Assembly: GCA_902574695.1 (NCBI GenBank)
Contig: CACGON010000001.1
Coordinates: 253,315-307,252, forward strand
DNA: 53,938 nt
Source: an uncultured Pelagibacteraceae bacterium
GTDB lineage: Bacteria > Pseudomonadota > Alphaproteobacteria > Pelagibacterales > Pelagibacteraceae
Direction: 5' to 3'
Shown here: positions 1 through 53,938 of the stretch, one piece after another
Numbering within the stretch: the stretch's first letter is position 1
Layout of the letters: every line of letters starts with the position of its first letter
Notes under the pieces: generated by a model
The model's database searches: none
Told to the model about the DNA's origin: nothing
The model's input: the letters and a program-made list of their open reading frames with translations, nothing else
Made by a program: the position numbers and the translations under genes

Positions 1-307
1 TTGTTAAGAAAACATGTTTCAATCTTGTATCTTTTTCACCTTTTTTAAACTCAATGATTTCTAACTTGTTTAATTCTTTTATAACTCGATTAAGACTCTG
101 TTTGGTTATTTTTAGTTTTCTCAATAAATTAGATATTGTTATTCCTTCATGTAAAGAAATCAAATGTATCACTTTATGATGTGCTATGCCTAGAGAGTAT
201 TTGTTCAAAGTTTTTTTTGCATCATTAAAGGATTCCCTATAGCTAATAAAAAGTTTCTCAATAAACTCTTTTAAATGATCATCTTTCAAATATAAAAGAT
301 CTTTCAT
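1..307 (-). CDS. MarR-family transcriptional regulator, partial (3' end outside window)
   Basis: The minus-strand frame opens with ATG at 307 and runs off the left edge, giving about 102 residues. It has an N-terminal helix, a stretch reading GIAHHKVIHLISLHEGIT, and then a winged-helix DNA-binding segment (ISNLLRKLKITKQSLNRVIK) followed by a wing (LEIIEFKKGEKDTRLKHV), the usual MarR arrangement. It is divergent from ilvE with a 65-bp shared intergenic region, so it may control itself and/or ilvE. The ligand cannot be read from the sequence. MarR-type is well supported by the helix-turn-helix pattern; the exact subfamily is not. Confidence 0.7.
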   Translation of the reverse strand, partial: MKDLLYLKDDHLKEFIEKLFISYRESFNDAKKTLNKYSLGIAHHKVIHLISLHEGITISNLLRKLKITKQSLNRVIKELNKLEIIEFKKGEKDTRLKHVFLT

Positions 308-321
308 ATTGGTAAGTTATA

Positions 322-350
322 TTGACATATTATATTTAGAAAGATATTTT
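322..350 (+). promoter_or_regulatory. Sigma70-type promoter for ilvE
   Basis: A perfect -35 (TTGACA, 322-327) is followed after 17 bp by a -10-like TATTTT (345-350). Transcription would start near 357, leaving a leader of about 16 nt before the ilvE ATG at 373. No clear Shine-Dalgarno sequence is visible. The element lies in the gap shared with the divergent MarR-type gene, where a regulator could act. Confidence 0.5.
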
Positions 351-372
351 TTTAAAAAAATAAATTTTTCTT

Positions 373-1254
373 ATGATTCCTTACGATAAAAGAACTGGTA
401 AAATTTGGTATAATAATAACCTAGTAGATTGGGGAGATGTGAAGCTGCATGTGCTTAGTCATGGGTTACATTATGCAAGTTGTGTGTTTGAGGGAGAAAG
501 AGTTTATGATGGAGCTATTTTTAAATTAGAGGAACATACTGAAAGATTTTTTTACTCAGCTAAAAGAATGGGTTTTAAAATTCCATATTCTCAAGAGGAA
601 ATAAATGAAGCAAGTAGAAAAATTATATCTATTCAAAAAGTAAGCAATGGTTATGTGAGACCAGTTGCCTGGAGAGGTAGTGAAATGATGGCAATATCTG
701 CTCAACAAACTAAAATTCATGTTGCAATAGCAACTTGGGAATGGGGATCTTACTTTGATCCAAAATTAAAAACTGAGGGTATTAAATTAAATATTTCAAA
801 ATGGAAAAGACCATCTCCAGAGTCAATACCCTGGGATACAAAAGCAGCTGGTCTATACATGATATGTACTTTGTCAAAGCATGATGCAGAAAGTCAAGGT
901 TATACAGATTCCTTAATGCTTGATCATGAAGGAAAGGTTGCTGAGGCTACTGGTGCAAATATTTTTTTTAAAGATAAAGATGGAAACTTACATACACCAA
1001 CTCCTGATTCTTTTTTAGATGGGATAACTAGACGTACAATAATAGAAATTGCTAAAACGAAAAACATAAAAGTTTTTGAGAGAAAAATTGAAGTTAATGA
1101 GTTATCAAATTTTGTCGGTTGTTTTTTAACAGGTACCGCTGCCGAAGTAACACCAGTTTCCTCAATTGATAATTTTAATTTTAAAGTCTGTAACACTATA
1201 ATCGAAATTTCAAAAAGCTATCAAGATATTGTAAGAAAAAAAATTGCTGCTTAG
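373..1254 (+). CDS. ilvE: Branched-chain amino acid aminotransferase (PLP fold type IV)
   Basis: This 293-residue protein should catalyse the last, reversible transamination of leucine, isoleucine and valine synthesis (2-oxo acid plus glutamate), in the cytoplasm. It shows the class IV aminotransferase pattern: an N-terminal substrate-site segment (HVLSHGLHYASCVFEG, about 26-41), the PLP lysine in DTKAAG (Lys157), and the cofactor glutamate/loop in VAEATGANIFF (about 189-199). Length is normal for the family. A D-amino-acid transaminase or aminodeoxychorismate lyase shares this fold, but the length and the GLHYASCVFEG segment favour IlvE. Its stop overlaps the convergent pgsA stop by 4 bp. 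Confidence 0.9.
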   Translation: MIPYDKRTGKIWYNNNLVDWGDVKLHVLSHGLHYASCVFEGERVYDGAIFKLEEHTERFFYSAKRMGFKIPYSQEEINEASRKIISIQKVSNGYVRPVAWRGSEMMAISAQQTKIHVAIATWEWGSYFDPKLKTEGIKLNISKWKRPSPESIPWDTKAAGLYMICTLSKHDAESQGYTDSLMLDHEGKVAEATGANIFFKDKDGNLHTPTPDSFLDGITRRTIIEIAKTKNIKVFERKIEVNELSNFVGCFLTGTAAEVTPVSSIDNFNFKVCNTIIEISKSYQDIVRKKIAA

Positions 1255-1835
1255 TCTTTGCTGTCTTCAGAAATAGCGTGATCAATACCTTTCCTCAAAT
1301 ATTCGTAACCTGTATATAAAGTTAGAAAAGCAGAGAGCCAGAGTAAAATTATACCTATAGTTTGAGCATTATAGTCTTGAAAATTTATTAATTTATTTCC
1401 AGTTTCACCAGTAAGCAATAAAGCAATAGAAAACATTTGAAGGAATGTCTTTAATTTCGCTAAGTTGGAAACAGGAAGTTTAATTTGACCCTTCGCTAAA
1501 AATTCCCTCAAGCCAGACACCAATATTTCTCTGGTTAAGATTATTATTGCAGCAATGACCTCATAATTTTTTATCGTTCCATCCATTACTAGTAAAATCA
1601 ATGCAGTAGCAACGATAATTTTATCTGCTATTGGATCTAGAAGCTCTCCTAATTTGGACTCTTCTTTAAACATTCTAGCCAATAATCCATCAAGAAAATC
1701 TGTAAATGAGGCTATAGAAAATAAAATAAATGGAATTAAATCTCCATAGAACCCTGGAAGATAAAATGCAAATACAAAAATAGGAACAATAATAATTCTT
1801 CCAATTGTCAAATAGTTAGGTATTTTAATTTTCAT
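1251..1835 (-). CDS. pgsA: CDP-diacylglycerol--glycerol-3-phosphate 3-phosphatidyltransferase
   Basis: PgsA makes phosphatidylglycerol-phosphate from CDP-diacylglycerol and glycerol-3-phosphate at the inner membrane, the committed step to phosphatidylglycerol and cardiolipin. The CDP-alcohol phosphotransferase signature is complete: Asp46, Asp49-Gly50, Ala53-Arg54, Gly63, Asp67 and Asp71 with the canonical spacing. The 194-residue protein has several hydrophobic segments, as expected. Its ATG overlaps the uvrC stop (ATGA), so it is probably translated with uvrC; a uvrC-pgsA pairing is also known from enterobacteria. Confidence 0.93.
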
Positions 1836-3667
1836 TCGTGAAAAAAATTATATATTTTTTTTGCAACTTTTTCCTCTACTCCTTCTACTGACTGAATTTC
1901 ATCTAAACTTGCCGATTCAACAGCGCGCGCTGAACCAAAATGGTTCAATAAGGCTCTTTTTCTAATAGTTCCAATTCCCTCAATTTGATCAAGTAAAGAA
2001 CTATTGATACCTTTTTTTCTTTTTGCTCTATGGGCACTGATTGCAAATCTATGTGCCTCATCTCTAATTCTTTGTAAAAAAAATAAAGTAGGGTCATTCT
2101 TTTCAAATTTAAACTCTTTTCCATTATGAAAAAAAACCTCATTACCACTGTTCCTTAGCTTACCTTTTGCTATTGCTATGACTGGTATATCATGTAGCCC
2201 AAGTTCATTTAGACTTTCTCTTGCACTTGAATATTGACCCTTTCCACCATCAATTAAAACAAGCTCAGGAAAGGATAAATAATTATCTTTTTCTTGTATA
2301 GCTCTTTTAAATCTCCTATTTAAAATTTCTTTTATCATTCCATAATCATCTTGTTTATTTTTCTCAGTTTTGATGTTAAATTTTCTATATCTTTTCTTAA
2401 TAAAACCATCGCCTCCATATGTGATTAAAGCACCAACACTGTTAGTGCCCTGAATATGGCTATTATCATAAACTTCAATTAAGTTTATACTAGTTTCTAA
2501 ATCAAACTTTTTAGCTACGGCTTCAAATAATTCTTTATTATTTTGATTTTCGTATAATTTTCTTCCTAAACTATCCTTAGCATTTTGAATTGCTTGATTT
2601 ACCACTCTTAGTTTTGACCCCTTTTTTGCTATAGTTATATTTATTTGTTTGTTTTCTTTTTTAGATAAAGTTTTTTCAATAAGTTCTTTTTCTCTTATTA
2701 GCTCTGAGATTATTATTGTAGACGGAACACTTTTGTTTTCATAAAATTGAGATATAAACGAATTTAATATTTCACTAAGACTTTCTTCAGCATCATGCTT
2801 AGGATAGAATGCCTGATTTCCCCAATTTTGTTTAGATCTATAAAAAAAAACTTGAATACATGTTTTACCCGATTCTTTATAGCCAGCTATTACATCTGCC
2901 TCTACAAGATTTGCTTCATTTATTCTTTGTGATGACTGAATTATATTTAGTGATTTAATTCTATCTCTTAAAATTGTAGCCTTTTCAAAATCAAGTTCTT
3001 CACTCGCCTTTTCCATTTGGTTAGAAAGACTTTTTTGTATCTTTCTCGATTTTCCAGATACAAATTCAATTGCGTCTTCTACGGTTGTTTTGTAATCTTT
3101 TTCATCAATATAGCCCACACAAGGACCCGAACATCTTTTAATTTGATATAAAATACATGGCCTTTGTCTATTTTTAAAGACTGTATCGTCGCATACCCTA
3201 AGATGGAAAATTTTTTGTATCATTTTAATCGTCCAATTTGCTGAGCCTGCTGAAGCAAAAGGTCCAAAGAAAAAACCATTTTTTTCTTTTTTCCCTCTAT
3301 GTCTTTTTATTTGGGGCCACTTATCTTCTTTACCGATAAAAATAAACGGAAAAGATTTATCATCCCGCAAAAGTATATTAAATTTTGGTTTATACTTTTT
3401 AATTAAATTAGCCTCTAACAATAAAGCTTCACTTTCATTTGAAGTAGTTGTTATTTCAATTTTTTTAGTTTGAGATAACATTCTTTCAGTTCTTATTATG
3501 TGATTTTTTTCTGATACATAACTTTTTAATCTATTGGGCAAGTTTTTAGCTTTTCCAATATATAAAATTTCATTTTTTAAATTTAACATTCTATACACGC
3601 CAGGAAGCTTAGGTATTAATGGCAGCTCTTTTTTAATTACTTCTTTTCCAATATCAGAGCTGATCAT
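1832..3667 (-). CDS. uvrC: Excinuclease ABC subunit C
   Basis: UvrC makes both incisions around a bulky DNA lesion after UvrA/UvrB damage recognition. The 611-residue protein has the N-terminal GIY-YIG nuclease (PGVYRM at about 23-28, [16 protein letters not shown] at about 35-50), a UVR coiled-coil UvrB-binding motif ([16 protein letters not shown], near 225-240), the UvrC RNase-H-like nuclease domain ([28 protein letters not shown]) and a C-terminal helix-hairpin-helix region ([18 protein letters not shown]). Length is normal. It overlaps folB-like upstream by 14 bp and pgsA downstream by 4 bp, and uvrB heads the same operon. Confidence 0.96.
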
Positions 3668-4079
3668 AACTTCTTTTTTTTGATATTTGAATTCCTACAG
3701 AGGAGCAATCTTTCATTATTTCCAATTTTTCAATTTTAAGAGATATTTTATCTATTCTCTTATCTTTAAATAATTCGTCAAATACATCTTCTGCCAATGT
3801 CTCAAGGAAATTATAATGTTTATTTTTTACTAGTTTTTTTATTAATCTCACAAGTTTTGAATAGTTTACTATTGATTTTAAATCTTTATCATTTGTTGGT
3901 TTTTTGTCTTGATAATTTGCTTCTAGGCTAAACTTTACTTTTTGAGGTTTTTCTTTTTCAAAATCAAAATATCCTAACTTTAAATTCAGGATAAGTTCCT
4001 TAATGATAACTTTTTTTTCGTAATTAAATAATGCTTTGTTTTTATCTAATTTAACAATTTTAAAATTATTTTTTTTCAT
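3654..4079 (-). CDS. folB: Dihydroneopterin aldolase family protein (FolB-like)
   Basis: FolB-family enzymes cleave or epimerise 7,8-dihydroneopterin in folate (or monapterin) synthesis. This 141-residue protein has the family's fold pattern: a first strand and loop reading [21 protein letters not shown] (about 34-54, the IGxxxxExxxxQ region) and a late segment [13 protein letters not shown] followed by [10 protein letters not shown] (the usual lysine region). The N-terminus is somewhat extended and divergent. It sits in an ATGA overlap with a pteridine-reductase-like gene, which supports a pterin role. Whether it acts in folate or monapterin synthesis cannot be decided from sequence. Confidence 0.72.
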
Positions 4080-4831
4080 TCTTTACCCCTTAAAACATCT
4101 GGCGTTTGCCAATTAAGGTTTTGACCACTATCAATTGCCACAACCTGCCCAGTAATAGAGCTGTTTTTAATAAAGAAGTCAACAGCATCACAAACCTCAT
4201 TCACATTAACCTGTTTTTTAAGCGGAGTTGCCAAATATTGATTTCTAAAATGTTTATTTGATTGTCTTTTGTTTTTAATAGTTGGTCCTGGGGCTATTCC
4301 GTTTACTCTTATATTAGGGGCTAAACTCATTGCACTTGTTTTAGTTAAAGTGTAAAGGCCAGTTTTACTTAAAGTATAGGAGAAAAAAAATGGTGTCAGC
4401 TTAAAAATTCTTTGATCAATTATGTTAATAATATTGTTATTTTTACCTCTAATATTTTTTGCAAATTCCCTTGATAAAATAGCTGGTGCCTTTAAATTTA
4501 CTGAGATATGTCTTTCCCAACCTAGAGATGTAAAATTTTCTAATTTATCGTTTTCAAATAAAGATGCATTATTAATCAAACAATCAAAATTTTTTAATTT
4601 TGATTTTGAAAATTTTATAATTTTTTTTATATCCTTGTCCTTATTAAGATCTGCTTTAATTAGATATACCTTGGTACCCACCAAAGATAATTTTTTTTTG
4701 AGTTCCGCTGCTTTAGATTTTGATTTATTAAAATGAATGACTATCTCTTTGTTTGGTCCGGATAATTTTTTAGCTATTGCAGCACCAATCCTTGTTGCTC
4801 CACCAGTTATGATTATCTTCTTTGCTTCCAT
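4076..4831 (-). CDS. Short-chain dehydrogenase, pteridine-reductase (FolM/PTR1) type
   Basis: This is a 251-residue NADPH-dependent short-chain dehydrogenase. The cofactor motif near the N-terminus is TGGATRIG (about 9-16), the TGxxxRxG form typical of pteridine reductases and dihydromonapterin reductase FolM rather than the plain SDR TGxxxGxG. The NNAS-type motif (INNASLF) and the catalytic Tyr/Lys pair (YTLSK) follow in order. The position between uvrB and folB supports a pterin substrate, so the product may reduce dihydromonapterin or dihydrofolate. It overlaps uvrB by 19 bp and folB-like by 4 bp. A generic SDR with another substrate remains possible. Confidence 0.72.
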
Positions 4832-6987
4832 TTTTTATCTCTTTTTTTTGTTACTTTTGTTCCAGGCATTCCTAGAGTTGATCTACCTTTAGGATAAATT
4901 TTATTTTTTACATCGTACTGTCTTATTTTTGGATTTAAAGTGATTTCTAACTCTGTAGTTTGTAACTTTCTAATTTCATCTCTAATTTTAGCAGCTTCTT
5001 CAAATTCTAAGTTAGAAGCTGCATCTTTCATTTTTTTGTCTAATGCTTTAAGATGTTTTTTAAGATTTCCACCAACATTTGATCCCTCACTTATTTTGAC
5101 ATAATCTTTCTCATAAACACTTTCTAATATATCGCTAATTTCCTTTTTAATAGTTTTAGCATTTATTTTATGTTTTTTATTATAAGCTAATTGTATTCCT
5201 CTTCGTCTATCAGTTTCTTGAATCGCTTTTTTTATACTTTTTGTTTCCTTGTCAGCGTATAAAATTACTTTACCATCGATATTTCTTGCAGCCCTTCCGA
5301 TAGTTTGAATTAATGATGTTTCAGATCTTAAAAAACCTTCTTTGTCAGCATCTAGAATTCCAACTAACGCACATTCTGGAATATCCAAACCCTCTCTTAA
5401 AAGATTTATTCCTACAAGAACATCAAATACCCCCATTCTAAGATCTCTCATAATTTCAATTCTTTCTAAAGTATCAATATCTGAATGAAGATATCTTACC
5501 TTGATGCCATTTTCATGAAGATACTCAGTGAGATCCTCAGCCATTTTTTTGGTCAAAGTAGTTACAAGAACCCTGTGATTATTCTCAATTACTTTTTTAC
5601 ATTCATGCATTAAATCATCAACTTGATTTTTAGCTGGTCTTATTTCTACAGGGGGATCTATTAAACCAGTAGGTCTAATTACTTGATCAATAAATTTTCC
5701 CTTAGTTTGTTCTAATTCCCAAGGCCCAGGAGTAGCAGAGACAAAAACAGTTTGTGTTCTCATTAAATCCCATTCTTCAAATTTAAGTGGTCTATTATCC
5801 ATACAAGATGGAAGTCTAAAACCGTATTCAGCTAAAGTACTTTTTCTTGATCTATCTCCTTTATACATCCCATTGAGTTGTGGAACAGTTACATGTGACT
5901 CATCAACAAAGATTAATGTGTTATCAGGAAAATATTCAAATAATGTTGGTGGTGGCTCACCAGGCTTTCTGCCAGATAGAAATCTTGAATAATTTTCAAT
6001 ACCAGCGCAAGAGCCCGTAGCCTCAATCATTTCTAAATCAAATTTTGTTCTTTCCTCTAGTCTTTGAGCCTCAAGTAACTTATTTTCAGATTTATGTTTT
6101 TTTAAAGTTAATTCCAATTCTTTTCTTATACTAATTATTGCTTGTTCCACGGTTGGCTTTGGAGTTATATAATGACTATTTGCATATACTTTTACTAAAT
6201 TGAGCTCTCTTACCTGATCACCTGTTAAAGGATCAAACTCCTCAATTTTTTCTAACTTGTCTCCAAATAAACTTAATCTCCAAGCTCTATCTTCAAGATG
6301 AGAAGGGAATATTTCAAGATATTCTCCTCTAGCTCTAAAAGTTCCTCTATAAAAATTTTGATCATTTCTTTTATATTGAAGAGCTACTAAGGATTTAATT
6401 ATTTGTTCTCTATTGTAATCGTAATTTTTTTGAAGAGTTAAAGTCATTTTGCTATATGCTTCAACAGAACCCAATCCATAAATACACGAAACACTGGCTA
6501 CAATTAAAACATCATCTCTTTCTAAAAGTGATCGAGTAGCGGAGTGCCTCATTCTATCAATTTGCTCATTAATTGAGGCCTCTTTTTCTATGTAAGTATC
6601 TGATCTTGGTACGTATGCCTCTGGAGTGTAATAATCATAATAAGACACAAAATATTCTACGGCGTTGTTTGGAAAGAAACTTTTCATTTCTCCATAAAGC
6701 TGAGCTGCTAACGTTTTGTTTGGCGCCAAAATTAAAGCAGGTCTATTTGTGGACTCTATAATTTTAGCCATTGTAAAAGTTTTCCCAGACCCAGTAACTC
6801 CTAATAGAACTTGGTTAAATTTTTGCTTATTTGCACCGTCAACCAACCTTTTTATTGCAGCAGGTTGATCACCAGCAGGTTTAAAATCGGATACTATTTT
6901 GAATTTTTTGCCGCCCTCGAGTTTTCCACCAATTTCTGGCTTTTTTCCCTCTAAATCAGTAATTAAATCTTGATATGTATTTTGCAT
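4813..6987 (-). CDS. uvrB: Excinuclease ABC subunit B
   Basis: UvrB is the damage-verifying helicase-like subunit of nucleotide excision repair. The 724-residue protein carries Walker A ([13 protein letters not shown]), the damage-probing beta-hairpin region ([20 protein letters not shown]), a DESH-type helicase motif ([13 protein letters not shown]), helicase motifs V/VI ([23 protein letters not shown]) and a C-terminal UVR motif ([18 protein letters not shown]) that binds UvrC. It starts with ATG at 6987, 36 bp from the divergent aminotransferase gene, and heads a five-gene overlapping operon with uvrC. The basic C-terminal tail ([19 protein letters not shown]) resembles alphaproteobacterial UvrB. 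Confidence 0.97.
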
Positions 6988-7011
6988 ATATTAAACAAAG
7001 TAATAAAATAA

Positions 7012-8223
<1,212 letters not shown>

Positions 8224-8229
8224 TAAAAA

Positions 8230-9174
8230 TTAATGTGATAAATATTTTTCAGCCTCGAGTGCAGCCATACAACCCATTCCCGCAGCTGTCACCGCTTGCC
8301 TAAAAACTTTGTCTTTAACATCACCTGCTGCAAAAACTCCTGGAATATTAGTTTCAGTTGAGTCAGGTTTTGTTACCAAATAACCTTCTTTGTCCATTTT
8401 TACTTGATCTTTAAATAATTGGGTCGCAGGATCATGACCAATTGCTATAAATAAACCGTCTATTTTCAATTCGTCTACTTTATTTGATTTTACATTTTTG
8501 ATTTTTATTGCTGTAACATTTTTCGGGTCTTTATCACCAATTACATCTTCAACAACAGAATCCCATATAATTTCAATTTTATTATTTTCCATGAGCTTTT
8601 TTTGAAGCATTTTTTCAGCTCTAAGTTCATTTCTTCTATGAATAAGCTTAACTTTTGATGCAAACTTTGTAAGAAACATTGCTTCTTCTACAGCTGCATT
8701 GCCACCACCTACAACAGCTACAGTTTTTTCTTTAAAAAAGAAACCATCGCATGTTGCACAAGCTGATACACCAAAACCTCGATATTCTTGTTCAGATTTT
8801 AAATTTAACCATCTTGCTTGAGCACCCGTGGATATTATTATTGAGTCAGCTGTATATTTTTGACCACTTTCACCAGTAGCCTCAAAAGGTTTAGATTTAA
8901 GATTAACAGAGGAAATATGATCTTCAATCATCTCAGTTCCAACAGCTTTAGCTTGTTCTTTCATCTGATCCATTAACCAAGGACCTTGGATCACCTCTGC
9001 AAACCCAGGATAATTCTCAACGTCAGTAGTAGTAGTTAATTGACCACCAGGCTCCATCCCATGAACCAAAACTGGGTTAAGCATTGCTCTTGCTGCATAA
9101 ACTGCAGCAGTATATCCAGCAGGGCCAGATCCAATTATTAACACTTTTGTGTGTTTAGTTGGATTTTGATTCAT
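8230..9174 (-). CDS. trxB: Thioredoxin-disulfide reductase
   Basis: TrxB uses NADPH to keep thioredoxin reduced in the cytoplasm. The 314-residue protein has an N-terminal FAD-binding GSGPAG (15-20), the redox-active CATC pair (Cys139 and Cys142), the NADPH-binding GGGNAAVEEA loop and a C-terminal FAD motif (FAAGDVKDKVFRQAVTAAGMG). Length and motif order match low-molecular-weight bacterial TrxB. It is convergent with the aminotransferase (6-bp gap) and separated by only 21 bp from the divergent ELM1-like gene. Confidence 0.96.
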   Translation of the reverse strand: MNQNPTKHTKVLIIGSGPAGYTAAVYAARAMLNPVLVHGMEPGGQLTTTTDVENYPGFAEVIQGPWLMDQMKEQAKAVGTEMIEDHISSVNLKSKPFEATGESGQKYTADSIIISTGAQARWLNLKSEQEYRGFGVSACATCDGFFFKEKTVAVVGGGNAAVEEAMFLTKFASKVKLIHRRNELRAEKMLQKKLMENNKIEIIWDSVVEDVIGDKDPKNVTAIKIKNVKSNKVDELKIDGLFIAIGHDPATQLFKDQVKMDKEGYLVTKPDSTETNIPGVFAAGDVKDKVFRQAVTAAGMGCMAALEAEKYLSH

Positions 9175-9195
9175 ATCAAAGCTATATAGTAATTT

Positions 9196-10131
9196 ATGTC
9201 TAAATTAAAAGGGTTATTATTAACAGAAGGTATGCATGGCATGATTAGCCAGGTAGAAGGTTTAGCTAAATCATTAGAGATTGATTACATTCACCAAAAA
9301 GTTGAACTGAATTTATTTTCAAAACTACTTACCCCTAAATTAACACCTATTTCAAATTTATTTTTTAAAAAATTTAATGTACCAGATATCGATTTAATTA
9401 TTTCTTGCGGTCGAAAAAGTGTAATCCCATCTTTATATCTAAAAAAAAATTCAAAAAAAAAATTAATTAACATACATATTCAAGATCCAAAGGTTTCCTT
9501 AAAAAATTTTGATTATATAATTGCCCCAGAGCACGATAGTTTGAATGGTCAAAATGTTATTAATTCAAAAGGTGCGTTACACTATCTCACATATAAAGAA
9601 ATAGAAGATAATCATGATTATTTAAAAAAACAGATAAATCACAACAAACAACAAATTCTTTTGGTTTTAGGTGGTCCAAATAAGTACTATAATTACGATA
9701 AAAAAAGTATCCAACTCATTTTTGAAAACTTACAATCTTTAGCTAAAAAATATGATCTTCAAATAATATTGATACCATCAATGAGAACTCCAATCAGCAC
9801 CATAGAACATGCATGTGATTTTTTTGGAGAGGAAAATATAATTATTAAAAATGTTGATAAAAAAGCATATCTTTCAGCACTTTCTATCGCTAAATTCGTA
9901 GTGGTCACTTGCGACTCAACATCTATGATTTCAGAAGCTGCCTTAACGGGTAAACCAATATATGTAGCTCAAATTATAGCTAAAAGAGATGATTTTAGGT
10001 TTAGACAATTTAGGGACTTGTTTACCAAATTAAATATTATTAGAAAACTTGAAGATAAATTAGAGGTTTGGAACTATGAAAAACTTGATGAAACTAATAG
10101 GGTAGCTAATATAATTAAAAAAAAAATATAA
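9196..10131 (+). CDS. ELM1-like protein (DUF1022 / mitochondrial-fission ELM1 family)
   Basis: This 311-residue protein resembles the alphaproteobacterial DUF1022 family, whose plant members (ELM1) act in mitochondrial fission; bacterial function is unsettled. It begins LLLTEGMHGMISQVEGLAKSL (an early glycine-rich loop), and its C-terminal half (LLVLGGPNKYYNYD; ILIPSMRTP; FVVVTCDSTSMISEAALTGKPIYV) resembles the nucleotide-sugar-binding half of GT-B glycosyltransferases. That similarity hints at a cell-envelope transferase. It shares a TAATG stop/start overlap with the downstream oxygenase-like gene, so the pair is likely co-translated. Family assignment is fairly firm; function is not. Confidence 0.75.
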   Translation: MSKLKGLLLTEGMHGMISQVEGLAKSLEIDYIHQKVELNLFSKLLTPKLTPISNLFFKKFNVPDIDLIISCGRKSVIPSLYLKKNSKKKLINIHIQDPKVSLKNFDYIIAPEHDSLNGQNVINSKGALHYLTYKEIEDNHDYLKKQINHNKQQILLVLGGPNKYYNYDKKSIQLIFENLQSLAKKYDLQIILIPSMRTPISTIEHACDFFGEENIIIKNVDKKAYLSALSIAKFVVVTCDSTSMISEAALTGKPIYVAQIIAKRDDFRFRQFRDLFTKLNIIRKLEDKLEVWNYEKLDETNRVANIIKKKI

Positions 10132-10793
10132 TGTCATTTTTAAAATCTATTGAAAACAATGCGAAAAAATTTAACGACCCATTTTTACATTGGGAGCTAG
10201 ATAGACCCCTAACAGAGGAACAAATAAATGAAATAGTAAATGCTGATATAGCAAATCCAATAGAACACGATTTAAATTATGATGGTACCAGAGCTATAGA
10301 TGGAGGCGCACCTGAGTTTAGAAAGGGATTATCTCATGGAGGTAAAGCATTAAAGTTTAGATGTTTTGTAACAAAAGAAAATTCCAATCAATTTCCAAAT
10401 TTAACAAAATTAATTAATGAGCTACAAAATAAAAATACCTATGAAAGAGTTTCAAAACTTATAGGTAAAGATCTGTCTAATTCTTATATAAGAGTAGAAG
10501 TTATATGTGATAGACAAGGTTTTTGGCTGAAACCACATTGCGATATTGAAGAAAAATTAATGTCTTGTTTGTTATTTGTAAATAAAACAAATGAAAGTGA
10601 AGATTTAGGTACTGATTTTTATGATAATGATCTAAAAAAAGTGAAAACAATGCCTTATAAGGATAACTATGGATATTTCTTTACAAGTGGACCAGGCACC
10701 TGGCATGGAATGGAAAAAAAAAAAATTTCTAAAGAAAGAAGATGTTTACAGGTAAATTACGTAACATTTAAAACTGATTGGAAAGTTGATTAG
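10131..10793 (+). CDS. 2-oxoglutarate/Fe(II) dioxygenase-like protein
   Basis: The 220-residue protein shows the non-haem iron facial triad of 2OG-Fe(II) oxygenases: His136 and Asp138 in [10 protein letters not shown], His192 in GTWHGME, and Arg203/204 in ERRCLQVNY placed to bind 2-oxoglutarate. The region between holds the expected barrel strands ([16 protein letters not shown]). It may be prolyl-hydroxylase-like or a small-molecule hydroxylase; the substrate is unknown. It is translationally coupled to the ELM1-like gene by TAATG. A run of 12 A lies inside the gene just after His192 (10714-10725). The 3' end overlaps carB by 4 bp, tail to tail. Confidence 0.7.
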
Positions 10794-13700
10794 TTATCCT
10801 GAAGAGATTTTACTTCTAATTTCTTTGTCTTTAATGATTTTATAGCCTCAAGAAAAGAATAAGCAGTTGACATATTTGTGCAATAAGGAATTTTATTAGC
10901 CAAAGTTCCCCTTCTCAGAGCTCTTGCATCATCAATTCTATGCTCACTATTTCCACCTCCAGTATTAATCACTAAAGATATTTTTTTTGCATTTAAAACA
11001 TCAACTATATGTGGTCGTCCACTACTAACTTTATTAATTGTTTTACACTTAATTCCGTTATCATTTAATATTTTTGCAGTTCCTTTGGTTCCTGAAATTA
11101 TAAAACCTAATTTTTTTAGTCTCTGCGCGACTCCAACAATCTCTTGTTTATGTGAATCTTTAACTGATAAAAATGCCATACCACCTGTTGGAAGAGAATT
11201 AGAAGCTGCAATTTGACTTTTAGCAACTGCCATACCAAAATCATCATCAAAACCCATAACTTCTCCAGTAGATTTCATTTCTGGACCAAGTAGTAGATCG
11301 CTATCAGGGAATTTATTAAAAGGAAATACAGCTTCCTTAACTGCAAATTTTTTATTTGTTTTATATTTTAATTTATATTTTGAAAGCATTTCTCCCGCCA
11401 TCACCCGTGAAGCAATTTTTGCTAAAGAAATCCCATTGGCTTTCGACACAAAAGGAACAGTTCTGCTCGCTCTAGGATTCACCTCAATTACATAAACTTC
11501 ATCTTTTTTAATTGCAAATTGAATGTTTAGTAAGCCCCTAACTTTTAATGCTAAAGCTAACTTTCTAGTTTGAATTTTTATTTCCTTAATTATGTTATCT
11601 TTTATAGATACAGGAGGCAAACAACAGGCAGAATCACCAGAATGTATTCCTGCTTCTTCAATATGTTGCATAATACCTGCAACATAAACATCCTTTCCAT
11701 CACATATTGCATCAACATCAACTTCCATTGCGTTATCTATAAATTTATCAATTAAAATTGGGTTATTGTCTGATGCTTTAAAAGCTTGATTAATAAATTT
11801 TTTCAATTGACTTTCATCATGAACGATTTCCATTGCCCTTCCACCTAAAACATATGAAGGACGAACAACAACAGGAAGACCAATTTTTTTTGCTATACTG
11901 ATTGCTTTATCATATTTGTCTGCAATTCCACTCTCTGCTTGTTTTAATTTAAGCTTAGTTAATAAATCTCTAAATCTATCTCTATCTTCTGCAAGATCTA
12001 TAGATGAATATTGTGTGCCGAGAATAGGTAAATTATTTTCATGTAAGAATTTCGCAAGTTTAATTGGAGTTTGACCTCCAAATTGTGCTATTATCCCAAC
12101 TAAGTTACCTTTTGATTTTTCTTTCAAAATTATATTTTCAACATACTCGTCTATCAAAGGCTCAAAATACAATCTATCACTTGTGTCATAGTCAGTTGAT
12201 ACTGTCTCAGGATTACAATTGATCATTATTGTCTCAAAACCTGCCTCTTTTAGAGCAAAGCTTGCTTGGCAACAGCAATAATCAAACTCAATACCTTGCC
12301 CAATTCTATTTGGGCCACCTCCAAGTATTATGATTTTCTTTTTACTACTAGGACTAGATTCACATTCTGTATTTATTGAGAAGTTACGCTGATAGGTTGA
12401 ATACATATAAGGAGTAAAGGATTTAAATTCAGCAGCACAAGTATCTACCTTTTTAAAAACAGGTATTATTTTAAGGGCTGTTCTTTTTCTTTTTATAATT
12501 TCTTCATTAATTCCTGTAAGTTTTGATAATTTTTTATCTGAAAATCCAAATGACTTAATTCTGTTAAATTCTATAAAATTTTTTGGTATACCAATTTTGA
12601 TTATTTTATTTTCCTCTTCTACAATTTCTTTTATTTGATTCAAGAACCAAGGATCTATTTTTGACAACTTATAAATCTTATCTAATGAAATTCTTTTTCT
12701 AAATGCTTCCGCAACTAGCAATAATTTATTTGGTATATTGATCTTTAATTTTTTTAAAATTTCTTTTTTTGAAAAATTAAAAATATTATCCAATCCAGAT
12801 AATCCAGTTTCAAGAGAAACCAAAGCTTTTTGAAAAGACTCTTTGAAGTTTCTACCAATTGCCATCGCCTCCCCAACAGATCTCATAGAGGTGCCTAAAA
12901 TTGCTTTAGTATCTTGAAATTTTTCAAACGTAAATCTGGGAATTTTTGTGACCACATAATCAATAGTTGGTTCGAAAGAAGCAGGAGTCACTTTTGTAAT
13001 TTCATTTTGAAGTTCATCTAAAGTATAACCAATTGCTAATTTTGCGGCCACTTTTGCAATTGGAAAACCAGTTGCCTTAGAAGCAAGAGCTGATGAACGA
13101 GACACACGAGGATTCATCTCTATAATAACCATTCTGCCGTTTTTTGGATTTATAGCGAATTGAACATTGGATCCACCGGTCTCAACACCAATTTTTCTTA
13201 AACAAGCAATAGATGCATTTCTCATGACTTGGTATTCTTTATCGGTTAATGTTAATGCTGGAGCTACTGTTACAGAGTCTCCAGTATGCGTACCCATTGG
13301 ATCAATGTTTTCTATTGAACAAATTATAATACAGTTATTATTCTTATCCCTTACAACCTCCATTTCAAATTCTTTCCAGCCATCTAAGCATTCTTCCACG
13401 AGAACTTGATTTTGCGGAGACTCGTACAATCCACCTTTTACAATTTTAAAAAATTCTTTTTTATTTCTTGCGATACCTCCGCCAAGCCCACCTAAGGTAA
13501 ATGAAGGTCTTATAATTGCCGGAAGGCCAATTTTTTTCAAGCACCTTGATGCATGTTTGTAATTGTTTATTACCTCAGATTTAGGTAAATCAATACCAAT
13601 ATCAGACATATTTTTTCTAAATTTTTTTCTATCCTCAGCATTTGCTATTGCTTTTGAATTTGCTCCTATTAGCTCTATTTTATATTTTTTAAGTATTCCT

Positions 13701-14029
13701 AATTTTTCTGCCTTCAAAGCCAAGTTAAGAGCGGTTTGTCCACCCATTGTTGGAAGAATAGCATGTGGTTTTTCTTTTTTTATAATTTCTTCAAGCACTT
13801 CTATAGATATAGGCTCAATGTAAGTTTGATCTGCAACTTCAGGATCTGTCATAATAGTTGCTGGATTAGAATTTACTAAAATAACTTTATAACCTTCATC
13901 CTTAAGTGCTTTACATGCCTGGGTTCCTGAATAATCAAATTCACATGCCTGACCAATAATAATCGGCCCTGCTCCAATAACTAAAATTTTTTTAATATCT
14001 TTTCTTTTTGGCATATATTTTAACTTCAT
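10790..14029 (-). CDS. carB: Carbamoyl-phosphate synthase large subunit
   Basis: CarB joins bicarbonate, ammonia (from CarA) and two ATP to make carbamoyl phosphate for arginine and pyrimidine synthesis. The 1079-residue protein has the duplicated architecture: an N-terminal synthetase half starting [20 protein letters not shown], an oligomerisation region near 400-550, a second half starting [20 protein letters not shown], and a C-terminal allosteric (MGS-like) domain ending near [18 protein letters not shown]. Each half carries its ATP-grasp segments. The chosen ATG at 14029 overlaps carA by 38 bp; an ATG five codons in (14014) would still overlap it. Confidence 0.97.
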
Positions 14030-15185
14030 TAATAAAATTATTGAATAGATAGTGACTGTCCTGTGGTCCAGGGTTAGACTCGGGATGATATTGCACAGAA
14101 AAAACAGGCTTACTTTTTAATTTTATACCTTCTATACTGTCGTCAAAGAGAGATTTATGAGTAATCTCAATATTTTTGGGTAAACTATTTTTTGTTACTA
14201 CAAATCCATGGTTTTGACTAGTTATTTCAACTTTATTATTAATTAGATTTTTTACTGGGTGGTTTGCACCCCTATGACCCAGTTTCATCTTTTTTGTTTT
14301 TCCACCTAGTGCCAAAGCTAATAATTGATGCCCTAAACAAATTCCAAAAACTGGTAAATTTTTATTAATAAGGCTTTTAATAATTTTTATAGCATATCTA
14401 CCAGTTGCAGCAGGATCGCCAGGTCCATTGGATAAAAAAATTCCACTAGGATTGAGTGCCAATATATCTTCAGCATTCATTTGGCAAGGCACGACCGTTA
14501 CATCACAATAAAAATTAGAAAAATATCTTAAAATATTTGTTTTAATACCATAGTCGATTGCGACGACTCTAAGTTTTTTCTTTTTTATTTTTTTATAGCC
14601 ATTTTCTTTAGTCCATGTCCTTAAACCTTTCCACGCGAACTTATTTTTGGTAGAAACAGTTTTTGCCAAATCTAAACCATCAAGGCCTGGCCATTTTAAG
14701 GTGGTATTAATTAGTTTTTTTATTCCAAAATTTCCATTTCTATTATTTGAAATAGTTCCTTTTGGGGCGCCATTGTCCCTTATAAAGTTTGTTAAACTTC
14801 TAGTATCTAAACCGGTTAAACCAACTATTTTATTTTTTTTAAGCCATAAATCTAATTGCATTAATGATCTATAATTAGATGGATTTGTAATTTCCGAGTT
14901 GAAAATTACTCCTCTCGTCCAAACTTTTTCTGATTCATTATCTTGCTTATTTGTGCCAACATTACCAATATGAGGAAACGTAAAATTAATAATTTGTCCA
15001 GCGTATGAAGGGTCAGAAATTATTTCTTGGTATCCAGTAATAGAGGTATTAAAGCATACTTCTCCAGTTGCGGTTCCCTCATAACCAATGCCAATTCCAT
15101 TGAAAACTGACCTATTTTCGAGAACTAAAATGCCTGGGTTAAAATTTGATTTATTTGTTGAGTTTACTTTTCGTTTTTTGTTCAA
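13992..15185 (-). CDS. carA: Carbamoyl-phosphate synthase small subunit (glutamine amidotransferase)
   Basis: CarA hydrolyses glutamine and passes ammonia to CarB. The 397-residue protein has the N-terminal CarA domain ([36 protein letters not shown]) and a class I amidotransferase domain with the nucleophile cysteine in [16 protein letters not shown], a HRGANHPV segment and the catalytic His-Glu in [11 protein letters not shown]. The start read here is a TTG at 15185-15183: a stop codon lies in frame just upstream and no in-frame ATG precedes the conserved domain. It overlaps carB, and a good promoter lies just upstream. Confidence 0.95.
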
Positions 15186-15206
15186 TTACAACTCATGAGT
15201 TAAAGG

Positions 15207-15235
15207 TTAATACAATAAAAGCTTATCTAACGCAA
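15207..15235 (-). promoter_or_regulatory. Sigma70-type promoter for carAB
   Basis: Read on the minus strand, TTGCGT (15235-15230) and TATTAA (15212-15207) are separated by exactly 17 bp. Transcription would start near 15200, about 15 nt before the TTG start of carA. The rest of the 124-bp gap to the divergent yqeY gene is A/T-rich, and I see no attenuator hairpin or riboswitch-like structure in it. Confidence 0.5.
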
Positions 15236-15309
15236 CAGATCTAATACAAAATTTATAAAAAAAAACAATTTTTCTTTTAACAAAATATTCTTTAAGCTAA
15301 ATTACTTTT

Positions 15310-15774
15310 ATGTCACTTAGAGAAAAAATTGAGAACGAGTATAAAAATGCTCTTAAATCTAAAGATAAAAATAAAATATCAACTTACAGGTTAATTTTAT
15401 CTGGGCTTAAAGATCTTGATATACAAAACAGATCTGGGCCTAATAAAAAAGATACAGATGATGAGGATATTAAAAAGTTATTAAGAAAGATGATTAAGCA
15501 AAGATCCGAATCAATTGAAATTTATAAAAAAAATAATAGAAAAGATCTACTCGAAGTTGAAGAGAATGAAGTTAGCATAATGTCAGAATATCTTCCAAAA
15601 CAAATGAGCGAAGATGATACAAAAAAAATATGTGAAGAAATTATTAGCAATATAAATGCTTCATCTTTAAAAGATATGGGAAAGGTAATGGGTGAACTAA
15701 AAAAAAATCATTCTGATAGCATGGACTTTTCTTTAGCTGGCAAGATTATAAAAGAAATTTTAAATAAGAAATGA
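15310..15774 (+). CDS. GatB/YqeY domain protein
   Basis: This 154-residue protein belongs to the YqeY family, related to the tRNA-binding tail domain of the amidotransferase subunit GatB. Features are STYRLILSGLKDLDIQNR near the N-terminus, LLRKMIKQRSESIEIYKKNNR, SIMSEYLPKQMSEDD and DMGKVMGELKKNH. The precise role is not established; tRNA-related binding is likely. In alphaproteobacteria such a gene commonly sits between carA and dnaG, as here. Its stop overlaps the dnaG start (ATGA), so it leads the dnaG-rpoD operon. Confidence 0.88.
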   Translation: MSLREKIENEYKNALKSKDKNKISTYRLILSGLKDLDIQNRSGPNKKDTDDEDIKKLLRKMIKQRSESIEIYKKNNRKDLLEVEENEVSIMSEYLPKQMSEDDTKKICEEIISNINASSLKDMGKVMGELKKNHSDSMDFSLAGKIIKEILNKK

Positions 15775-17543
15775 AATATCCTAAAGAATATTTAGACGAG
15801 ATTAAAGCAAGATTAAAAGTGTCTACAGTAGTATCAAAATCAGTAAGTTTAAAGAAAAGAGGTAAAGAATTTATTGGACTATCACCTTTTAAAAATGAGA
15901 AAACACCATCCTTTACAGTAAATGATGAAAAAGGTTTTTATCATTGCTTCAGCACAAGCGAGCATGGAAATATTTTTGATTTTATTATGAAAACACAAAA
16001 TTTAAAATTTGGAGATGCTGTTAAAACTTTGGCTAACTATGCAGGAATGCAGCCGTATACATTTTCTAAAGCTGATGAAGAAAGAGAAAATGATTGGAAA
16101 AATTATTCACAAATTTACAATGATTATGTTGAATATCATACTGAAGAATTATTAAAGAACCCAGATCTAAATGAAGCTAGAGACTATCTTAAAAAAAGAA
16201 ACTTATCCTCAAGTGATGTTAAAAATTTTAATTTAGGTTATGTAAAAAATAAAAAAAATTATTATCAAGTTTTATTAAAAAAGTTTAAAGAGAAAGATTT
16301 AAACGATAGTGGGCTTTTTTATTATGACGAAAAAAAGAAAGAATACGTTGAAAGATTTAGAGGCCGAATTATCTTTCCAATAAAATCTTTGACTGGACAA
16401 TATATTGCAGCAGGTGGAAGAATTATTTCTAAGGAAACCTATTTAGCAAAATATATAAACTCACCCGAAACAAAATTTTTTAAAAAAGGAAATCATTTAT
16501 ATAACCTTGATAAAGCAAGAAAACTTTCTAATTTAAATGATCAAGTTTTCTTGGTCGAAGGGTATATGGATGTAATTGGTTTAAGTAAAAATAAAATTGA
16601 AAATTGTGTAGCAAATTTGGGCACAGCTTTAACTGACAGACAAATATCAATTTTAAATCAATTTTTTAACGAAATTGTAATTTGTTTTGACTCAGACGAA
16701 AGTGGATATAAGGCTGCAGTTAGAGCTGCTGAAAATTCTATAAGAGAATTAAAGCCAGAAAAACAAATATCTTTTCTCTTCTTACCTAGTGGAGATGATC
16801 CAGATAGTTTTGTTAATAATAAAGGCAAAGAAGAATTTTTAAAATATTATAAAGAAAAAAAAGTACCAATACATATTTTTTTATTCGAACATTACAAAAA
16901 ACAATCAACAAACACTCCGTCTTCACTAGCAATCTTCGAAAAAAGATTAAGAGAATTAGCAAGACAAATTAAAGATGAATTTATTAGAAAATATATTTTA
17001 GATTATTTTATTGGTAAAATTACAGAGCTTGCTCCAAACTTAGGTAGAGCAAAACAATATGCAATTAAGCATGTGGCATCCTTGAGCTCAACCAAAAAAA
17101 TAATTAATGAAAGTAAATCTTTGAGCAGAGCAGATATTCAGGAATTCTCATTATTATATTTGATTATTAATAATTTAAATTTTTTTCATGAAAAAAAAGA
17201 TTTATATGAAAATTTAATATTTATCTCTGATGAAGGCAAAAAAACGTTATCCTATTTGAAAGAGTTTATTAGCTCATCTAACGACTTAGATAAAAATACT
17301 TTAAATATTGATACTGATTTTTTAAACAAAATTAATAAGTTTGCATCTATCAAGCATATATCTGAAAATGTAAAAAAAGATGAAATTAAATTAGTTGAAA
17401 TTTTTGAGGAAATGAAAAAGGATCTTAATAATATAGCCATTGATATACAAATAAGTGATTTAGAATCGGAATTTTCTAAAGATTTAAGCGAAAACACGTT
17501 TAACAAGATAATTGAATTAAAAAAATTACAAAATACCAATTAA
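15771..17543 (+). CDS. dnaG: DNA primase
   Basis: DnaG makes RNA primers for lagging-strand replication and initiation. The 590-residue protein has an N-terminal CHC2-like domain (FIGLSPFKNEKTPSF at about 34-48, GFYHCF at about 55-60), the TOPRIM catalytic domain (VFLVEGYMDVIGL with the catalytic Glu; VICFDSDESGYKAA with Asp-x-Asp) and a helical DnaB-binding C-terminus. The classical zinc ligands are mostly gone: the usual CPFH reads SPFK (38-41) and the second cysteine of HCFGC reads Thr62, so only Cys59 remains. It is coupled to yqeY and lies 67 bp upstream of rpoD. Confidence 0.95.
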   Translation: MKYPKEYLDEIKARLKVSTVVSKSVSLKKRGKEFIGLSPFKNEKTPSFTVNDEKGFYHCFSTSEHGNIFDFIMKTQNLKFGDAVKTLANYAGMQPYTFSKADEERENDWKNYSQIYNDYVEYHTEELLKNPDLNEARDYLKKRNLSSSDVKNFNLGYVKNKKNYYQVLLKKFKEKDLNDSGLFYYDEKKKEYVERFRGRIIFPIKSLTGQYIAAGGRIISKETYLAKYINSPETKFFKKGNHLYNLDKARKLSNLNDQVFLVEGYMDVIGLSKNKIENCVANLGTALTDRQISILNQFFNEIVICFDSDESGYKAAVRAAENSIRELKPEKQISFLFLPSGDDPDSFVNNKGKEEFLKYYKEKKVPIHIFLFEHYKKQSTNTPSSLAIFEKRLRELARQIKDEFIRKYILDYFIGKITELAPNLGRAKQYAIKHVASLSSTKKIINESKSLSRADIQEFSLLYLIINNLNFFHEKKDLYENLIFISDEGKKTLSYLKEFISSSNDLDKNTLNIDTDFLNKINKFASIKHISENVKKDEIKLVEIFEEMKKDLNNIAIDIQISDLESEFSKDLSENTFNKIIELKKLQNTN

Positions 17544-17610
17544 ATCAGAGAATTTAGACATAGATTTTTTTAAAATTGGCATTATATAGGGTTTCTCAAA
17601 TATTATTATT

Positions 17611-19440
17611 GTGGAAAAAATTATTACAAAATCTTTTGCTAGATTAATGGGACGTGGTGTCCATAGGGGATTTATTACTCATGAGGAACTAAGTAAATCA
17701 TTAGGTAAAAGAAATTTATCCGACCAAAATCTTTCACAAGCTTTCTTACATATATTAGATGAAAAAATTATATTAGTAGAAAAAAAATCAGATTTTAAAG
17801 TCTTAAAAAAAAGAGACAGTCAAAATAAAGAAGAGGGGAAATCATCTGAAAAAAGCGATGATCCTATTCGAATGTACCTTAGAGAGATGGGTGGAGTTGA
17901 ATTGCTTTCTAGAGAGGGAGAAATCGCTATAGCAAAAAGGATAGAGGCAGGTAAGGATGTTATGTTAAATGCTTTATCCCAAAGCCCTATTACTGCACAA
18001 CAATTTTTTGAATGGAATGAAAAGTTACAACAAGATCAAATTTTAGTAAGAGAGATAATAGACATAGATACTAATTATATGGAGGATGAAAATACTTCTG
18101 TTTCAAATAAACAAAAAGCCAATGAGGATAATAAGGAAAATTCTGTAGAGGAAAATAACACGGATGATGATGAGTTTAATCCCACCTTAGCAGCAATGGA
18201 AGATGAAATTAAACCTAAGGTTCTTAAGACAATAAATAATCTATCAAAAGACTATAATAAACTTATCAAATACCAAAAAGAAAAATTGGAGTCTATTTTG
18301 AATGGAAATAACATAAGTAGCTCAAAAGAAAAAAGTTATAATAAAATTGTTTTTGGAATTCTCGAAAATATAAAATCTTTGCAATTATCTCCATCTGTAT
18401 TGGAGGAACTGGTTCAAAAACATTACAATGAAAATAAAAAAATTATTTCCTTAGAGGGTAATTTGTTAAGACTTGCGTTAGACCATAAGATACAGCGAGC
18501 AGAATTTTTAAAATTTTATGTAGGCAACGAAATTAATCCAAATCTTAAAACCTTTTTAGATACTAACCAAACTTGGAAACAGTTTTTTCAAAAAAACAAA
18601 GAAGAATTTAAAAATATAAGAGAAAGATTAATTGAAATAAGTAACAAACTAGGTATTTCTGTTACAGATTTTAAAAAACTTTTAAGCAGAATTCAAAAAG
18701 GTGAAAGAGAGTCAAGGATAGCAAAAAAAGAAATGGTAGAAGCTAACCTAAGATTGGTAATTTCAATTGCTAAAAAATATACAAATAGAGGTTTACAATT
18801 CCTAGATTTAATTCAAGAGGGAAATATTGGTTTAATGAAAGCGGTTGATAAATTTGAATATAGACGAGGCTATAAGTTTTCTACTTATGCAACTTGGTGG
18901 ATTAGACAAGCAATCACTAGATCTATAGCTGACCAGGCAAGAACAATTAGAATTCCTGTACATATGATAGAAACAATAAATAAAATTGTAAGAACACAGA
19001 GATTAATCCTAAGTGAGTTTGGTAGAGAAGCTACCCCAGAGGAACTAGCAAAAAAATTGCGTATGCCTTTAGAGAAAGTTAGAAAGGTATTAAAAATTTC
19101 TAAAGAACCAGTATCTTTAGAAAAACCTGTAGGGGACGAGGAAGATAGTAGTCTTGGTGATTTTATAGAGGACACTAAAGCACTAGCTCCTCTTGAACAA
19201 GCTATTAAATCTAATTTAAGTGAGGCAACTACAAAAATTTTATCAACATTAACACCAAGAGAGGAAAGAGTTCTAAGAATGAGATTTGGAGTGGGAATGA
19301 ATACGGACCATACTCTTGAAGAAGTTGGATTGCAATTCTCTGTTACAAGAGAAAGGATAAGACAAATTGAAGCCAAGGCTTTAAGAAAACTAAAACACCC
19401 AAGTAGATCAAAACAGCTAAAAAGTTTTTTAGAAAGTTAA
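17611..19440 (+). CDS. rpoD: RNA polymerase primary sigma factor (RpoD/sigma70)
   Basis: This 609-residue protein is the housekeeping sigma factor. Region 1.1-like sequence opens it ([19 protein letters not shown]), followed by region 1.2 ([21 protein letters not shown]), a non-conserved acidic insert near 165-200, regions 2.1-2.4 ([52 protein letters not shown]), region 3 and region 4 ([20 protein letters not shown]). The start is a GTG at 17611, the only plausible initiator after an in-frame stop at 17587. It follows dnaG, the classical macromolecular-synthesis operon arrangement. Confidence 0.97.
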
Positions 19441-19464
19441 TCTATATAATGTTTAAGAACATTA

Positions 19465-20160
19465 ATGGAATCATTCAAATTAGATAGAAAGCTTGCTCAA
19501 CTTGCTTTACTACAAAGAATTGAACTTGCTTCCGCAATACAAAAAAAAGTAAGAAAATTATTTGGCAGATACTTATTTTCAAAGATTTTTTCAAAATATA
19601 CTATAAATATTAACAAAATCTCAAAATCTTATTATAATATTATGTACTCTGAATACTTAACAATAAAAAAATATTTAGGTGCCAGTCAAAATATTTTATC
19701 AATAGGTGCAGGAATAGGTGGTTTAGAGGCAATAATAAATAATAATTTTAATATTAAAAATTTTTTTTTTATAGAAAGAGATTTCATTTCAAGCAAAGTA
19801 AAATATGGCTGGGATAATGAAAATAATGAGGCTTACAATAAACTAAATGAATTAGAAAACTTTCTTGTTTCAAATCATGTGGAAAAATCCAAAATCACAA
19901 TTGAAAATTTTGACAAAAAAAACTTTCCACAAGTAAAATTTAATTTAATTACATCACTTTACTCATTAGATTTCCATTACGACTTTGAAACCTATAGAGA
20001 TTATCTGTCGGAGGTTTCAGACGATAAAACAGTATTAATTTTTGATACAATTAGGGCCGATTACTTTAAAGACATATTTGAGGATATTAGTATTATCAAA
20101 GAGGATAATAACACTTTGCACAAATCAAAAAGAATAGCTTGTAGAAAATTTAAAAATTAA
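19465..20160 (+). CDS. SAM-dependent methyltransferase-like protein
   Basis: The 231-residue protein has a class I methyltransferase-like motif I (NILSIGAGIGGLEAI, about 74-88) followed by an acidic strand end (FFFIERD), consistent with S-adenosylmethionine binding. No substrate-specific motif is recognisable. The N-terminal 60 residues are basic and helical. It begins 24 bp after rpoD and lies 4 bp before the O-antigen-ligase-like gene, so it more likely belongs with the surface-glycan genes than with rpoD. A non-catalytic Rossmann protein is the alternative. Confidence 0.55.
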   Translation: MESFKLDRKLAQLALLQRIELASAIQKKVRKLFGRYLFSKIFSKYTININKISKSYYNIMYSEYLTIKKYLGASQNILSIGAGIGGLEAIINNNFNIKNFFFIERDFISSKVKYGWDNENNEAYNKLNELENFLVSNHVEKSKITIENFDKKNFPQVKFNLITSLYSLDFHYDFETYRDYLSEVSDDKTVLIFDTIRADYFKDIFEDISIIKEDNNTLHKSKRIACRKFKN

Positions 20161-20164
20161 TTAA

Positions 20165-21403
20165 ATGAATAATCAAAGAATTGAAAATATTTATCTGTTT
20201 TTAATATCAATACTGCCTTTATCAATTATTATTGGACCTTCAATTTCCTTAAGCAATATTTTATTAATAGTTTTATTTTTTTTTTCAAATCTAAAATTTG
20301 CTGAGATAAATATTCAAAATAAAAAAATATTTTATTTATTAATACTCCTTTACATATATTTAATTTTTAATTCATTTATATCTATTGACTATAAAGAAGG
20401 AATATTTAGAAATTTAGGATTTGTAAGATTTATCATTTTATTTCTTGCAATTAATTTTTATTTTTATATTTCTGAAAATAATCAAAAATTTTTTAATATT
20501 TGGTCAATTATAATTTTAATACTCGTATTTGATTCTTTTTTTGAATTTTTCTTTGGAAAAAATTTATTAGGTTATGGTGATGATCTTTATAATAATAGGA
20601 TTGTAAGTTTTTTTAGAGATGAACCAATTGTAGGCGCTTATCTTCTTGGTTTTAAATTTATAATAGTGGGTTATTTTTTTGAAAAATTATACAAAAAAGA
20701 CCAAGGATCAAAAATTTTTTTATTCTTAATTTTATTTATTTTTGTAAGTTGTATTATTATCACAGGAGAACGTTCAAACGGAATAAAAGCAATAGTAGGG
20801 CTAATGCTGTTTTTATTTTTAAATAATAAAATTAGTTTTAAAGTAAAGATCTCAATATTTGTATTAAGTTTAATTTTAACAGGATCAATAGTTACGAACT
20901 CAAATTATTTAAAAGCTAGATATGGCCAGCAACTTTTCACTCAATTGCTTGATAATAGTCAGAGGGATCAATTTATTGAAAACAATCTTTACTTAAAATT
21001 ATACAAATCTGGCTTAGCCGTTTTTAAAGATTACCCAATTTTTGGTGTAGGAAATAAAAACTATAGAGTTATAACAACTCAAAATATAGAAACAAAAAAA
21101 AACAACAATTACCTCTTAAACACACATCCTCATCAGATTTACATAGAGTTTCTCTCCGAACATGGGATAGTTGGCTCAATAATTTTATTAGCTATATTCT
21201 TTTTTTTAATATTTAAAAATTTAAAAGAAATTATTCTATCTCGTAATTCGATTCAATTGGGTTGTTTTATATATTTAGTGCTTAATTTTATACCAATATT
21301 ACCAAGTGGTTCTTTTTTTAATGATTTCAGCTCTACTTTATTTTGGATTAATCTCTCTATAATGTATGCTTGCAATAAAAGTACGAATATTTTTAGTAAA
21401 TAA
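20165..21403 (+). CDS. O-antigen ligase / polymerase family membrane protein (WaaL/Wzy-like)
   Basis: A 412-residue polytopic inner-membrane protein with about ten hydrophobic segments. It carries the family's periplasmic landmarks: TGERSNGI in an internal loop, then YPIFGVGNKNYRV and a His-containing loop (NTHPHQIYIEFLSEHGIVG) before the last membrane spans, which match the ligase domain pattern. Such proteins transfer undecaprenyl-linked glycan to lipid A core or polymerise repeat units. Ligase and polymerase cannot be told apart by sequence. It has only a 4-bp gap from the methyltransferase-like gene and lies 55 bp before a tRNA gene. Confidence 0.75.
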   Translation: MNNQRIENIYLFLISILPLSIIIGPSISLSNILLIVLFFFSNLKFAEINIQNKKIFYLLILLYIYLIFNSFISIDYKEGIFRNLGFVRFIILFLAINFYFYISENNQKFFNIWSIIILILVFDSFFEFFFGKNLLGYGDDLYNNRIVSFFRDEPIVGAYLLGFKFIIVGYFFEKLYKKDQGSKIFLFLILFIFVSCIIITGERSNGIKAIVGLMLFLFLNNKISFKVKISIFVLSLILTGSIVTNSNYLKARYGQQLFTQLLDNSQRDQFIENNLYLKLYKSGLAVFKDYPIFGVGNKNYRVITTQNIETKKNNNYLLNTHPHQIYIEFLSEHGIVGSIILLAIFFFLIFKNLKEIILSRNSIQLGCFIYLVLNFIPILPSGSFFNDFSSTLFWINLSIMYACNKSTNIFSK

Positions 21404-21418
21404 ATAAATTATCTGTAA

Positions 21419-21447
21419 TTGATAAGTTAATATAAATAATGTATTCA
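21419..21447 (+). promoter_or_regulatory. Putative promoter of the CAU tRNA gene
   Basis: TTGATA (21419-21424) and TATTCA (21442-21447) are separated by 17 bp. Initiation would fall near 21454, about 5 nt before the mature tRNA 5' end. The -10 is weak, so this is tentative. Confidence 0.35.
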
Positions 21448-21458
21448 TTCTTAAATTT

Positions 21459-21535
21459 GGGCCTGTAGCTCAGTTGGTTAGAGCAGTACACTCATAATGT
21501 ATTGGTCCCAGGTTCGAGTCCTGGCGGGCCCACCA
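21459..21535 (+). tRNA. tRNA with CAU anticodon (Ile2 or elongator Met)
   Basis: A complete 77-nt cloverleaf including encoded CCA. The acceptor GGGCCTG pairs with CGGGCCC (one U-G pair), the D stem is GCTC/GAGC, the anticodon stem is GTACA/TGTAT with loop CTCATAA (anticodon CAT), and the T stem is CCAGG/CCTGG with loop TTCGAGT. Initiator tRNA is unlikely because the acceptor's first pair is a Watson-Crick G-C and there is no GGG/CCC in the anticodon stem. The GGGCC acceptor end resembles the lysidine-modified tRNA-Ile(CAU), but elongator Met cannot be excluded. It lies inside the surface-glycan gene group. Confidence 0.93.
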
Positions 21536-21541
21536 AGCATA

Positions 21542-23113
21542 ATGAAAAAAATTAAAAATCAATATTTTCTTAAACCAATATATATATTAATACTTTTCAT
21601 TTTCGCTGTATCAATAAATCAATATTATGGATTTATAGGGGTTTTTCCAATTGATACATTTTTATTTTACGACACGGGATATAGAGTTTTAAATGGTTTA
21701 TTTCCATTTAAAGATTATTGGTCCCCCACATCTCCTCTCATAGATTTTATTCAAGCTGGTTTCTTTAAACTTTTTGGCATTTCTTGGTTTAGTTATGTTT
21801 TACATGCCTCGATATTTAATTTTATTTTAGTATTCGCTACTTTTTATACTCTAGAAAAACTTAAACTAAACATTCACTTATGTTTATACTATTCGTTGTT
21901 ATTAGGAGTAATAGCCTATCCAGTATCAGGAGTTCCGTTCAATGATCATCATTCAAGCATCCTGTCTATAATAGGAATTTTCTGTTTTATATTATCAATA
22001 AGTACTAAATTAAATATATATTGGTTTTTAACTCCAATTTTTATTGGATTTGCATTTATCTGCAAACAAACACCAGCTGGATACATTGGAGTAGTGATTT
22101 TTATAAGTTCTATTATTTATTTGATATTTAACTTTAATTTAAAAAATATTTTATTTTTGTTATTTGGTTCATTACTGACAGTTATAATTTCGTTTTTATT
22201 AATGTATATCAATAAAATTTCCTTTTTAAATTTCTATGAACAATACATTCTTTTTCCAATGAGTCTAGGTGATACTCGAATTCAAAATTTTTTATTTCCA
22301 TTAGAATTTAAAAGAATTTTTTTACGTTTTAAATTAATCCATTTATCTCAATTAGTTTTAATTATTTTTATTATAAAAAGTATACTCAAAGATTTAAACT
22401 TTATTAAAAAAGAAGACTTTTCTATTTTAATTTCTCTAATTCTTACTAGTTTTGCTTTTATAGTTCACCAACTGTTAACCCTTAACCAAATATTTATTTT
22501 CTTTTTGATACCAATATTATTAGGATTTTCTCATATATACTTATTTAAGAATTTGGCTTCTAAAAAAATTTATACTTTTTTATTAATTTTTTTAGGTCTA
22601 ATTTCTACAATTTATTACAAGATTTCTTATGTAGATAATAGAAAATTTATGGAGTTGGAAAATATTAGTTTAAAAAAATCTATTGATGCATCAATAATCG
22701 ATAAAAAGTTTTCTGGTTTGAATTGGGTAACTATTTTTTATCCAAATAATCCAGAGAAAGAAATATTCGAAATTAAAAACTCAATTGATATAATAAACAA
22801 TGATAAAAGAAATAAATTGGTAGCAACTCAGTACCAGTTTATTGCTTCATTAATGGACGAAATAGTTTATTCTGTTAGCAGGACATATACTCCAGGGATA
22901 AGTCACCCTTCAAAAGATAGCAAATTTTTTATTAAATATAAAAATTTTTTTTTAGAGCAAATTAAAAAAAATAAAATAGAAGTCATTTATACAATTAAAC
23001 CTTATGACAGTTATATTTATGACTCAATTCTTCCAGAAACATGTGTAAAAGAAGAATATCTTAATGAAATTTTAAAAAAACATACATTGTTAGAATGTAA
23101 AGAATTAAAATAA
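21542..23113 (+). CDS. GT-C / PMT-type glycosyltransferase-like membrane protein
   Basis: A polytopic membrane protein of 523 residues with about ten hydrophobic segments and a soluble C-terminal domain of about 150 residues. After the first membrane segment, a periplasmic loop reads FPIDTFLFYDTGYRVLNGLF and then FKDYWSPTSPL, the acidic-residue/Gly/Asp pattern of GT39/GT83-like glycosyltransferases that use polyprenyl-phosphate sugars. The frame extends upstream into the tRNA, so I take the ATG at 21542 as the start, 6 nt after the tRNA CCA end. It probably adds a sugar to a surface glycan or lipid A; donor and acceptor are unknown. Confidence 0.65.
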   Translation: MKKIKNQYFLKPIYILILFIFAVSINQYYGFIGVFPIDTFLFYDTGYRVLNGLFPFKDYWSPTSPLIDFIQAGFFKLFGISWFSYVLHASIFNFILVFATFYTLEKLKLNIHLCLYYSLLLGVIAYPVSGVPFNDHHSSILSIIGIFCFILSISTKLNIYWFLTPIFIGFAFICKQTPAGYIGVVIFISSIIYLIFNFNLKNILFLLFGSLLTVIISFLLMYINKISFLNFYEQYILFPMSLGDTRIQNFLFPLEFKRIFLRFKLIHLSQLVLIIFIIKSILKDLNFIKKEDFSILISLILTSFAFIVHQLLTLNQIFIFFLIPILLGFSHIYLFKNLASKKIYTFLLIFLGLISTIYYKISYVDNRKFMELENISLKKSIDASIIDKKFSGLNWVTIFYPNNPEKEIFEIKNSIDIINNDKRNKLVATQYQFIASLMDEIVYSVSRTYTPGISHPSKDSKFFIKYKNFFLEQIKKNKIEVIYTIKPYDSYIYDSILPETCVKEEYLNEILKKHTLLECKELK

Positions 23114-23117
23114 CTTA

Positions 23118-23765
23118 ATGAAAAAATTTAAAAAAAAAGTAATTATTTTTTCGACAAATGATAAAATTATATCAATCCCACTTGTTTATCATATTGTCAG
23201 TCAAAAAAAACTCAAGAATATTCAATTCGATATATATTTTGTAAATTCAAAAATAATAAGGAAAATTAAAGTTTTATTATCAGTAATATTGTTTGGTTCA
23301 TTATCACATTTATTAGGTAAATTTGCAAAATCTAAGTCAAAAAATGATTTAAAAGTTTTTAAAAATGTAAATTTGATTAATAATTTTGAAGATAATAAAT
23401 ATGATTATGGGCTAAGTGTTTATTTTACAAAAAAGTTAAAGGTACAAAAATACAAAATTTACAATTTTCATCTAGGTAGTTTATTAAATCAAAGGGGATC
23501 CTTTATTTTTTTTTATAAGTTTTTTGAAAACTGGAACAAAATTGACCTTTCTTTTCATGAAATAGAAAAAGATTTCGATAAGGGAAATATAATTAATACT
23601 AGGACAATATTTGATTTAAAAAAAATGAATGCCTCAGAAATAATGACCCTTTACTTAGAAAATAAGAGTTTTTTAATAGAGAGTATTGACAAAATAAAAA
23701 AGAATAAATTAAAAAAAAAACTTAAAACTGTAAAAAAACTTCATATTGTCCCAAGTTTTTTTTAA
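23118..23765 (+). CDS. Formyltransferase-like protein (Fmt/ArnA fold, possible sugar N-formyltransferase)
   Basis: This 215-residue protein looks like the catalytic domain of the formyltransferase family that uses N10-formyl-tetrahydrofolate. The catalytic triad is recognisable: Asn116 and His118 in YNFHLGSLLNQRG (compare NxHxSLLPxxRG) and Asp154 in FHEIEKDFDKGNII (compare D-T/K-G-D/N-I-I). It lacks the C-terminal domain of Fmt and is short even for the core domain. Its place 4 bp after a glycosyltransferase-like gene suggests it N-formylates an amino sugar of the surface glycan rather than Met-tRNA. It is convergent with the DegT-like gene. Confidence 0.65.
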   Translation: MKKFKKKVIIFSTNDKIISIPLVYHIVSQKKLKNIQFDIYFVNSKIIRKIKVLLSVILFGSLSHLLGKFAKSKSKNDLKVFKNVNLINNFEDNKYDYGLSVYFTKKLKVQKYKIYNFHLGSLLNQRGSFIFFYKFFENWNKIDLSFHEIEKDFDKGNIINTRTIFDLKKMNASEIMTLYLENKSFLIESIDKIKKNKLKKKLKTVKKLHIVPSFF

Positions 23766-23807
23766 AATATTTTATTATTATTTTAAATATTTATTAAGAT
23801 AGAAAAT

Positions 23808-25070
23808 TCAAAATTGATTTTTTTCTTTAAAAAAAGAAAAAATATATTTGATGATAAATTCTTGATCAGAGTTTTCAATTTTCTCATGAACTGGTAACAT
23901 TAAAATATTTTCTGATATCTTTTTAGATTGTAGGCAAATATTTTTACTTTTATTATAAATTTTTTCCTCAGAGCAATTTTTATAGTAATAATTTTTTACA
24001 TCTACATAATTATCAAGTAGATATTCAAAAAGTTTTTTTTTTACATCTATACTAGAGCATATAATTGGAAATTCTAAAAAACTATTAATACTAGAAAATT
24101 CAGTCTGAGGAAATTCAAGTTCTTTTAAAGTTTTTAAATTATCATAGTATATTTTTGCTTTAGCAATTCTTTTTTTTTGCATTTCTACAACTTTTTTAAA
24201 TTGTTTGTACAAAATTTTTTTTTGTAAAATATGCATATGATATTTAAATTTTTTAGGAAATTTTTTTTCTATAGAAACTTCAAAATCTGATCTATATTTT
24301 TTTAAAAAGAAGTTAAAAGATTTTTTTTGTGAAAATCTAACAAATCTAAAAAATAAAGGAAAGAAAATTTTATTATTCAACACTTGCAAAGCTAATAAAA
24401 AAATAGATTTTTTCAAAATATCAAATTTTGATAATTTATAATAATTATTTTCTTCCGATATTATTTTTCTTTGATTATCAATCAAAACACCACCAGTGAG
24501 GGATGTTATATTTTTCATGATATTAAAACTTAAAAAACTGAAATCTCCATAAGATCCAGCATATTTATCATTTATTATTGCACCGAATGAAACTGCACAA
24601 TCCTCAATTAAATAAATCTTTTTTGTTTTATTATTTGAATTATAATTTTTTATTTGATTTGAAATATTTAAAATATTCTTATTTACTCCATTAAGATGTG
24701 TAACTAACACGGCGGCTATATCATCAACATTTTTCTCATTTTCTAAATTAATATTTGTATCAAAACTATTTTTTTCATTATCAATAAAAATAGGCTCAAA
24801 ACCTAAATACTTAATAACATTTATTACTTCAAATAAAGTTAACGAATTGACAAGTATTTTATTTTTTTTTGTATTTTTTTTAATGTGGGTTAGTATTTCA
24901 TAAAAAGCAGTTCGACCATAATCATAAAAATAAAAATTACTTTCATTGTAGAAAAATTTCATTTGCTCTCTAAGTTTTGAGTCAAAATCTTGATTTTTAA
25001 AAAATATTAGAGATAAAATATTTTTAACGTTTTCAATTAGAGAAATATTAAAAAAAAATCTACTTTTCAT
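23808..25070 (-). CDS. DegT/DnrJ/EryC1/StrS-type aminotransferase-like protein
   Basis: The 420-residue protein resembles PLP-dependent sugar aminotransferases. It has an early YDYGRTAFYEIL segment, a cofactor region with LIEDCAVSFGAI (Glu156-Asp157-Cys158-Ala159) and the putative PLP lysine Lys186 in SFNIMKNITSLTGG, corresponding to the SFxxxKNxxxGxGG motif of the family. The C-terminal half is divergent and rich in Lys and Phe. It probably aminates a keto-sugar (or another keto substrate) for the surface glycan. It overlaps the GMC-like gene upstream by 11 bp, so the two should be co-translated. Confidence 0.7.
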   Translation of the reverse strand: MKSRFFFNISLIENVKNILSLIFFKNQDFDSKLREQMKFFYNESNFYFYDYGRTAFYEILTHIKKNTKKNKILVNSLTLFEVINVIKYLGFEPIFIDNEKNSFDTNINLENEKNVDDIAAVLVTHLNGVNKNILNISNQIKNYNSNNKTKKIYLIEDCAVSFGAIINDKYAGSYGDFSFLSFNIMKNITSLTGGVLIDNQRKIISEENNYYKLSKFDILKKSIFLLALQVLNNKIFFPLFFRFVRFSQKKSFNFFLKKYRSDFEVSIEKKFPKKFKYHMHILQKKILYKQFKKVVEMQKKRIAKAKIYYDNLKTLKELEFPQTEFSSINSFLEFPIICSSIDVKKKLFEYLLDNYVDVKNYYYKNCSEEKIYNKSKNICLQSKKISENILMLPVHEKIENSDQEFIIKYIFSFFKEKNQF

Positions 25071-26487
25071 TTTTTGATAAAGTTTTAGCTATCCTTCGTG
25101 CATTAGCCATTATTACTCCTAGTGGATATTTATTATCAACAAAATTAAATACAGATCCATCAATTAAATAAATGTTTTTATCTTTATAAAGTTGGCAGTT
25201 ATTATTAACTGATAGACCTTTTTTTCTACCAATAGGTATGGTTCCAAAATAATGAAAATCTGAACCATATGATGGAAAATATGAATATTTAAATGGCCAT
25301 ATTAAATTTGTTTTTTTTAAAAAGTTAAAAATAATATTATTTGAATTTTTAACCTCTAATCTCTTGTCATTTTTTTTTGAATAAATCTGTGCTGTATTTT
25401 TTTTTTTATTTAATCTTATAAATAAATTACTAAACTTTGGGTTAAATAAAATACTAGAAAAAATTAAATTTTTTTGAATTAAATTAAGTAAAAATTTAAA
25501 AGGATATAAAAATTTTTTAAATTCTATAACAGCACTTATAATTAAGTCATTTCCTGGACGAAAATCTGCTGTAAATAAACTCTTATTTTTTTTTAATTTT
25601 AAATGAAAGTATGATGGTAAAAATTGCATCTTATTTTTCCATTTTTTTTTCGCCAAATATAAACAAAATAACCTAGGGTGGTGTTTAATTTTAATTTCTT
25701 TGTAAATGTTTAAATAATCAAGAATTAATTTAGTAGTAACGGCTGTACCACAACCCAAAATAAGTTTTTTTGTAAAAAAAATCTTATCGTTACTTCCATC
25801 AGTACATATTAACTTTAATCCTTTTTTATGTTTTTTAATACTTTTCAAAGCAAAATTATGAAATTTAATCTTTTTTTTAGAAATGGTTTTTAACAAATTT
25901 TTAGGTGTAAATTTTGCAGTTGTTTCATTAATTTTGTCTAGGTCATTTAAATTTTTATTTTTTCCCTTATATGCAAGAATAGGTTCACTTAATTCTAAAT
26001 ATTTATCTCTAGAATTGAATTTTTTGTAATAATAATTATTTTTAATATAATTATTTGAGATTTTATTTTTGTTGAATTCCAATTTGCCCATTAATTTTTT
26101 AGTTTTAAAAATATCAATAAAGCATTTTATTAAATCTTTTTTTGTTTTATGTTTTAAATATTTTATATCTTTTAAAATATCTTTATCAATTTGCATTCCC
26201 CAATAATTTGATAAGCCACCAAATTCCAATGAGCCAAAAAAGTTACAATTCTTATTAACAATAATATTATTATAATGAAAATAGTTATTTACTTGGTTAA
26301 AACTTCCCATCATCTGGGGCGGTAACAATTTTTTAAGATGATTAATCTTATCTTTTTTTCTGTAATTAAAGTCAGGCGAAATTATATCTATCTTTTTATT
26401 CTTTTCTAAATAACCATCAACAAAAGTTAAGGCCGAGAGACCGGAGCCAATAACTAATATTTCATAAATTTTTTCTTTTTTTTGCAT
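25060..26487 (-). CDS. GMC-type FAD-dependent oxidoreductase-like protein
   Basis: The 475-residue flavoprotein begins with a Rossmann FAD-binding motif (ILVIGSGLSALTFVDGY, about 10-26), has a segment EFGGLSNYWGMQI and ends in a GMC-like C-terminal domain (IYLIDGSVFNF followed by IMANARRIAKTL). The conserved catalytic His appears as His412 (DFHYFGTIPIG), but the usual second active-site Asn/His is a Tyr (Tyr454, in NKYPLGVIM). GMC enzymes oxidise alcohols to carbonyls, which would make a keto substrate for the neighbouring aminotransferase. It lies 28 bp downstream of mlaC on the same strand and may be read from the mla promoter. Confidence 0.72.
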   Translation of the reverse strand: MQKKEKIYEILVIGSGLSALTFVDGYLEKNKKIDIISPDFNYRKKDKINHLKKLLPPQMMGSFNQVNNYFHYNNIIVNKNCNFFGSLEFGGLSNYWGMQIDKDILKDIKYLKHKTKKDLIKCFIDIFKTKKLMGKLEFNKNKISNNYIKNNYYYKKFNSRDKYLELSEPILAYKGKNKNLNDLDKINETTAKFTPKNLLKTISKKKIKFHNFALKSIKKHKKGLKLICTDGSNDKIFFTKKLILGCGTAVTTKLILDYLNIYKEIKIKHHPRLFCLYLAKKKWKNKMQFLPSYFHLKLKKNKSLFTADFRPGNDLIISAVIEFKKFLYPFKFLLNLIQKNLIFSSILFNPKFSNLFIRLNKKKNTAQIYSKKNDKRLEVKNSNNIIFNFLKKTNLIWPFKYSYFPSYGSDFHYFGTIPIGRKKGLSVNNNCQLYKDKNIYLIDGSVFNFVDNKYPLGVIMANARRIAKTLSKNEK

Positions 26488-26515
26488 TTTTGAGTTTTAG
26501 ACAATTAACAAATTT

Positions 26516-27112
26516 TTAACTGTTAATAAATTTTTCTAAACTCTTAAATAAAGCATTAATATCTCCATCATTACTCTGTATTATAGATGCAAACTCTTCC
26601 TTTTGTGTTCTTGCTAAGCTTAAACCTTCAATTATTAAATCTCTTATTAAGGGTTTTTCAGGATTTTTTGTATAAACTCTCCATTGAATTTTCACCTCTG
26701 GTCTTTCACTCGTTGCAACCAATATACTAGATACAATTGTATAAGTATCACTCAATTTTTCTTGAGATTGAACATCTATTTTTGGATTTGAGTATTCCGC
26801 TAATCTACTTGAAAAACTTTTTAAGAAATATTTCTCAAATAATTCGCTATATTCTTTTTTTTGTTCATCGCTTAGATTTTTTCTAAATTTTCCTAATGTA
26901 TAAAATCCAATACCTCTTATATCCACAGTATCAATGGCAACTTTTTTTAATTCTTCAATTTTGCTTTCCTTAGAAATGTTATCGCTTAAAATTTGGGAGG
27001 CTCTATTAACAGTTGATTGTACAAATATATTTGGCTCTAAAGAATGTGATTTAGTAAAAAAGCTAAAGACAAATATAAAAGTAATTAAATATTTTACTTT
27101 GTTAATTATCAT
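26516..27112 (-). CDS. mlaC: MlaC-type periplasmic phospholipid carrier (Ttg2D family)
   Basis: MlaC shuttles phospholipids between outer and inner membranes to keep the outer leaflet free of them. The 198-residue protein has an N-terminal signal peptide (hydrophobic YLITFIFVFSFFTKSHS), then the family's helical core (SQILSDNISKESKIEELKK; FYTLGKFRKNLSDEQKKEYSE) and beta region (VSSILVATSERPEVKIQWRVY; LIRDLIIEGLSLARTQKEEFASII). It lies 10 bp downstream of mlaA. The inner-membrane ABC partners mlaD/E/F are not in this window. Confidence 0.9.
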   Translation of the reverse strand: MIINKVKYLITFIFVFSFFTKSHSLEPNIFVQSTVNRASQILSDNISKESKIEELKKVAIDTVDIRGIGFYTLGKFRKNLSDEQKKEYSELFEKYFLKSFSSRLAEYSNPKIDVQSQEKLSDTYTIVSSILVATSERPEVKIQWRVYTKNPEKPLIRDLIIEGLSLARTQKEEFASIIQSNDGDINALFKSLEKFINS

Positions 27113-27122
27113 TTAATTACTA

Positions 27123-27908
27123 TTAATTTGATGTTATTTCTTCCCAATCGCTATCATCTTGGGTATCAACAACTTCATTGGAATTCATGATTTTTTTTCT
27201 TCGATCTTGTAAATATAAACTTCTTACAGATGCATAAAAGTCCATAGAATTTTTTTCTAAATTTTCGAATGAGTCTATGTTTTTTGCTCTAAAATTTATG
27301 CCATCTCCTCCTCTCGAATAATAATAGTCAGACTCCTCAAAATATTGAGTATCTTTTCTGACTGTAATATTATACCAAGGGTCTCCTCCCATCACACTTG
27401 TTAATGACCCAGTAAGATCTCTTACTGTCGATGGACCAAAGATAGGTAAAACTAAATAACACCCTTCACCAACACCCCAGGATCCTAATGTTTGACCATA
27501 GTCCTCTTTTTGGTAATCTTTAACAAATCCCATTTGTGAAGCCGCATCAAATATTCCTAAAATTCCAATCGTTGAATTAACAGCTAATCTTGCTGTGTTA
27601 ATTCCAGCTGTTTTTATATCTCCTTGTAGAATATTATTTGGTATTGTAATTAAATTTGAAAGATTGCTGAGGAAATTACTAGTTCCTATTCTTATAGGTG
27701 ATGGCAATTTTCTATATCCTTTAGCAACAGGTTCAAATATTGCATTATCTAGACCTTGATTAAACGCAAATGTTGCTCTATTTACCCTTTCAAAACAATC
27801 TTTAACCTCTGGATTTTTCTTTGATAGCGAGTTCTCCCCATCTGTGTCCGCAAAGGAAAAACTTACACTAAATAAACTTATTAAAAGAGATATAATTAAT
27901 TTTCTCAT
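27123..27908 (-). CDS. mlaA: MlaA / VacJ family outer-membrane phospholipid-transport protein
   Basis: MlaA removes phospholipids from the outer leaflet of the outer membrane and hands them to MlaC. The 261-residue protein has a signal peptide (about 1-20) and the VacJ core: DCFERVNRATFAFNQGLDNAIFEPVAKGYRKLP, NFLSNLSNLITIPNNILQGD, GIFDAASQMGFVKDYQKEDYGQTLG and YLVLPIFGPSTVRDLTG. Unusually, the signal peptide ends SFSFADTDG with no lipobox cysteine, so it is predicted to be cleaved by signal peptidase I rather than lipid-anchored. It heads an operon with mlaC. Confidence 0.92.
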   Translation of the reverse strand: MRKLIISLLISLFSVSFSFADTDGENSLSKKNPEVKDCFERVNRATFAFNQGLDNAIFEPVAKGYRKLPSPIRIGTSNFLSNLSNLITIPNNILQGDIKTAGINTARLAVNSTIGILGIFDAASQMGFVKDYQKEDYGQTLGSWGVGEGCYLVLPIFGPSTVRDLTGSLTSVMGGDPWYNITVRKDTQYFEESDYYYSRGGDGINFRAKNIDSFENLEKNSMDFYASVRSLYLQDRRKKIMNSNEVVDTQDDSDWEEITSN

Positions 27909-27965
27909 AATACTAGGTTCTATATAACTTTTATATATAATGCAAAAGGATTAAAATGACTAAAA

Positions 27966-28676
27966 ATGCTTGAAAATATAAGAAAATTTTACTCACCTAA
28001 TTTTAATAAAATTAAAAGAAAGAGAAACAATATTAAATATATAATTGTTCATTACACTGGGATGAGGAAAGAGTCAGATGCGTTAAAGCATCTAACCAAA
28101 ATACAATCTGAGGTTAGTAGTCATTATTTTATTAAAAATAACGGAAAATTATTACTGCTAGTGCCAGAATTATATATTGCTTGGCACGCAGGAAAGTCGA
28201 GCTGGAAAAATAAAAAGTTTTTAAATAAATCCTCTATAGGAATAGAGATATCTAATCCAGGTCATGATAATGGTTATAAAAAATTTAGCAAAAAACAGAT
28301 ACAAATTTTAATAAATCTTTTAAAGCACTTGATAAATAAGTACAAAATAAATCCAAAAAATATCCTTGGACATTCAGATATTGCGCCAGAAAGAAAAAAA
28401 GATCCAGGTGAGAAATTCCCATGGAAAAAACTTGCAAGAAAAAAAGTCTCTATTTGGCATAAAATAAACCCAAAGATTTTATTAAAATTGAGAAACCAAA
28501 AGTGTAGTAAAAAAGATTGTATTTCATTTGTTCATAACCTTAAAAAAATTGGATATTCAAAATGTACGCAAAAATATTTAGTAAAGGCATTTCAAATGAG
28601 ATTTAGACCAGAATTAATTAATGGTAAAATTGACAAAGAATGCTTAGAAATCAGCAAAAGTATTGTTAAAGCATAG
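27966..28676 (+). CDS. N-acetylmuramoyl-L-alanine amidase (Amidase_2, AmpD/AmiD-like)
   Basis: This 236-residue protein has the amidase_2 fold that cleaves the bond between MurNAc and L-Ala. Zinc-site landmarks are HYTGM (His29), a central WHAG motif, and GHSDIAPERKKDPGEKFPW with the His and Asp ligands. A small peptidoglycan-binding-like C-terminal domain follows (CISFVHNLKKIGY; LVKAFQMRFRPE). No signal peptide is visible, which points to cytoplasmic recycling of anhydro-muropeptides (AmpD-like) rather than periplasmic cleavage. It is divergent from mlaA, and a TATAAT (27936-27941) in the 57-bp gap may be its -10. Confidence 0.88.
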   Translation: MLENIRKFYSPNFNKIKRKRNNIKYIIVHYTGMRKESDALKHLTKIQSEVSSHYFIKNNGKLLLLVPELYIAWHAGKSSWKNKKFLNKSSIGIEISNPGHDNGYKKFSKKQIQILINLLKHLINKYKINPKNILGHSDIAPERKKDPGEKFPWKKLARKKVSIWHKINPKILLKLRNQKCSKKDCISFVHNLKKIGYSKCTQKYLVKAFQMRFRPELINGKIDKECLEISKSIVKA

Positions 28677-28682
28677 AAAAAC

Positions 28683-28710
28683 TTGAAAAAAAAACAATTT
28701 ATTGTAATCT
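28683..28710 (+). promoter_or_regulatory. Promoter of rnpB
   Basis: TTGAAA (28683-28688) and TAATCT (28705-28710) are 16 bp apart. The first base of the RNase P P1 stem, G28717, lies 7 nt after the -10, exactly where initiation is expected. The -35 starts only 7 bp after the amidase stop codon. Confidence 0.7.
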
Positions 28711-28716
28711 AACTTT

Positions 28717-29073
28717 GCCAGACAAATGACTTGTCGCTTTAATATTTAATTAAAGAGGAAAGTCCGGACTCTGCAAAGACACGGTGCCAGATAATACCTG
28801 GCAGGGGCAACCCTAGGGATAGTGCCACAGAAAATAAACCGCCTTAACGAGGCAAGGGTGAAAAGGTGTGGTAAGAGCACACCGGCTATATTGGTAACAA
28901 TTAGCGCATGGAAAACCCCACCGGGAGCAAGACCAAATAGAGATGACAATGTTTAACAACTAAAAGCAGTCTTTGGCTAGTCATCAGGGTTGGTTGCTTG
29001 AGCTTAAAAGTGATTTTAAGCCTAGATAAATGATAAGTTTAAAAGACAGAACCCGGCTTACAGTTTGTCTGGC
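28717..29073 (+). ncRNA. rnpB: RNase P RNA (bacterial type A)
   Basis: The ribozyme subunit that matures tRNA 5' ends. Both universally conserved blocks are present: GAGGAAAGTCCGGACT at 28755-28770 and ACAGAACCCGGCTTAC at 29046-29061. The ends form the P1 helix, GCCAGACAAA (28717-28726) with TTTGTCTGGC (29064-29073), a perfect 10-bp pairing. Total length is about 357 nt, normal for type A. This is the only stretch of more than 300 bases in the window that does not encode protein. It lies directly upstream of mraZ, as in other alphaproteobacteria. Confidence 0.97.
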
Positions 29074-29151
29074 AAATAACTTTCATTAAAAATATCCTAT
29101 ATAAATCAACATATGACTAAAAGAACACATATTACTATTTTTATTATTATA

Positions 29152-29180
29152 TTGACGTATAGGTTGAAAACCCATATTAT
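29152..29180 (+). promoter_or_regulatory. Promoter of mraZ and the division/cell-wall cluster
   Basis: TTGACG (29152-29157) and TATTAT (29175-29180) are 17 bp apart, a near-consensus sigma70 promoter. Initiation would be near 29187, giving a 38-nt leader before the mraZ ATG at 29225. The MraZ-box repeats overlap and follow the -10. Confidence 0.65.
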
Positions 29181-29194
29181 CCCATGTAATCCCA
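29171..29194 (-). promoter_or_regulatory. Putative MraZ operator: three TGGG boxes at 10-bp spacing
   Basis: On the plus strand CCCA occurs at 29171-29174, 29181-29184 and 29191-29194, exactly one helical turn apart. Read on the minus strand these are TGGG boxes, the spacing and core reported for MraZ binding in other bacteria. They cover the -10 and start site, so binding should repress the promoter. Two further GGATTATA copies (29201-29208, 29211-29218) continue the 10-bp phase. Confidence 0.65.
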
Positions 29195-29206
29195 AATAAG
29201 GGATTA
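29187..29206. repeat. Inverted repeat in the mraZ leader
   Basis: TAATCCC (29187-29193) is followed after a 6-nt loop (AAATAA) by GGGATTA (29200-29206), a perfect 7-bp dyad. It begins near the predicted start site and overlaps the third TGGG box. It may be part of the MraZ operator (inverted half-sites) or a small RNA hairpin at the 5' end of the leader. Confidence 0.5.
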
Positions 29207-29224
29207 TAAAGGATTATATGTTAT

Positions 29225-29668
29225 ATGTTTTTATCGACATACGAGAACAGAATAGACAAAAAAGGGAGGGTGTCAGTGCCAGCTCCGTTTAGATCATACT
29301 TATCAAATCTTGGTTACAATGGCGTTATATGTTATCCATCATTTAACAACCAATCTATTGAAGCTTGGCCACAAGATAGAATTGAAAAAATATCTAATTC
29401 AATTGACGCATTGAATCCTTTTGATGAGAAAAAAGATTTTTTTTCAACATCTATTTTATCAGAATCTATAAATTTACAGTTTGATAGCGAGGGTAGAATT
29501 TCATTAACATCAAAATTATTAAAACATGCTAAAATAAAAAATAGCATGTTATTTGTTGGTCAAGGAAAAACCTTCCAAATTTGGGAGCCAACAAACTTCG
29601 AAAAATTTAGGGTAACTGCCAAAAAAAAATCAAATGTTAATAGGTCTAGCCTTAAATGGGAAAAATAA
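29225..29668 (+). CDS. mraZ: MraZ transcriptional regulator of the dcw cluster
   Basis: MraZ is the AbrB-fold, ring-forming DNA-binding protein that represses its own dcw promoter in other bacteria. The 147-residue protein has the two tandem MraZ repeats, each with the DxxGR signature: IDKKGRVSVPAPFR (about 10-23) and FDSEGRISLTSKLL (about 79-92). Length is normal. Probable target boxes lie just upstream. It is followed after 26 bp by ftsZ rather than by rsmH, which is the usual neighbour. Confidence 0.95.
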   Translation: MFLSTYENRIDKKGRVSVPAPFRSYLSNLGYNGVICYPSFNNQSIEAWPQDRIEKISNSIDALNPFDEKKDFFSTSILSESINLQFDSEGRISLTSKLLKHAKIKNSMLFVGQGKTFQIWEPTNFEKFRVTAKKKSNVNRSSLKWEK

Positions 29669-29680
29669 CTAAATAACTAT

Positions 29681-29686
29681 GAGGGG
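29681..29686 (+). promoter_or_regulatory. Strong ribosome binding site of ftsZ
   Basis: GAGGGG at 29681-29686 lies 8 nt before the ftsZ ATG (29695). Most genes of the cluster have no obvious Shine-Dalgarno and rely on stop/start overlap, so this strong site suggests ftsZ is translated at a higher rate than its neighbours. Confidence 0.6.
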
Positions 29687-29694
29687 ATAAAAAA

Positions 29695-31131
29695 ATGACA
29701 ATTAATTTTAGAATGCCAGATATAAAAGAGCTAAAACCTAGAATTTTAGTTTTAGGAGTAGGTGGGGCAGGAGGAAATGCAATAAACGAAATGATAGAAT
29801 CAGGAGTTGAAGGTGTTGAATTTGTCGCCGTGAATACAGATGCACAAGATCTTAAAGCAAGCAAAGCAAAACAAAAAGTACAACTAGGACTTAATTTAAC
29901 AAAAGGACTCGGAGCTGGAGCAAAAGTTGAAATAGGTCAGGCAGCTGCTGACGAGTCTCTTAATGAAATTATGGATTTATTAAAAGGTGCAAATATGGTT
30001 TTTATTACTGCAGGAATGGGTGGTGGAACTGGAACTGGCGCAGCTCACGTTATTGCAAGGGCGTCTAAAGAATTAAATATTTTAACTGTTGGTGTGGTAA
30101 CTCTTCCATTTTTATATGAGGCACCCTCAAGAATGAGGAGAGGACAGCAAGGCTTGGAGGAATTAAGAAAACACGTGGATACTATAATTGTAATTCCAAA
30201 TCAAAATTTGTTTAAAGTTGCAAATGAAAAAACAACTTTGAAAGAATCGTTTAAACTTTCTAATGGAGTATTACGTCATGGTGTGCAAAGCGTGACTGAT
30301 TTAATGGTTAAACAAGGATTGATTAATTTAGACTTTGCGGATGTTGAAACTGTAATGAGCCGTATGGGTAAAGCAATGATGGGAACAGGTGAAGCTGAAG
30401 GCGAAGGCAGAGCTGCGAAAGCAACTGAATTAGCTCTAAATAATCCGTTAATTGACGACTACTCTTTAAGAGGTGCAAGAGGTCTTTTAATCAATATTAC
30501 TGGAGGTGAAGACTTAACATTATTTGAGACTGATGAGATAGTAAATAAAATTAGACAAGAGGTCGATCATGCTGCTGAAATTATAATTGGATCAGTAACT
30601 GATAATTCATTAGAGGGAAAAGTTAGAGTATCCCTTGTAGCAACTGCTTTGGATGGTCAACAACCAGAGTCTAAATCTGTAATAAATATGGTTCATAGAA
30701 TTCAAAATAGAAATCCTGGTTATTCAGATTTTTCATCGATTAATAATCCACAGTCTTTTAATTTTTCTAACACTTCAACAATAACTAGTGGTGCAAATGC
30801 GCTAAAGGTTGAGAATGAAATATCAAAATCTGAGGAAAACAATATTGAAAATCATCAAAGTTTAAATGAAACTATTCAAATAAATGAAAATATTAATCAA
30901 GCTGATACTAACATAGATGAGGAAAGTCTTGTTTTAACTGATGAAGTAAATGATGAAGAAAAGGAGTCAAATGGATTAGAAAATTTTGGATTAAGTGAAG
31001 AAGAACCAAATTTATTTGACTCAGCTGAAAGCAATCATGTTAACCAGACAAATAATGATGAATTATCCCCTGACAATCAAGAAGAGGATGATTATGAAAT
31101 TCCAGCATTTTTAAGAAGACAAAAGAACTAA
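29695..31131 (+). CDS. ftsZ: Cell division protein FtsZ
   Basis: FtsZ is the tubulin-like GTPase that forms the Z ring. The 478-residue protein has [13 protein letters not shown] (GTP loop T1), the tubulin signature [15 protein letters not shown], the T7 synergy-loop region [15 protein letters not shown], an acidic variable linker (about 340-464) and the conserved C-terminal peptide [10 protein letters not shown], which docks FtsA and other partners. All GTPase motifs look intact. Placement is unusual: it lies between mraZ and rsmH and is missing from the usual slot between ftsA and lpxC. Confidence 0.96.
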
Positions 31132-31149
31132 TGGTCTTCAAAAAAATAG

Positions 31150-32160
31150 ATGAATGCCACCATTATATCGAATGATGAAAAACATTATCCGGTATTGCTA
31201 GATGAAATTCTAAGCATTATTTCCCCTCAAAATGGTGGCACATTTATCGATTGTACTTTTGGTCAAGGTGGTTATTCAAAAGCGATACTTAATTATCCTA
31301 AAACTAAAGTTTACGCATTAGATAGAGATAATAATACAAAAAAATACACCAATGATCTTTTAGAAAAAAATAAAGATCGTTTCTTTTTTTATAATTCTAA
31401 ATTTAGTGATTTAGATAAAATAAATTTTAATAAAGAAAAAATCAAAACAATCATATTTGATTTAGGATTTTCATATAATCAAGTTAAAGATTTAAAAAGG
31501 GGCCTCTCATTTTTCAGTGATGGTCCCCTGGATATGAGAATGGGATTAAATACATTCTCAGCCTTAGAAGTTGTAAATAATTTAGATCAAAAGGATCTAG
31601 TATCAATATTTAAGACATTTGGCGAAGAAAGAGATAGTAAGAGGATTGTAAAAAATATTATAATAGAGAGAAAAAAAGAAATAATTGATACAAAAAAACT
31701 TGTAAAAATAATTAATTTTTCAAAAAAAAAAAATAATAAAAAAACCCATAATTCTACAAAAGTCTTTCAGGCGCTTAGAATATTTGTAAACAAAGAGATA
31801 TCCGAATTAATAAAAGCTTTAATTAATTCTGTTAAAATTTTGGAAAAAAATGGGATTTTAATTTTAGTATCATTTCATTCATTAGAAGATAAAATTATAA
31901 AAACTTTTTTTAAATTACTTTCTGAGAATAAAAAAATTTCAAGATATATGCCTGATAATAAAGGCAAAACTAATATATTAAAGTTAGAAAAGAAAAAACC
32001 TATACTACCATCAACAAAAGAAATTAAAATTAATAACCCATCTAGATCAGCTAAACTTAGATATGCAATTAAAATTAATGAAGCTATAGACTTTGAAAAA
32101 GAGGTTTATGAGAAATTCAATCACTTAATTAATATTGAAAATTTATCAGACAAATTATGA
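31150..32160 (+). CDS. rsmH: 16S rRNA m4C1402 methyltransferase RsmH (MraW)
   Basis: RsmH adds the N4-methyl group to C1402 of 16S rRNA. The 336-residue protein shows the family motifs: [10 protein letters not shown] near the start, the SAM motif [37 protein letters not shown], and the late [14 protein letters not shown]. The start ATG at 31150 follows ftsZ by 18 bp and the stop overlaps ftsL (ATGA). A run of 12 A (31722-31733) lies within the coding sequence. Confidence 0.95.
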
Positions 32161-32459
32161 GGAATTATTCTATTTCAATAATTATAATTTTTTTGATTTC
32201 ATTTACTACATTTATAAAAAATTCGTCAAAAAATTTAGAGAATGAAATTTATAATAAAAAAGAGAGTATAGAATTACTAAGTAATAAATATGACTTAATT
32301 CTCTTAGAAAATAATTATTTAACCGCTCCTAAAAAATTATTTGGTTATGCTAAGGCTTTAAATTTAAATAATTATATTACAATTGATATTACTAATTTAA
32401 ATAAAATCTATTTACATAACAGAACATTTAGTTTTGAAAGGTTTACTCTAAATGAATAA
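32157..32459 (+). CDS. ftsL: FtsL-like divisome protein
   Basis: A 100-residue bitopic protein: an N-terminal membrane segment ([16 protein letters not shown], about 4-20) and a periplasmic coiled-coil region ([30 protein letters not shown] split over about 25-58), as in FtsL. FtsL works with FtsB and FtsQ to activate FtsW/FtsI. Sequence conservation is low in this family, so the call rests on topology and its place between rsmH and ftsI, which it overlaps by 4 and 8 bp respectively. Confidence 0.78.
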
Positions 32460-34134
32460 ATCTGAGGAAAAATTAATTATAAATGAATATGAGAGTGAAT
32501 TTGTATTTAAAAAAAATATTTCAAATCTTAATGTATCATTTAATAGATCAGCTTTTATTTTTTTCTTTTTTATTCTAATTTCTCTTTTTTTTTCAATTAA
32601 AATTTTTTACTATGGTTCTGTTTCATATAAAAGTAATGGATTTGAAATAGAAAAAAAAAAAAATTTTAGAGCGGATATACTCGACAGAGATGGTAGCTTT
32701 ATTGCAAAAAGTGTTCAAACTATTAATGTAGGTATCAATCCAAATAAAGTAAAAGATAAAAAAAAACTTTTATTAAAATTAAAATTAATATTTCCAGAAA
32801 AAAATTTTAATTCTATTGAGACAAAACTTAAAAGTAATAAATTTTTTTACTTAGAAAAAAAAATTTCAGCTGAAGAATATGATAAAGTAAAATTATTAGG
32901 TGAGAAAGCTATAGAATACGAACCAAAAATAACAAGGATTTATCCATATTCAAATCTTTTTAGCCATTTAGTGGGGCAAATAGACGAGGACAGTGTTGGA
33001 ATTTCTGGCTTAGAAAAATCTTTCAACGAAAAGCTCATGAGTGAAAAGGATCCTTTATTACTCACAGTGGATACAAATATACAATACTTAATTCGAGAAG
33101 AATTGCTGAAAGCAAATAAAATATTTAATACTGAAGGCAGCGCATCAATTTTAATGAATATTAATAATGGAGAAATTATATCTCTTGTCTCAACTCCAGA
33201 TTTTGACTTAAACAAAAGAGAAAGTCTAAAAGATAAAAAATTTATTAATAGAGTAACTAAAGGTGTTTATGAATTTGGTTCAGTATTTAAAACTTTTACA
33301 TTAGCAAATGGCTTAAGCAATGGAGATATAAATGTTGATACAGAGTTTAAAAATTTACCCAAAACTATTTATTGTGCTGGTAGATCTATTAGAGAATACG
33401 ACGAAAATATTCCAGATACACTGACTGCAGAGGAAATATTAATTAGATCTGGGAATATTGGCTCTGTAAGAATAGCCCAAAAAATTGGAATTGAGGAATT
33501 CTCAAATTTTTTAAAAAAAATTGGTGTTTTAAATAAAACTCAATTTGAATTAGAGGAGGTCGGAACTCCACTCCCAATTAGATGGGGAAAATGTAAATTA
33601 GCTACAGCATCATTTGGACATGGCATAACCACCACAATTTTACAATTAGCAAAAGCTTATTCCATAATAACTAATGGAGGTTATGAAATTAAACCCACTT
33701 TAATAAAAAATCAAAATCAAAATCTTCGCAGAAAAAGGATAATTAAAGAGGATGTGTCAAAAAAAATAAATTCTATTTTAAGAAAAATCGTCAAATCAAA
33801 GATTGGCACGGCGAACTTAGCAAATATTCCTGGCTATGAAGTTGGAGGTAAAACAGGAACTGCCCAAAAGTCGATAGGTGGAGTTTATTCAAAGGAAAAA
33901 ATAAATACTTTTGTAAGTATATTTCCAATATCTAAGCCGGAATTTGTTATAATAGTTATGCTTGATGAACCTAAAATAAATAAAAATTATATTTATGAAT
34001 ATAAAGATGGATCAGGTTTTAAATTAAAAGGTACACCAAGAAATACTGCTGGTTGGACATCAGTTGAAATAACAGGCAAAATTTTAGAAAAAATAGGGCC
34101 AATTTTAGCCACAAAGTACATGGATTTTAAATAA
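32452..34134 (+). CDS. ftsI: Peptidoglycan D,D-transpeptidase FtsI (PBP3)
   Basis: FtsI cross-links septal peptidoglycan. The 560-residue protein has a short cytoplasmic N-terminus, one membrane segment (about 33-56), a pedestal domain and a transpeptidase domain with the three penicillin-binding motifs: Ser277-x-x-Lys280 (GSVFK), Ser333-Gly-Asn335 and Lys467-Thr-Gly (GGKTGTAQ). It overlaps ftsL by 8 bp and lies 4 bp before murE-murF. A run of 13 A (32651-32663) lies just after the membrane segment. Confidence 0.95.
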   Translation: MNKSEEKLIINEYESEFVFKKNISNLNVSFNRSAFIFFFFILISLFFSIKIFYYGSVSYKSNGFEIEKKKNFRADILDRDGSFIAKSVQTINVGINPNKVKDKKKLLLKLKLIFPEKNFNSIETKLKSNKFFYLEKKISAEEYDKVKLLGEKAIEYEPKITRIYPYSNLFSHLVGQIDEDSVGISGLEKSFNEKLMSEKDPLLLTVDTNIQYLIREELLKANKIFNTEGSASILMNINNGEIISLVSTPDFDLNKRESLKDKKFINRVTKGVYEFGSVFKTFTLANGLSNGDINVDTEFKNLPKTIYCAGRSIREYDENIPDTLTAEEILIRSGNIGSVRIAQKIGIEEFSNFLKKIGVLNKTQFELEEVGTPLPIRWGKCKLATASFGHGITTTILQLAKAYSIITNGGYEIKPTLIKNQNQNLRRKRIIKEDVSKKINSILRKIVKSKIGTANLANIPGYEVGGKTGTAQKSIGGVYSKEKINTFVSIFPISKPEFVIIVMLDEPKINKNYIYEYKDGSGFKLKGTPRNTAGWTSVEITGKILEKIGPILATKYMDFK

Positions 34135-34138
34135 TAAT

Positions 34139-36988
34139 ATGTTTATTGGCAATTTATTTAAAAGTAACGACAAGAAAATTAGAAATCATTTTTTTTCAGG
34201 TTTAGCCTTTGATAGCAAATTATGTAAAAAAAATTTTATTTTTTTTGCAATTAAAGGAAATCATAATGATGGACATAATTATATAAATAAAGCTATTAAA
34301 AATGGCGCAACAACTATTATCCATCAAAAAACGTTTGAAGGCTTTAAAGAAAATATATTATTTTTAAGACATAAGAACATAAGAAAAGCTTTAGCAGAAT
34401 GTTCTTATAATTTTTTTAAAAAAAAACCTAAGAATATAATTGCTGTTACAGGAACTAACGGCAAATCCTCCGTATCAGATTTTTATTATCAAATATTAAA
34501 ATTAAATAAAATTAATGTAGCTTCAATCGGTACTTTAGGTATTAAATTTAAAAATAAAATTATTTCCACAAACAATACAACTTTAGACTCTATAAATCTT
34601 GCTAAATATTTAAATTTACTTAAAAATAATAAGATTGATAATGTAATTCTAGAAGCATCTAGCCATGGATTAAAACAAAATAGGCTTGATGGAATAAATT
34701 TTTCAACAGGCATATTTACAAATTTTTCTCATGATCATTTGGATTATCATAAAAATCTGAAAGATTATTTAAGTTCTAAATTATATTTGTTTAAATCTCT
34801 TCTTAAAAAAAAATCCAATGTAATAACTGATAAATCAATTAAAGAATTCTATAAAATAAAAAAAATTTCAAAAGATAAAAATTTAGTATTAAAAACTATT
34901 TTAAACGAAGATAGCAGTATTTATCTCTTAGAGCATAGCTATTTAGGCGAAAAACAGATCATTAAAGTTAAATATAAAAATAAAATTTATAATTTTACCG
35001 TAGATTTAATTGGAAAAACACAGGTAAAAAATATTCTTATGTCAATTTTAGCTGCTGAAAGTTCAAAAATTAATTTTGGAAAAATTATGAATAAAATAGG
35101 TAAATTAAAACCAATAGATGGCAGATTTGAAAAGATAGGGAAATTAAAAAATAATTCTTTTGTTATTTTAGATTATGCTCATACTCCTGATGCTCTTCAA
35201 ACTTGTTTAAGTGATTTAAGAGATCAATTTAGCGAAAAAAAAATTAATATTGTATTTGGTTGTGGTGGTGATCGAGATAAATTTAAAAGGTCGAAGATGG
35301 GCAAGATAGCTAACTCTTTTTGTTCTAAAGTTTATGTTACTGATGATAACCCAAGAAATGAGGATCCAGGCCAAATAAGAAAAAACATAAAAAGATATAT
35401 ATCTCCATCTAAAGTAATAGAAATAGGAGACAGAAAGTTTGCAATTTTAAGAGCTATTGAAAATCTTAAATCAAATGAAATATTGGTAGTAGCGGGCAAA
35501 GGACATGAACTTATACAAGATTATGGATATAAAAAAAAATTTTTTTCCGATAGAGATATTATTAAGAAATCCATAACAAACAAAAATAAAAACCTTTCAA
35601 ATAATTTGAAATCGAACATTTTAAGTGATTATTTTAATAAAAGTTTCTCAAAAAATCTTCTAATAAATTCAGCTTCTATAAACTCAAAAACTATAAAAAA
35701 AAATGAAATTTTTTTTGCAATAAAAGGTAAAAAAAATGATGGAAATTTATTTGTTAAAAATAGTTTAAATAAAGGTGCTTCAATGGCAATTGTAAATCAA
35801 TATCAAATGGCTACAAATCAAAAAAAACAAATTAAAGTTCAGAATAGTTTAAAATGTTTAACTAATTTATCAAAATTAATAAGAGACAATTTCCAAGGAA
35901 AAATAGTAGCGATCACAGGAAGTTGTGGCAAAACATCGTTAAAAAAAATAACTGGTGAGGCACTCAGCAAATTCAGCCATATATCCTTTTCACCAAAATC
36001 TTATAATAATAAGTATGGAGTTCCGTTAAGCCTTTTCAATCTTAATTTAAATAGTAACTATGGTGTGTTTGAAGTAGGAATGGATAAAAAAGGAGAAATT
36101 GATTATTTGAGTAAAATTTTAAAACCAAATATCGGAGTAATTACAAATATATCTTACGCACATGCAAAAAATTTTAAAAACATTAATCAAATTGCAGAAG
36201 CAAAAGGAGAAATAATTCAAAATATAAAAAAAAATGGAACAATAATTTTAAATAAAGATGATAGCTTTTTTAATTTGCATAAAGAAAAAGCTCAAAAAAG
36301 AGGTCTTAAAATAATCTCATTTGGTTTTAATAAAAAAGCTGACATAGGTTTAATGAAGACTAAAAAAAAAAATAAATATTTTAAAATATCAGTAAGAATT
36401 TTTAATCATAAAAAGTATTTTTATATCAAAAATAAAAACCAAAATAATATTTATAATATTCTAGCATCAATAGGAATAATTTGTTCATTGGGAAATAAAG
36501 AAAAATTATCAATCAATTTATTTTCAAAACTTGAGACACCTGAGGGAAGAGGTGATATTTCAAAAATAAAACTTAATCAAAAAAAATTTTATTTAATTGA
36601 TGAAAGTTATAATTCAAATCCACTCTCCATGGAGTCAGCAATTAATAATTACAATTTGATAAAATTAAAAAAAAATAAAAAACATTTTTTAATGGGAGAT
36701 ATGCTTGAGCTTGGAAAATTATCAAAAAAACTGCATGTTAGTTTAGCAAAAAATATAAACTCATCATCAATAGATAAACTCCATGTTTTTGGCAGATTCG
36801 CAAAAGAAACTTTAAAAAATATTAAAAATACTAAAAAAGGTAAATATTTAACGAGAGTAAATCAAATTAATGATTTGATTATTAAACAATTAAATAATAA
36901 TGACTATTTAATGGTCAAAGGTTCTAACTCTACTGGTTTAAATCAATTTCTGATAAAATTAAAGGATAATAAAACAAATGCTTTATAG
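34139..36988 (+). CDS. murE-murF: Fused MurE-MurF: UDP-MurNAc-tripeptide and -pentapeptide ligase
   Basis: This 949-residue protein joins two Mur ligases in one frame. The N-terminal half is MurE: ATP loop TGTNGKSS (104-111), and a DNPR motif (403-406), the signature of the meso-diaminopimelate-adding enzyme, then GKGHE (453-457). The C-terminal half is MurF: FAIKGKKNDG near 526-535, ATP loop TGSCGKTS (593-600), DESYNSNPLS and MGDMLELG. The linker is a short basic stretch near 478-495. It should add meso-DAP and then D-Ala-D-Ala. It overlaps mraY by 11 bp. Confidence 0.94.
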   Translation: MFIGNLFKSNDKKIRNHFFSGLAFDSKLCKKNFIFFAIKGNHNDGHNYINKAIKNGATTIIHQKTFEGFKENILFLRHKNIRKALAECSYNFFKKKPKNIIAVTGTNGKSSVSDFYYQILKLNKINVASIGTLGIKFKNKIISTNNTTLDSINLAKYLNLLKNNKIDNVILEASSHGLKQNRLDGINFSTGIFTNFSHDHLDYHKNLKDYLSSKLYLFKSLLKKKSNVITDKSIKEFYKIKKISKDKNLVLKTILNEDSSIYLLEHSYLGEKQIIKVKYKNKIYNFTVDLIGKTQVKNILMSILAAESSKINFGKIMNKIGKLKPIDGRFEKIGKLKNNSFVILDYAHTPDALQTCLSDLRDQFSEKKINIVFGCGGDRDKFKRSKMGKIANSFCSKVYVTDDNPRNEDPGQIRKNIKRYISPSKVIEIGDRKFAILRAIENLKSNEILVVAGKGHELIQDYGYKKKFFSDRDIIKKSITNKNKNLSNNLKSNILSDYFNKSFSKNLLINSASINSKTIKKNEIFFAIKGKKNDGNLFVKNSLNKGASMAIVNQYQMATNQKKQIKVQNSLKCLTNLSKLIRDNFQGKIVAITGSCGKTSLKKITGEALSKFSHISFSPKSYNNKYGVPLSLFNLNLNSNYGVFEVGMDKKGEIDYLSKILKPNIGVITNISYAHAKNFKNINQIAEAKGEIIQNIKKNGTIILNKDDSFFNLHKEKAQKRGLKIISFGFNKKADIGLMKTKKKNKYFKISVRIFNHKKYFYIKNKNQNNIYNILASIGIICSLGNKEKLSINLFSKLETPEGRGDISKIKLNQKKFYLIDESYNSNPLSMESAINNYNLIKLKKNKKHFLMGDMLELGKLSKKLHVSLAKNINSSSIDKLHVFGRFAKETLKNIKNTKKGKYLTRVNQINDLIIKQLNNNDYLMVKGSNSTGLNQFLIKLKDNKTNAL

Positions 36989-38063
36989 TCTAATATTAAA
37001 TTTTATTGATACCTATTCATTTTTAAATGTTTTTAAATATCTAACAGTAAGAACAGGTCTAGCAGTTTTCACGTCTTTACTAGTTGTATTTTTAATAGGT
37101 AATCCTTTTATAAATTTTTTTTCAGCTAGACAAATTTTAGATCCAATAAGAGAAGACGGACCCGACGATCATATTGTCAAAAAAATTGGCACACCAACAA
37201 TGGGTGGAGTTTTGATATTAATTGGGTTATTTTTTGGAATTTTATTGTGGGGTGATTTAAAAAATTTATATGTATGGTTTTTGATTTATATTGTAGCAAG
37301 CTACGGTCTTTTAGGAGCCTATGATGATTACAAGAAAATTAAATACAAAAATTCGTCTGGTATATCTTTTAAGTTTAAAATTTTATCACAAATATTTGCT
37401 GCAACCGTGGGAATCATCGTACTGAGTATTTTTACAGATAATGCTGACTTTAAAAATCTTTATTTCCCGTTTTTTAAAAATCTAATAATTGACCTGGGGT
37501 GGTTTTTTATACCTTTTTCAGTTTTTGTAATTGTTGGATCATCAAATGCTGTTAATTTAACTGATGGTCTTGATGGCTTAGCAACAGTACCAGTCATATT
37601 AGTTGCTGCATGTTTTGCTTTTATAAGTTATGTAACCGGCAATATAGTCTTTTCGGAGTACTTACAAATACCCTATATAAGTGGTTTAGGGGAAGTCGCA
37701 GTATTTTTAGGAGCGATAATAGGATCATGTCTAGGTTTTTTATGGTTTAACGCTCCACCGGCAAAAATTTTTATGGGCGATACAGGATCACTTGCCTTAG
37801 GCGGTTCTCTAGGGGCTGTAGGAATAATTACAAAACATGAGATAGTATTAGCAATAACTGGTGGCCTTTTTGTGCTAGAAGCAATATCTGTAATTGTTCA
37901 GGTAATTTCCTTTAAACTAACTGGGAAAAGAATTTTTAAAATGGCGCCTATACATCACCATTATGAAAAAAAGGGTTGGCCGGAATCGACAGTGGTTATT
38001 AGATTTTGGATAGTAGCAATCATTCTCGCAATGATTGGACTGGCAACACTGAAGTTTAGATAA
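36978..38063 (+). CDS. mraY: Phospho-MurNAc-pentapeptide translocase MraY
   Basis: MraY transfers phospho-MurNAc-pentapeptide to undecaprenyl phosphate, making lipid I in the inner membrane. The 361-residue protein is polytopic and shows KKIGTPTMGGVLIL, YDDYKKIKYKNSSG (an Asp pair in the first catalytic loop), NAVNLTDGLDGLA, FMGDTGSLALGG and the histidine loop MAPIHHHYEKKGWPE. All are standard. Its stop shares a base with the murD start (TAATG). Confidence 0.97.
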   Translation: MLYSLILNFIDTYSFLNVFKYLTVRTGLAVFTSLLVVFLIGNPFINFFSARQILDPIREDGPDDHIVKKIGTPTMGGVLILIGLFFGILLWGDLKNLYVWFLIYIVASYGLLGAYDDYKKIKYKNSSGISFKFKILSQIFAATVGIIVLSIFTDNADFKNLYFPFFKNLIIDLGWFFIPFSVFVIVGSSNAVNLTDGLDGLATVPVILVAACFAFISYVTGNIVFSEYLQIPYISGLGEVAVFLGAIIGSCLGFLWFNAPPAKIFMGDTGSLALGGSLGAVGIITKHEIVLAITGGLFVLEAISVIVQVISFKLTGKRIFKMAPIHHHYEKKGWPESTVVIRFWIVAIILAMIGLATLKFR

Positions 38064-39370
38064 TGCATGAACTAAATAAAATTTTTTTTAAAAAAAAAAT
38101 ACTAATTTATGGCTTGGGTTTAACAGGAACATCAAGTTTTGATTTTTTAAAAAAAACAAACCAAGTTAGTGTATTCGATGATAATAATAAGAATATTAAT
38201 TTTAACAAATTTAAAAAATATCTATTAAAAAAAAAATTAATTATAAAAACTAATTTTGATTATATTCTGATCAGTCCAGGCATTAATTCAAAAAAGTGTA
38301 TTCTTAAAAAATATTTAAAAAAAAATAAACATAAGATCTGTACTGACTTGGATGTTTTTTATTCTCATAACTTTAAAAATACAATGATAACCGTTACAGG
38401 CACAAATGGAAAATCTACTACTGTAAAATTAATAAGTGATATTTTAAAAAATTCAGGGAAGGATGCAAGATCAGTTGGTAATATTGGAAAGTCAATTTTA
38501 AAAGAAAAAAAAGTTAAAAAAAATACTATTTTTGTAATTGAAGCATCATCATATCAAATTGAATATAGCAAATTTTTTAAATCAAAATATTCAATTTTAT
38601 TAAATATAAATCCTGACCACATCGAAAGACATGGAAATTTTAAAAATTATTTGAATGCAAAGTTAAAATTATTTTATAATCAATCAAAAAATGATTATGC
38701 GTTATACAATATAAAAAATTATTATATTAAAAATATTATTCAAAAAAAAAGGCTTAAAAGCAAGGTTATTAATGTAGATCAAAAAATAAATAAAAAATAT
38801 ATTCAATATATAAAAAATAATTATCTAAAAAATAAAAATAACTTAGAAAATTTATCTTTTGTTTTTAAAGTTTGTGAAAAATTAAGAATAAGAAAACAAA
38901 AAATAATTGAAGGTATAAATAAATTTCAGGGACTTAAATACAGACATCAGTTGATATATCATACCAAAAAACTTTCGATAATAAATGACTCTAAATCAAC
39001 AAGTTTTTCATCTTCTATACAAATCATTAATTCATATAATAATATTTTTTGGTTAGTCGGAGGTCAGCCTAAGACAAGCGATAAATTTTTTTATAAAAAA
39101 GGCAAAAACAAATTTATAAAAGCTTATATATTCGGAAAAAATAAAAGTTTTTTTAAAAAACAACTTAAAAATAAAATTGAATTTCAAGAGTTTCCAACTA
39201 TTAAAAAGGCATTTTTTAAGGCAATAAAAGATATAAAAAATTCAAAGTTAATTTCAACAAAAACTATCTTATTTAGTCCTTCATCAGCATCATTCGATGA
39301 ATTCAAAAACTTTGAGGATAGAGGAGCTCATTTTAATTTTTTAGTGGAGTCTTTTAAAAACAATATATGA
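38063..39370 (+). CDS. murD: UDP-N-acetylmuramoyl-L-alanine--D-glutamate ligase MurD
   Basis: MurD adds D-Glu to UDP-MurNAc-L-Ala. The 435-residue protein has an N-terminal Rossmann-like start (ILIYGLGLTGTSSFDFLKK), the ATP loop TVTGTNGKSTTVKL, the EASSYQIE segment, INPDHIERHG, and a C-terminal domain with INDSKSTSFSSS and the late SPSSASFDEFKNFEDRG motif typical of MurD. The sequence is unusually rich in Lys/Asn/Ile even for this window. It overlaps ftsW by 4 bp. Confidence 0.94.
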   Translation: MHELNKIFFKKKILIYGLGLTGTSSFDFLKKTNQVSVFDDNNKNINFNKFKKYLLKKKLIIKTNFDYILISPGINSKKCILKKYLKKNKHKICTDLDVFYSHNFKNTMITVTGTNGKSTTVKLISDILKNSGKDARSVGNIGKSILKEKKVKKNTIFVIEASSYQIEYSKFFKSKYSILLNINPDHIERHGNFKNYLNAKLKLFYNQSKNDYALYNIKNYYIKNIIQKKRLKSKVINVDQKINKKYIQYIKNNYLKNKNNLENLSFVFKVCEKLRIRKQKIIEGINKFQGLKYRHQLIYHTKKLSIINDSKSTSFSSSIQIINSYNNIFWLVGGQPKTSDKFFYKKGKNKFIKAYIFGKNKSFFKKQLKNKIEFQEFPTIKKAFFKAIKDIKNSKLISTKTILFSPSSASFDEFKNFEDRGAHFNFLVESFKNNI

Positions 39371-40491
39371 GTCAATTAAATATTTATCAAAAAATTTATT
39401 TTAATTGGTGGAGAAATATTGATAAAACAATTTTTTTTATAATTATATCCCTTTTTCTCCTCGGTCTCTTTTTTTCATTAGTCTCCACCTCGCTCGTCGC
39501 ATCTGATAGACTAAATACTAATAGTTATCAGTTTTTTTTAAAACATTTTATTTTTATAACAATGGGAATATGTATAGTTTTATTTATTTCATTTCTAAGT
39601 ACAAAAAATTTATTTATATTTTCGAATATTCTTTTTGTAATTTGTTTCATTGCATTATTACTAGTTCCATTCGTTGGAGTTGAGGTAAAGGGATCAAAGA
39701 GATGGATTGATTTATTTTTTTTACCGAGATTTCAACCAATTGAACTCCTTAAACCTTTTGTTGTAGTAACTATTGCATCAATTTTAAGCTTTGAGGGCAA
39801 GGTAAGTTTATATGTTAAATATTTTTTAAGTTTTTTAGTATTATTACCAATAATTATATTGCTCATTTCTCAACCAGACCTTGGCCAAACAATTTTAATA
39901 TTTTTAACATGGCTAGCACTCATTTTTGTTTCAGGTGTTAATCTAATTTTATTTTTCACATTTTTTACTTTTAGCTCTGCTATTTTTCTTTATATAATCT
40001 TTTATATTCCCAAGTTCGAATATATTTTAATTAGAATTACATCTTTTCTACATTCAGGTTCAGGCAATAATTATCAATCCGAAAGAGCCTCGGAAGCTAT
40101 TATTAATGGAGGTTTTTTTGGCAAAGGTATTGGCGAAGGAGTTTTAAAAAATAAAGTTCCAGAAGCTCATACTGATTATATAGTTTCTGTAATATCTGAG
40201 GAATTTGGAGTAATAATGATTTTTTTATTAATATTAATTTTTTTATATCTAATTTTTAAGATTTTTAAAAATATTTCTCTTTTGAACAATAATAAAATAA
40301 AATTAATTTTATTAGGCTTGGCATTTATAATTTTTTTACAATTTTTAATACATGTTGGTGTTAATATAAGAATGTTTCCGACAACTGGAATGACACTTCC
40401 ATTTCTGAGTTATGGTGGATCATCTATTATAGGCACTTCAATACTTTCAGGCATCGTAATTAATTTAACCAAAAAAGATATAATCTCATGA
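39367..40491 (+). CDS. ftsW: FtsW, septal peptidoglycan glycosyltransferase (SEDS family)
   Basis: FtsW polymerises lipid II at the division site with FtsI. The 374-residue protein has about ten membrane segments and SEDS landmarks: GSKRWIDLFFLPRFQPIELLKP (split around the key Glu/Lys), SQPDLGQTILIF, AIINGGFFGKGIGEG, KVPEAHTDYIVSVISEEFG and the late GMTLPFLSYGGSS. Its place between murD and murG identifies FtsW rather than RodA. It overlaps murG by 4 bp. Confidence 0.95.
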   Translation: MSQLNIYQKIYFNWWRNIDKTIFFIIISLFLLGLFFSLVSTSLVASDRLNTNSYQFFLKHFIFITMGICIVLFISFLSTKNLFIFSNILFVICFIALLLVPFVGVEVKGSKRWIDLFFLPRFQPIELLKPFVVVTIASILSFEGKVSLYVKYFLSFLVLLPIIILLISQPDLGQTILIFLTWLALIFVSGVNLILFFTFFTFSSAIFLYIIFYIPKFEYILIRITSFLHSGSGNNYQSERASEAIINGGFFGKGIGEGVLKNKVPEAHTDYIVSVISEEFGVIMIFLLILIFLYLIFKIFKNISLLNNNKIKLILLGLAFIIFLQFLIHVGVNIRMFPTTGMTLPFLSYGGSSIIGTSILSGIVINLTKKDIIS

Positions 40492-41564
40492 AAAGTAAGA
40501 TTTTAATTTCTACTGGTGGATCTGGAGGACACGTCGTTCCTGCCTTAACTTTTTATGAACACTTGAAAGATCATTTCGAGGTATTCTTATCGAGCGATTT
40601 AAGAGGAGCAAAGTTTATAAATAATAATGTTGAAAATCTTACTATTTTAAATGTATTGCCATTAACTAAGAATATTTTTTTGTTACCATGGACATTATCT
40701 ATTTTTTTAATTTCAGTTATTAAATCAGTAGTATTCTTAAAAAAAAATAAAATTGAAATTGTAATTTCAACAGGCGGATATATGTCGCTACCAATTTGTA
40801 TTGGTGCAAAAATTATTAATTGTAAAATTATCTTATTTGAGCCAAATATGGTTTTAGGTAGGGCAAATTTATTATTTTTAAAAAAATGTTCTTTTATATT
40901 TTGTTATTCAAAGGAAATAATTAACTTTCCAGAAAAGCTAAAAATGAAGATAAAAGTAATACCGCCAATTTTAAGGAAAACAATATATTCTAAAAAACAT
41001 GCATATAATAAAAAATTTAGAGGACTAATTAAAATTTTAATTATTGGGGGTAGTCAGGGGGCAGATTTTTTTCAAAATAATTTAAAGGACTCAATTTTTA
41101 GTTTATCAAAAAAATTTAGATTAGAAATAATACATCAAACCAATAAAAAAAATAATAAAAATTTAGAAGAATTTTATCAAAAGAATAAAATTAAATATGA
41201 ATTATTTAATTTTAAAGATGATCTAATGAATTACATGCTTGATGTAAATTTTTGTATTACTCGAGCAGGAGCATCTAGTTTAGCAGAATTGGTTCATGTA
41301 AATTTACCTTTTATCGCTATCCCTTTTCCTTTCGCAAAAGATAATCACCAGTATTATAATGCTTTGTTTTATAAAAATTTAGATTGTTGCTGGATATTAG
41401 AACAAAATAATAATATTACAGAAGATCTTAATAATCTAATTTCTAATTTTATTTCTAATGAGGATGATATTTATAGAAAAGTTAAAGCAATGGAAAAAAT
41501 AAGTTTTGAAAACTCATGGAATAATATAAACCGTAGGTTAATAAGTATAATTAATGAAAATTGA
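40488..41564 (+). CDS. murG: MurG, UDP-GlcNAc:undecaprenyl-PP-MurNAc-pentapeptide transferase
   Basis: MurG adds GlcNAc to lipid I to form lipid II at the cytoplasmic face of the membrane. The 358-residue GT-B protein has the N-terminal glycine-rich loop ISTGGSGGHVVPAL, the second loop STGGYMSLPICIGA, the C-domain start LIIGGSQGADFFQ and the donor-site region CITRAGASSLAELVHVNLPF. It overlaps murC by 11 bp. Confidence 0.96.
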   Translation: MKSKILISTGGSGGHVVPALTFYEHLKDHFEVFLSSDLRGAKFINNNVENLTILNVLPLTKNIFLLPWTLSIFLISVIKSVVFLKKNKIEIVISTGGYMSLPICIGAKIINCKIILFEPNMVLGRANLLFLKKCSFIFCYSKEIINFPEKLKMKIKVIPPILRKTIYSKKHAYNKKFRGLIKILIIGGSQGADFFQNNLKDSIFSLSKKFRLEIIHQTNKKNNKNLEEFYQKNKIKYELFNFKDDLMNYMLDVNFCITRAGASSLAELVHVNLPFIAIPFPFAKDNHQYYNALFYKNLDCCWILEQNNNITEDLNNLISNFISNEDDIYRKVKAMEKISFENSWNNINRRLISIINEN

Positions 41565-42948
41565 CTTAGCAAAATCTGAAATAATCCATTTTGTCGGCAT
41601 CGGTGGAATTGGTATGAGTGGGTTAGCTCTAATAATGCATGGAATGGGATTTAAAGTCCAGGGGTCTGATATTTCATTTAATAAGAATATTGAAAGATTA
41701 AAAAAAAAAAATATTAACATTTATTTAGGCCATAAGAAAAAAAATATTAGTAAAGCAACAGTTTTGGTGATTTCATCAGCAATAAAAAAAAATAATCCAG
41801 AATATTTAGCAAGTAAAAATAAAAATTTACCGATTTATAAAAGAGGCGAAATGCTTGGACATATAGCATCTTTAACAAAAAATATTACTGTAGTTGGATC
41901 TCATGGCAAAACAACAACAACATCGTTAATTGCATCAATATTTTCAAAAACAAAAATTGATCCGACTATCATTAACGGGGGAGTTTTGAACTCACTTAAT
42001 AACTCAGCAAGATTAGGGAGTAGTGATTGGAGTGTATTAGAGTTAGATGAGTCTGACGGTAGCTTTCTTGAAGTTATGCCAACTTACTCAATAATAACAA
42101 ATATAGATAGAGAACACATGGATTATTATAAAACAATTGATAATTTGAAAGAATTATTTAAAAAGTTCCTAGAAAAAGTCCCATCTTTTGGAAAATCTTT
42201 TGTTTGTATTGATGATTTAACAAATAAAGAAATAATTAAAAAACTAAAAAACAAAAACTTTTATACATATGGTTCTGACATAAAATCAAATTTCCAAATT
42301 ATAAATGTAGTTCAAAAAAAAAATTACTCTAAGTTTAATTTGAAAATTGTTGTACCAGGAAAGAAAAAATATTTTATAAAAAATATCATAATACCAATAC
42401 TGGGTATGCATAACATAAGAAATGCGACTGCAGCTATTGCAGTCGCTGTCACTATAGGCGTTTCCTCAAAATTAGCAAAACAAGCTTTGTTTAATTTTAA
42501 AGGAGTACAAAGAAGATTTAATAAAATTTTCACTTTTAAAGGATCGGAATTTTATGATGACTATGCACATCATCCTACAGAAATTAGAGAAGTCTTAAAT
42601 GGTGTCAAAGCAGCATATAATAATAAAAAAATTATTTGCATTTTTCAACCACATAGAATTTCTAGGTTGCGAGACCTAAAAAAAGAATTTTCTTTAGCGT
42701 TTAAAAAAGCTGATCAGGTAATTTTATGCCCTATTTTTGCTGCAGGTGAAAAAATTAAATTAGGGTTTAATTACTACGATTTTGCAAACGATATAGCTAA
42801 AAATTCTAAAGTGGAATTATTCCTTGTTAAGGATAAAGAAAATCTTGCAAACTTTATTAAACAAAACATTCAGGGAAAAAAAATTGTTATTGGAATGGGT
42901 GCTGGATCAATATCTAATTGGATAAGAGATTTACCAAATCTTATATAA
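41554..42948 (+). CDS. murC: UDP-N-acetylmuramate--L-alanine ligase MurC
   Basis: MurC adds L-Ala to UDP-MurNAc, the first peptide-stem step. The 464-residue protein has the N-terminal UDP-binding loop VGIGGIGMSGLALIMHGMG, the ATP loop VVGSHGKTTTTSLIA, ELDESDGSFLE, ITNIDREHMDYY, the YDDYAHHPTEI motif and FQPHRISRLRDL, all MurC-specific. Length is normal. Confidence 0.97.
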   Translation: MKIDLAKSEIIHFVGIGGIGMSGLALIMHGMGFKVQGSDISFNKNIERLKKKNINIYLGHKKKNISKATVLVISSAIKKNNPEYLASKNKNLPIYKRGEMLGHIASLTKNITVVGSHGKTTTTSLIASIFSKTKIDPTIINGGVLNSLNNSARLGSSDWSVLELDESDGSFLEVMPTYSIITNIDREHMDYYKTIDNLKELFKKFLEKVPSFGKSFVCIDDLTNKEIIKKLKNKNFYTYGSDIKSNFQIINVVQKKNYSKFNLKIVVPGKKKYFIKNIIIPILGMHNIRNATAAIAVAVTIGVSSKLAKQALFNFKGVQRRFNKIFTFKGSEFYDDYAHHPTEIREVLNGVKAAYNNKKIICIFQPHRISRLRDLKKEFSLAFKKADQVILCPIFAAGEKIKLGFNYYDFANDIAKNSKVELFLVKDKENLANFIKQNIQGKKIVIGMGAGSISNWIRDLPNLI

Positions 42949-43856
42949 TGGAAACAAATAAACTAGAGAGCTTTTCAAAAGAAATTAATAGTAAATTTGA
43001 ATTAAACTATAATATTAAAAATTTAAATTGGTTTAATATAGGAGGAAATGTAAAAGCATTTTTTAAACCTGATTCATTAAGTGATTTATCATTTTTCCTT
43101 AAAAAATTTGGCAATACAGAAAAAATATTTATTTTAGGCGCAGGTTCAAATATACTTTTTAATGACAAATATTTTGATGGCGTGGTAATTAAATTAGGTA
43201 AGAATTTTAATAAAATTTCTTTACTAAAAAATAATATGATTGTAGCTGGAAGTGCAGTTTTAGATAGCAAATTGTCAAATTTTGCTATGGAAAATAGTAT
43301 AGGTGGATTTGAATTTTTATCCTGTATACCAGGTACAATTGGAGGTGGATTAAAAATTAATTCGGGATGTTTTGGTAAAGAATTTAAGGATATTTTATTA
43401 TCCGTGCAAGTAATAGATAAAAATGGAATGATTCAGACAATACCAGCCTCTAAAATTAAGTTTGGATATCGCAAAAGCCCATTTGATAAAAATTTAATTT
43501 TTCTAAGCGCATCTTTTCAAGGTGAAAAAAAAAGTAAGGATGAGGTTGAAAAATTGATCAAAGAATTAAAAGAAGAAAAAAGTAAAAGACAACCTAGTAG
43601 AATTAAAACTGGTGGAAGTACATTTAAAAACCCAATAAATGAAAGCAATATTAGAGTTTGGGAATTGATTAAAAAATCAATACCAATATCTAAAAGTTTT
43701 GGTGATGCAAAAATTTCTGAAAAACATTGTAATTTCTTCGTAAATACAAAGAATGCTAAGTTTGAAGATATGATAAAACTAATTAAGTATGTAAGAGAAG
43801 GTGTAGAGAAAAAGACTGGTATAAAATTGGAAACAGAGATTGAGATAATTGAATAA
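42948..43856 (+). CDS. murB: UDP-N-acetylenolpyruvoylglucosamine reductase MurB
   Basis: MurB reduces UDP-GlcNAc-enolpyruvate to UDP-MurNAc using NADPH and FAD. With the ATG at 42948 the protein is 302 residues; it shares a TAATG with the murC stop. A TTG ten codons upstream is possible but less likely. Motifs include NWFNIGGNVKAFFKP, ILGAGSNILFND, the FAD-region CIPGTIGGGLKINSGCFG, the catalytic Ser/Gly segment GGSTFKNP and a final Glu-rich strand. It abuts ddl directly. Confidence 0.94.
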   Translation: METNKLESFSKEINSKFELNYNIKNLNWFNIGGNVKAFFKPDSLSDLSFFLKKFGNTEKIFILGAGSNILFNDKYFDGVVIKLGKNFNKISLLKNNMIVAGSAVLDSKLSNFAMENSIGGFEFLSCIPGTIGGGLKINSGCFGKEFKDILLSVQVIDKNGMIQTIPASKIKFGYRKSPFDKNLIFLSASFQGEKKSKDEVEKLIKELKEEKSKRQPSRIKTGGSTFKNPINESNIRVWELIKKSIPISKSFGDAKISEKHCNFFVNTKNAKFEDMIKLIKYVREGVEKKTGIKLETEIEIIE

Positions 43857-44774
43857 ATGAAAAGAATTTTGATTTTGGGAGGAGGAATATCAAAAGAAAG
43901 AGAAATAAGTCTAGATACTGCAAAACAAGTAAATAAAACTCTAAAAAAAAAATTTAAAACTATTATTTGTGAACCAAATCATCAACTGAACAAAAATATT
44001 AAAAGATTTAAACCTAATATAATATTTAATGCTTTACACGGTCGATTTGGGGAGGATGGTTATATTCAATCTGTTTTAGAAAAATTGAAAATTAAATACA
44101 CTCATTCAGGTGTTATTTCTTCATTCTTAGCCATGAATAAAATTCTATCAAAGGAAATTTTTATCAAAAATAATATACCGACCCCAAAATATTTAAAATT
44201 CATTTTTTCAAAAAAAAATATGATTAAGAAAAAAATTGTCAAAAAAATTAATGATAAACTTAAATTTCCGGTAATAATTAAACCAATTAACGAAGGATCA
44301 AGTGTTGACGTTTTTATTTGTACAAAAAAAAATATATTATCTAATTTAAAAAAGCTTGAAAAATATAATGAAATTATTATTGAAAAATATATTGGGGGGA
44401 GAGAAATTCAGGTTGCTATATTAGGTAAAAAAAAATTAGGTGCAATTGAGCTAAGGCCGAAAAGAAAATTTTATGATTATAAAGCAAAATATAGCTCAAG
44501 TGCAAAAACAGAGCACATCATCCCAGTAAATTTAGAAAAAAAATATTTGGATAAAGTTTTAAATTTAGGTTTAAAAGCTCACAAACTCTTAGGATGTAGA
44601 GGTGTAACAAGATCTGATTTTAAATTTTATAAAAATAAATTTTATTTATTAGAGGTAAATACGCAGCCTGGTATGACAAAACTCTCACTCGTTCCTGAAA
44701 TAGCTTTATATAGAAAGATGTCGTTTTTAAATTTATTAGAATGGATTGTTAATGATGCATCTCTTAACAGATAA
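43857..44774 (+). CDS. ddl: D-alanine--D-alanine ligase
   Basis: Ddl makes the D-Ala-D-Ala dipeptide used by MurF. The 305-residue ATP-grasp protein has ILGGGISKEREISL near the N-terminus, NALHGRFGEDGYIQS, the ATP-site strand FPVIIKPINEGSSVDV, and the metal-binding C-terminus FYLLEVNTQPGMTKLSLVPE. It follows murB without a gap. The 3' end overlaps ftsQ by about 23 bp. Confidence 0.95.
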   Translation: MKRILILGGGISKEREISLDTAKQVNKTLKKKFKTIICEPNHQLNKNIKRFKPNIIFNALHGRFGEDGYIQSVLEKLKIKYTHSGVISSFLAMNKILSKEIFIKNNIPTPKYLKFIFSKKNMIKKKIVKKINDKLKFPVIIKPINEGSSVDVFICTKKNILSNLKKLEKYNEIIIEKYIGGREIQVAILGKKKLGAIELRPKRKFYDYKAKYSSSAKTEHIIPVNLEKKYLDKVLNLGLKAHKLLGCRGVTRSDFKFYKNKFYLLEVNTQPGMTKLSLVPEIALYRKMSFLNLLEWIVNDASLNR

Positions 44775-45420
44775 GAAAAAAAAAATAATATTTTATTTAT
44801 TTATATTTATTTTTTTATCGACAATATTTAATTTTAAAATAGTTAAGTCTATTAAGGATTTATTTAAAATTAAGAATATTGAAATAAACAATGAGTTTTA
44901 TTTTGAAGAGTTTGATAATTTATTTGAAAAAAATATTTTTAATTTAAAAAAAGATGATATTTTGAATACAATATTTAAGTTTCCAATATTAGAAAGTTTT
45001 AAAGTTAACAAAATTTATCCAAATAAAATCAACATTATTTTAAAAGAAACAAAACCAATTGCAAAGACCTATATTAATAATGATCTTTTTTATATTGGAG
45101 AAAATAAAAATTTTTTTAAAGGTAAGAAAAATATAGAAAAAATTTTATTAGTGACAGGAATTACAGATAAAAAAACAATAATCTTATTTTTAGAAGATAT
45201 TAAAAAGTCAAATATTAATTATAATTCTATAGAAAAAATAATTTATTTTCCATCAAAAAGATGGGATATAGTATTAAAGGATAAAACAATTTTAAAGTTG
45301 CCAAGTGTTAATACTCATGAAAAAATTAAAATTGCAAAAGTATTGCTTGATAAAAAAGAAATTAGAGGCAAAGTAATTGATCTAAGAATTAACAACAAAG
45401 TTATTCTCACAAATGAATAA
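44752..45420 (+). CDS. ftsQ: FtsQ-like divisome protein
   Basis: FtsQ links early and late division proteins in the periplasm. The protein is about 222 residues from the ATG at 44752; a TTG two codons upstream is also in frame. It has one N-terminal membrane segment (IIFYLFIFIFLSTIFNF), a POTRA-like region (about 35-100, IKNIEINNEFYFEEFDNLF and FPILESFKVNKIYPNKINII) and a C-terminal beta domain. Sequence conservation is low, but topology and the ddl-ftsQ-ftsA order support it. It overlaps the ftsA-like gene by 8 bp. Confidence 0.87.
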   Translation: MMHLLTDKKKKIIFYLFIFIFLSTIFNFKIVKSIKDLFKIKNIEINNEFYFEEFDNLFEKNIFNLKKDDILNTIFKFPILESFKVNKIYPNKINIILKETKPIAKTYINNDLFYIGENKNFFKGKKNIEKILLVTGITDKKTIILFLEDIKKSNINYNSIEKIIYFPSKRWDIVLKDKTILKLPSVNTHEKIKIAKVLLDKKEIRGKVIDLRINNKVILTNE

Positions 45421-46111
45421 CGTAATTTTTTTAAATTTATCACAAAATAAAATCTCAATTATTATTTACGATAGAGATAATCAAAAACAAGTTTTCAATC
45501 AAGATTTTGAGGCGGAAGGTTTATTATCAAATAATCTTATTTTACAAAATAAATTAAATAATATTTTAAAAGAGCAAGTTTTACATATAGAAAATAAGAT
45601 GAATATATCTATTAGCACTATTCATTTAATGATTGATGACCCAAAAATTTTTACTATCAAAATTTCAACAAAAAAAAACTATGAGAAAAATCAAATAAAA
45701 AAAAAAGAAATTGAATATTTAATTCAAGATTTAAAACAACAGATAAGCTTTAGTAGCAAAGATCTTAAAATTTTACATATTGTAGCAGAAAATTTTGTTT
45801 TAGATGGCATACAGACAGAAACTATTCCTATTAACGATTATTGTAATGATTTAGTAATTGAGGTTAAATTTATATGTATAAAAAAACATTTTGTTGAATT
45901 GGTTCAGGATATTTTTAAAAAATATCAAATAGATTTAGAATTAGTAATTAGTACAGAATATGCCCTGTCTCAAACTCCAATTACTAGCAAAGGTTTATTA
46001 GAGGCTGGTTTATGTATTATTAATCGTTCAAATCATAAGGAAGTTTTTATTTTGCCAAAAAAAACGACCAAGTTGGGTTTTTTTGAGAGAATTTTCCATA
46101 TATTTTCATAG
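45413..46111 (+). CDS. Truncated FtsA-like protein (mini-FtsA)
   Basis: The gene sits in the ftsA slot (after ftsQ, before lpxC) but encodes only 232 residues, versus about 400 or more in FtsA. It aligns by eye with FtsA's N-terminal half: a first beta-strand pair (VIFLNLSQNKISIIIYD, 4-20) at the phosphate-1 site, and an SHS2/1C-like region including ILHIVAENFVLDGIQ (120-134) and STEYALSQTP (180-189). Where FtsA has the phosphate-2 motif DIGGGTT, this protein reads INRSNHK (203-209). About 15 residues later it ends in an amphipathic helix (LGFFERIFHIFS), like the FtsA membrane-targeting tail. Subdomains 2A/2B are absent and no remnant lies downstream. Confidence 0.75.
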   Translation: MNNVIFLNLSQNKISIIIYDRDNQKQVFNQDFEAEGLLSNNLILQNKLNNILKEQVLHIENKMNISISTIHLMIDDPKIFTIKISTKKNYEKNQIKKKEIEYLIQDLKQQISFSSKDLKILHIVAENFVLDGIQTETIPINDYCNDLVIEVKFICIKKHFVELVQDIFKKYQIDLELVISTEYALSQTPITSKGLLEAGLCIINRSNHKEVFILPKKTTKLGFFERIFHIFS

Positions 46112-46167
46112 CGGTATTTTATTGTAATATTTGTTGTATTTAAGACACGTCATGAAGGATTTATAAG

Positions 46168-47094
46168 ATGCCGATGTCAATTTTAAACCAAAAGACTCTA
46201 GCTAAACCAATTGAATTTGAGGGGGTCACACTTCATAAAGGGAAACACGCAAAAATGCGAGTCCTTCCATCAATACCAAATTCTGGGATAGTGTTTAAAA
46301 GAACTGATTTAAAAAAAAACAATACTATTAACGCAACTTTTCAAAATGTATCTGATGCAAATTTATGTACTACAATTACAAATGAATATGGGGTTAGCGT
46401 ATCAACAATTGAACACTTAATGGCTGCTCTATATGGCATGAATGTTGATAATGCAACTATCGAAATAGACCAAGACGAGTTACCAATTAAGGATGGATCT
46501 TCAAAATGTTTTGTAGAGGAAATTAAAAAAACTGGCCTAAAAATAAGCGATACACCAATTAAAATTATTAAAATTCAAAACAAAATAAATTATCAAGATG
46601 GAAAAAAAACTATTTCAATTGAACCATCGAAAACTACTCTTGAAATTGATTTTGAAATAAAATTCAATAATTCAAGAATTGGTACACAGAGAAATAAAAT
46701 TAATGTTTTTGAGACAGATCTTGAAGATATATATAATTCAAGAACATTTTGTCTATTTGAAGATGTTGAAAAACTTAAAGAAATGAATTTTGCAAAAGGT
46801 GGATCACTTGAAAATGCAGTTGTTGTTAAAGGTAATGAAGTTTTAAATAAAAGTGGCTTGAGAAATGATAAAGAATTTGTAAATCATAAAATATTGGATT
46901 GCATGGGAGACCTATATTTATCGGGTTATAAAATAATAGGAAAAATTACTTGCTCTCAAGGTGGGCATAAACTTACAAATGAAATGCTTAGAAAAGTATT
47001 TAGTAAAAATGAAAATTTTTCTATATTCGAATTAAAAGAAAAAAATATACCTCATTCGTTTATCAATAAAACTGCGCTTAAATCAATCGCTTAA
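46168..47094 (+). CDS. lpxC: UDP-3-O-acyl-N-acetylglucosamine deacetylase
   Basis: LpxC catalyses the committed step of lipid A synthesis. The 308-residue protein shows the zinc ligands STIEHLMAAL (His of the first motif) and VNHKILDCMGDL (His and Asp), plus the late catalytic His in SQGGHKLTNEML, and the conserved DELPIKDGSSKCF. Length is normal. A 56-bp gap separates it from the ftsA-like gene, the largest gap in the cluster; I see no clear promoter there. Its presence shows the organism makes lipid A. Confidence 0.97.
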   Translation: MPMSILNQKTLAKPIEFEGVTLHKGKHAKMRVLPSIPNSGIVFKRTDLKKNNTINATFQNVSDANLCTTITNEYGVSVSTIEHLMAALYGMNVDNATIEIDQDELPIKDGSSKCFVEEIKKTGLKISDTPIKIIKIQNKINYQDGKKTISIEPSKTTLEIDFEIKFNNSRIGTQRNKINVFETDLEDIYNSRTFCLFEDVEKLKEMNFAKGGSLENAVVVKGNEVLNKSGLRNDKEFVNHKILDCMGDLYLSGYKIIGKITCSQGGHKLTNEMLRKVFSKNENFSIFELKEKNIPHSFINKTALKSIA

Positions 47095-47137
47095 AACCAT
47101 TTCGAATTTTAAGCATTATCTGTTAGAAATTAAAATA

Positions 47138-47965
47138 ATGAATAATCTCATAAAATTATTGGTAGTGTCTATTTTTTTATACTCATGTTCATCAAATGAG
47201 GAGAAAGTATCAGTTATTGGAGATGGGGAATTAGAAGTACAAATGATTGAAGCTTACAAAGAAGGAATGAAAGAATTAGAGAAAGGCGATGTAATTTATG
47301 CAGCAAGAAAATTTAATGAGGCAGAACTTCTTTATCCACAATCTGCATGGGCGTCTAAATCTATATTAATGTCAGCATATGCATATTACTCTCAAAATTA
47401 TTATGAAAGATCTATATCTGAACTAGAAAGATTTATATCTAAATATCCTAATCATAAAAATTCCGATTATGCTTATTTTTTATTAGCCATGAATTATTAT
47501 GAAAATATTGTAGATGAAAAAAAAGATTTAGAACCATTATTATTATCAAAACAAAAATTTGAATATATCGTTAAAAATTATCCAAATACAGATTTTGCAC
47601 AAGATGCAACATATAAAATTGGACTAATTCAAGATGTTTTAGCATCTAAAGAAATTTATATTGGAAAGTATTATTTAAAAAGAAAAAAATGGGTTGCTGC
47701 TATTAATCGATTTAAAACCGTAATATCTGATTATGAAACTACTGTCTATGTAGAGGAAGCACTTCATAGATTGGTAGAAACTTATTATAAAATAGGGCTT
47801 GTTGAAGAGGCCGAAAAATATGCCAATGTCCTTGGATACAATTATCAGTCCAGTGAATGGTACGAACAAAGTTATAAAATTTTTAATAAAGAATATAAAA
47901 CTGCTGAAAATTTGAAGAGGGATAAAAAGTCCGCTTTTCAGAAGTTTAAAAATATCTTTAAATGA
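47138..47965 (+). CDS. bamD: BamD outer-membrane assembly lipoprotein
   Basis: BamD is the essential TPR lipoprotein of the BAM complex that inserts outer-membrane proteins. The 275-residue protein starts with a lipoprotein signal peptide (LLVVSIFLYSCSS; lipobox LYSC with Cys17) and has TPR repeats (YKEGMKELEKGDVIYAARKF; SERFISKYP-like segments; YYLKRKKWVAAINRFKTVI). In many alphaproteobacteria the order is lpxC-bamD-recN-ligA; here ligA follows at once with an ATGA overlap. Confidence 0.93.
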   Translation: MNNLIKLLVVSIFLYSCSSNEEKVSVIGDGELEVQMIEAYKEGMKELEKGDVIYAARKFNEAELLYPQSAWASKSILMSAYAYYSQNYYERSISELERFISKYPNHKNSDYAYFLLAMNYYENIVDEKKDLEPLLLSKQKFEYIVKNYPNTDFAQDATYKIGLIQDVLASKEIYIGKYYLKRKKWVAAINRFKTVISDYETTVYVEEALHRLVETYYKIGLVEEAEKYANVLGYNYQSSEWYEQSYKIFNKEYKTAENLKRDKKSAFQKFKNIFK

Positions 47966-50004
47966 TTAAAAAAGACAAAGAAAAAATTAAAAAAGAATAT
48001 CTCATTAAAATTGGTAGAATTAAAAAATATAATAAAGCTTATTATATTGATAGTAATCCAATTGTTGACGATGCAGAATATGATAATTTAAAAAATAATT
48101 TAATTAAACTAGAAAAAAAGTATAATTTTTTAAAAAACGATAACTCACCATCTTCTTCAGTAGGATTTAAACCTTCTAAATCTTTTAAAAAAGCAAACCA
48201 TAAAGTTCCCATGTTATCTCTAAATAATGCGTTTGATAAAGATGACTTAAAAAATTTTGAAAAAAAGATTCTTAATTTTTTAAGCTTAAGTAAAGGATAT
48301 GAGTTAGAGTATAGTGCGGAACCAAAAATTGATGGAATATCTGCATCATTATATTATAAAGATGGAAGTTTTATACAAGGACTTTCAAGAGGCGATGGGC
48401 TTACTGGTGAGGATATTACTGAAAATCTAAAAACTTTAAAAGATATTCCAAAAAATTTGAAAGGTAATGATTTCCCCTCAGAAATTGATATAAGGGGAGA
48501 GGTTTTTATTAGAAACTCAGATTTTGAAAATTTAAAAAGTAAATTTGCAAACCCTAGAAATGCTGCATCAGGCTCACTAAGACAAAAAAATCCAGAAGTT
48601 ACAAGTAAGATACCCCTAAAATTTATTGCTTATACATATGGATATGTAAACGATTCAAAATTTTTAAATCAAAATATTTTTTTAAAAAAACTAGTCTCGT
48701 GGGGTTTTAATACAAATAAATTTAACCGGGTTATTTCAGGTATAGATAATTTAATTGAAAACCACAAAAAAATTGAGCAACAAAGAAAGGAATTAGATTA
48801 TGATATTGATGGAATAGTTTATAAAGTAAATAATTTTGATTTACAAAAAAGACTAGGATTTGCAGGGAATGCTCCAAGATGGGCCATTGCACACAAATTT
48901 TCATCTAATAAATCTATCTCAGAAATTCTTAAGATAGAAATCCAAGTTGGACGAACTGGAGCTATGACTCCAGTAGCAAAAATTAAACCTGTAAATATTG
49001 GTGGGGTATTAGTCTCTAATGCAACACTTCACAATGAGGATGAAATTTTAAGAAAGGATATTAGGGTAGGAGATATAGTTACAGTTGAAAGAGCTGGGGA
49101 TGTAATTCCTCATGTTATACAAGTAGATAAGGATAAAAGAAAAAAAAACTCAAAAAAATTTTTATTTCCAAAAAAATGTCCATCGTGCGGCTCACAAACA
49201 GTAAAAGAATTCAATAAAATTACAAAAAAATTTGATGCAGTTAGAAGATGTAGTAATGATGGATTTGAATGTGAGAAGATTGCCATTGAAAAAATTAAAC
49301 ATTTTGTATCTAAAGATGCATTAAATATAGAGGGATTAGGAAAAAAAATAGTTGAAAATTTTTGGGAAATTAATTTGTTAAGATTTCCTCAAGATATATT
49401 CAATTTAGATTATAAAAAAATCTCTAATCTTGAAGGATGGGGAAATAAATCTGTGGTGAACCTAAAAAACTCTATTGATATTAAAAAAAAAATAAATCTA
49501 TCCAAGTTTATTTATTCAATTGGGATACGTCATATAGGTCAAGAAAATGCAAAATTATTATCAAAATATTTAAAGACACCAAATAATTTTTTTAATCTTG
49601 CAAAAGATAATTTATTTGAGGAATTAATATCAATTGATGGAATAGGTGATACTCAAATAAACTCTCTAAAAAAATTTTTTTTAAATAAAAAAAATCAAAT
49701 TGTTCTTTCAGAATTAAAGAAAAATATGCAAATTATCGAGGAGAAAAATAACTTTGAGAGTGGAATTTTTAAAAATCAAACTTTAATGTTTACAGGAAAA
49801 TTGACAGGTATTAGCAGGGCTGAAGCCAAATCACTTGTGGAAAAAAATTCAGGAAAAATTGTTAGTAATGTTAGTAATAAGCTTGATTTCCTTGTTGTGG
49901 GGGAAAAACCTACTATGCGGAAAGTAAATGAAGCAAAAAATCTCAATATAAAAGTTTTGAGTCCAGACAAGTTTATTGAAATGATATCTGTTAAAGATTC
50001 TTAA
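47962..50004 (+). CDS. ligA: NAD-dependent DNA ligase
   Basis: LigA seals nicks in replication and repair. The 680-residue protein has the Ia domain (YYIDSNPIVDDAEYDNL), the adenylation lysine in SAEPKIDGISASLYY, ARG/GDG segment SRGDGLTGEDIT, an OB fold, a Cys4 zinc finger (CPSC, then CSNDGFEC with slightly altered spacing), helix-hairpin-helix repeats (LEGWGNKSVVNLKNSI; IDGIGDTQINSLKKFF) and a C-terminal BRCT domain (LMFTGKLTGISRAEAKSLVE). It converges with pepP-like by 14 bp. Confidence 0.97.
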   Translation: MIKKDKEKIKKEYLIKIGRIKKYNKAYYIDSNPIVDDAEYDNLKNNLIKLEKKYNFLKNDNSPSSSVGFKPSKSFKKANHKVPMLSLNNAFDKDDLKNFEKKILNFLSLSKGYELEYSAEPKIDGISASLYYKDGSFIQGLSRGDGLTGEDITENLKTLKDIPKNLKGNDFPSEIDIRGEVFIRNSDFENLKSKFANPRNAASGSLRQKNPEVTSKIPLKFIAYTYGYVNDSKFLNQNIFLKKLVSWGFNTNKFNRVISGIDNLIENHKKIEQQRKELDYDIDGIVYKVNNFDLQKRLGFAGNAPRWAIAHKFSSNKSISEILKIEIQVGRTGAMTPVAKIKPVNIGGVLVSNATLHNEDEILRKDIRVGDIVTVERAGDVIPHVIQVDKDKRKKNSKKFLFPKKCPSCGSQTVKEFNKITKKFDAVRRCSNDGFECEKIAIEKIKHFVSKDALNIEGLGKKIVENFWEINLLRFPQDIFNLDYKKISNLEGWGNKSVVNLKNSIDIKKKINLSKFIYSIGIRHIGQENAKLLSKYLKTPNNFFNLAKDNLFEELISIDGIGDTQINSLKKFFLNKKNQIVLSELKKNMQIIEEKNNFESGIFKNQTLMFTGKLTGISRAEAKSLVEKNSGKIVSNVSNKLDFLVVGEKPTMRKVNEAKNLNIKVLSPDKFIEMISVKDS

Positions 50005-51685
50005 TTAACCATTTTTTCTCTTTTTTACTCAGATATTTTGAAATTAAAGAATAAACTTTTAAATGGTAATCAAAAAGATAATCTTTTTCTTTTTTTGTCA
50101 GCATTTTATATTCTATTAAATCTTTATCGATTGGAGCAAATGTGAGATTTTCAAAAAATAATTTTTTATTTTTTTTTTTAATATACACAAGATTTTCAAT
50201 TCTTATTCCATAATGTCCCTCTTTATAAAATCCTGGCTCATTGCTTAAAACCATTCCTTCTCTTAATTTTACATTATTAAATTTAGATATTGATTGAGGC
50301 CCCTCATGTACATTTGAGAAAAAACCAACACCATGACCAGTTCCATGAGCATAGTTTGCTTTTACTTTTTTTAGAAAGTATCGTGCTCGGTAATCTAAAT
50401 CTTTTCCTCTTATGCTTGGTTTTAAATTACTTGTTACTACAGCAATGTGACCCTTTAAAACTAGAGTGAAGAATTTTCTAATTGATTTTGGTTGTTTTGT
50501 AAAACAGATAGTCCTTGTGACATCAGTGGTTCCATATTTATATTGACCTCCGGAGTCGCACAAAAAAATATTTCTTTTATCTATAATTCTATTTGTTGCT
50601 GGTGTTGCTTTATAATGTATTATCGCACTATTAGGTCCAGATCCAGCAATTGTATCAAAGCTAGGAAATAGGTAATTTTTATTTTTTTTTCTAAATGTTT
50701 CTAATTTTTTCCCCGCATAGATTTCTGAAATCTTTTTATCTGTATTCTTGATCCAAATTAAGAATTTTGTAAGAGCAGCACCATCTACAACGTGTGAATT
50801 TTTGATATTTTCAATCTCAGTAGAATTTTTTATTGATTTAAGCAGGTAGCAAGGATCATCTCGGTTAATAATTTTAAATTTTGAGGATAAAATATTTTCA
50901 ACATAAATAGAACAGGTTTTTTTATCAACCATTACATTTTTTCCAGACAAAGTTTTAATAAATTCATTTAAGTTATTTAAATCTAAAATTCTATTTTTTT
51001 TAATTTTTCTCTCTTTGATTAAGTTTTTCACTTTTGCCTTGTCAGAAAATAAATAAATGTTTTTATATTTGTCCAGTAATAAATTACAATTGGGTATGGG
51101 CGAAAAAGGAACATCACTTCCTCTTATATTTAAAATCCAAGCCACGTTTTCTGGAGCAGATATATATAAAAAATCAGCTTTTTTTTGTTTTAAAATATTT
51201 GAAACAATTTTTATTTTTGATTTATGATTTTGCCCAACAATCTTTTCATTAAGTGAATAAAATGGATTTAATTTTGTTTTTTTTAGTCCCACAATATTAT
51301 CAATAAGATTTTCTTTTATAGCCCTTAGTTTGATTTTGTCTCCAAATAAGAAGTTTAGTTGACTGTTTGTGAATAGCATAGGGTCAAAACCTAAAGTAAT
51401 ATTTTTCAACATTTTTTTTGGTAAATGCTTATGTATTTCAACTATTTTAAATAACTTACCCGATTGCATTTTGGCTTGAACAGTGTACCTGCCATCAACG
51501 AACAAAAAATTTTTATTTTTCAATATTATAGCTAACCCAGCAGAACCACTAAAGTTCGATATACTCTTTAATCTATCTAAATAAACATATTCTGAAAAAA
51601 AATTATCATTTTTAGGGACTATGTAACCATCAATATTAAAGTTATTAAATTTTTTTTTTAGTTTATTTAAATTTTCTATTTTCAC
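49991..51685 (-). CDS. M24B aminopeptidase P-like metallopeptidase (Xaa-Pro aminopeptidase)
   Basis: A 564-residue peptidase likely to remove N-terminal residues before proline. It has one or two creatinase-type N-terminal domains (DGYIVPKNDNFFSEYV; FVDGRYTVQA) and the C-terminal pita-bread catalytic domain with metal ligands: Asp in LCDSGGQY, Asp in GTTDVTRT, His in AHGTGHGVGF, Glu in LSNEPGFY and Glu in YGIRIENLV. The long form matches bacterial/eukaryotic cytosolic aminopeptidase P. Its start overlaps the uvrD stop (ATGA). Confidence 0.9.
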   Translation of the reverse strand: MKIENLNKLKKKFNNFNIDGYIVPKNDNFFSEYVYLDRLKSISNFSGSAGLAIILKNKNFLFVDGRYTVQAKMQSGKLFKIVEIHKHLPKKMLKNITLGFDPMLFTNSQLNFLFGDKIKLRAIKENLIDNIVGLKKTKLNPFYSLNEKIVGQNHKSKIKIVSNILKQKKADFLYISAPENVAWILNIRGSDVPFSPIPNCNLLLDKYKNIYLFSDKAKVKNLIKERKIKKNRILDLNNLNEFIKTLSGKNVMVDKKTCSIYVENILSSKFKIINRDDPCYLLKSIKNSTEIENIKNSHVVDGAALTKFLIWIKNTDKKISEIYAGKKLETFRKKNKNYLFPSFDTIAGSGPNSAIIHYKATPATNRIIDKRNIFLCDSGGQYKYGTTDVTRTICFTKQPKSIRKFFTLVLKGHIAVVTSNLKPSIRGKDLDYRARYFLKKVKANYAHGTGHGVGFFSNVHEGPQSISKFNNVKLREGMVLSNEPGFYKEGHYGIRIENLVYIKKKNKKLFFENLTFAPIDKDLIEYKMLTKKEKDYLFDYHLKVYSLISKYLSKKEKKWLIKNL

Positions 51686-53718
51686 TTTAGTCTTTTTTGA
51701 TATCTAGACCAACCTGGACTTCTAGTTTCGTTTTCTATTTCAAAATCTTGATTAAATTCAAAATCAATATCTTTATCATCATTTTCATCTTCAAATGAAT
51801 TTTTCTCGATGAATTTATTTGGTAATTCATCAATAAATCTTGAGGCTAAGCTATCAATCCAATCACCCTGATAAAATCTGCTCATCGAAAAAGATATATT
51901 TGCAATTTTTTTTGCTCTAGTGATTCCTACATATGCAAGTCTTCTTTCTTCCTCCAATCCTTTTTCGCCTTTCTCTTCTAAAGATTTTTGATGTGGAAAT
52001 AAACCTTCCTCCCAACCTGGTAAAAAAACTACATCAAATTCTAGACCTTTAGAAGCATGCATAGTCATCAAATTAACTTTTTGACCATCCCAATCTTGAT
52101 CAATCGAAGTTGCTAAAGACACATGTTCAAGGAAACTTTCCAAGTTATCAAATTCTTTCATAGCACTAAGTAATTCTTTTATATTCTCTAATCTATTTTC
52201 GTTTTCAAAATCTTTTTTATTTTTTAACATTAATGAGTAACCAGACTCATCTAATATAATTTGTAAAAGTTTAACGTGATTAAATTTTTTCTGGTAGAGA
52301 TCATTATTCCATTTTTTAATAAAATTTAAAAATATATTTAATCCAATTTTAGTTTTTGGTTTGATTTGATTTCTCTCAATAAGATTTTGAGATGACTCAA
52401 AAAGAGAAATTGATAATTTTTTTGAATTTTCGTGAATTTGTTTGATAGTAGTATCTCCTATTGATCTTTTAGGATTATTAACAATTCTCTCAAAAGACAG
52501 ATCATCTTTGTTTTGATAAACAAGTCTTAAATATGCAATACAATCTTTTATCTCAGCTCTATCATAAAATTTTGTTCCACCAATAATCCTATATGGTAAT
52601 CCAATTTTTAAAAATCTTTCCTCAAATTCTCTAGTTTGAAAAATAGCCCTGACTAGTATTGCAACATTATTTAACGGGAAATTATTTTTAATTTTTTTTT
52701 CAATCTCATCACTTAAACCAATTGCTTCATCTTTTCCGTTTCTATAACAATTAAGTTTAATTAATTCTCCTTCACTTGCGCTCGTTCTTAATGTCTTTCC
52801 AACTCTTTTTTGATTATTTGAAATAATTTCTGATGCAACAGATAAAATATTTTGTGTTGATCTATAATTTTCTTCTAACCTTATAATCTTTGTATTTTGA
52901 TATACTTTATCAAATTCTAAAAAGTTTTTAATTTCTGCTCCCCGCCAACTATAAATTGATTGATCATCATCCCCCACACAACATATATTTTTATTTTTAC
53001 TAGCTAAAATATTAAGCCACTTACTTTGTATAAAATTTGTATCTTGGTATTCATCTACTAAAATATATTTAAAATTAGAGCAATACATCTCTTTAATATT
53101 ATTATCATTTTCTAAAATATTTACACAGTGCAATATTAGATCCCCAAAATCACAAGCATTTAATCCTATAAGTTTTTTTTGATAAATTTTATATATTGGC
53201 AAAACAGATTTTTCATAAATATCTTTTTTTGTTAATTTAACCTGGTGTGGGTACCATCCATTATTTTTCCACTTATCAATAATAGACAAGATAAGTCTTG
53301 GAGAAAGTTTTTTTGGATCTATATTTTCTGACTTACTTATATTTTTTATTAATCTTATTTGATCGTCTGTATCAATGATAGTAAAATTAGAATTTAATCC
53401 AACAGCCTTTGGATGCTTCCTCAATAATTTGGCACATATTGAATGAAATGTTCCTAGCCATGTTAATCCTACAGCTTCAGACTTTAACATTTTACCTACT
53501 CGGATTTGCATTTCTTTAGCAGCTTTATTTGTAAAAGTTACTGACAAAATCTGATTTTGAAATGCTTTTTTATTTTTGATTAAATGAGCAATTCTAGAGG
53601 TTAAAACTTTTGTTTTTCCTGAGCCAGCACCTGCCACAACTAAAATAGGGCCATCGGTATTGATAACAGCCTCTTTTTGTGCAGAATTGAGGTTTTTTAA
53701 ATAATCAAAGTTTATCAT
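51682..53718 (-). CDS. uvrD: UvrD/PcrA-type superfamily 1 DNA helicase
   Basis: A 3'-5' helicase for excision and mismatch repair. The 678-residue protein has motif I (VVAGAGSGKTKVLTSRI), motif Ia (TFTNKAAKEM), motif II (LVDEYQDTN), motif III (GDDDQSIYSWRGAE), motif IV (IRLEENYRST), motif V (TMHASKGLEFDVVFLPG) and motif VI (EERRLAYVGITRAKK). The C-terminal tail is acidic. It is coupled to the pepP-like gene. Rep is the alternative, but the motifs and length favour UvrD. Confidence 0.94.
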   Translation of the reverse strand: MINFDYLKNLNSAQKEAVINTDGPILVVAGAGSGKTKVLTSRIAHLIKNKKAFQNQILSVTFTNKAAKEMQIRVGKMLKSEAVGLTWLGTFHSICAKLLRKHPKAVGLNSNFTIIDTDDQIRLIKNISKSENIDPKKLSPRLILSIIDKWKNNGWYPHQVKLTKKDIYEKSVLPIYKIYQKKLIGLNACDFGDLILHCVNILENDNNIKEMYCSNFKYILVDEYQDTNFIQSKWLNILASKNKNICCVGDDDQSIYSWRGAEIKNFLEFDKVYQNTKIIRLEENYRSTQNILSVASEIISNNQKRVGKTLRTSASEGELIKLNCYRNGKDEAIGLSDEIEKKIKNNFPLNNVAILVRAIFQTREFEERFLKIGLPYRIIGGTKFYDRAEIKDCIAYLRLVYQNKDDLSFERIVNNPKRSIGDTTIKQIHENSKKLSISLFESSQNLIERNQIKPKTKIGLNIFLNFIKKWNNDLYQKKFNHVKLLQIILDESGYSLMLKNKKDFENENRLENIKELLSAMKEFDNLESFLEHVSLATSIDQDWDGQKVNLMTMHASKGLEFDVVFLPGWEEGLFPHQKSLEEKGEKGLEEERRLAYVGITRAKKIANISFSMSRFYQGDWIDSLASRFIDELPNKFIEKNSFEDENDDKDIDFEFNQDFEIENETRSPGWSRYQKRLK

Positions 53719-53752
53719 TTATAATAAATCATTATAAAGCTTTTTAAAATTA

Positions 53753-53938
53753 ATGAAAAAATTAAATTTCAATTTAAAGATAAATCTTAAAATAGTTATA
53801 TTCACATTTGCAACATTAGTATTTTTTTATTTATTATACTTATCAATACCAAGTTTATACAGTTCTGGAAGAGTTCAAAAAGTCCTTTCTGAGGAATTAC
53901 TGTCAGAATTTGATTTAAATATTAGTTTATCTTCAAAT
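53753..53938 (+). CDS. Membrane-anchored protein, N-terminal fragment (possibly AsmA-like)
   Basis: The frame opens with ATG at 53753 and runs off the right edge (62 residues seen). It begins with a basic tail, one membrane segment (IVIFTFATLVFFYLLYLSIP) and then SLYSSGRVQKVLSEELLSEF. This layout resembles the N-terminus of AsmA-like inner-membrane proteins, but too little is visible to be sure. It is divergent from uvrD with a 34-bp gap. Confidence 0.55.
   Translation, partial: MKKLNFNLKINLKIVIFTFATLVFFYLLYLSIPSLYSSGRVQKVLSEELLSEFDLNISLSSN

Follow-up and report, generated by a model that had tools for sequence, protein, structure and literature searches.

A short FtsA of Pelagibacter that retains domain 1 and may serve as an ATP-independent membrane adaptor of the divisome

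The stretch of DNA analysed here, referred to as the window, comprises 53,938 nucleotides of contig CACGON010000001.1 (positions 253,315–307,252; assembly GCA_902574695.1) from an uncultured Pelagibacteraceae bacterium, and all coordinates are those of the window. It contains a cluster of division and cell-wall genes (most neighbours were named by eye) that is closed by a short homologue of ftsA, termed here mini-ftsA. The gene occupies the place of ftsA in a division cluster, i.e., it overlaps ftsQ and is followed by lpxC (from 46168), and the overlap, which the preliminary description of the locus had reported as intact, was confirmed. The ftsZ gene is located at the head of the cluster, between mraZ-like and rsmH-like frames (29225–32160), rather than downstream of ftsA; a separation of about 16 kb between the two genes is likewise seen in G041, an order-level relative. 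At 34139–36988 there is a 949-aa frame with two sets of Mur ligase domains (Pfam), which by its position resembles a MurE-MurF fusion. The features of the locus and the parts of mini-FtsA are as follows:

29695–31131, + strand: ftsZ, 478 aa, about 14 kb upstream of mini-ftsA, with an intact 11-residue C-terminal peptide at 31096–31128
44746–45420, + strand: ftsQ, with an 8-bp overlap with mini-ftsA
45413–46111, + strand: mini-ftsA, ATG start, a 232-residue FtsA homologue that consists of domain 1 only
45413–45646, + strand: subdomain 1A, first part, residues 1–78 (approximate border; strands and helices of the model)
45647–45883, + strand: subdomain 1C/SHS2, residues 79–157 (approximate border; Pfam SHS2_FTSA match and model)
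45884–45973, + strand: subdomain 1A, second part, residues 158–187, ending in the short helix 'STEYALS'
45974–45994, + strand: junction left by the loss of 2A and 2B, residues 188–194 (approximate; alignment with full-length relatives, spacing)
45995–46021, + strand: last 1A helix, residues 195–203, aligning with the C-terminal end of full-length FtsA
46022–46075, + strand: linker, residues 204–221, mostly of low model confidence, with a conserved 'N..EV' motif
46076–46108, + strand: C-terminal amphipathic helix GFFERIFHIFS, a membrane-targeting sequence as predicted from sequence only

The kinship of mini-FtsA with FtsA is beyond chance, as family models and fold comparisons consistently indicate. 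The NCBIfam FtsA model (TIGR01174) matches residues 5–204 with E 5.1e-8, at a score (32.4 bits) below the curated cut-off (175.85), and the Pfam SHS2_FTSA model matches residues 88–154 with E 3.4e-4, also below its family cut-off. The AlphaFold model of the protein, for which 12 short forms including the protein itself were aligned, reached pLDDT 86.4 and pTM 0.80, with confidence being low from about residue 215. When this model was searched with Foldseek, FtsA crystal structures came first (4a2a, E 1.5e-12), and in the VIA comparison 11 FtsA entries gave Z of 12.8–15.4 over 195–205 residues (15.4 for 3wt0, 14.1 for 1e4g), the alignment with 1e4g extending over residues 1–204 of the model and 7–392 of the crystal structure. 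The 1A plus 1C (SHS2) fold of FtsA is thus recognised, and the early proposal of an FtsA-like 232-residue protein at the ftsA locus is borne out by the reading frame, the family models and a clear match to FtsA crystal structures. The next matches after FtsA were PilM (Z 11.5) and GspL/EpsL (Z 11.0). PilM and the cytoplasmic domain of GspL/EpsL are FtsA-like actin folds in membrane-linked adaptors, and belong to pilus and secretion systems; their Z is below that of every FtsA row, and mini-ftsA is neighboured by ftsQ and lpxC, with no pilus or secretion genes beside it. A model of the short forms of clade E, a group of the genus discussed below, was poor (alignment A4, 10 rows; pLDDT 52.8, pTM 0.34) and carries no weight here; its order of strands and helices resembles that of the window model.

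Canonical FtsA (TIGR01174; structures 1E4G, 4A2B, 7Q6D, 7Q6F and 3WT0) shares with mini-FtsA the place after ftsQ in the division cluster, the 1A and 1C fold including its closing 1A helix, and an amphipathic helix at the C-terminus. However, mini-FtsA is devoid of 2A and 2B as well as of the phosphate-1, phosphate-2 and adenosine motifs, and presumably is no actin-like ATPase. Full-length FtsA of Pelagibacter (L053, L064, L103 and L075, the last being that of HTCC9565) has the same place between ftsQ and lpxC, a tail closely similar in sequence and a domain 1 alignable throughout, but is 370–402 aa long and keeps domain 2 together with phosphate-1 D/G/R and 'GxGS'. Read against these proteins, mini-FtsA consists of 1A, 1C and the return of 1A as far as the 'EYALS' helix, followed directly by the helix that ends the actin fold and then by linker and tail; what is missing is domain 2 (2A and 2B, about 140–163 residues), including the phosphate-2 loop and the adenosine motif. 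Residues from about 195 to 232, which comprise the last 1A helix, the linker and the membrane helix, pair with the C-terminus of full-length Pelagibacter FtsA, e.g., 'ICESGLKVIKGQSKQEVVIVPKKIEKKGFFEKLFHFFK' in L007/L053, as read from two alignments, one MAFFT mode having displaced part of the segment and another having aligned it. The deletion is therefore placed wholly upstream of these residues, from after the 'SSYAKS' helix, and the earlier statement that INRSNHK replaces the phosphate-2 site DIGGGTT turned out to be a misalignment, INRSNHK being part of that C-terminal end. The loss of half of the actin fold and of both phosphate motifs, claimed in the same place, stands, and an internal loss of 2A/2B with 1A/1C and the membrane helix being kept is supported. 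The borders of the deletion coincide in 51 of the 51 aligned short forms, and Y183 is separated from E210 by 27 residues in mini-FtsA vs 168–190 in full-length forms.

The phosphate-1 motif of domain 1 is eroded as well. The D, G and R of phosphate-1 are found in 35, 35 and 34 of 35 full forms (97–100%) vs 2, 4 and 0 of 47 short forms (0–9%), with N, S and S at these positions in mini-FtsA of the window; such erosion is expected when domain 2 is gone. The 1A glutamate, E60, is kept in all 48 short and all 35 full forms. With phosphate-2 and the adenosine motif belonging to the missing part, every nucleotide motif is gone, and sequence thus supports the earlier suggestion that the protein would be nucleotide-independent. 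The tail, also put forward as amphipathic at the outset, has a hydrophobic moment of 0.65, which lies between the 95th and the 99th percentile for 11-residue segments of these proteins; the mean is 0.67 in 51 short forms (minimum 0.59) vs 0.70 in 38 full forms. Within the helix, three F residues are kept in 51, 51 and 48 of 51 short forms. Binding of mini-FtsA to the membrane is predicted.

The short FtsA is found in many lineages of Pelagibacter and is not a strain-specific accident. When named genomes of bacteria and archaea were scanned with LpxC (alignment A3), 582 relatives were found; the 80 best loci were retained, and each of them bears the title Pelagibacteraceae, Pelagibacterales or Ca. 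Pelagibacter. Within these best 80 of 582, ftsA upstream of lpxC is short in 39 loci (223–248 aa from stop to stop) and full-length in 31 (370–402 aa), i.e., lengths in the 70 uncut loci are strictly bimodal and none is intermediate; seven of the other 10 loci are cut by a contig end (four look short, three full) and three begin too near lpxC to hold a 90-aa ftsA frame. Among nine genomes searched with alignment A1, intact short frames of 233, 233, 222 and 242 aa are present in the single-contig genomes G246, G693, G481 and G327, where the short gene is the sole match to alignment A1 at E ≤ 0.1, and TIGR01174 revealed no other FtsA in the two of these four that were searched with it (G246 and G327). 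The number of species that carry it, and its intact frame in four single-contig genomes, rule out an assembly error or a strain mutation. Further, a nine-contig genome (G596) has a short ftsA (237 aa), a three-contig genome (G531) has a full one (374 aa), its weak second A1 match being ZapA (Pfam), and two genomes from another genus of the same family have full-length ftsA of 400 and 407 aa. Since named loci and G genomes overlap (e.g., L036 and G034 are one contig, judging by length), the counts are not additive. The possibility raised beforehand, that close relatives carry full-length orthologues, holds for other clades of the genus and not for the clade of the window, where 18 of 18 rows are short, two of them as judged from frames cut by a contig end with the junction still visible.

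Broader searches were less suited to counting. The genus search matched 307 of 399 genomes, and its best 150 of 307 rows (134 of 230–250 aa, 15 of 365 aa or more, one of 207 aa) lean towards short forms by construction, so that no prevalence is claimed from them. In the class, 351 of 386 genomes were above the cut-off of the FtsA search and one was matchless. When 23 of the 35 non-passing genomes and G012 were relisted at E ≤ 0.01, no frame listed outside the genus was shorter than 344 aa; the window's own genome is one of the remaining 12, and a short form could have escaped notice in genomes that match weakly. In five class-level genomes (G176, G267, G251, G332 and G261; 90–99% complete) the best match to the FtsA model is only a stretch with the size and place typical of MreB; these genomes may lack FtsA or have a strongly diverged one.

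The short ftsA is under purifying selection, and no dN/dS value suggests a pseudogene. The medians (NG86) are 0.24 in the close kin of the window (15/15 pairs usable), 0.18 in clade E (27/28 pairs), 0.17 in clade A (6/6 pairs) and 0.30 in clade C (13/15 pairs), next to 0.51 in full-length ftsA (61/66 pairs), and in the same groups ftsQ gave 0.24–0.54 and lpxC 0.06–0.20; these values are rough, since dS is near 1 in many pairs and the four short groups covered leave clade B aside. Phosphate-2 is already degenerate in many full-length Pelagibacter FtsA (L053, L064, L103 and others), reading DIGxxKTS instead of DIGGGTT, and together with the median of full forms this suggests that relaxed constraint preceded the loss of domain 2. 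Conservation and dN/dS, which had been named as checks, thus agree with the initial view that the gene is not in recent decay, as do the many species and the lack of a second ftsA described below. It is accordingly improbable that mini-FtsA is a decaying remnant, tolerated since division in small cells no longer needs FtsA. Such decay would fit the low identity of short forms to the window protein (only 25–48%) and the fast evolution of full-length forms in the genus, but not the nearly constant length of short forms, the selection seen in the four groups or the membrane helix found in every aligned short form; similarly, the short frame of single-contig G012 (L019/L166), broken at a T/A homopolymer stretch by either sequencing error or real decay, is set against the open frames of the four other single-contig genomes.

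Gene fission, with domain 2 located elsewhere as a separate protein and completing FtsA in trans, is more improbable still. It is suggested by L028 (genome G010), where a single in-frame stop (at about 2050) separates domain 1 from domain 2 of a full-length ftsA, by fission, decay or sequencing error. Yet the very same case argues for the sensitivity of the search made with PF14450, the model covering domain 2, in 61 genomes: the 198-aa second half of the split gene was detected with 41 bits, so that a free-standing domain 2 of ordinary divergence would be revealed. The model was above cut-off on the ftsA frame in 11 of 11 full-length genus genomes vs 0 of 14 short ones. The 14 short genomes (55–100% complete) gave matches of MreB or DnaK length in 12 cases and none in two (G006 and G024), with matches read through for the window's genome and judged by frame length in the others; neither a separate domain-2 gene nor a second full-length ftsA was found in them. 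In the window's genome (88% complete) the matches were MreB (Pfam E 2.9e-142) and a weak DnaK-like frame, i.e., 2A and 2B are absent from the mini-FtsA frame and were not found elsewhere, and the second full-length ftsA that the preliminary description had proposed to look for was not found either. One further genome (G021), near the short forms, stands outside the 14 because a contig end cuts its ftsA before the junction. The domain 1 of short forms, having lost the phosphate-1 residues, also speaks against completion in trans.

As for the origin of the short form, domain 2 was either lost independently several times (in A+B, C, D with the window, and E) or lost once and followed by exchange of ftsA alleles, and the chance of repeated loss is put at slightly below one half. 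In a tree built from five proteins encoded in the flanks (Ddl, LpxC, BamD, LigA and MurB; 99 rows, of which some are less than half filled) the short forms fall into several clades, with at least five changes. In a 57-row subset, picked after the 99-row tree, the concatenated flanking genes reject one short clade (dlnL 182, p-AU 2.6e-8), D+E (p 0.009) and C+D (p 0.002), do not reject C alone (p 0.118), and unite A+B as one clade; among single genes ftsQ (p 0.006) and ddl (p 0.009) reject one short clade, and lpxC does not (p 0.14). These tests are to be read with the reservation that the groups (A, B, C, D with the window, and E) were named after the first tree, and that the two trees disagree on the attachment of A, B and E (A and B apart and E sister to a full-length clade in the 99-row tree vs A and B together and E basal in the 57-row tree). 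The tree of FtsA domain 1, in contrast, places the short and full forms of the genus nearly on opposite sides of one branch, although lost ATP-site columns may draw the short forms together, which weakens this tree; moreover, the FtsA data do not reject C with L103 (p 0.38) or E with a full-length clade (p 0.25), while L071 with L103 is rejected (p 0.026). The spacing from Y183 to E210 (across the 51 short forms, 27 residues in groups A, B and D, 28 in group C, and 27 or 28 in group E) is what one deletion with recombination would give. In sum, the FtsA tree and the near-identical length of the junction fit one deletion that spread, and the flanking genes reject one short clade.

If the lobe of FtsA is lost, the question of FtsZ arises. 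All 12 short genomes that were read share one and the same C-terminal FtsZ peptide, as do 9 of the 11 full-length genus genomes, the two others differing in the last residue; the same peptide is found in G021 and in four genomes of unassigned FtsA class, and in two genomes of another family it reads EIPSFLRRQSK. A change of the peptide along with the loss in FtsA was thus not seen in the 12 short genomes, and its retention suggests that something still binds FtsZ, though the usual lobe is gone. In T. maritima the peptide reportedly binds to 2B of FtsA. In other bacteria it is bound by several other proteins, so that conservation of the peptide is not FtsA-specific. SepF has a fold unrelated to that of FtsA, and is rejected as a replacement anchor, as the window's genome, mini-FtsA frame included, has no PF04472 match at E ≤ 1. 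In other organisms SepF is reported to be a small FtsZ membrane anchor (PMC8178401, PMC7118173). A SPOR search was run in 41 genomes and read for the window's genome, where the sole match is a 253-aa frame with a lipoprotein-like start (L154; G000:C8:42599); its reading by eye as RlpA was not borne out, Pfam giving only a SPOR domain just under cut-off, and no canonical FtsN is evident in this genome from the search.

Studies of FtsA in other bacteria give a divided picture of what domain 1 alone could bind. In Neisseria gonorrhoeae the binding of FtsZ depends on 2A and 2B, to which that of FtsN and FtsQ was also assigned (PMC5727935). In Vibrio maritimus FtsA the tail of FtsN lies in the IA–IC cleft, and IC makes the lateral and IIA/IIB the longitudinal contact (PMC7613929). 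The assignment from N. gonorrhoeae disagrees with the IA–IC cleft, and would leave mini-FtsA without FtsN and FtsQ as partners.

The explanation that we favour, with a probability of roughly 0.55, is that the short ftsA encodes a genuine, selected, domain-1-only FtsA, which is ATP-free, probably non-polymerising, and serves as a membrane adaptor of the divisome. An in-frame internal deletion would have removed domain 2 (2A and 2B) and fused the two halves of 1A, so as to leave 1A, 1C, the closing 1A helix and the membrane helix. Judging from the alignments, the regions known for FtsZ binding and for ATP-dependent polymerisation are missing; the protein would be unable to bind ATP in the actin manner or to form the longitudinal IIA/IIB actin-like polymer, and would have lost the known FtsZ-binding lobe. 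It may reside on the membrane as an ATP-independent monomer or as a dimer held by the 1C contact and act as an adaptor through the 1A–1C surface, while FtsZ would be bound either at a novel domain-1 site or by some other protein that anchors it. Several points go against the adaptor reading: the peptide of FtsZ is retained in the 12 short genomes read although the usual lobe for it is gone, no canonical FtsN is evident in the window's genome as a partner for the 1A–1C surface, the tail has a moment short of the 99th percentile, and in E. coli FtsA function is tied to ATP-dependent polymerisation on membranes (PMC10213515), which mini-FtsA should not perform. The preliminary description had instead named the protein an FtsZ tether, and as stated this is unsupported, because 2A and 2B, needed for FtsZ binding in the N. 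gonorrhoeae work (PMC5727935), are exactly the lost part. A modified version, in which mini-FtsA would still be a minimal ATP-free membrane anchor, with the FtsZ peptide bound to a new domain-1 site, is a less likely alternative. The unchanged peptide, the membrane helix kept in short forms and the lack of a SepF match in the window's genome are in its favour, but the N. gonorrhoeae requirement for 2A/2B and the existence of other binders of the peptide weigh against it. The adaptor reading leaves the identity of the FtsZ anchor to either of its two routes.

FtsA is regarded as an ATP-driven actin homologue, the polymer state of which controls septation, and mini-FtsA is a descendant of FtsA that falls outside the definition of an actin-like ATPase. 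No report on a short FtsA or on SAR11 FtsA was found in the open-licence literature as represented by titles and the beginnings of abstracts, and none on a short FtsA in the available part of a paper on Pelagibacter cell-cycle genes (PMC2877005). With about even odds, the Z-ring in a large part of Pelagibacter would operate without an actin-like FtsA polymer or ATPase, FtsA having been pared, repeatedly or once with subsequent exchange, to a passive domain-1 adaptor, and the tail of FtsZ being bound by a new site or by another anchor. This would mean that a selected natural FtsA without ATP site and polymer interface exists in one of the most abundant bacterial groups of the sea. Such a protein would separate what is essential in FtsA, i.e., a membrane-bound domain 1, from the dispensable parts, and would allow direct tests of what the FtsA polymer does; it also predicts that FtsZ in SAR11 is held by a novel anchor or through a novel binding site.
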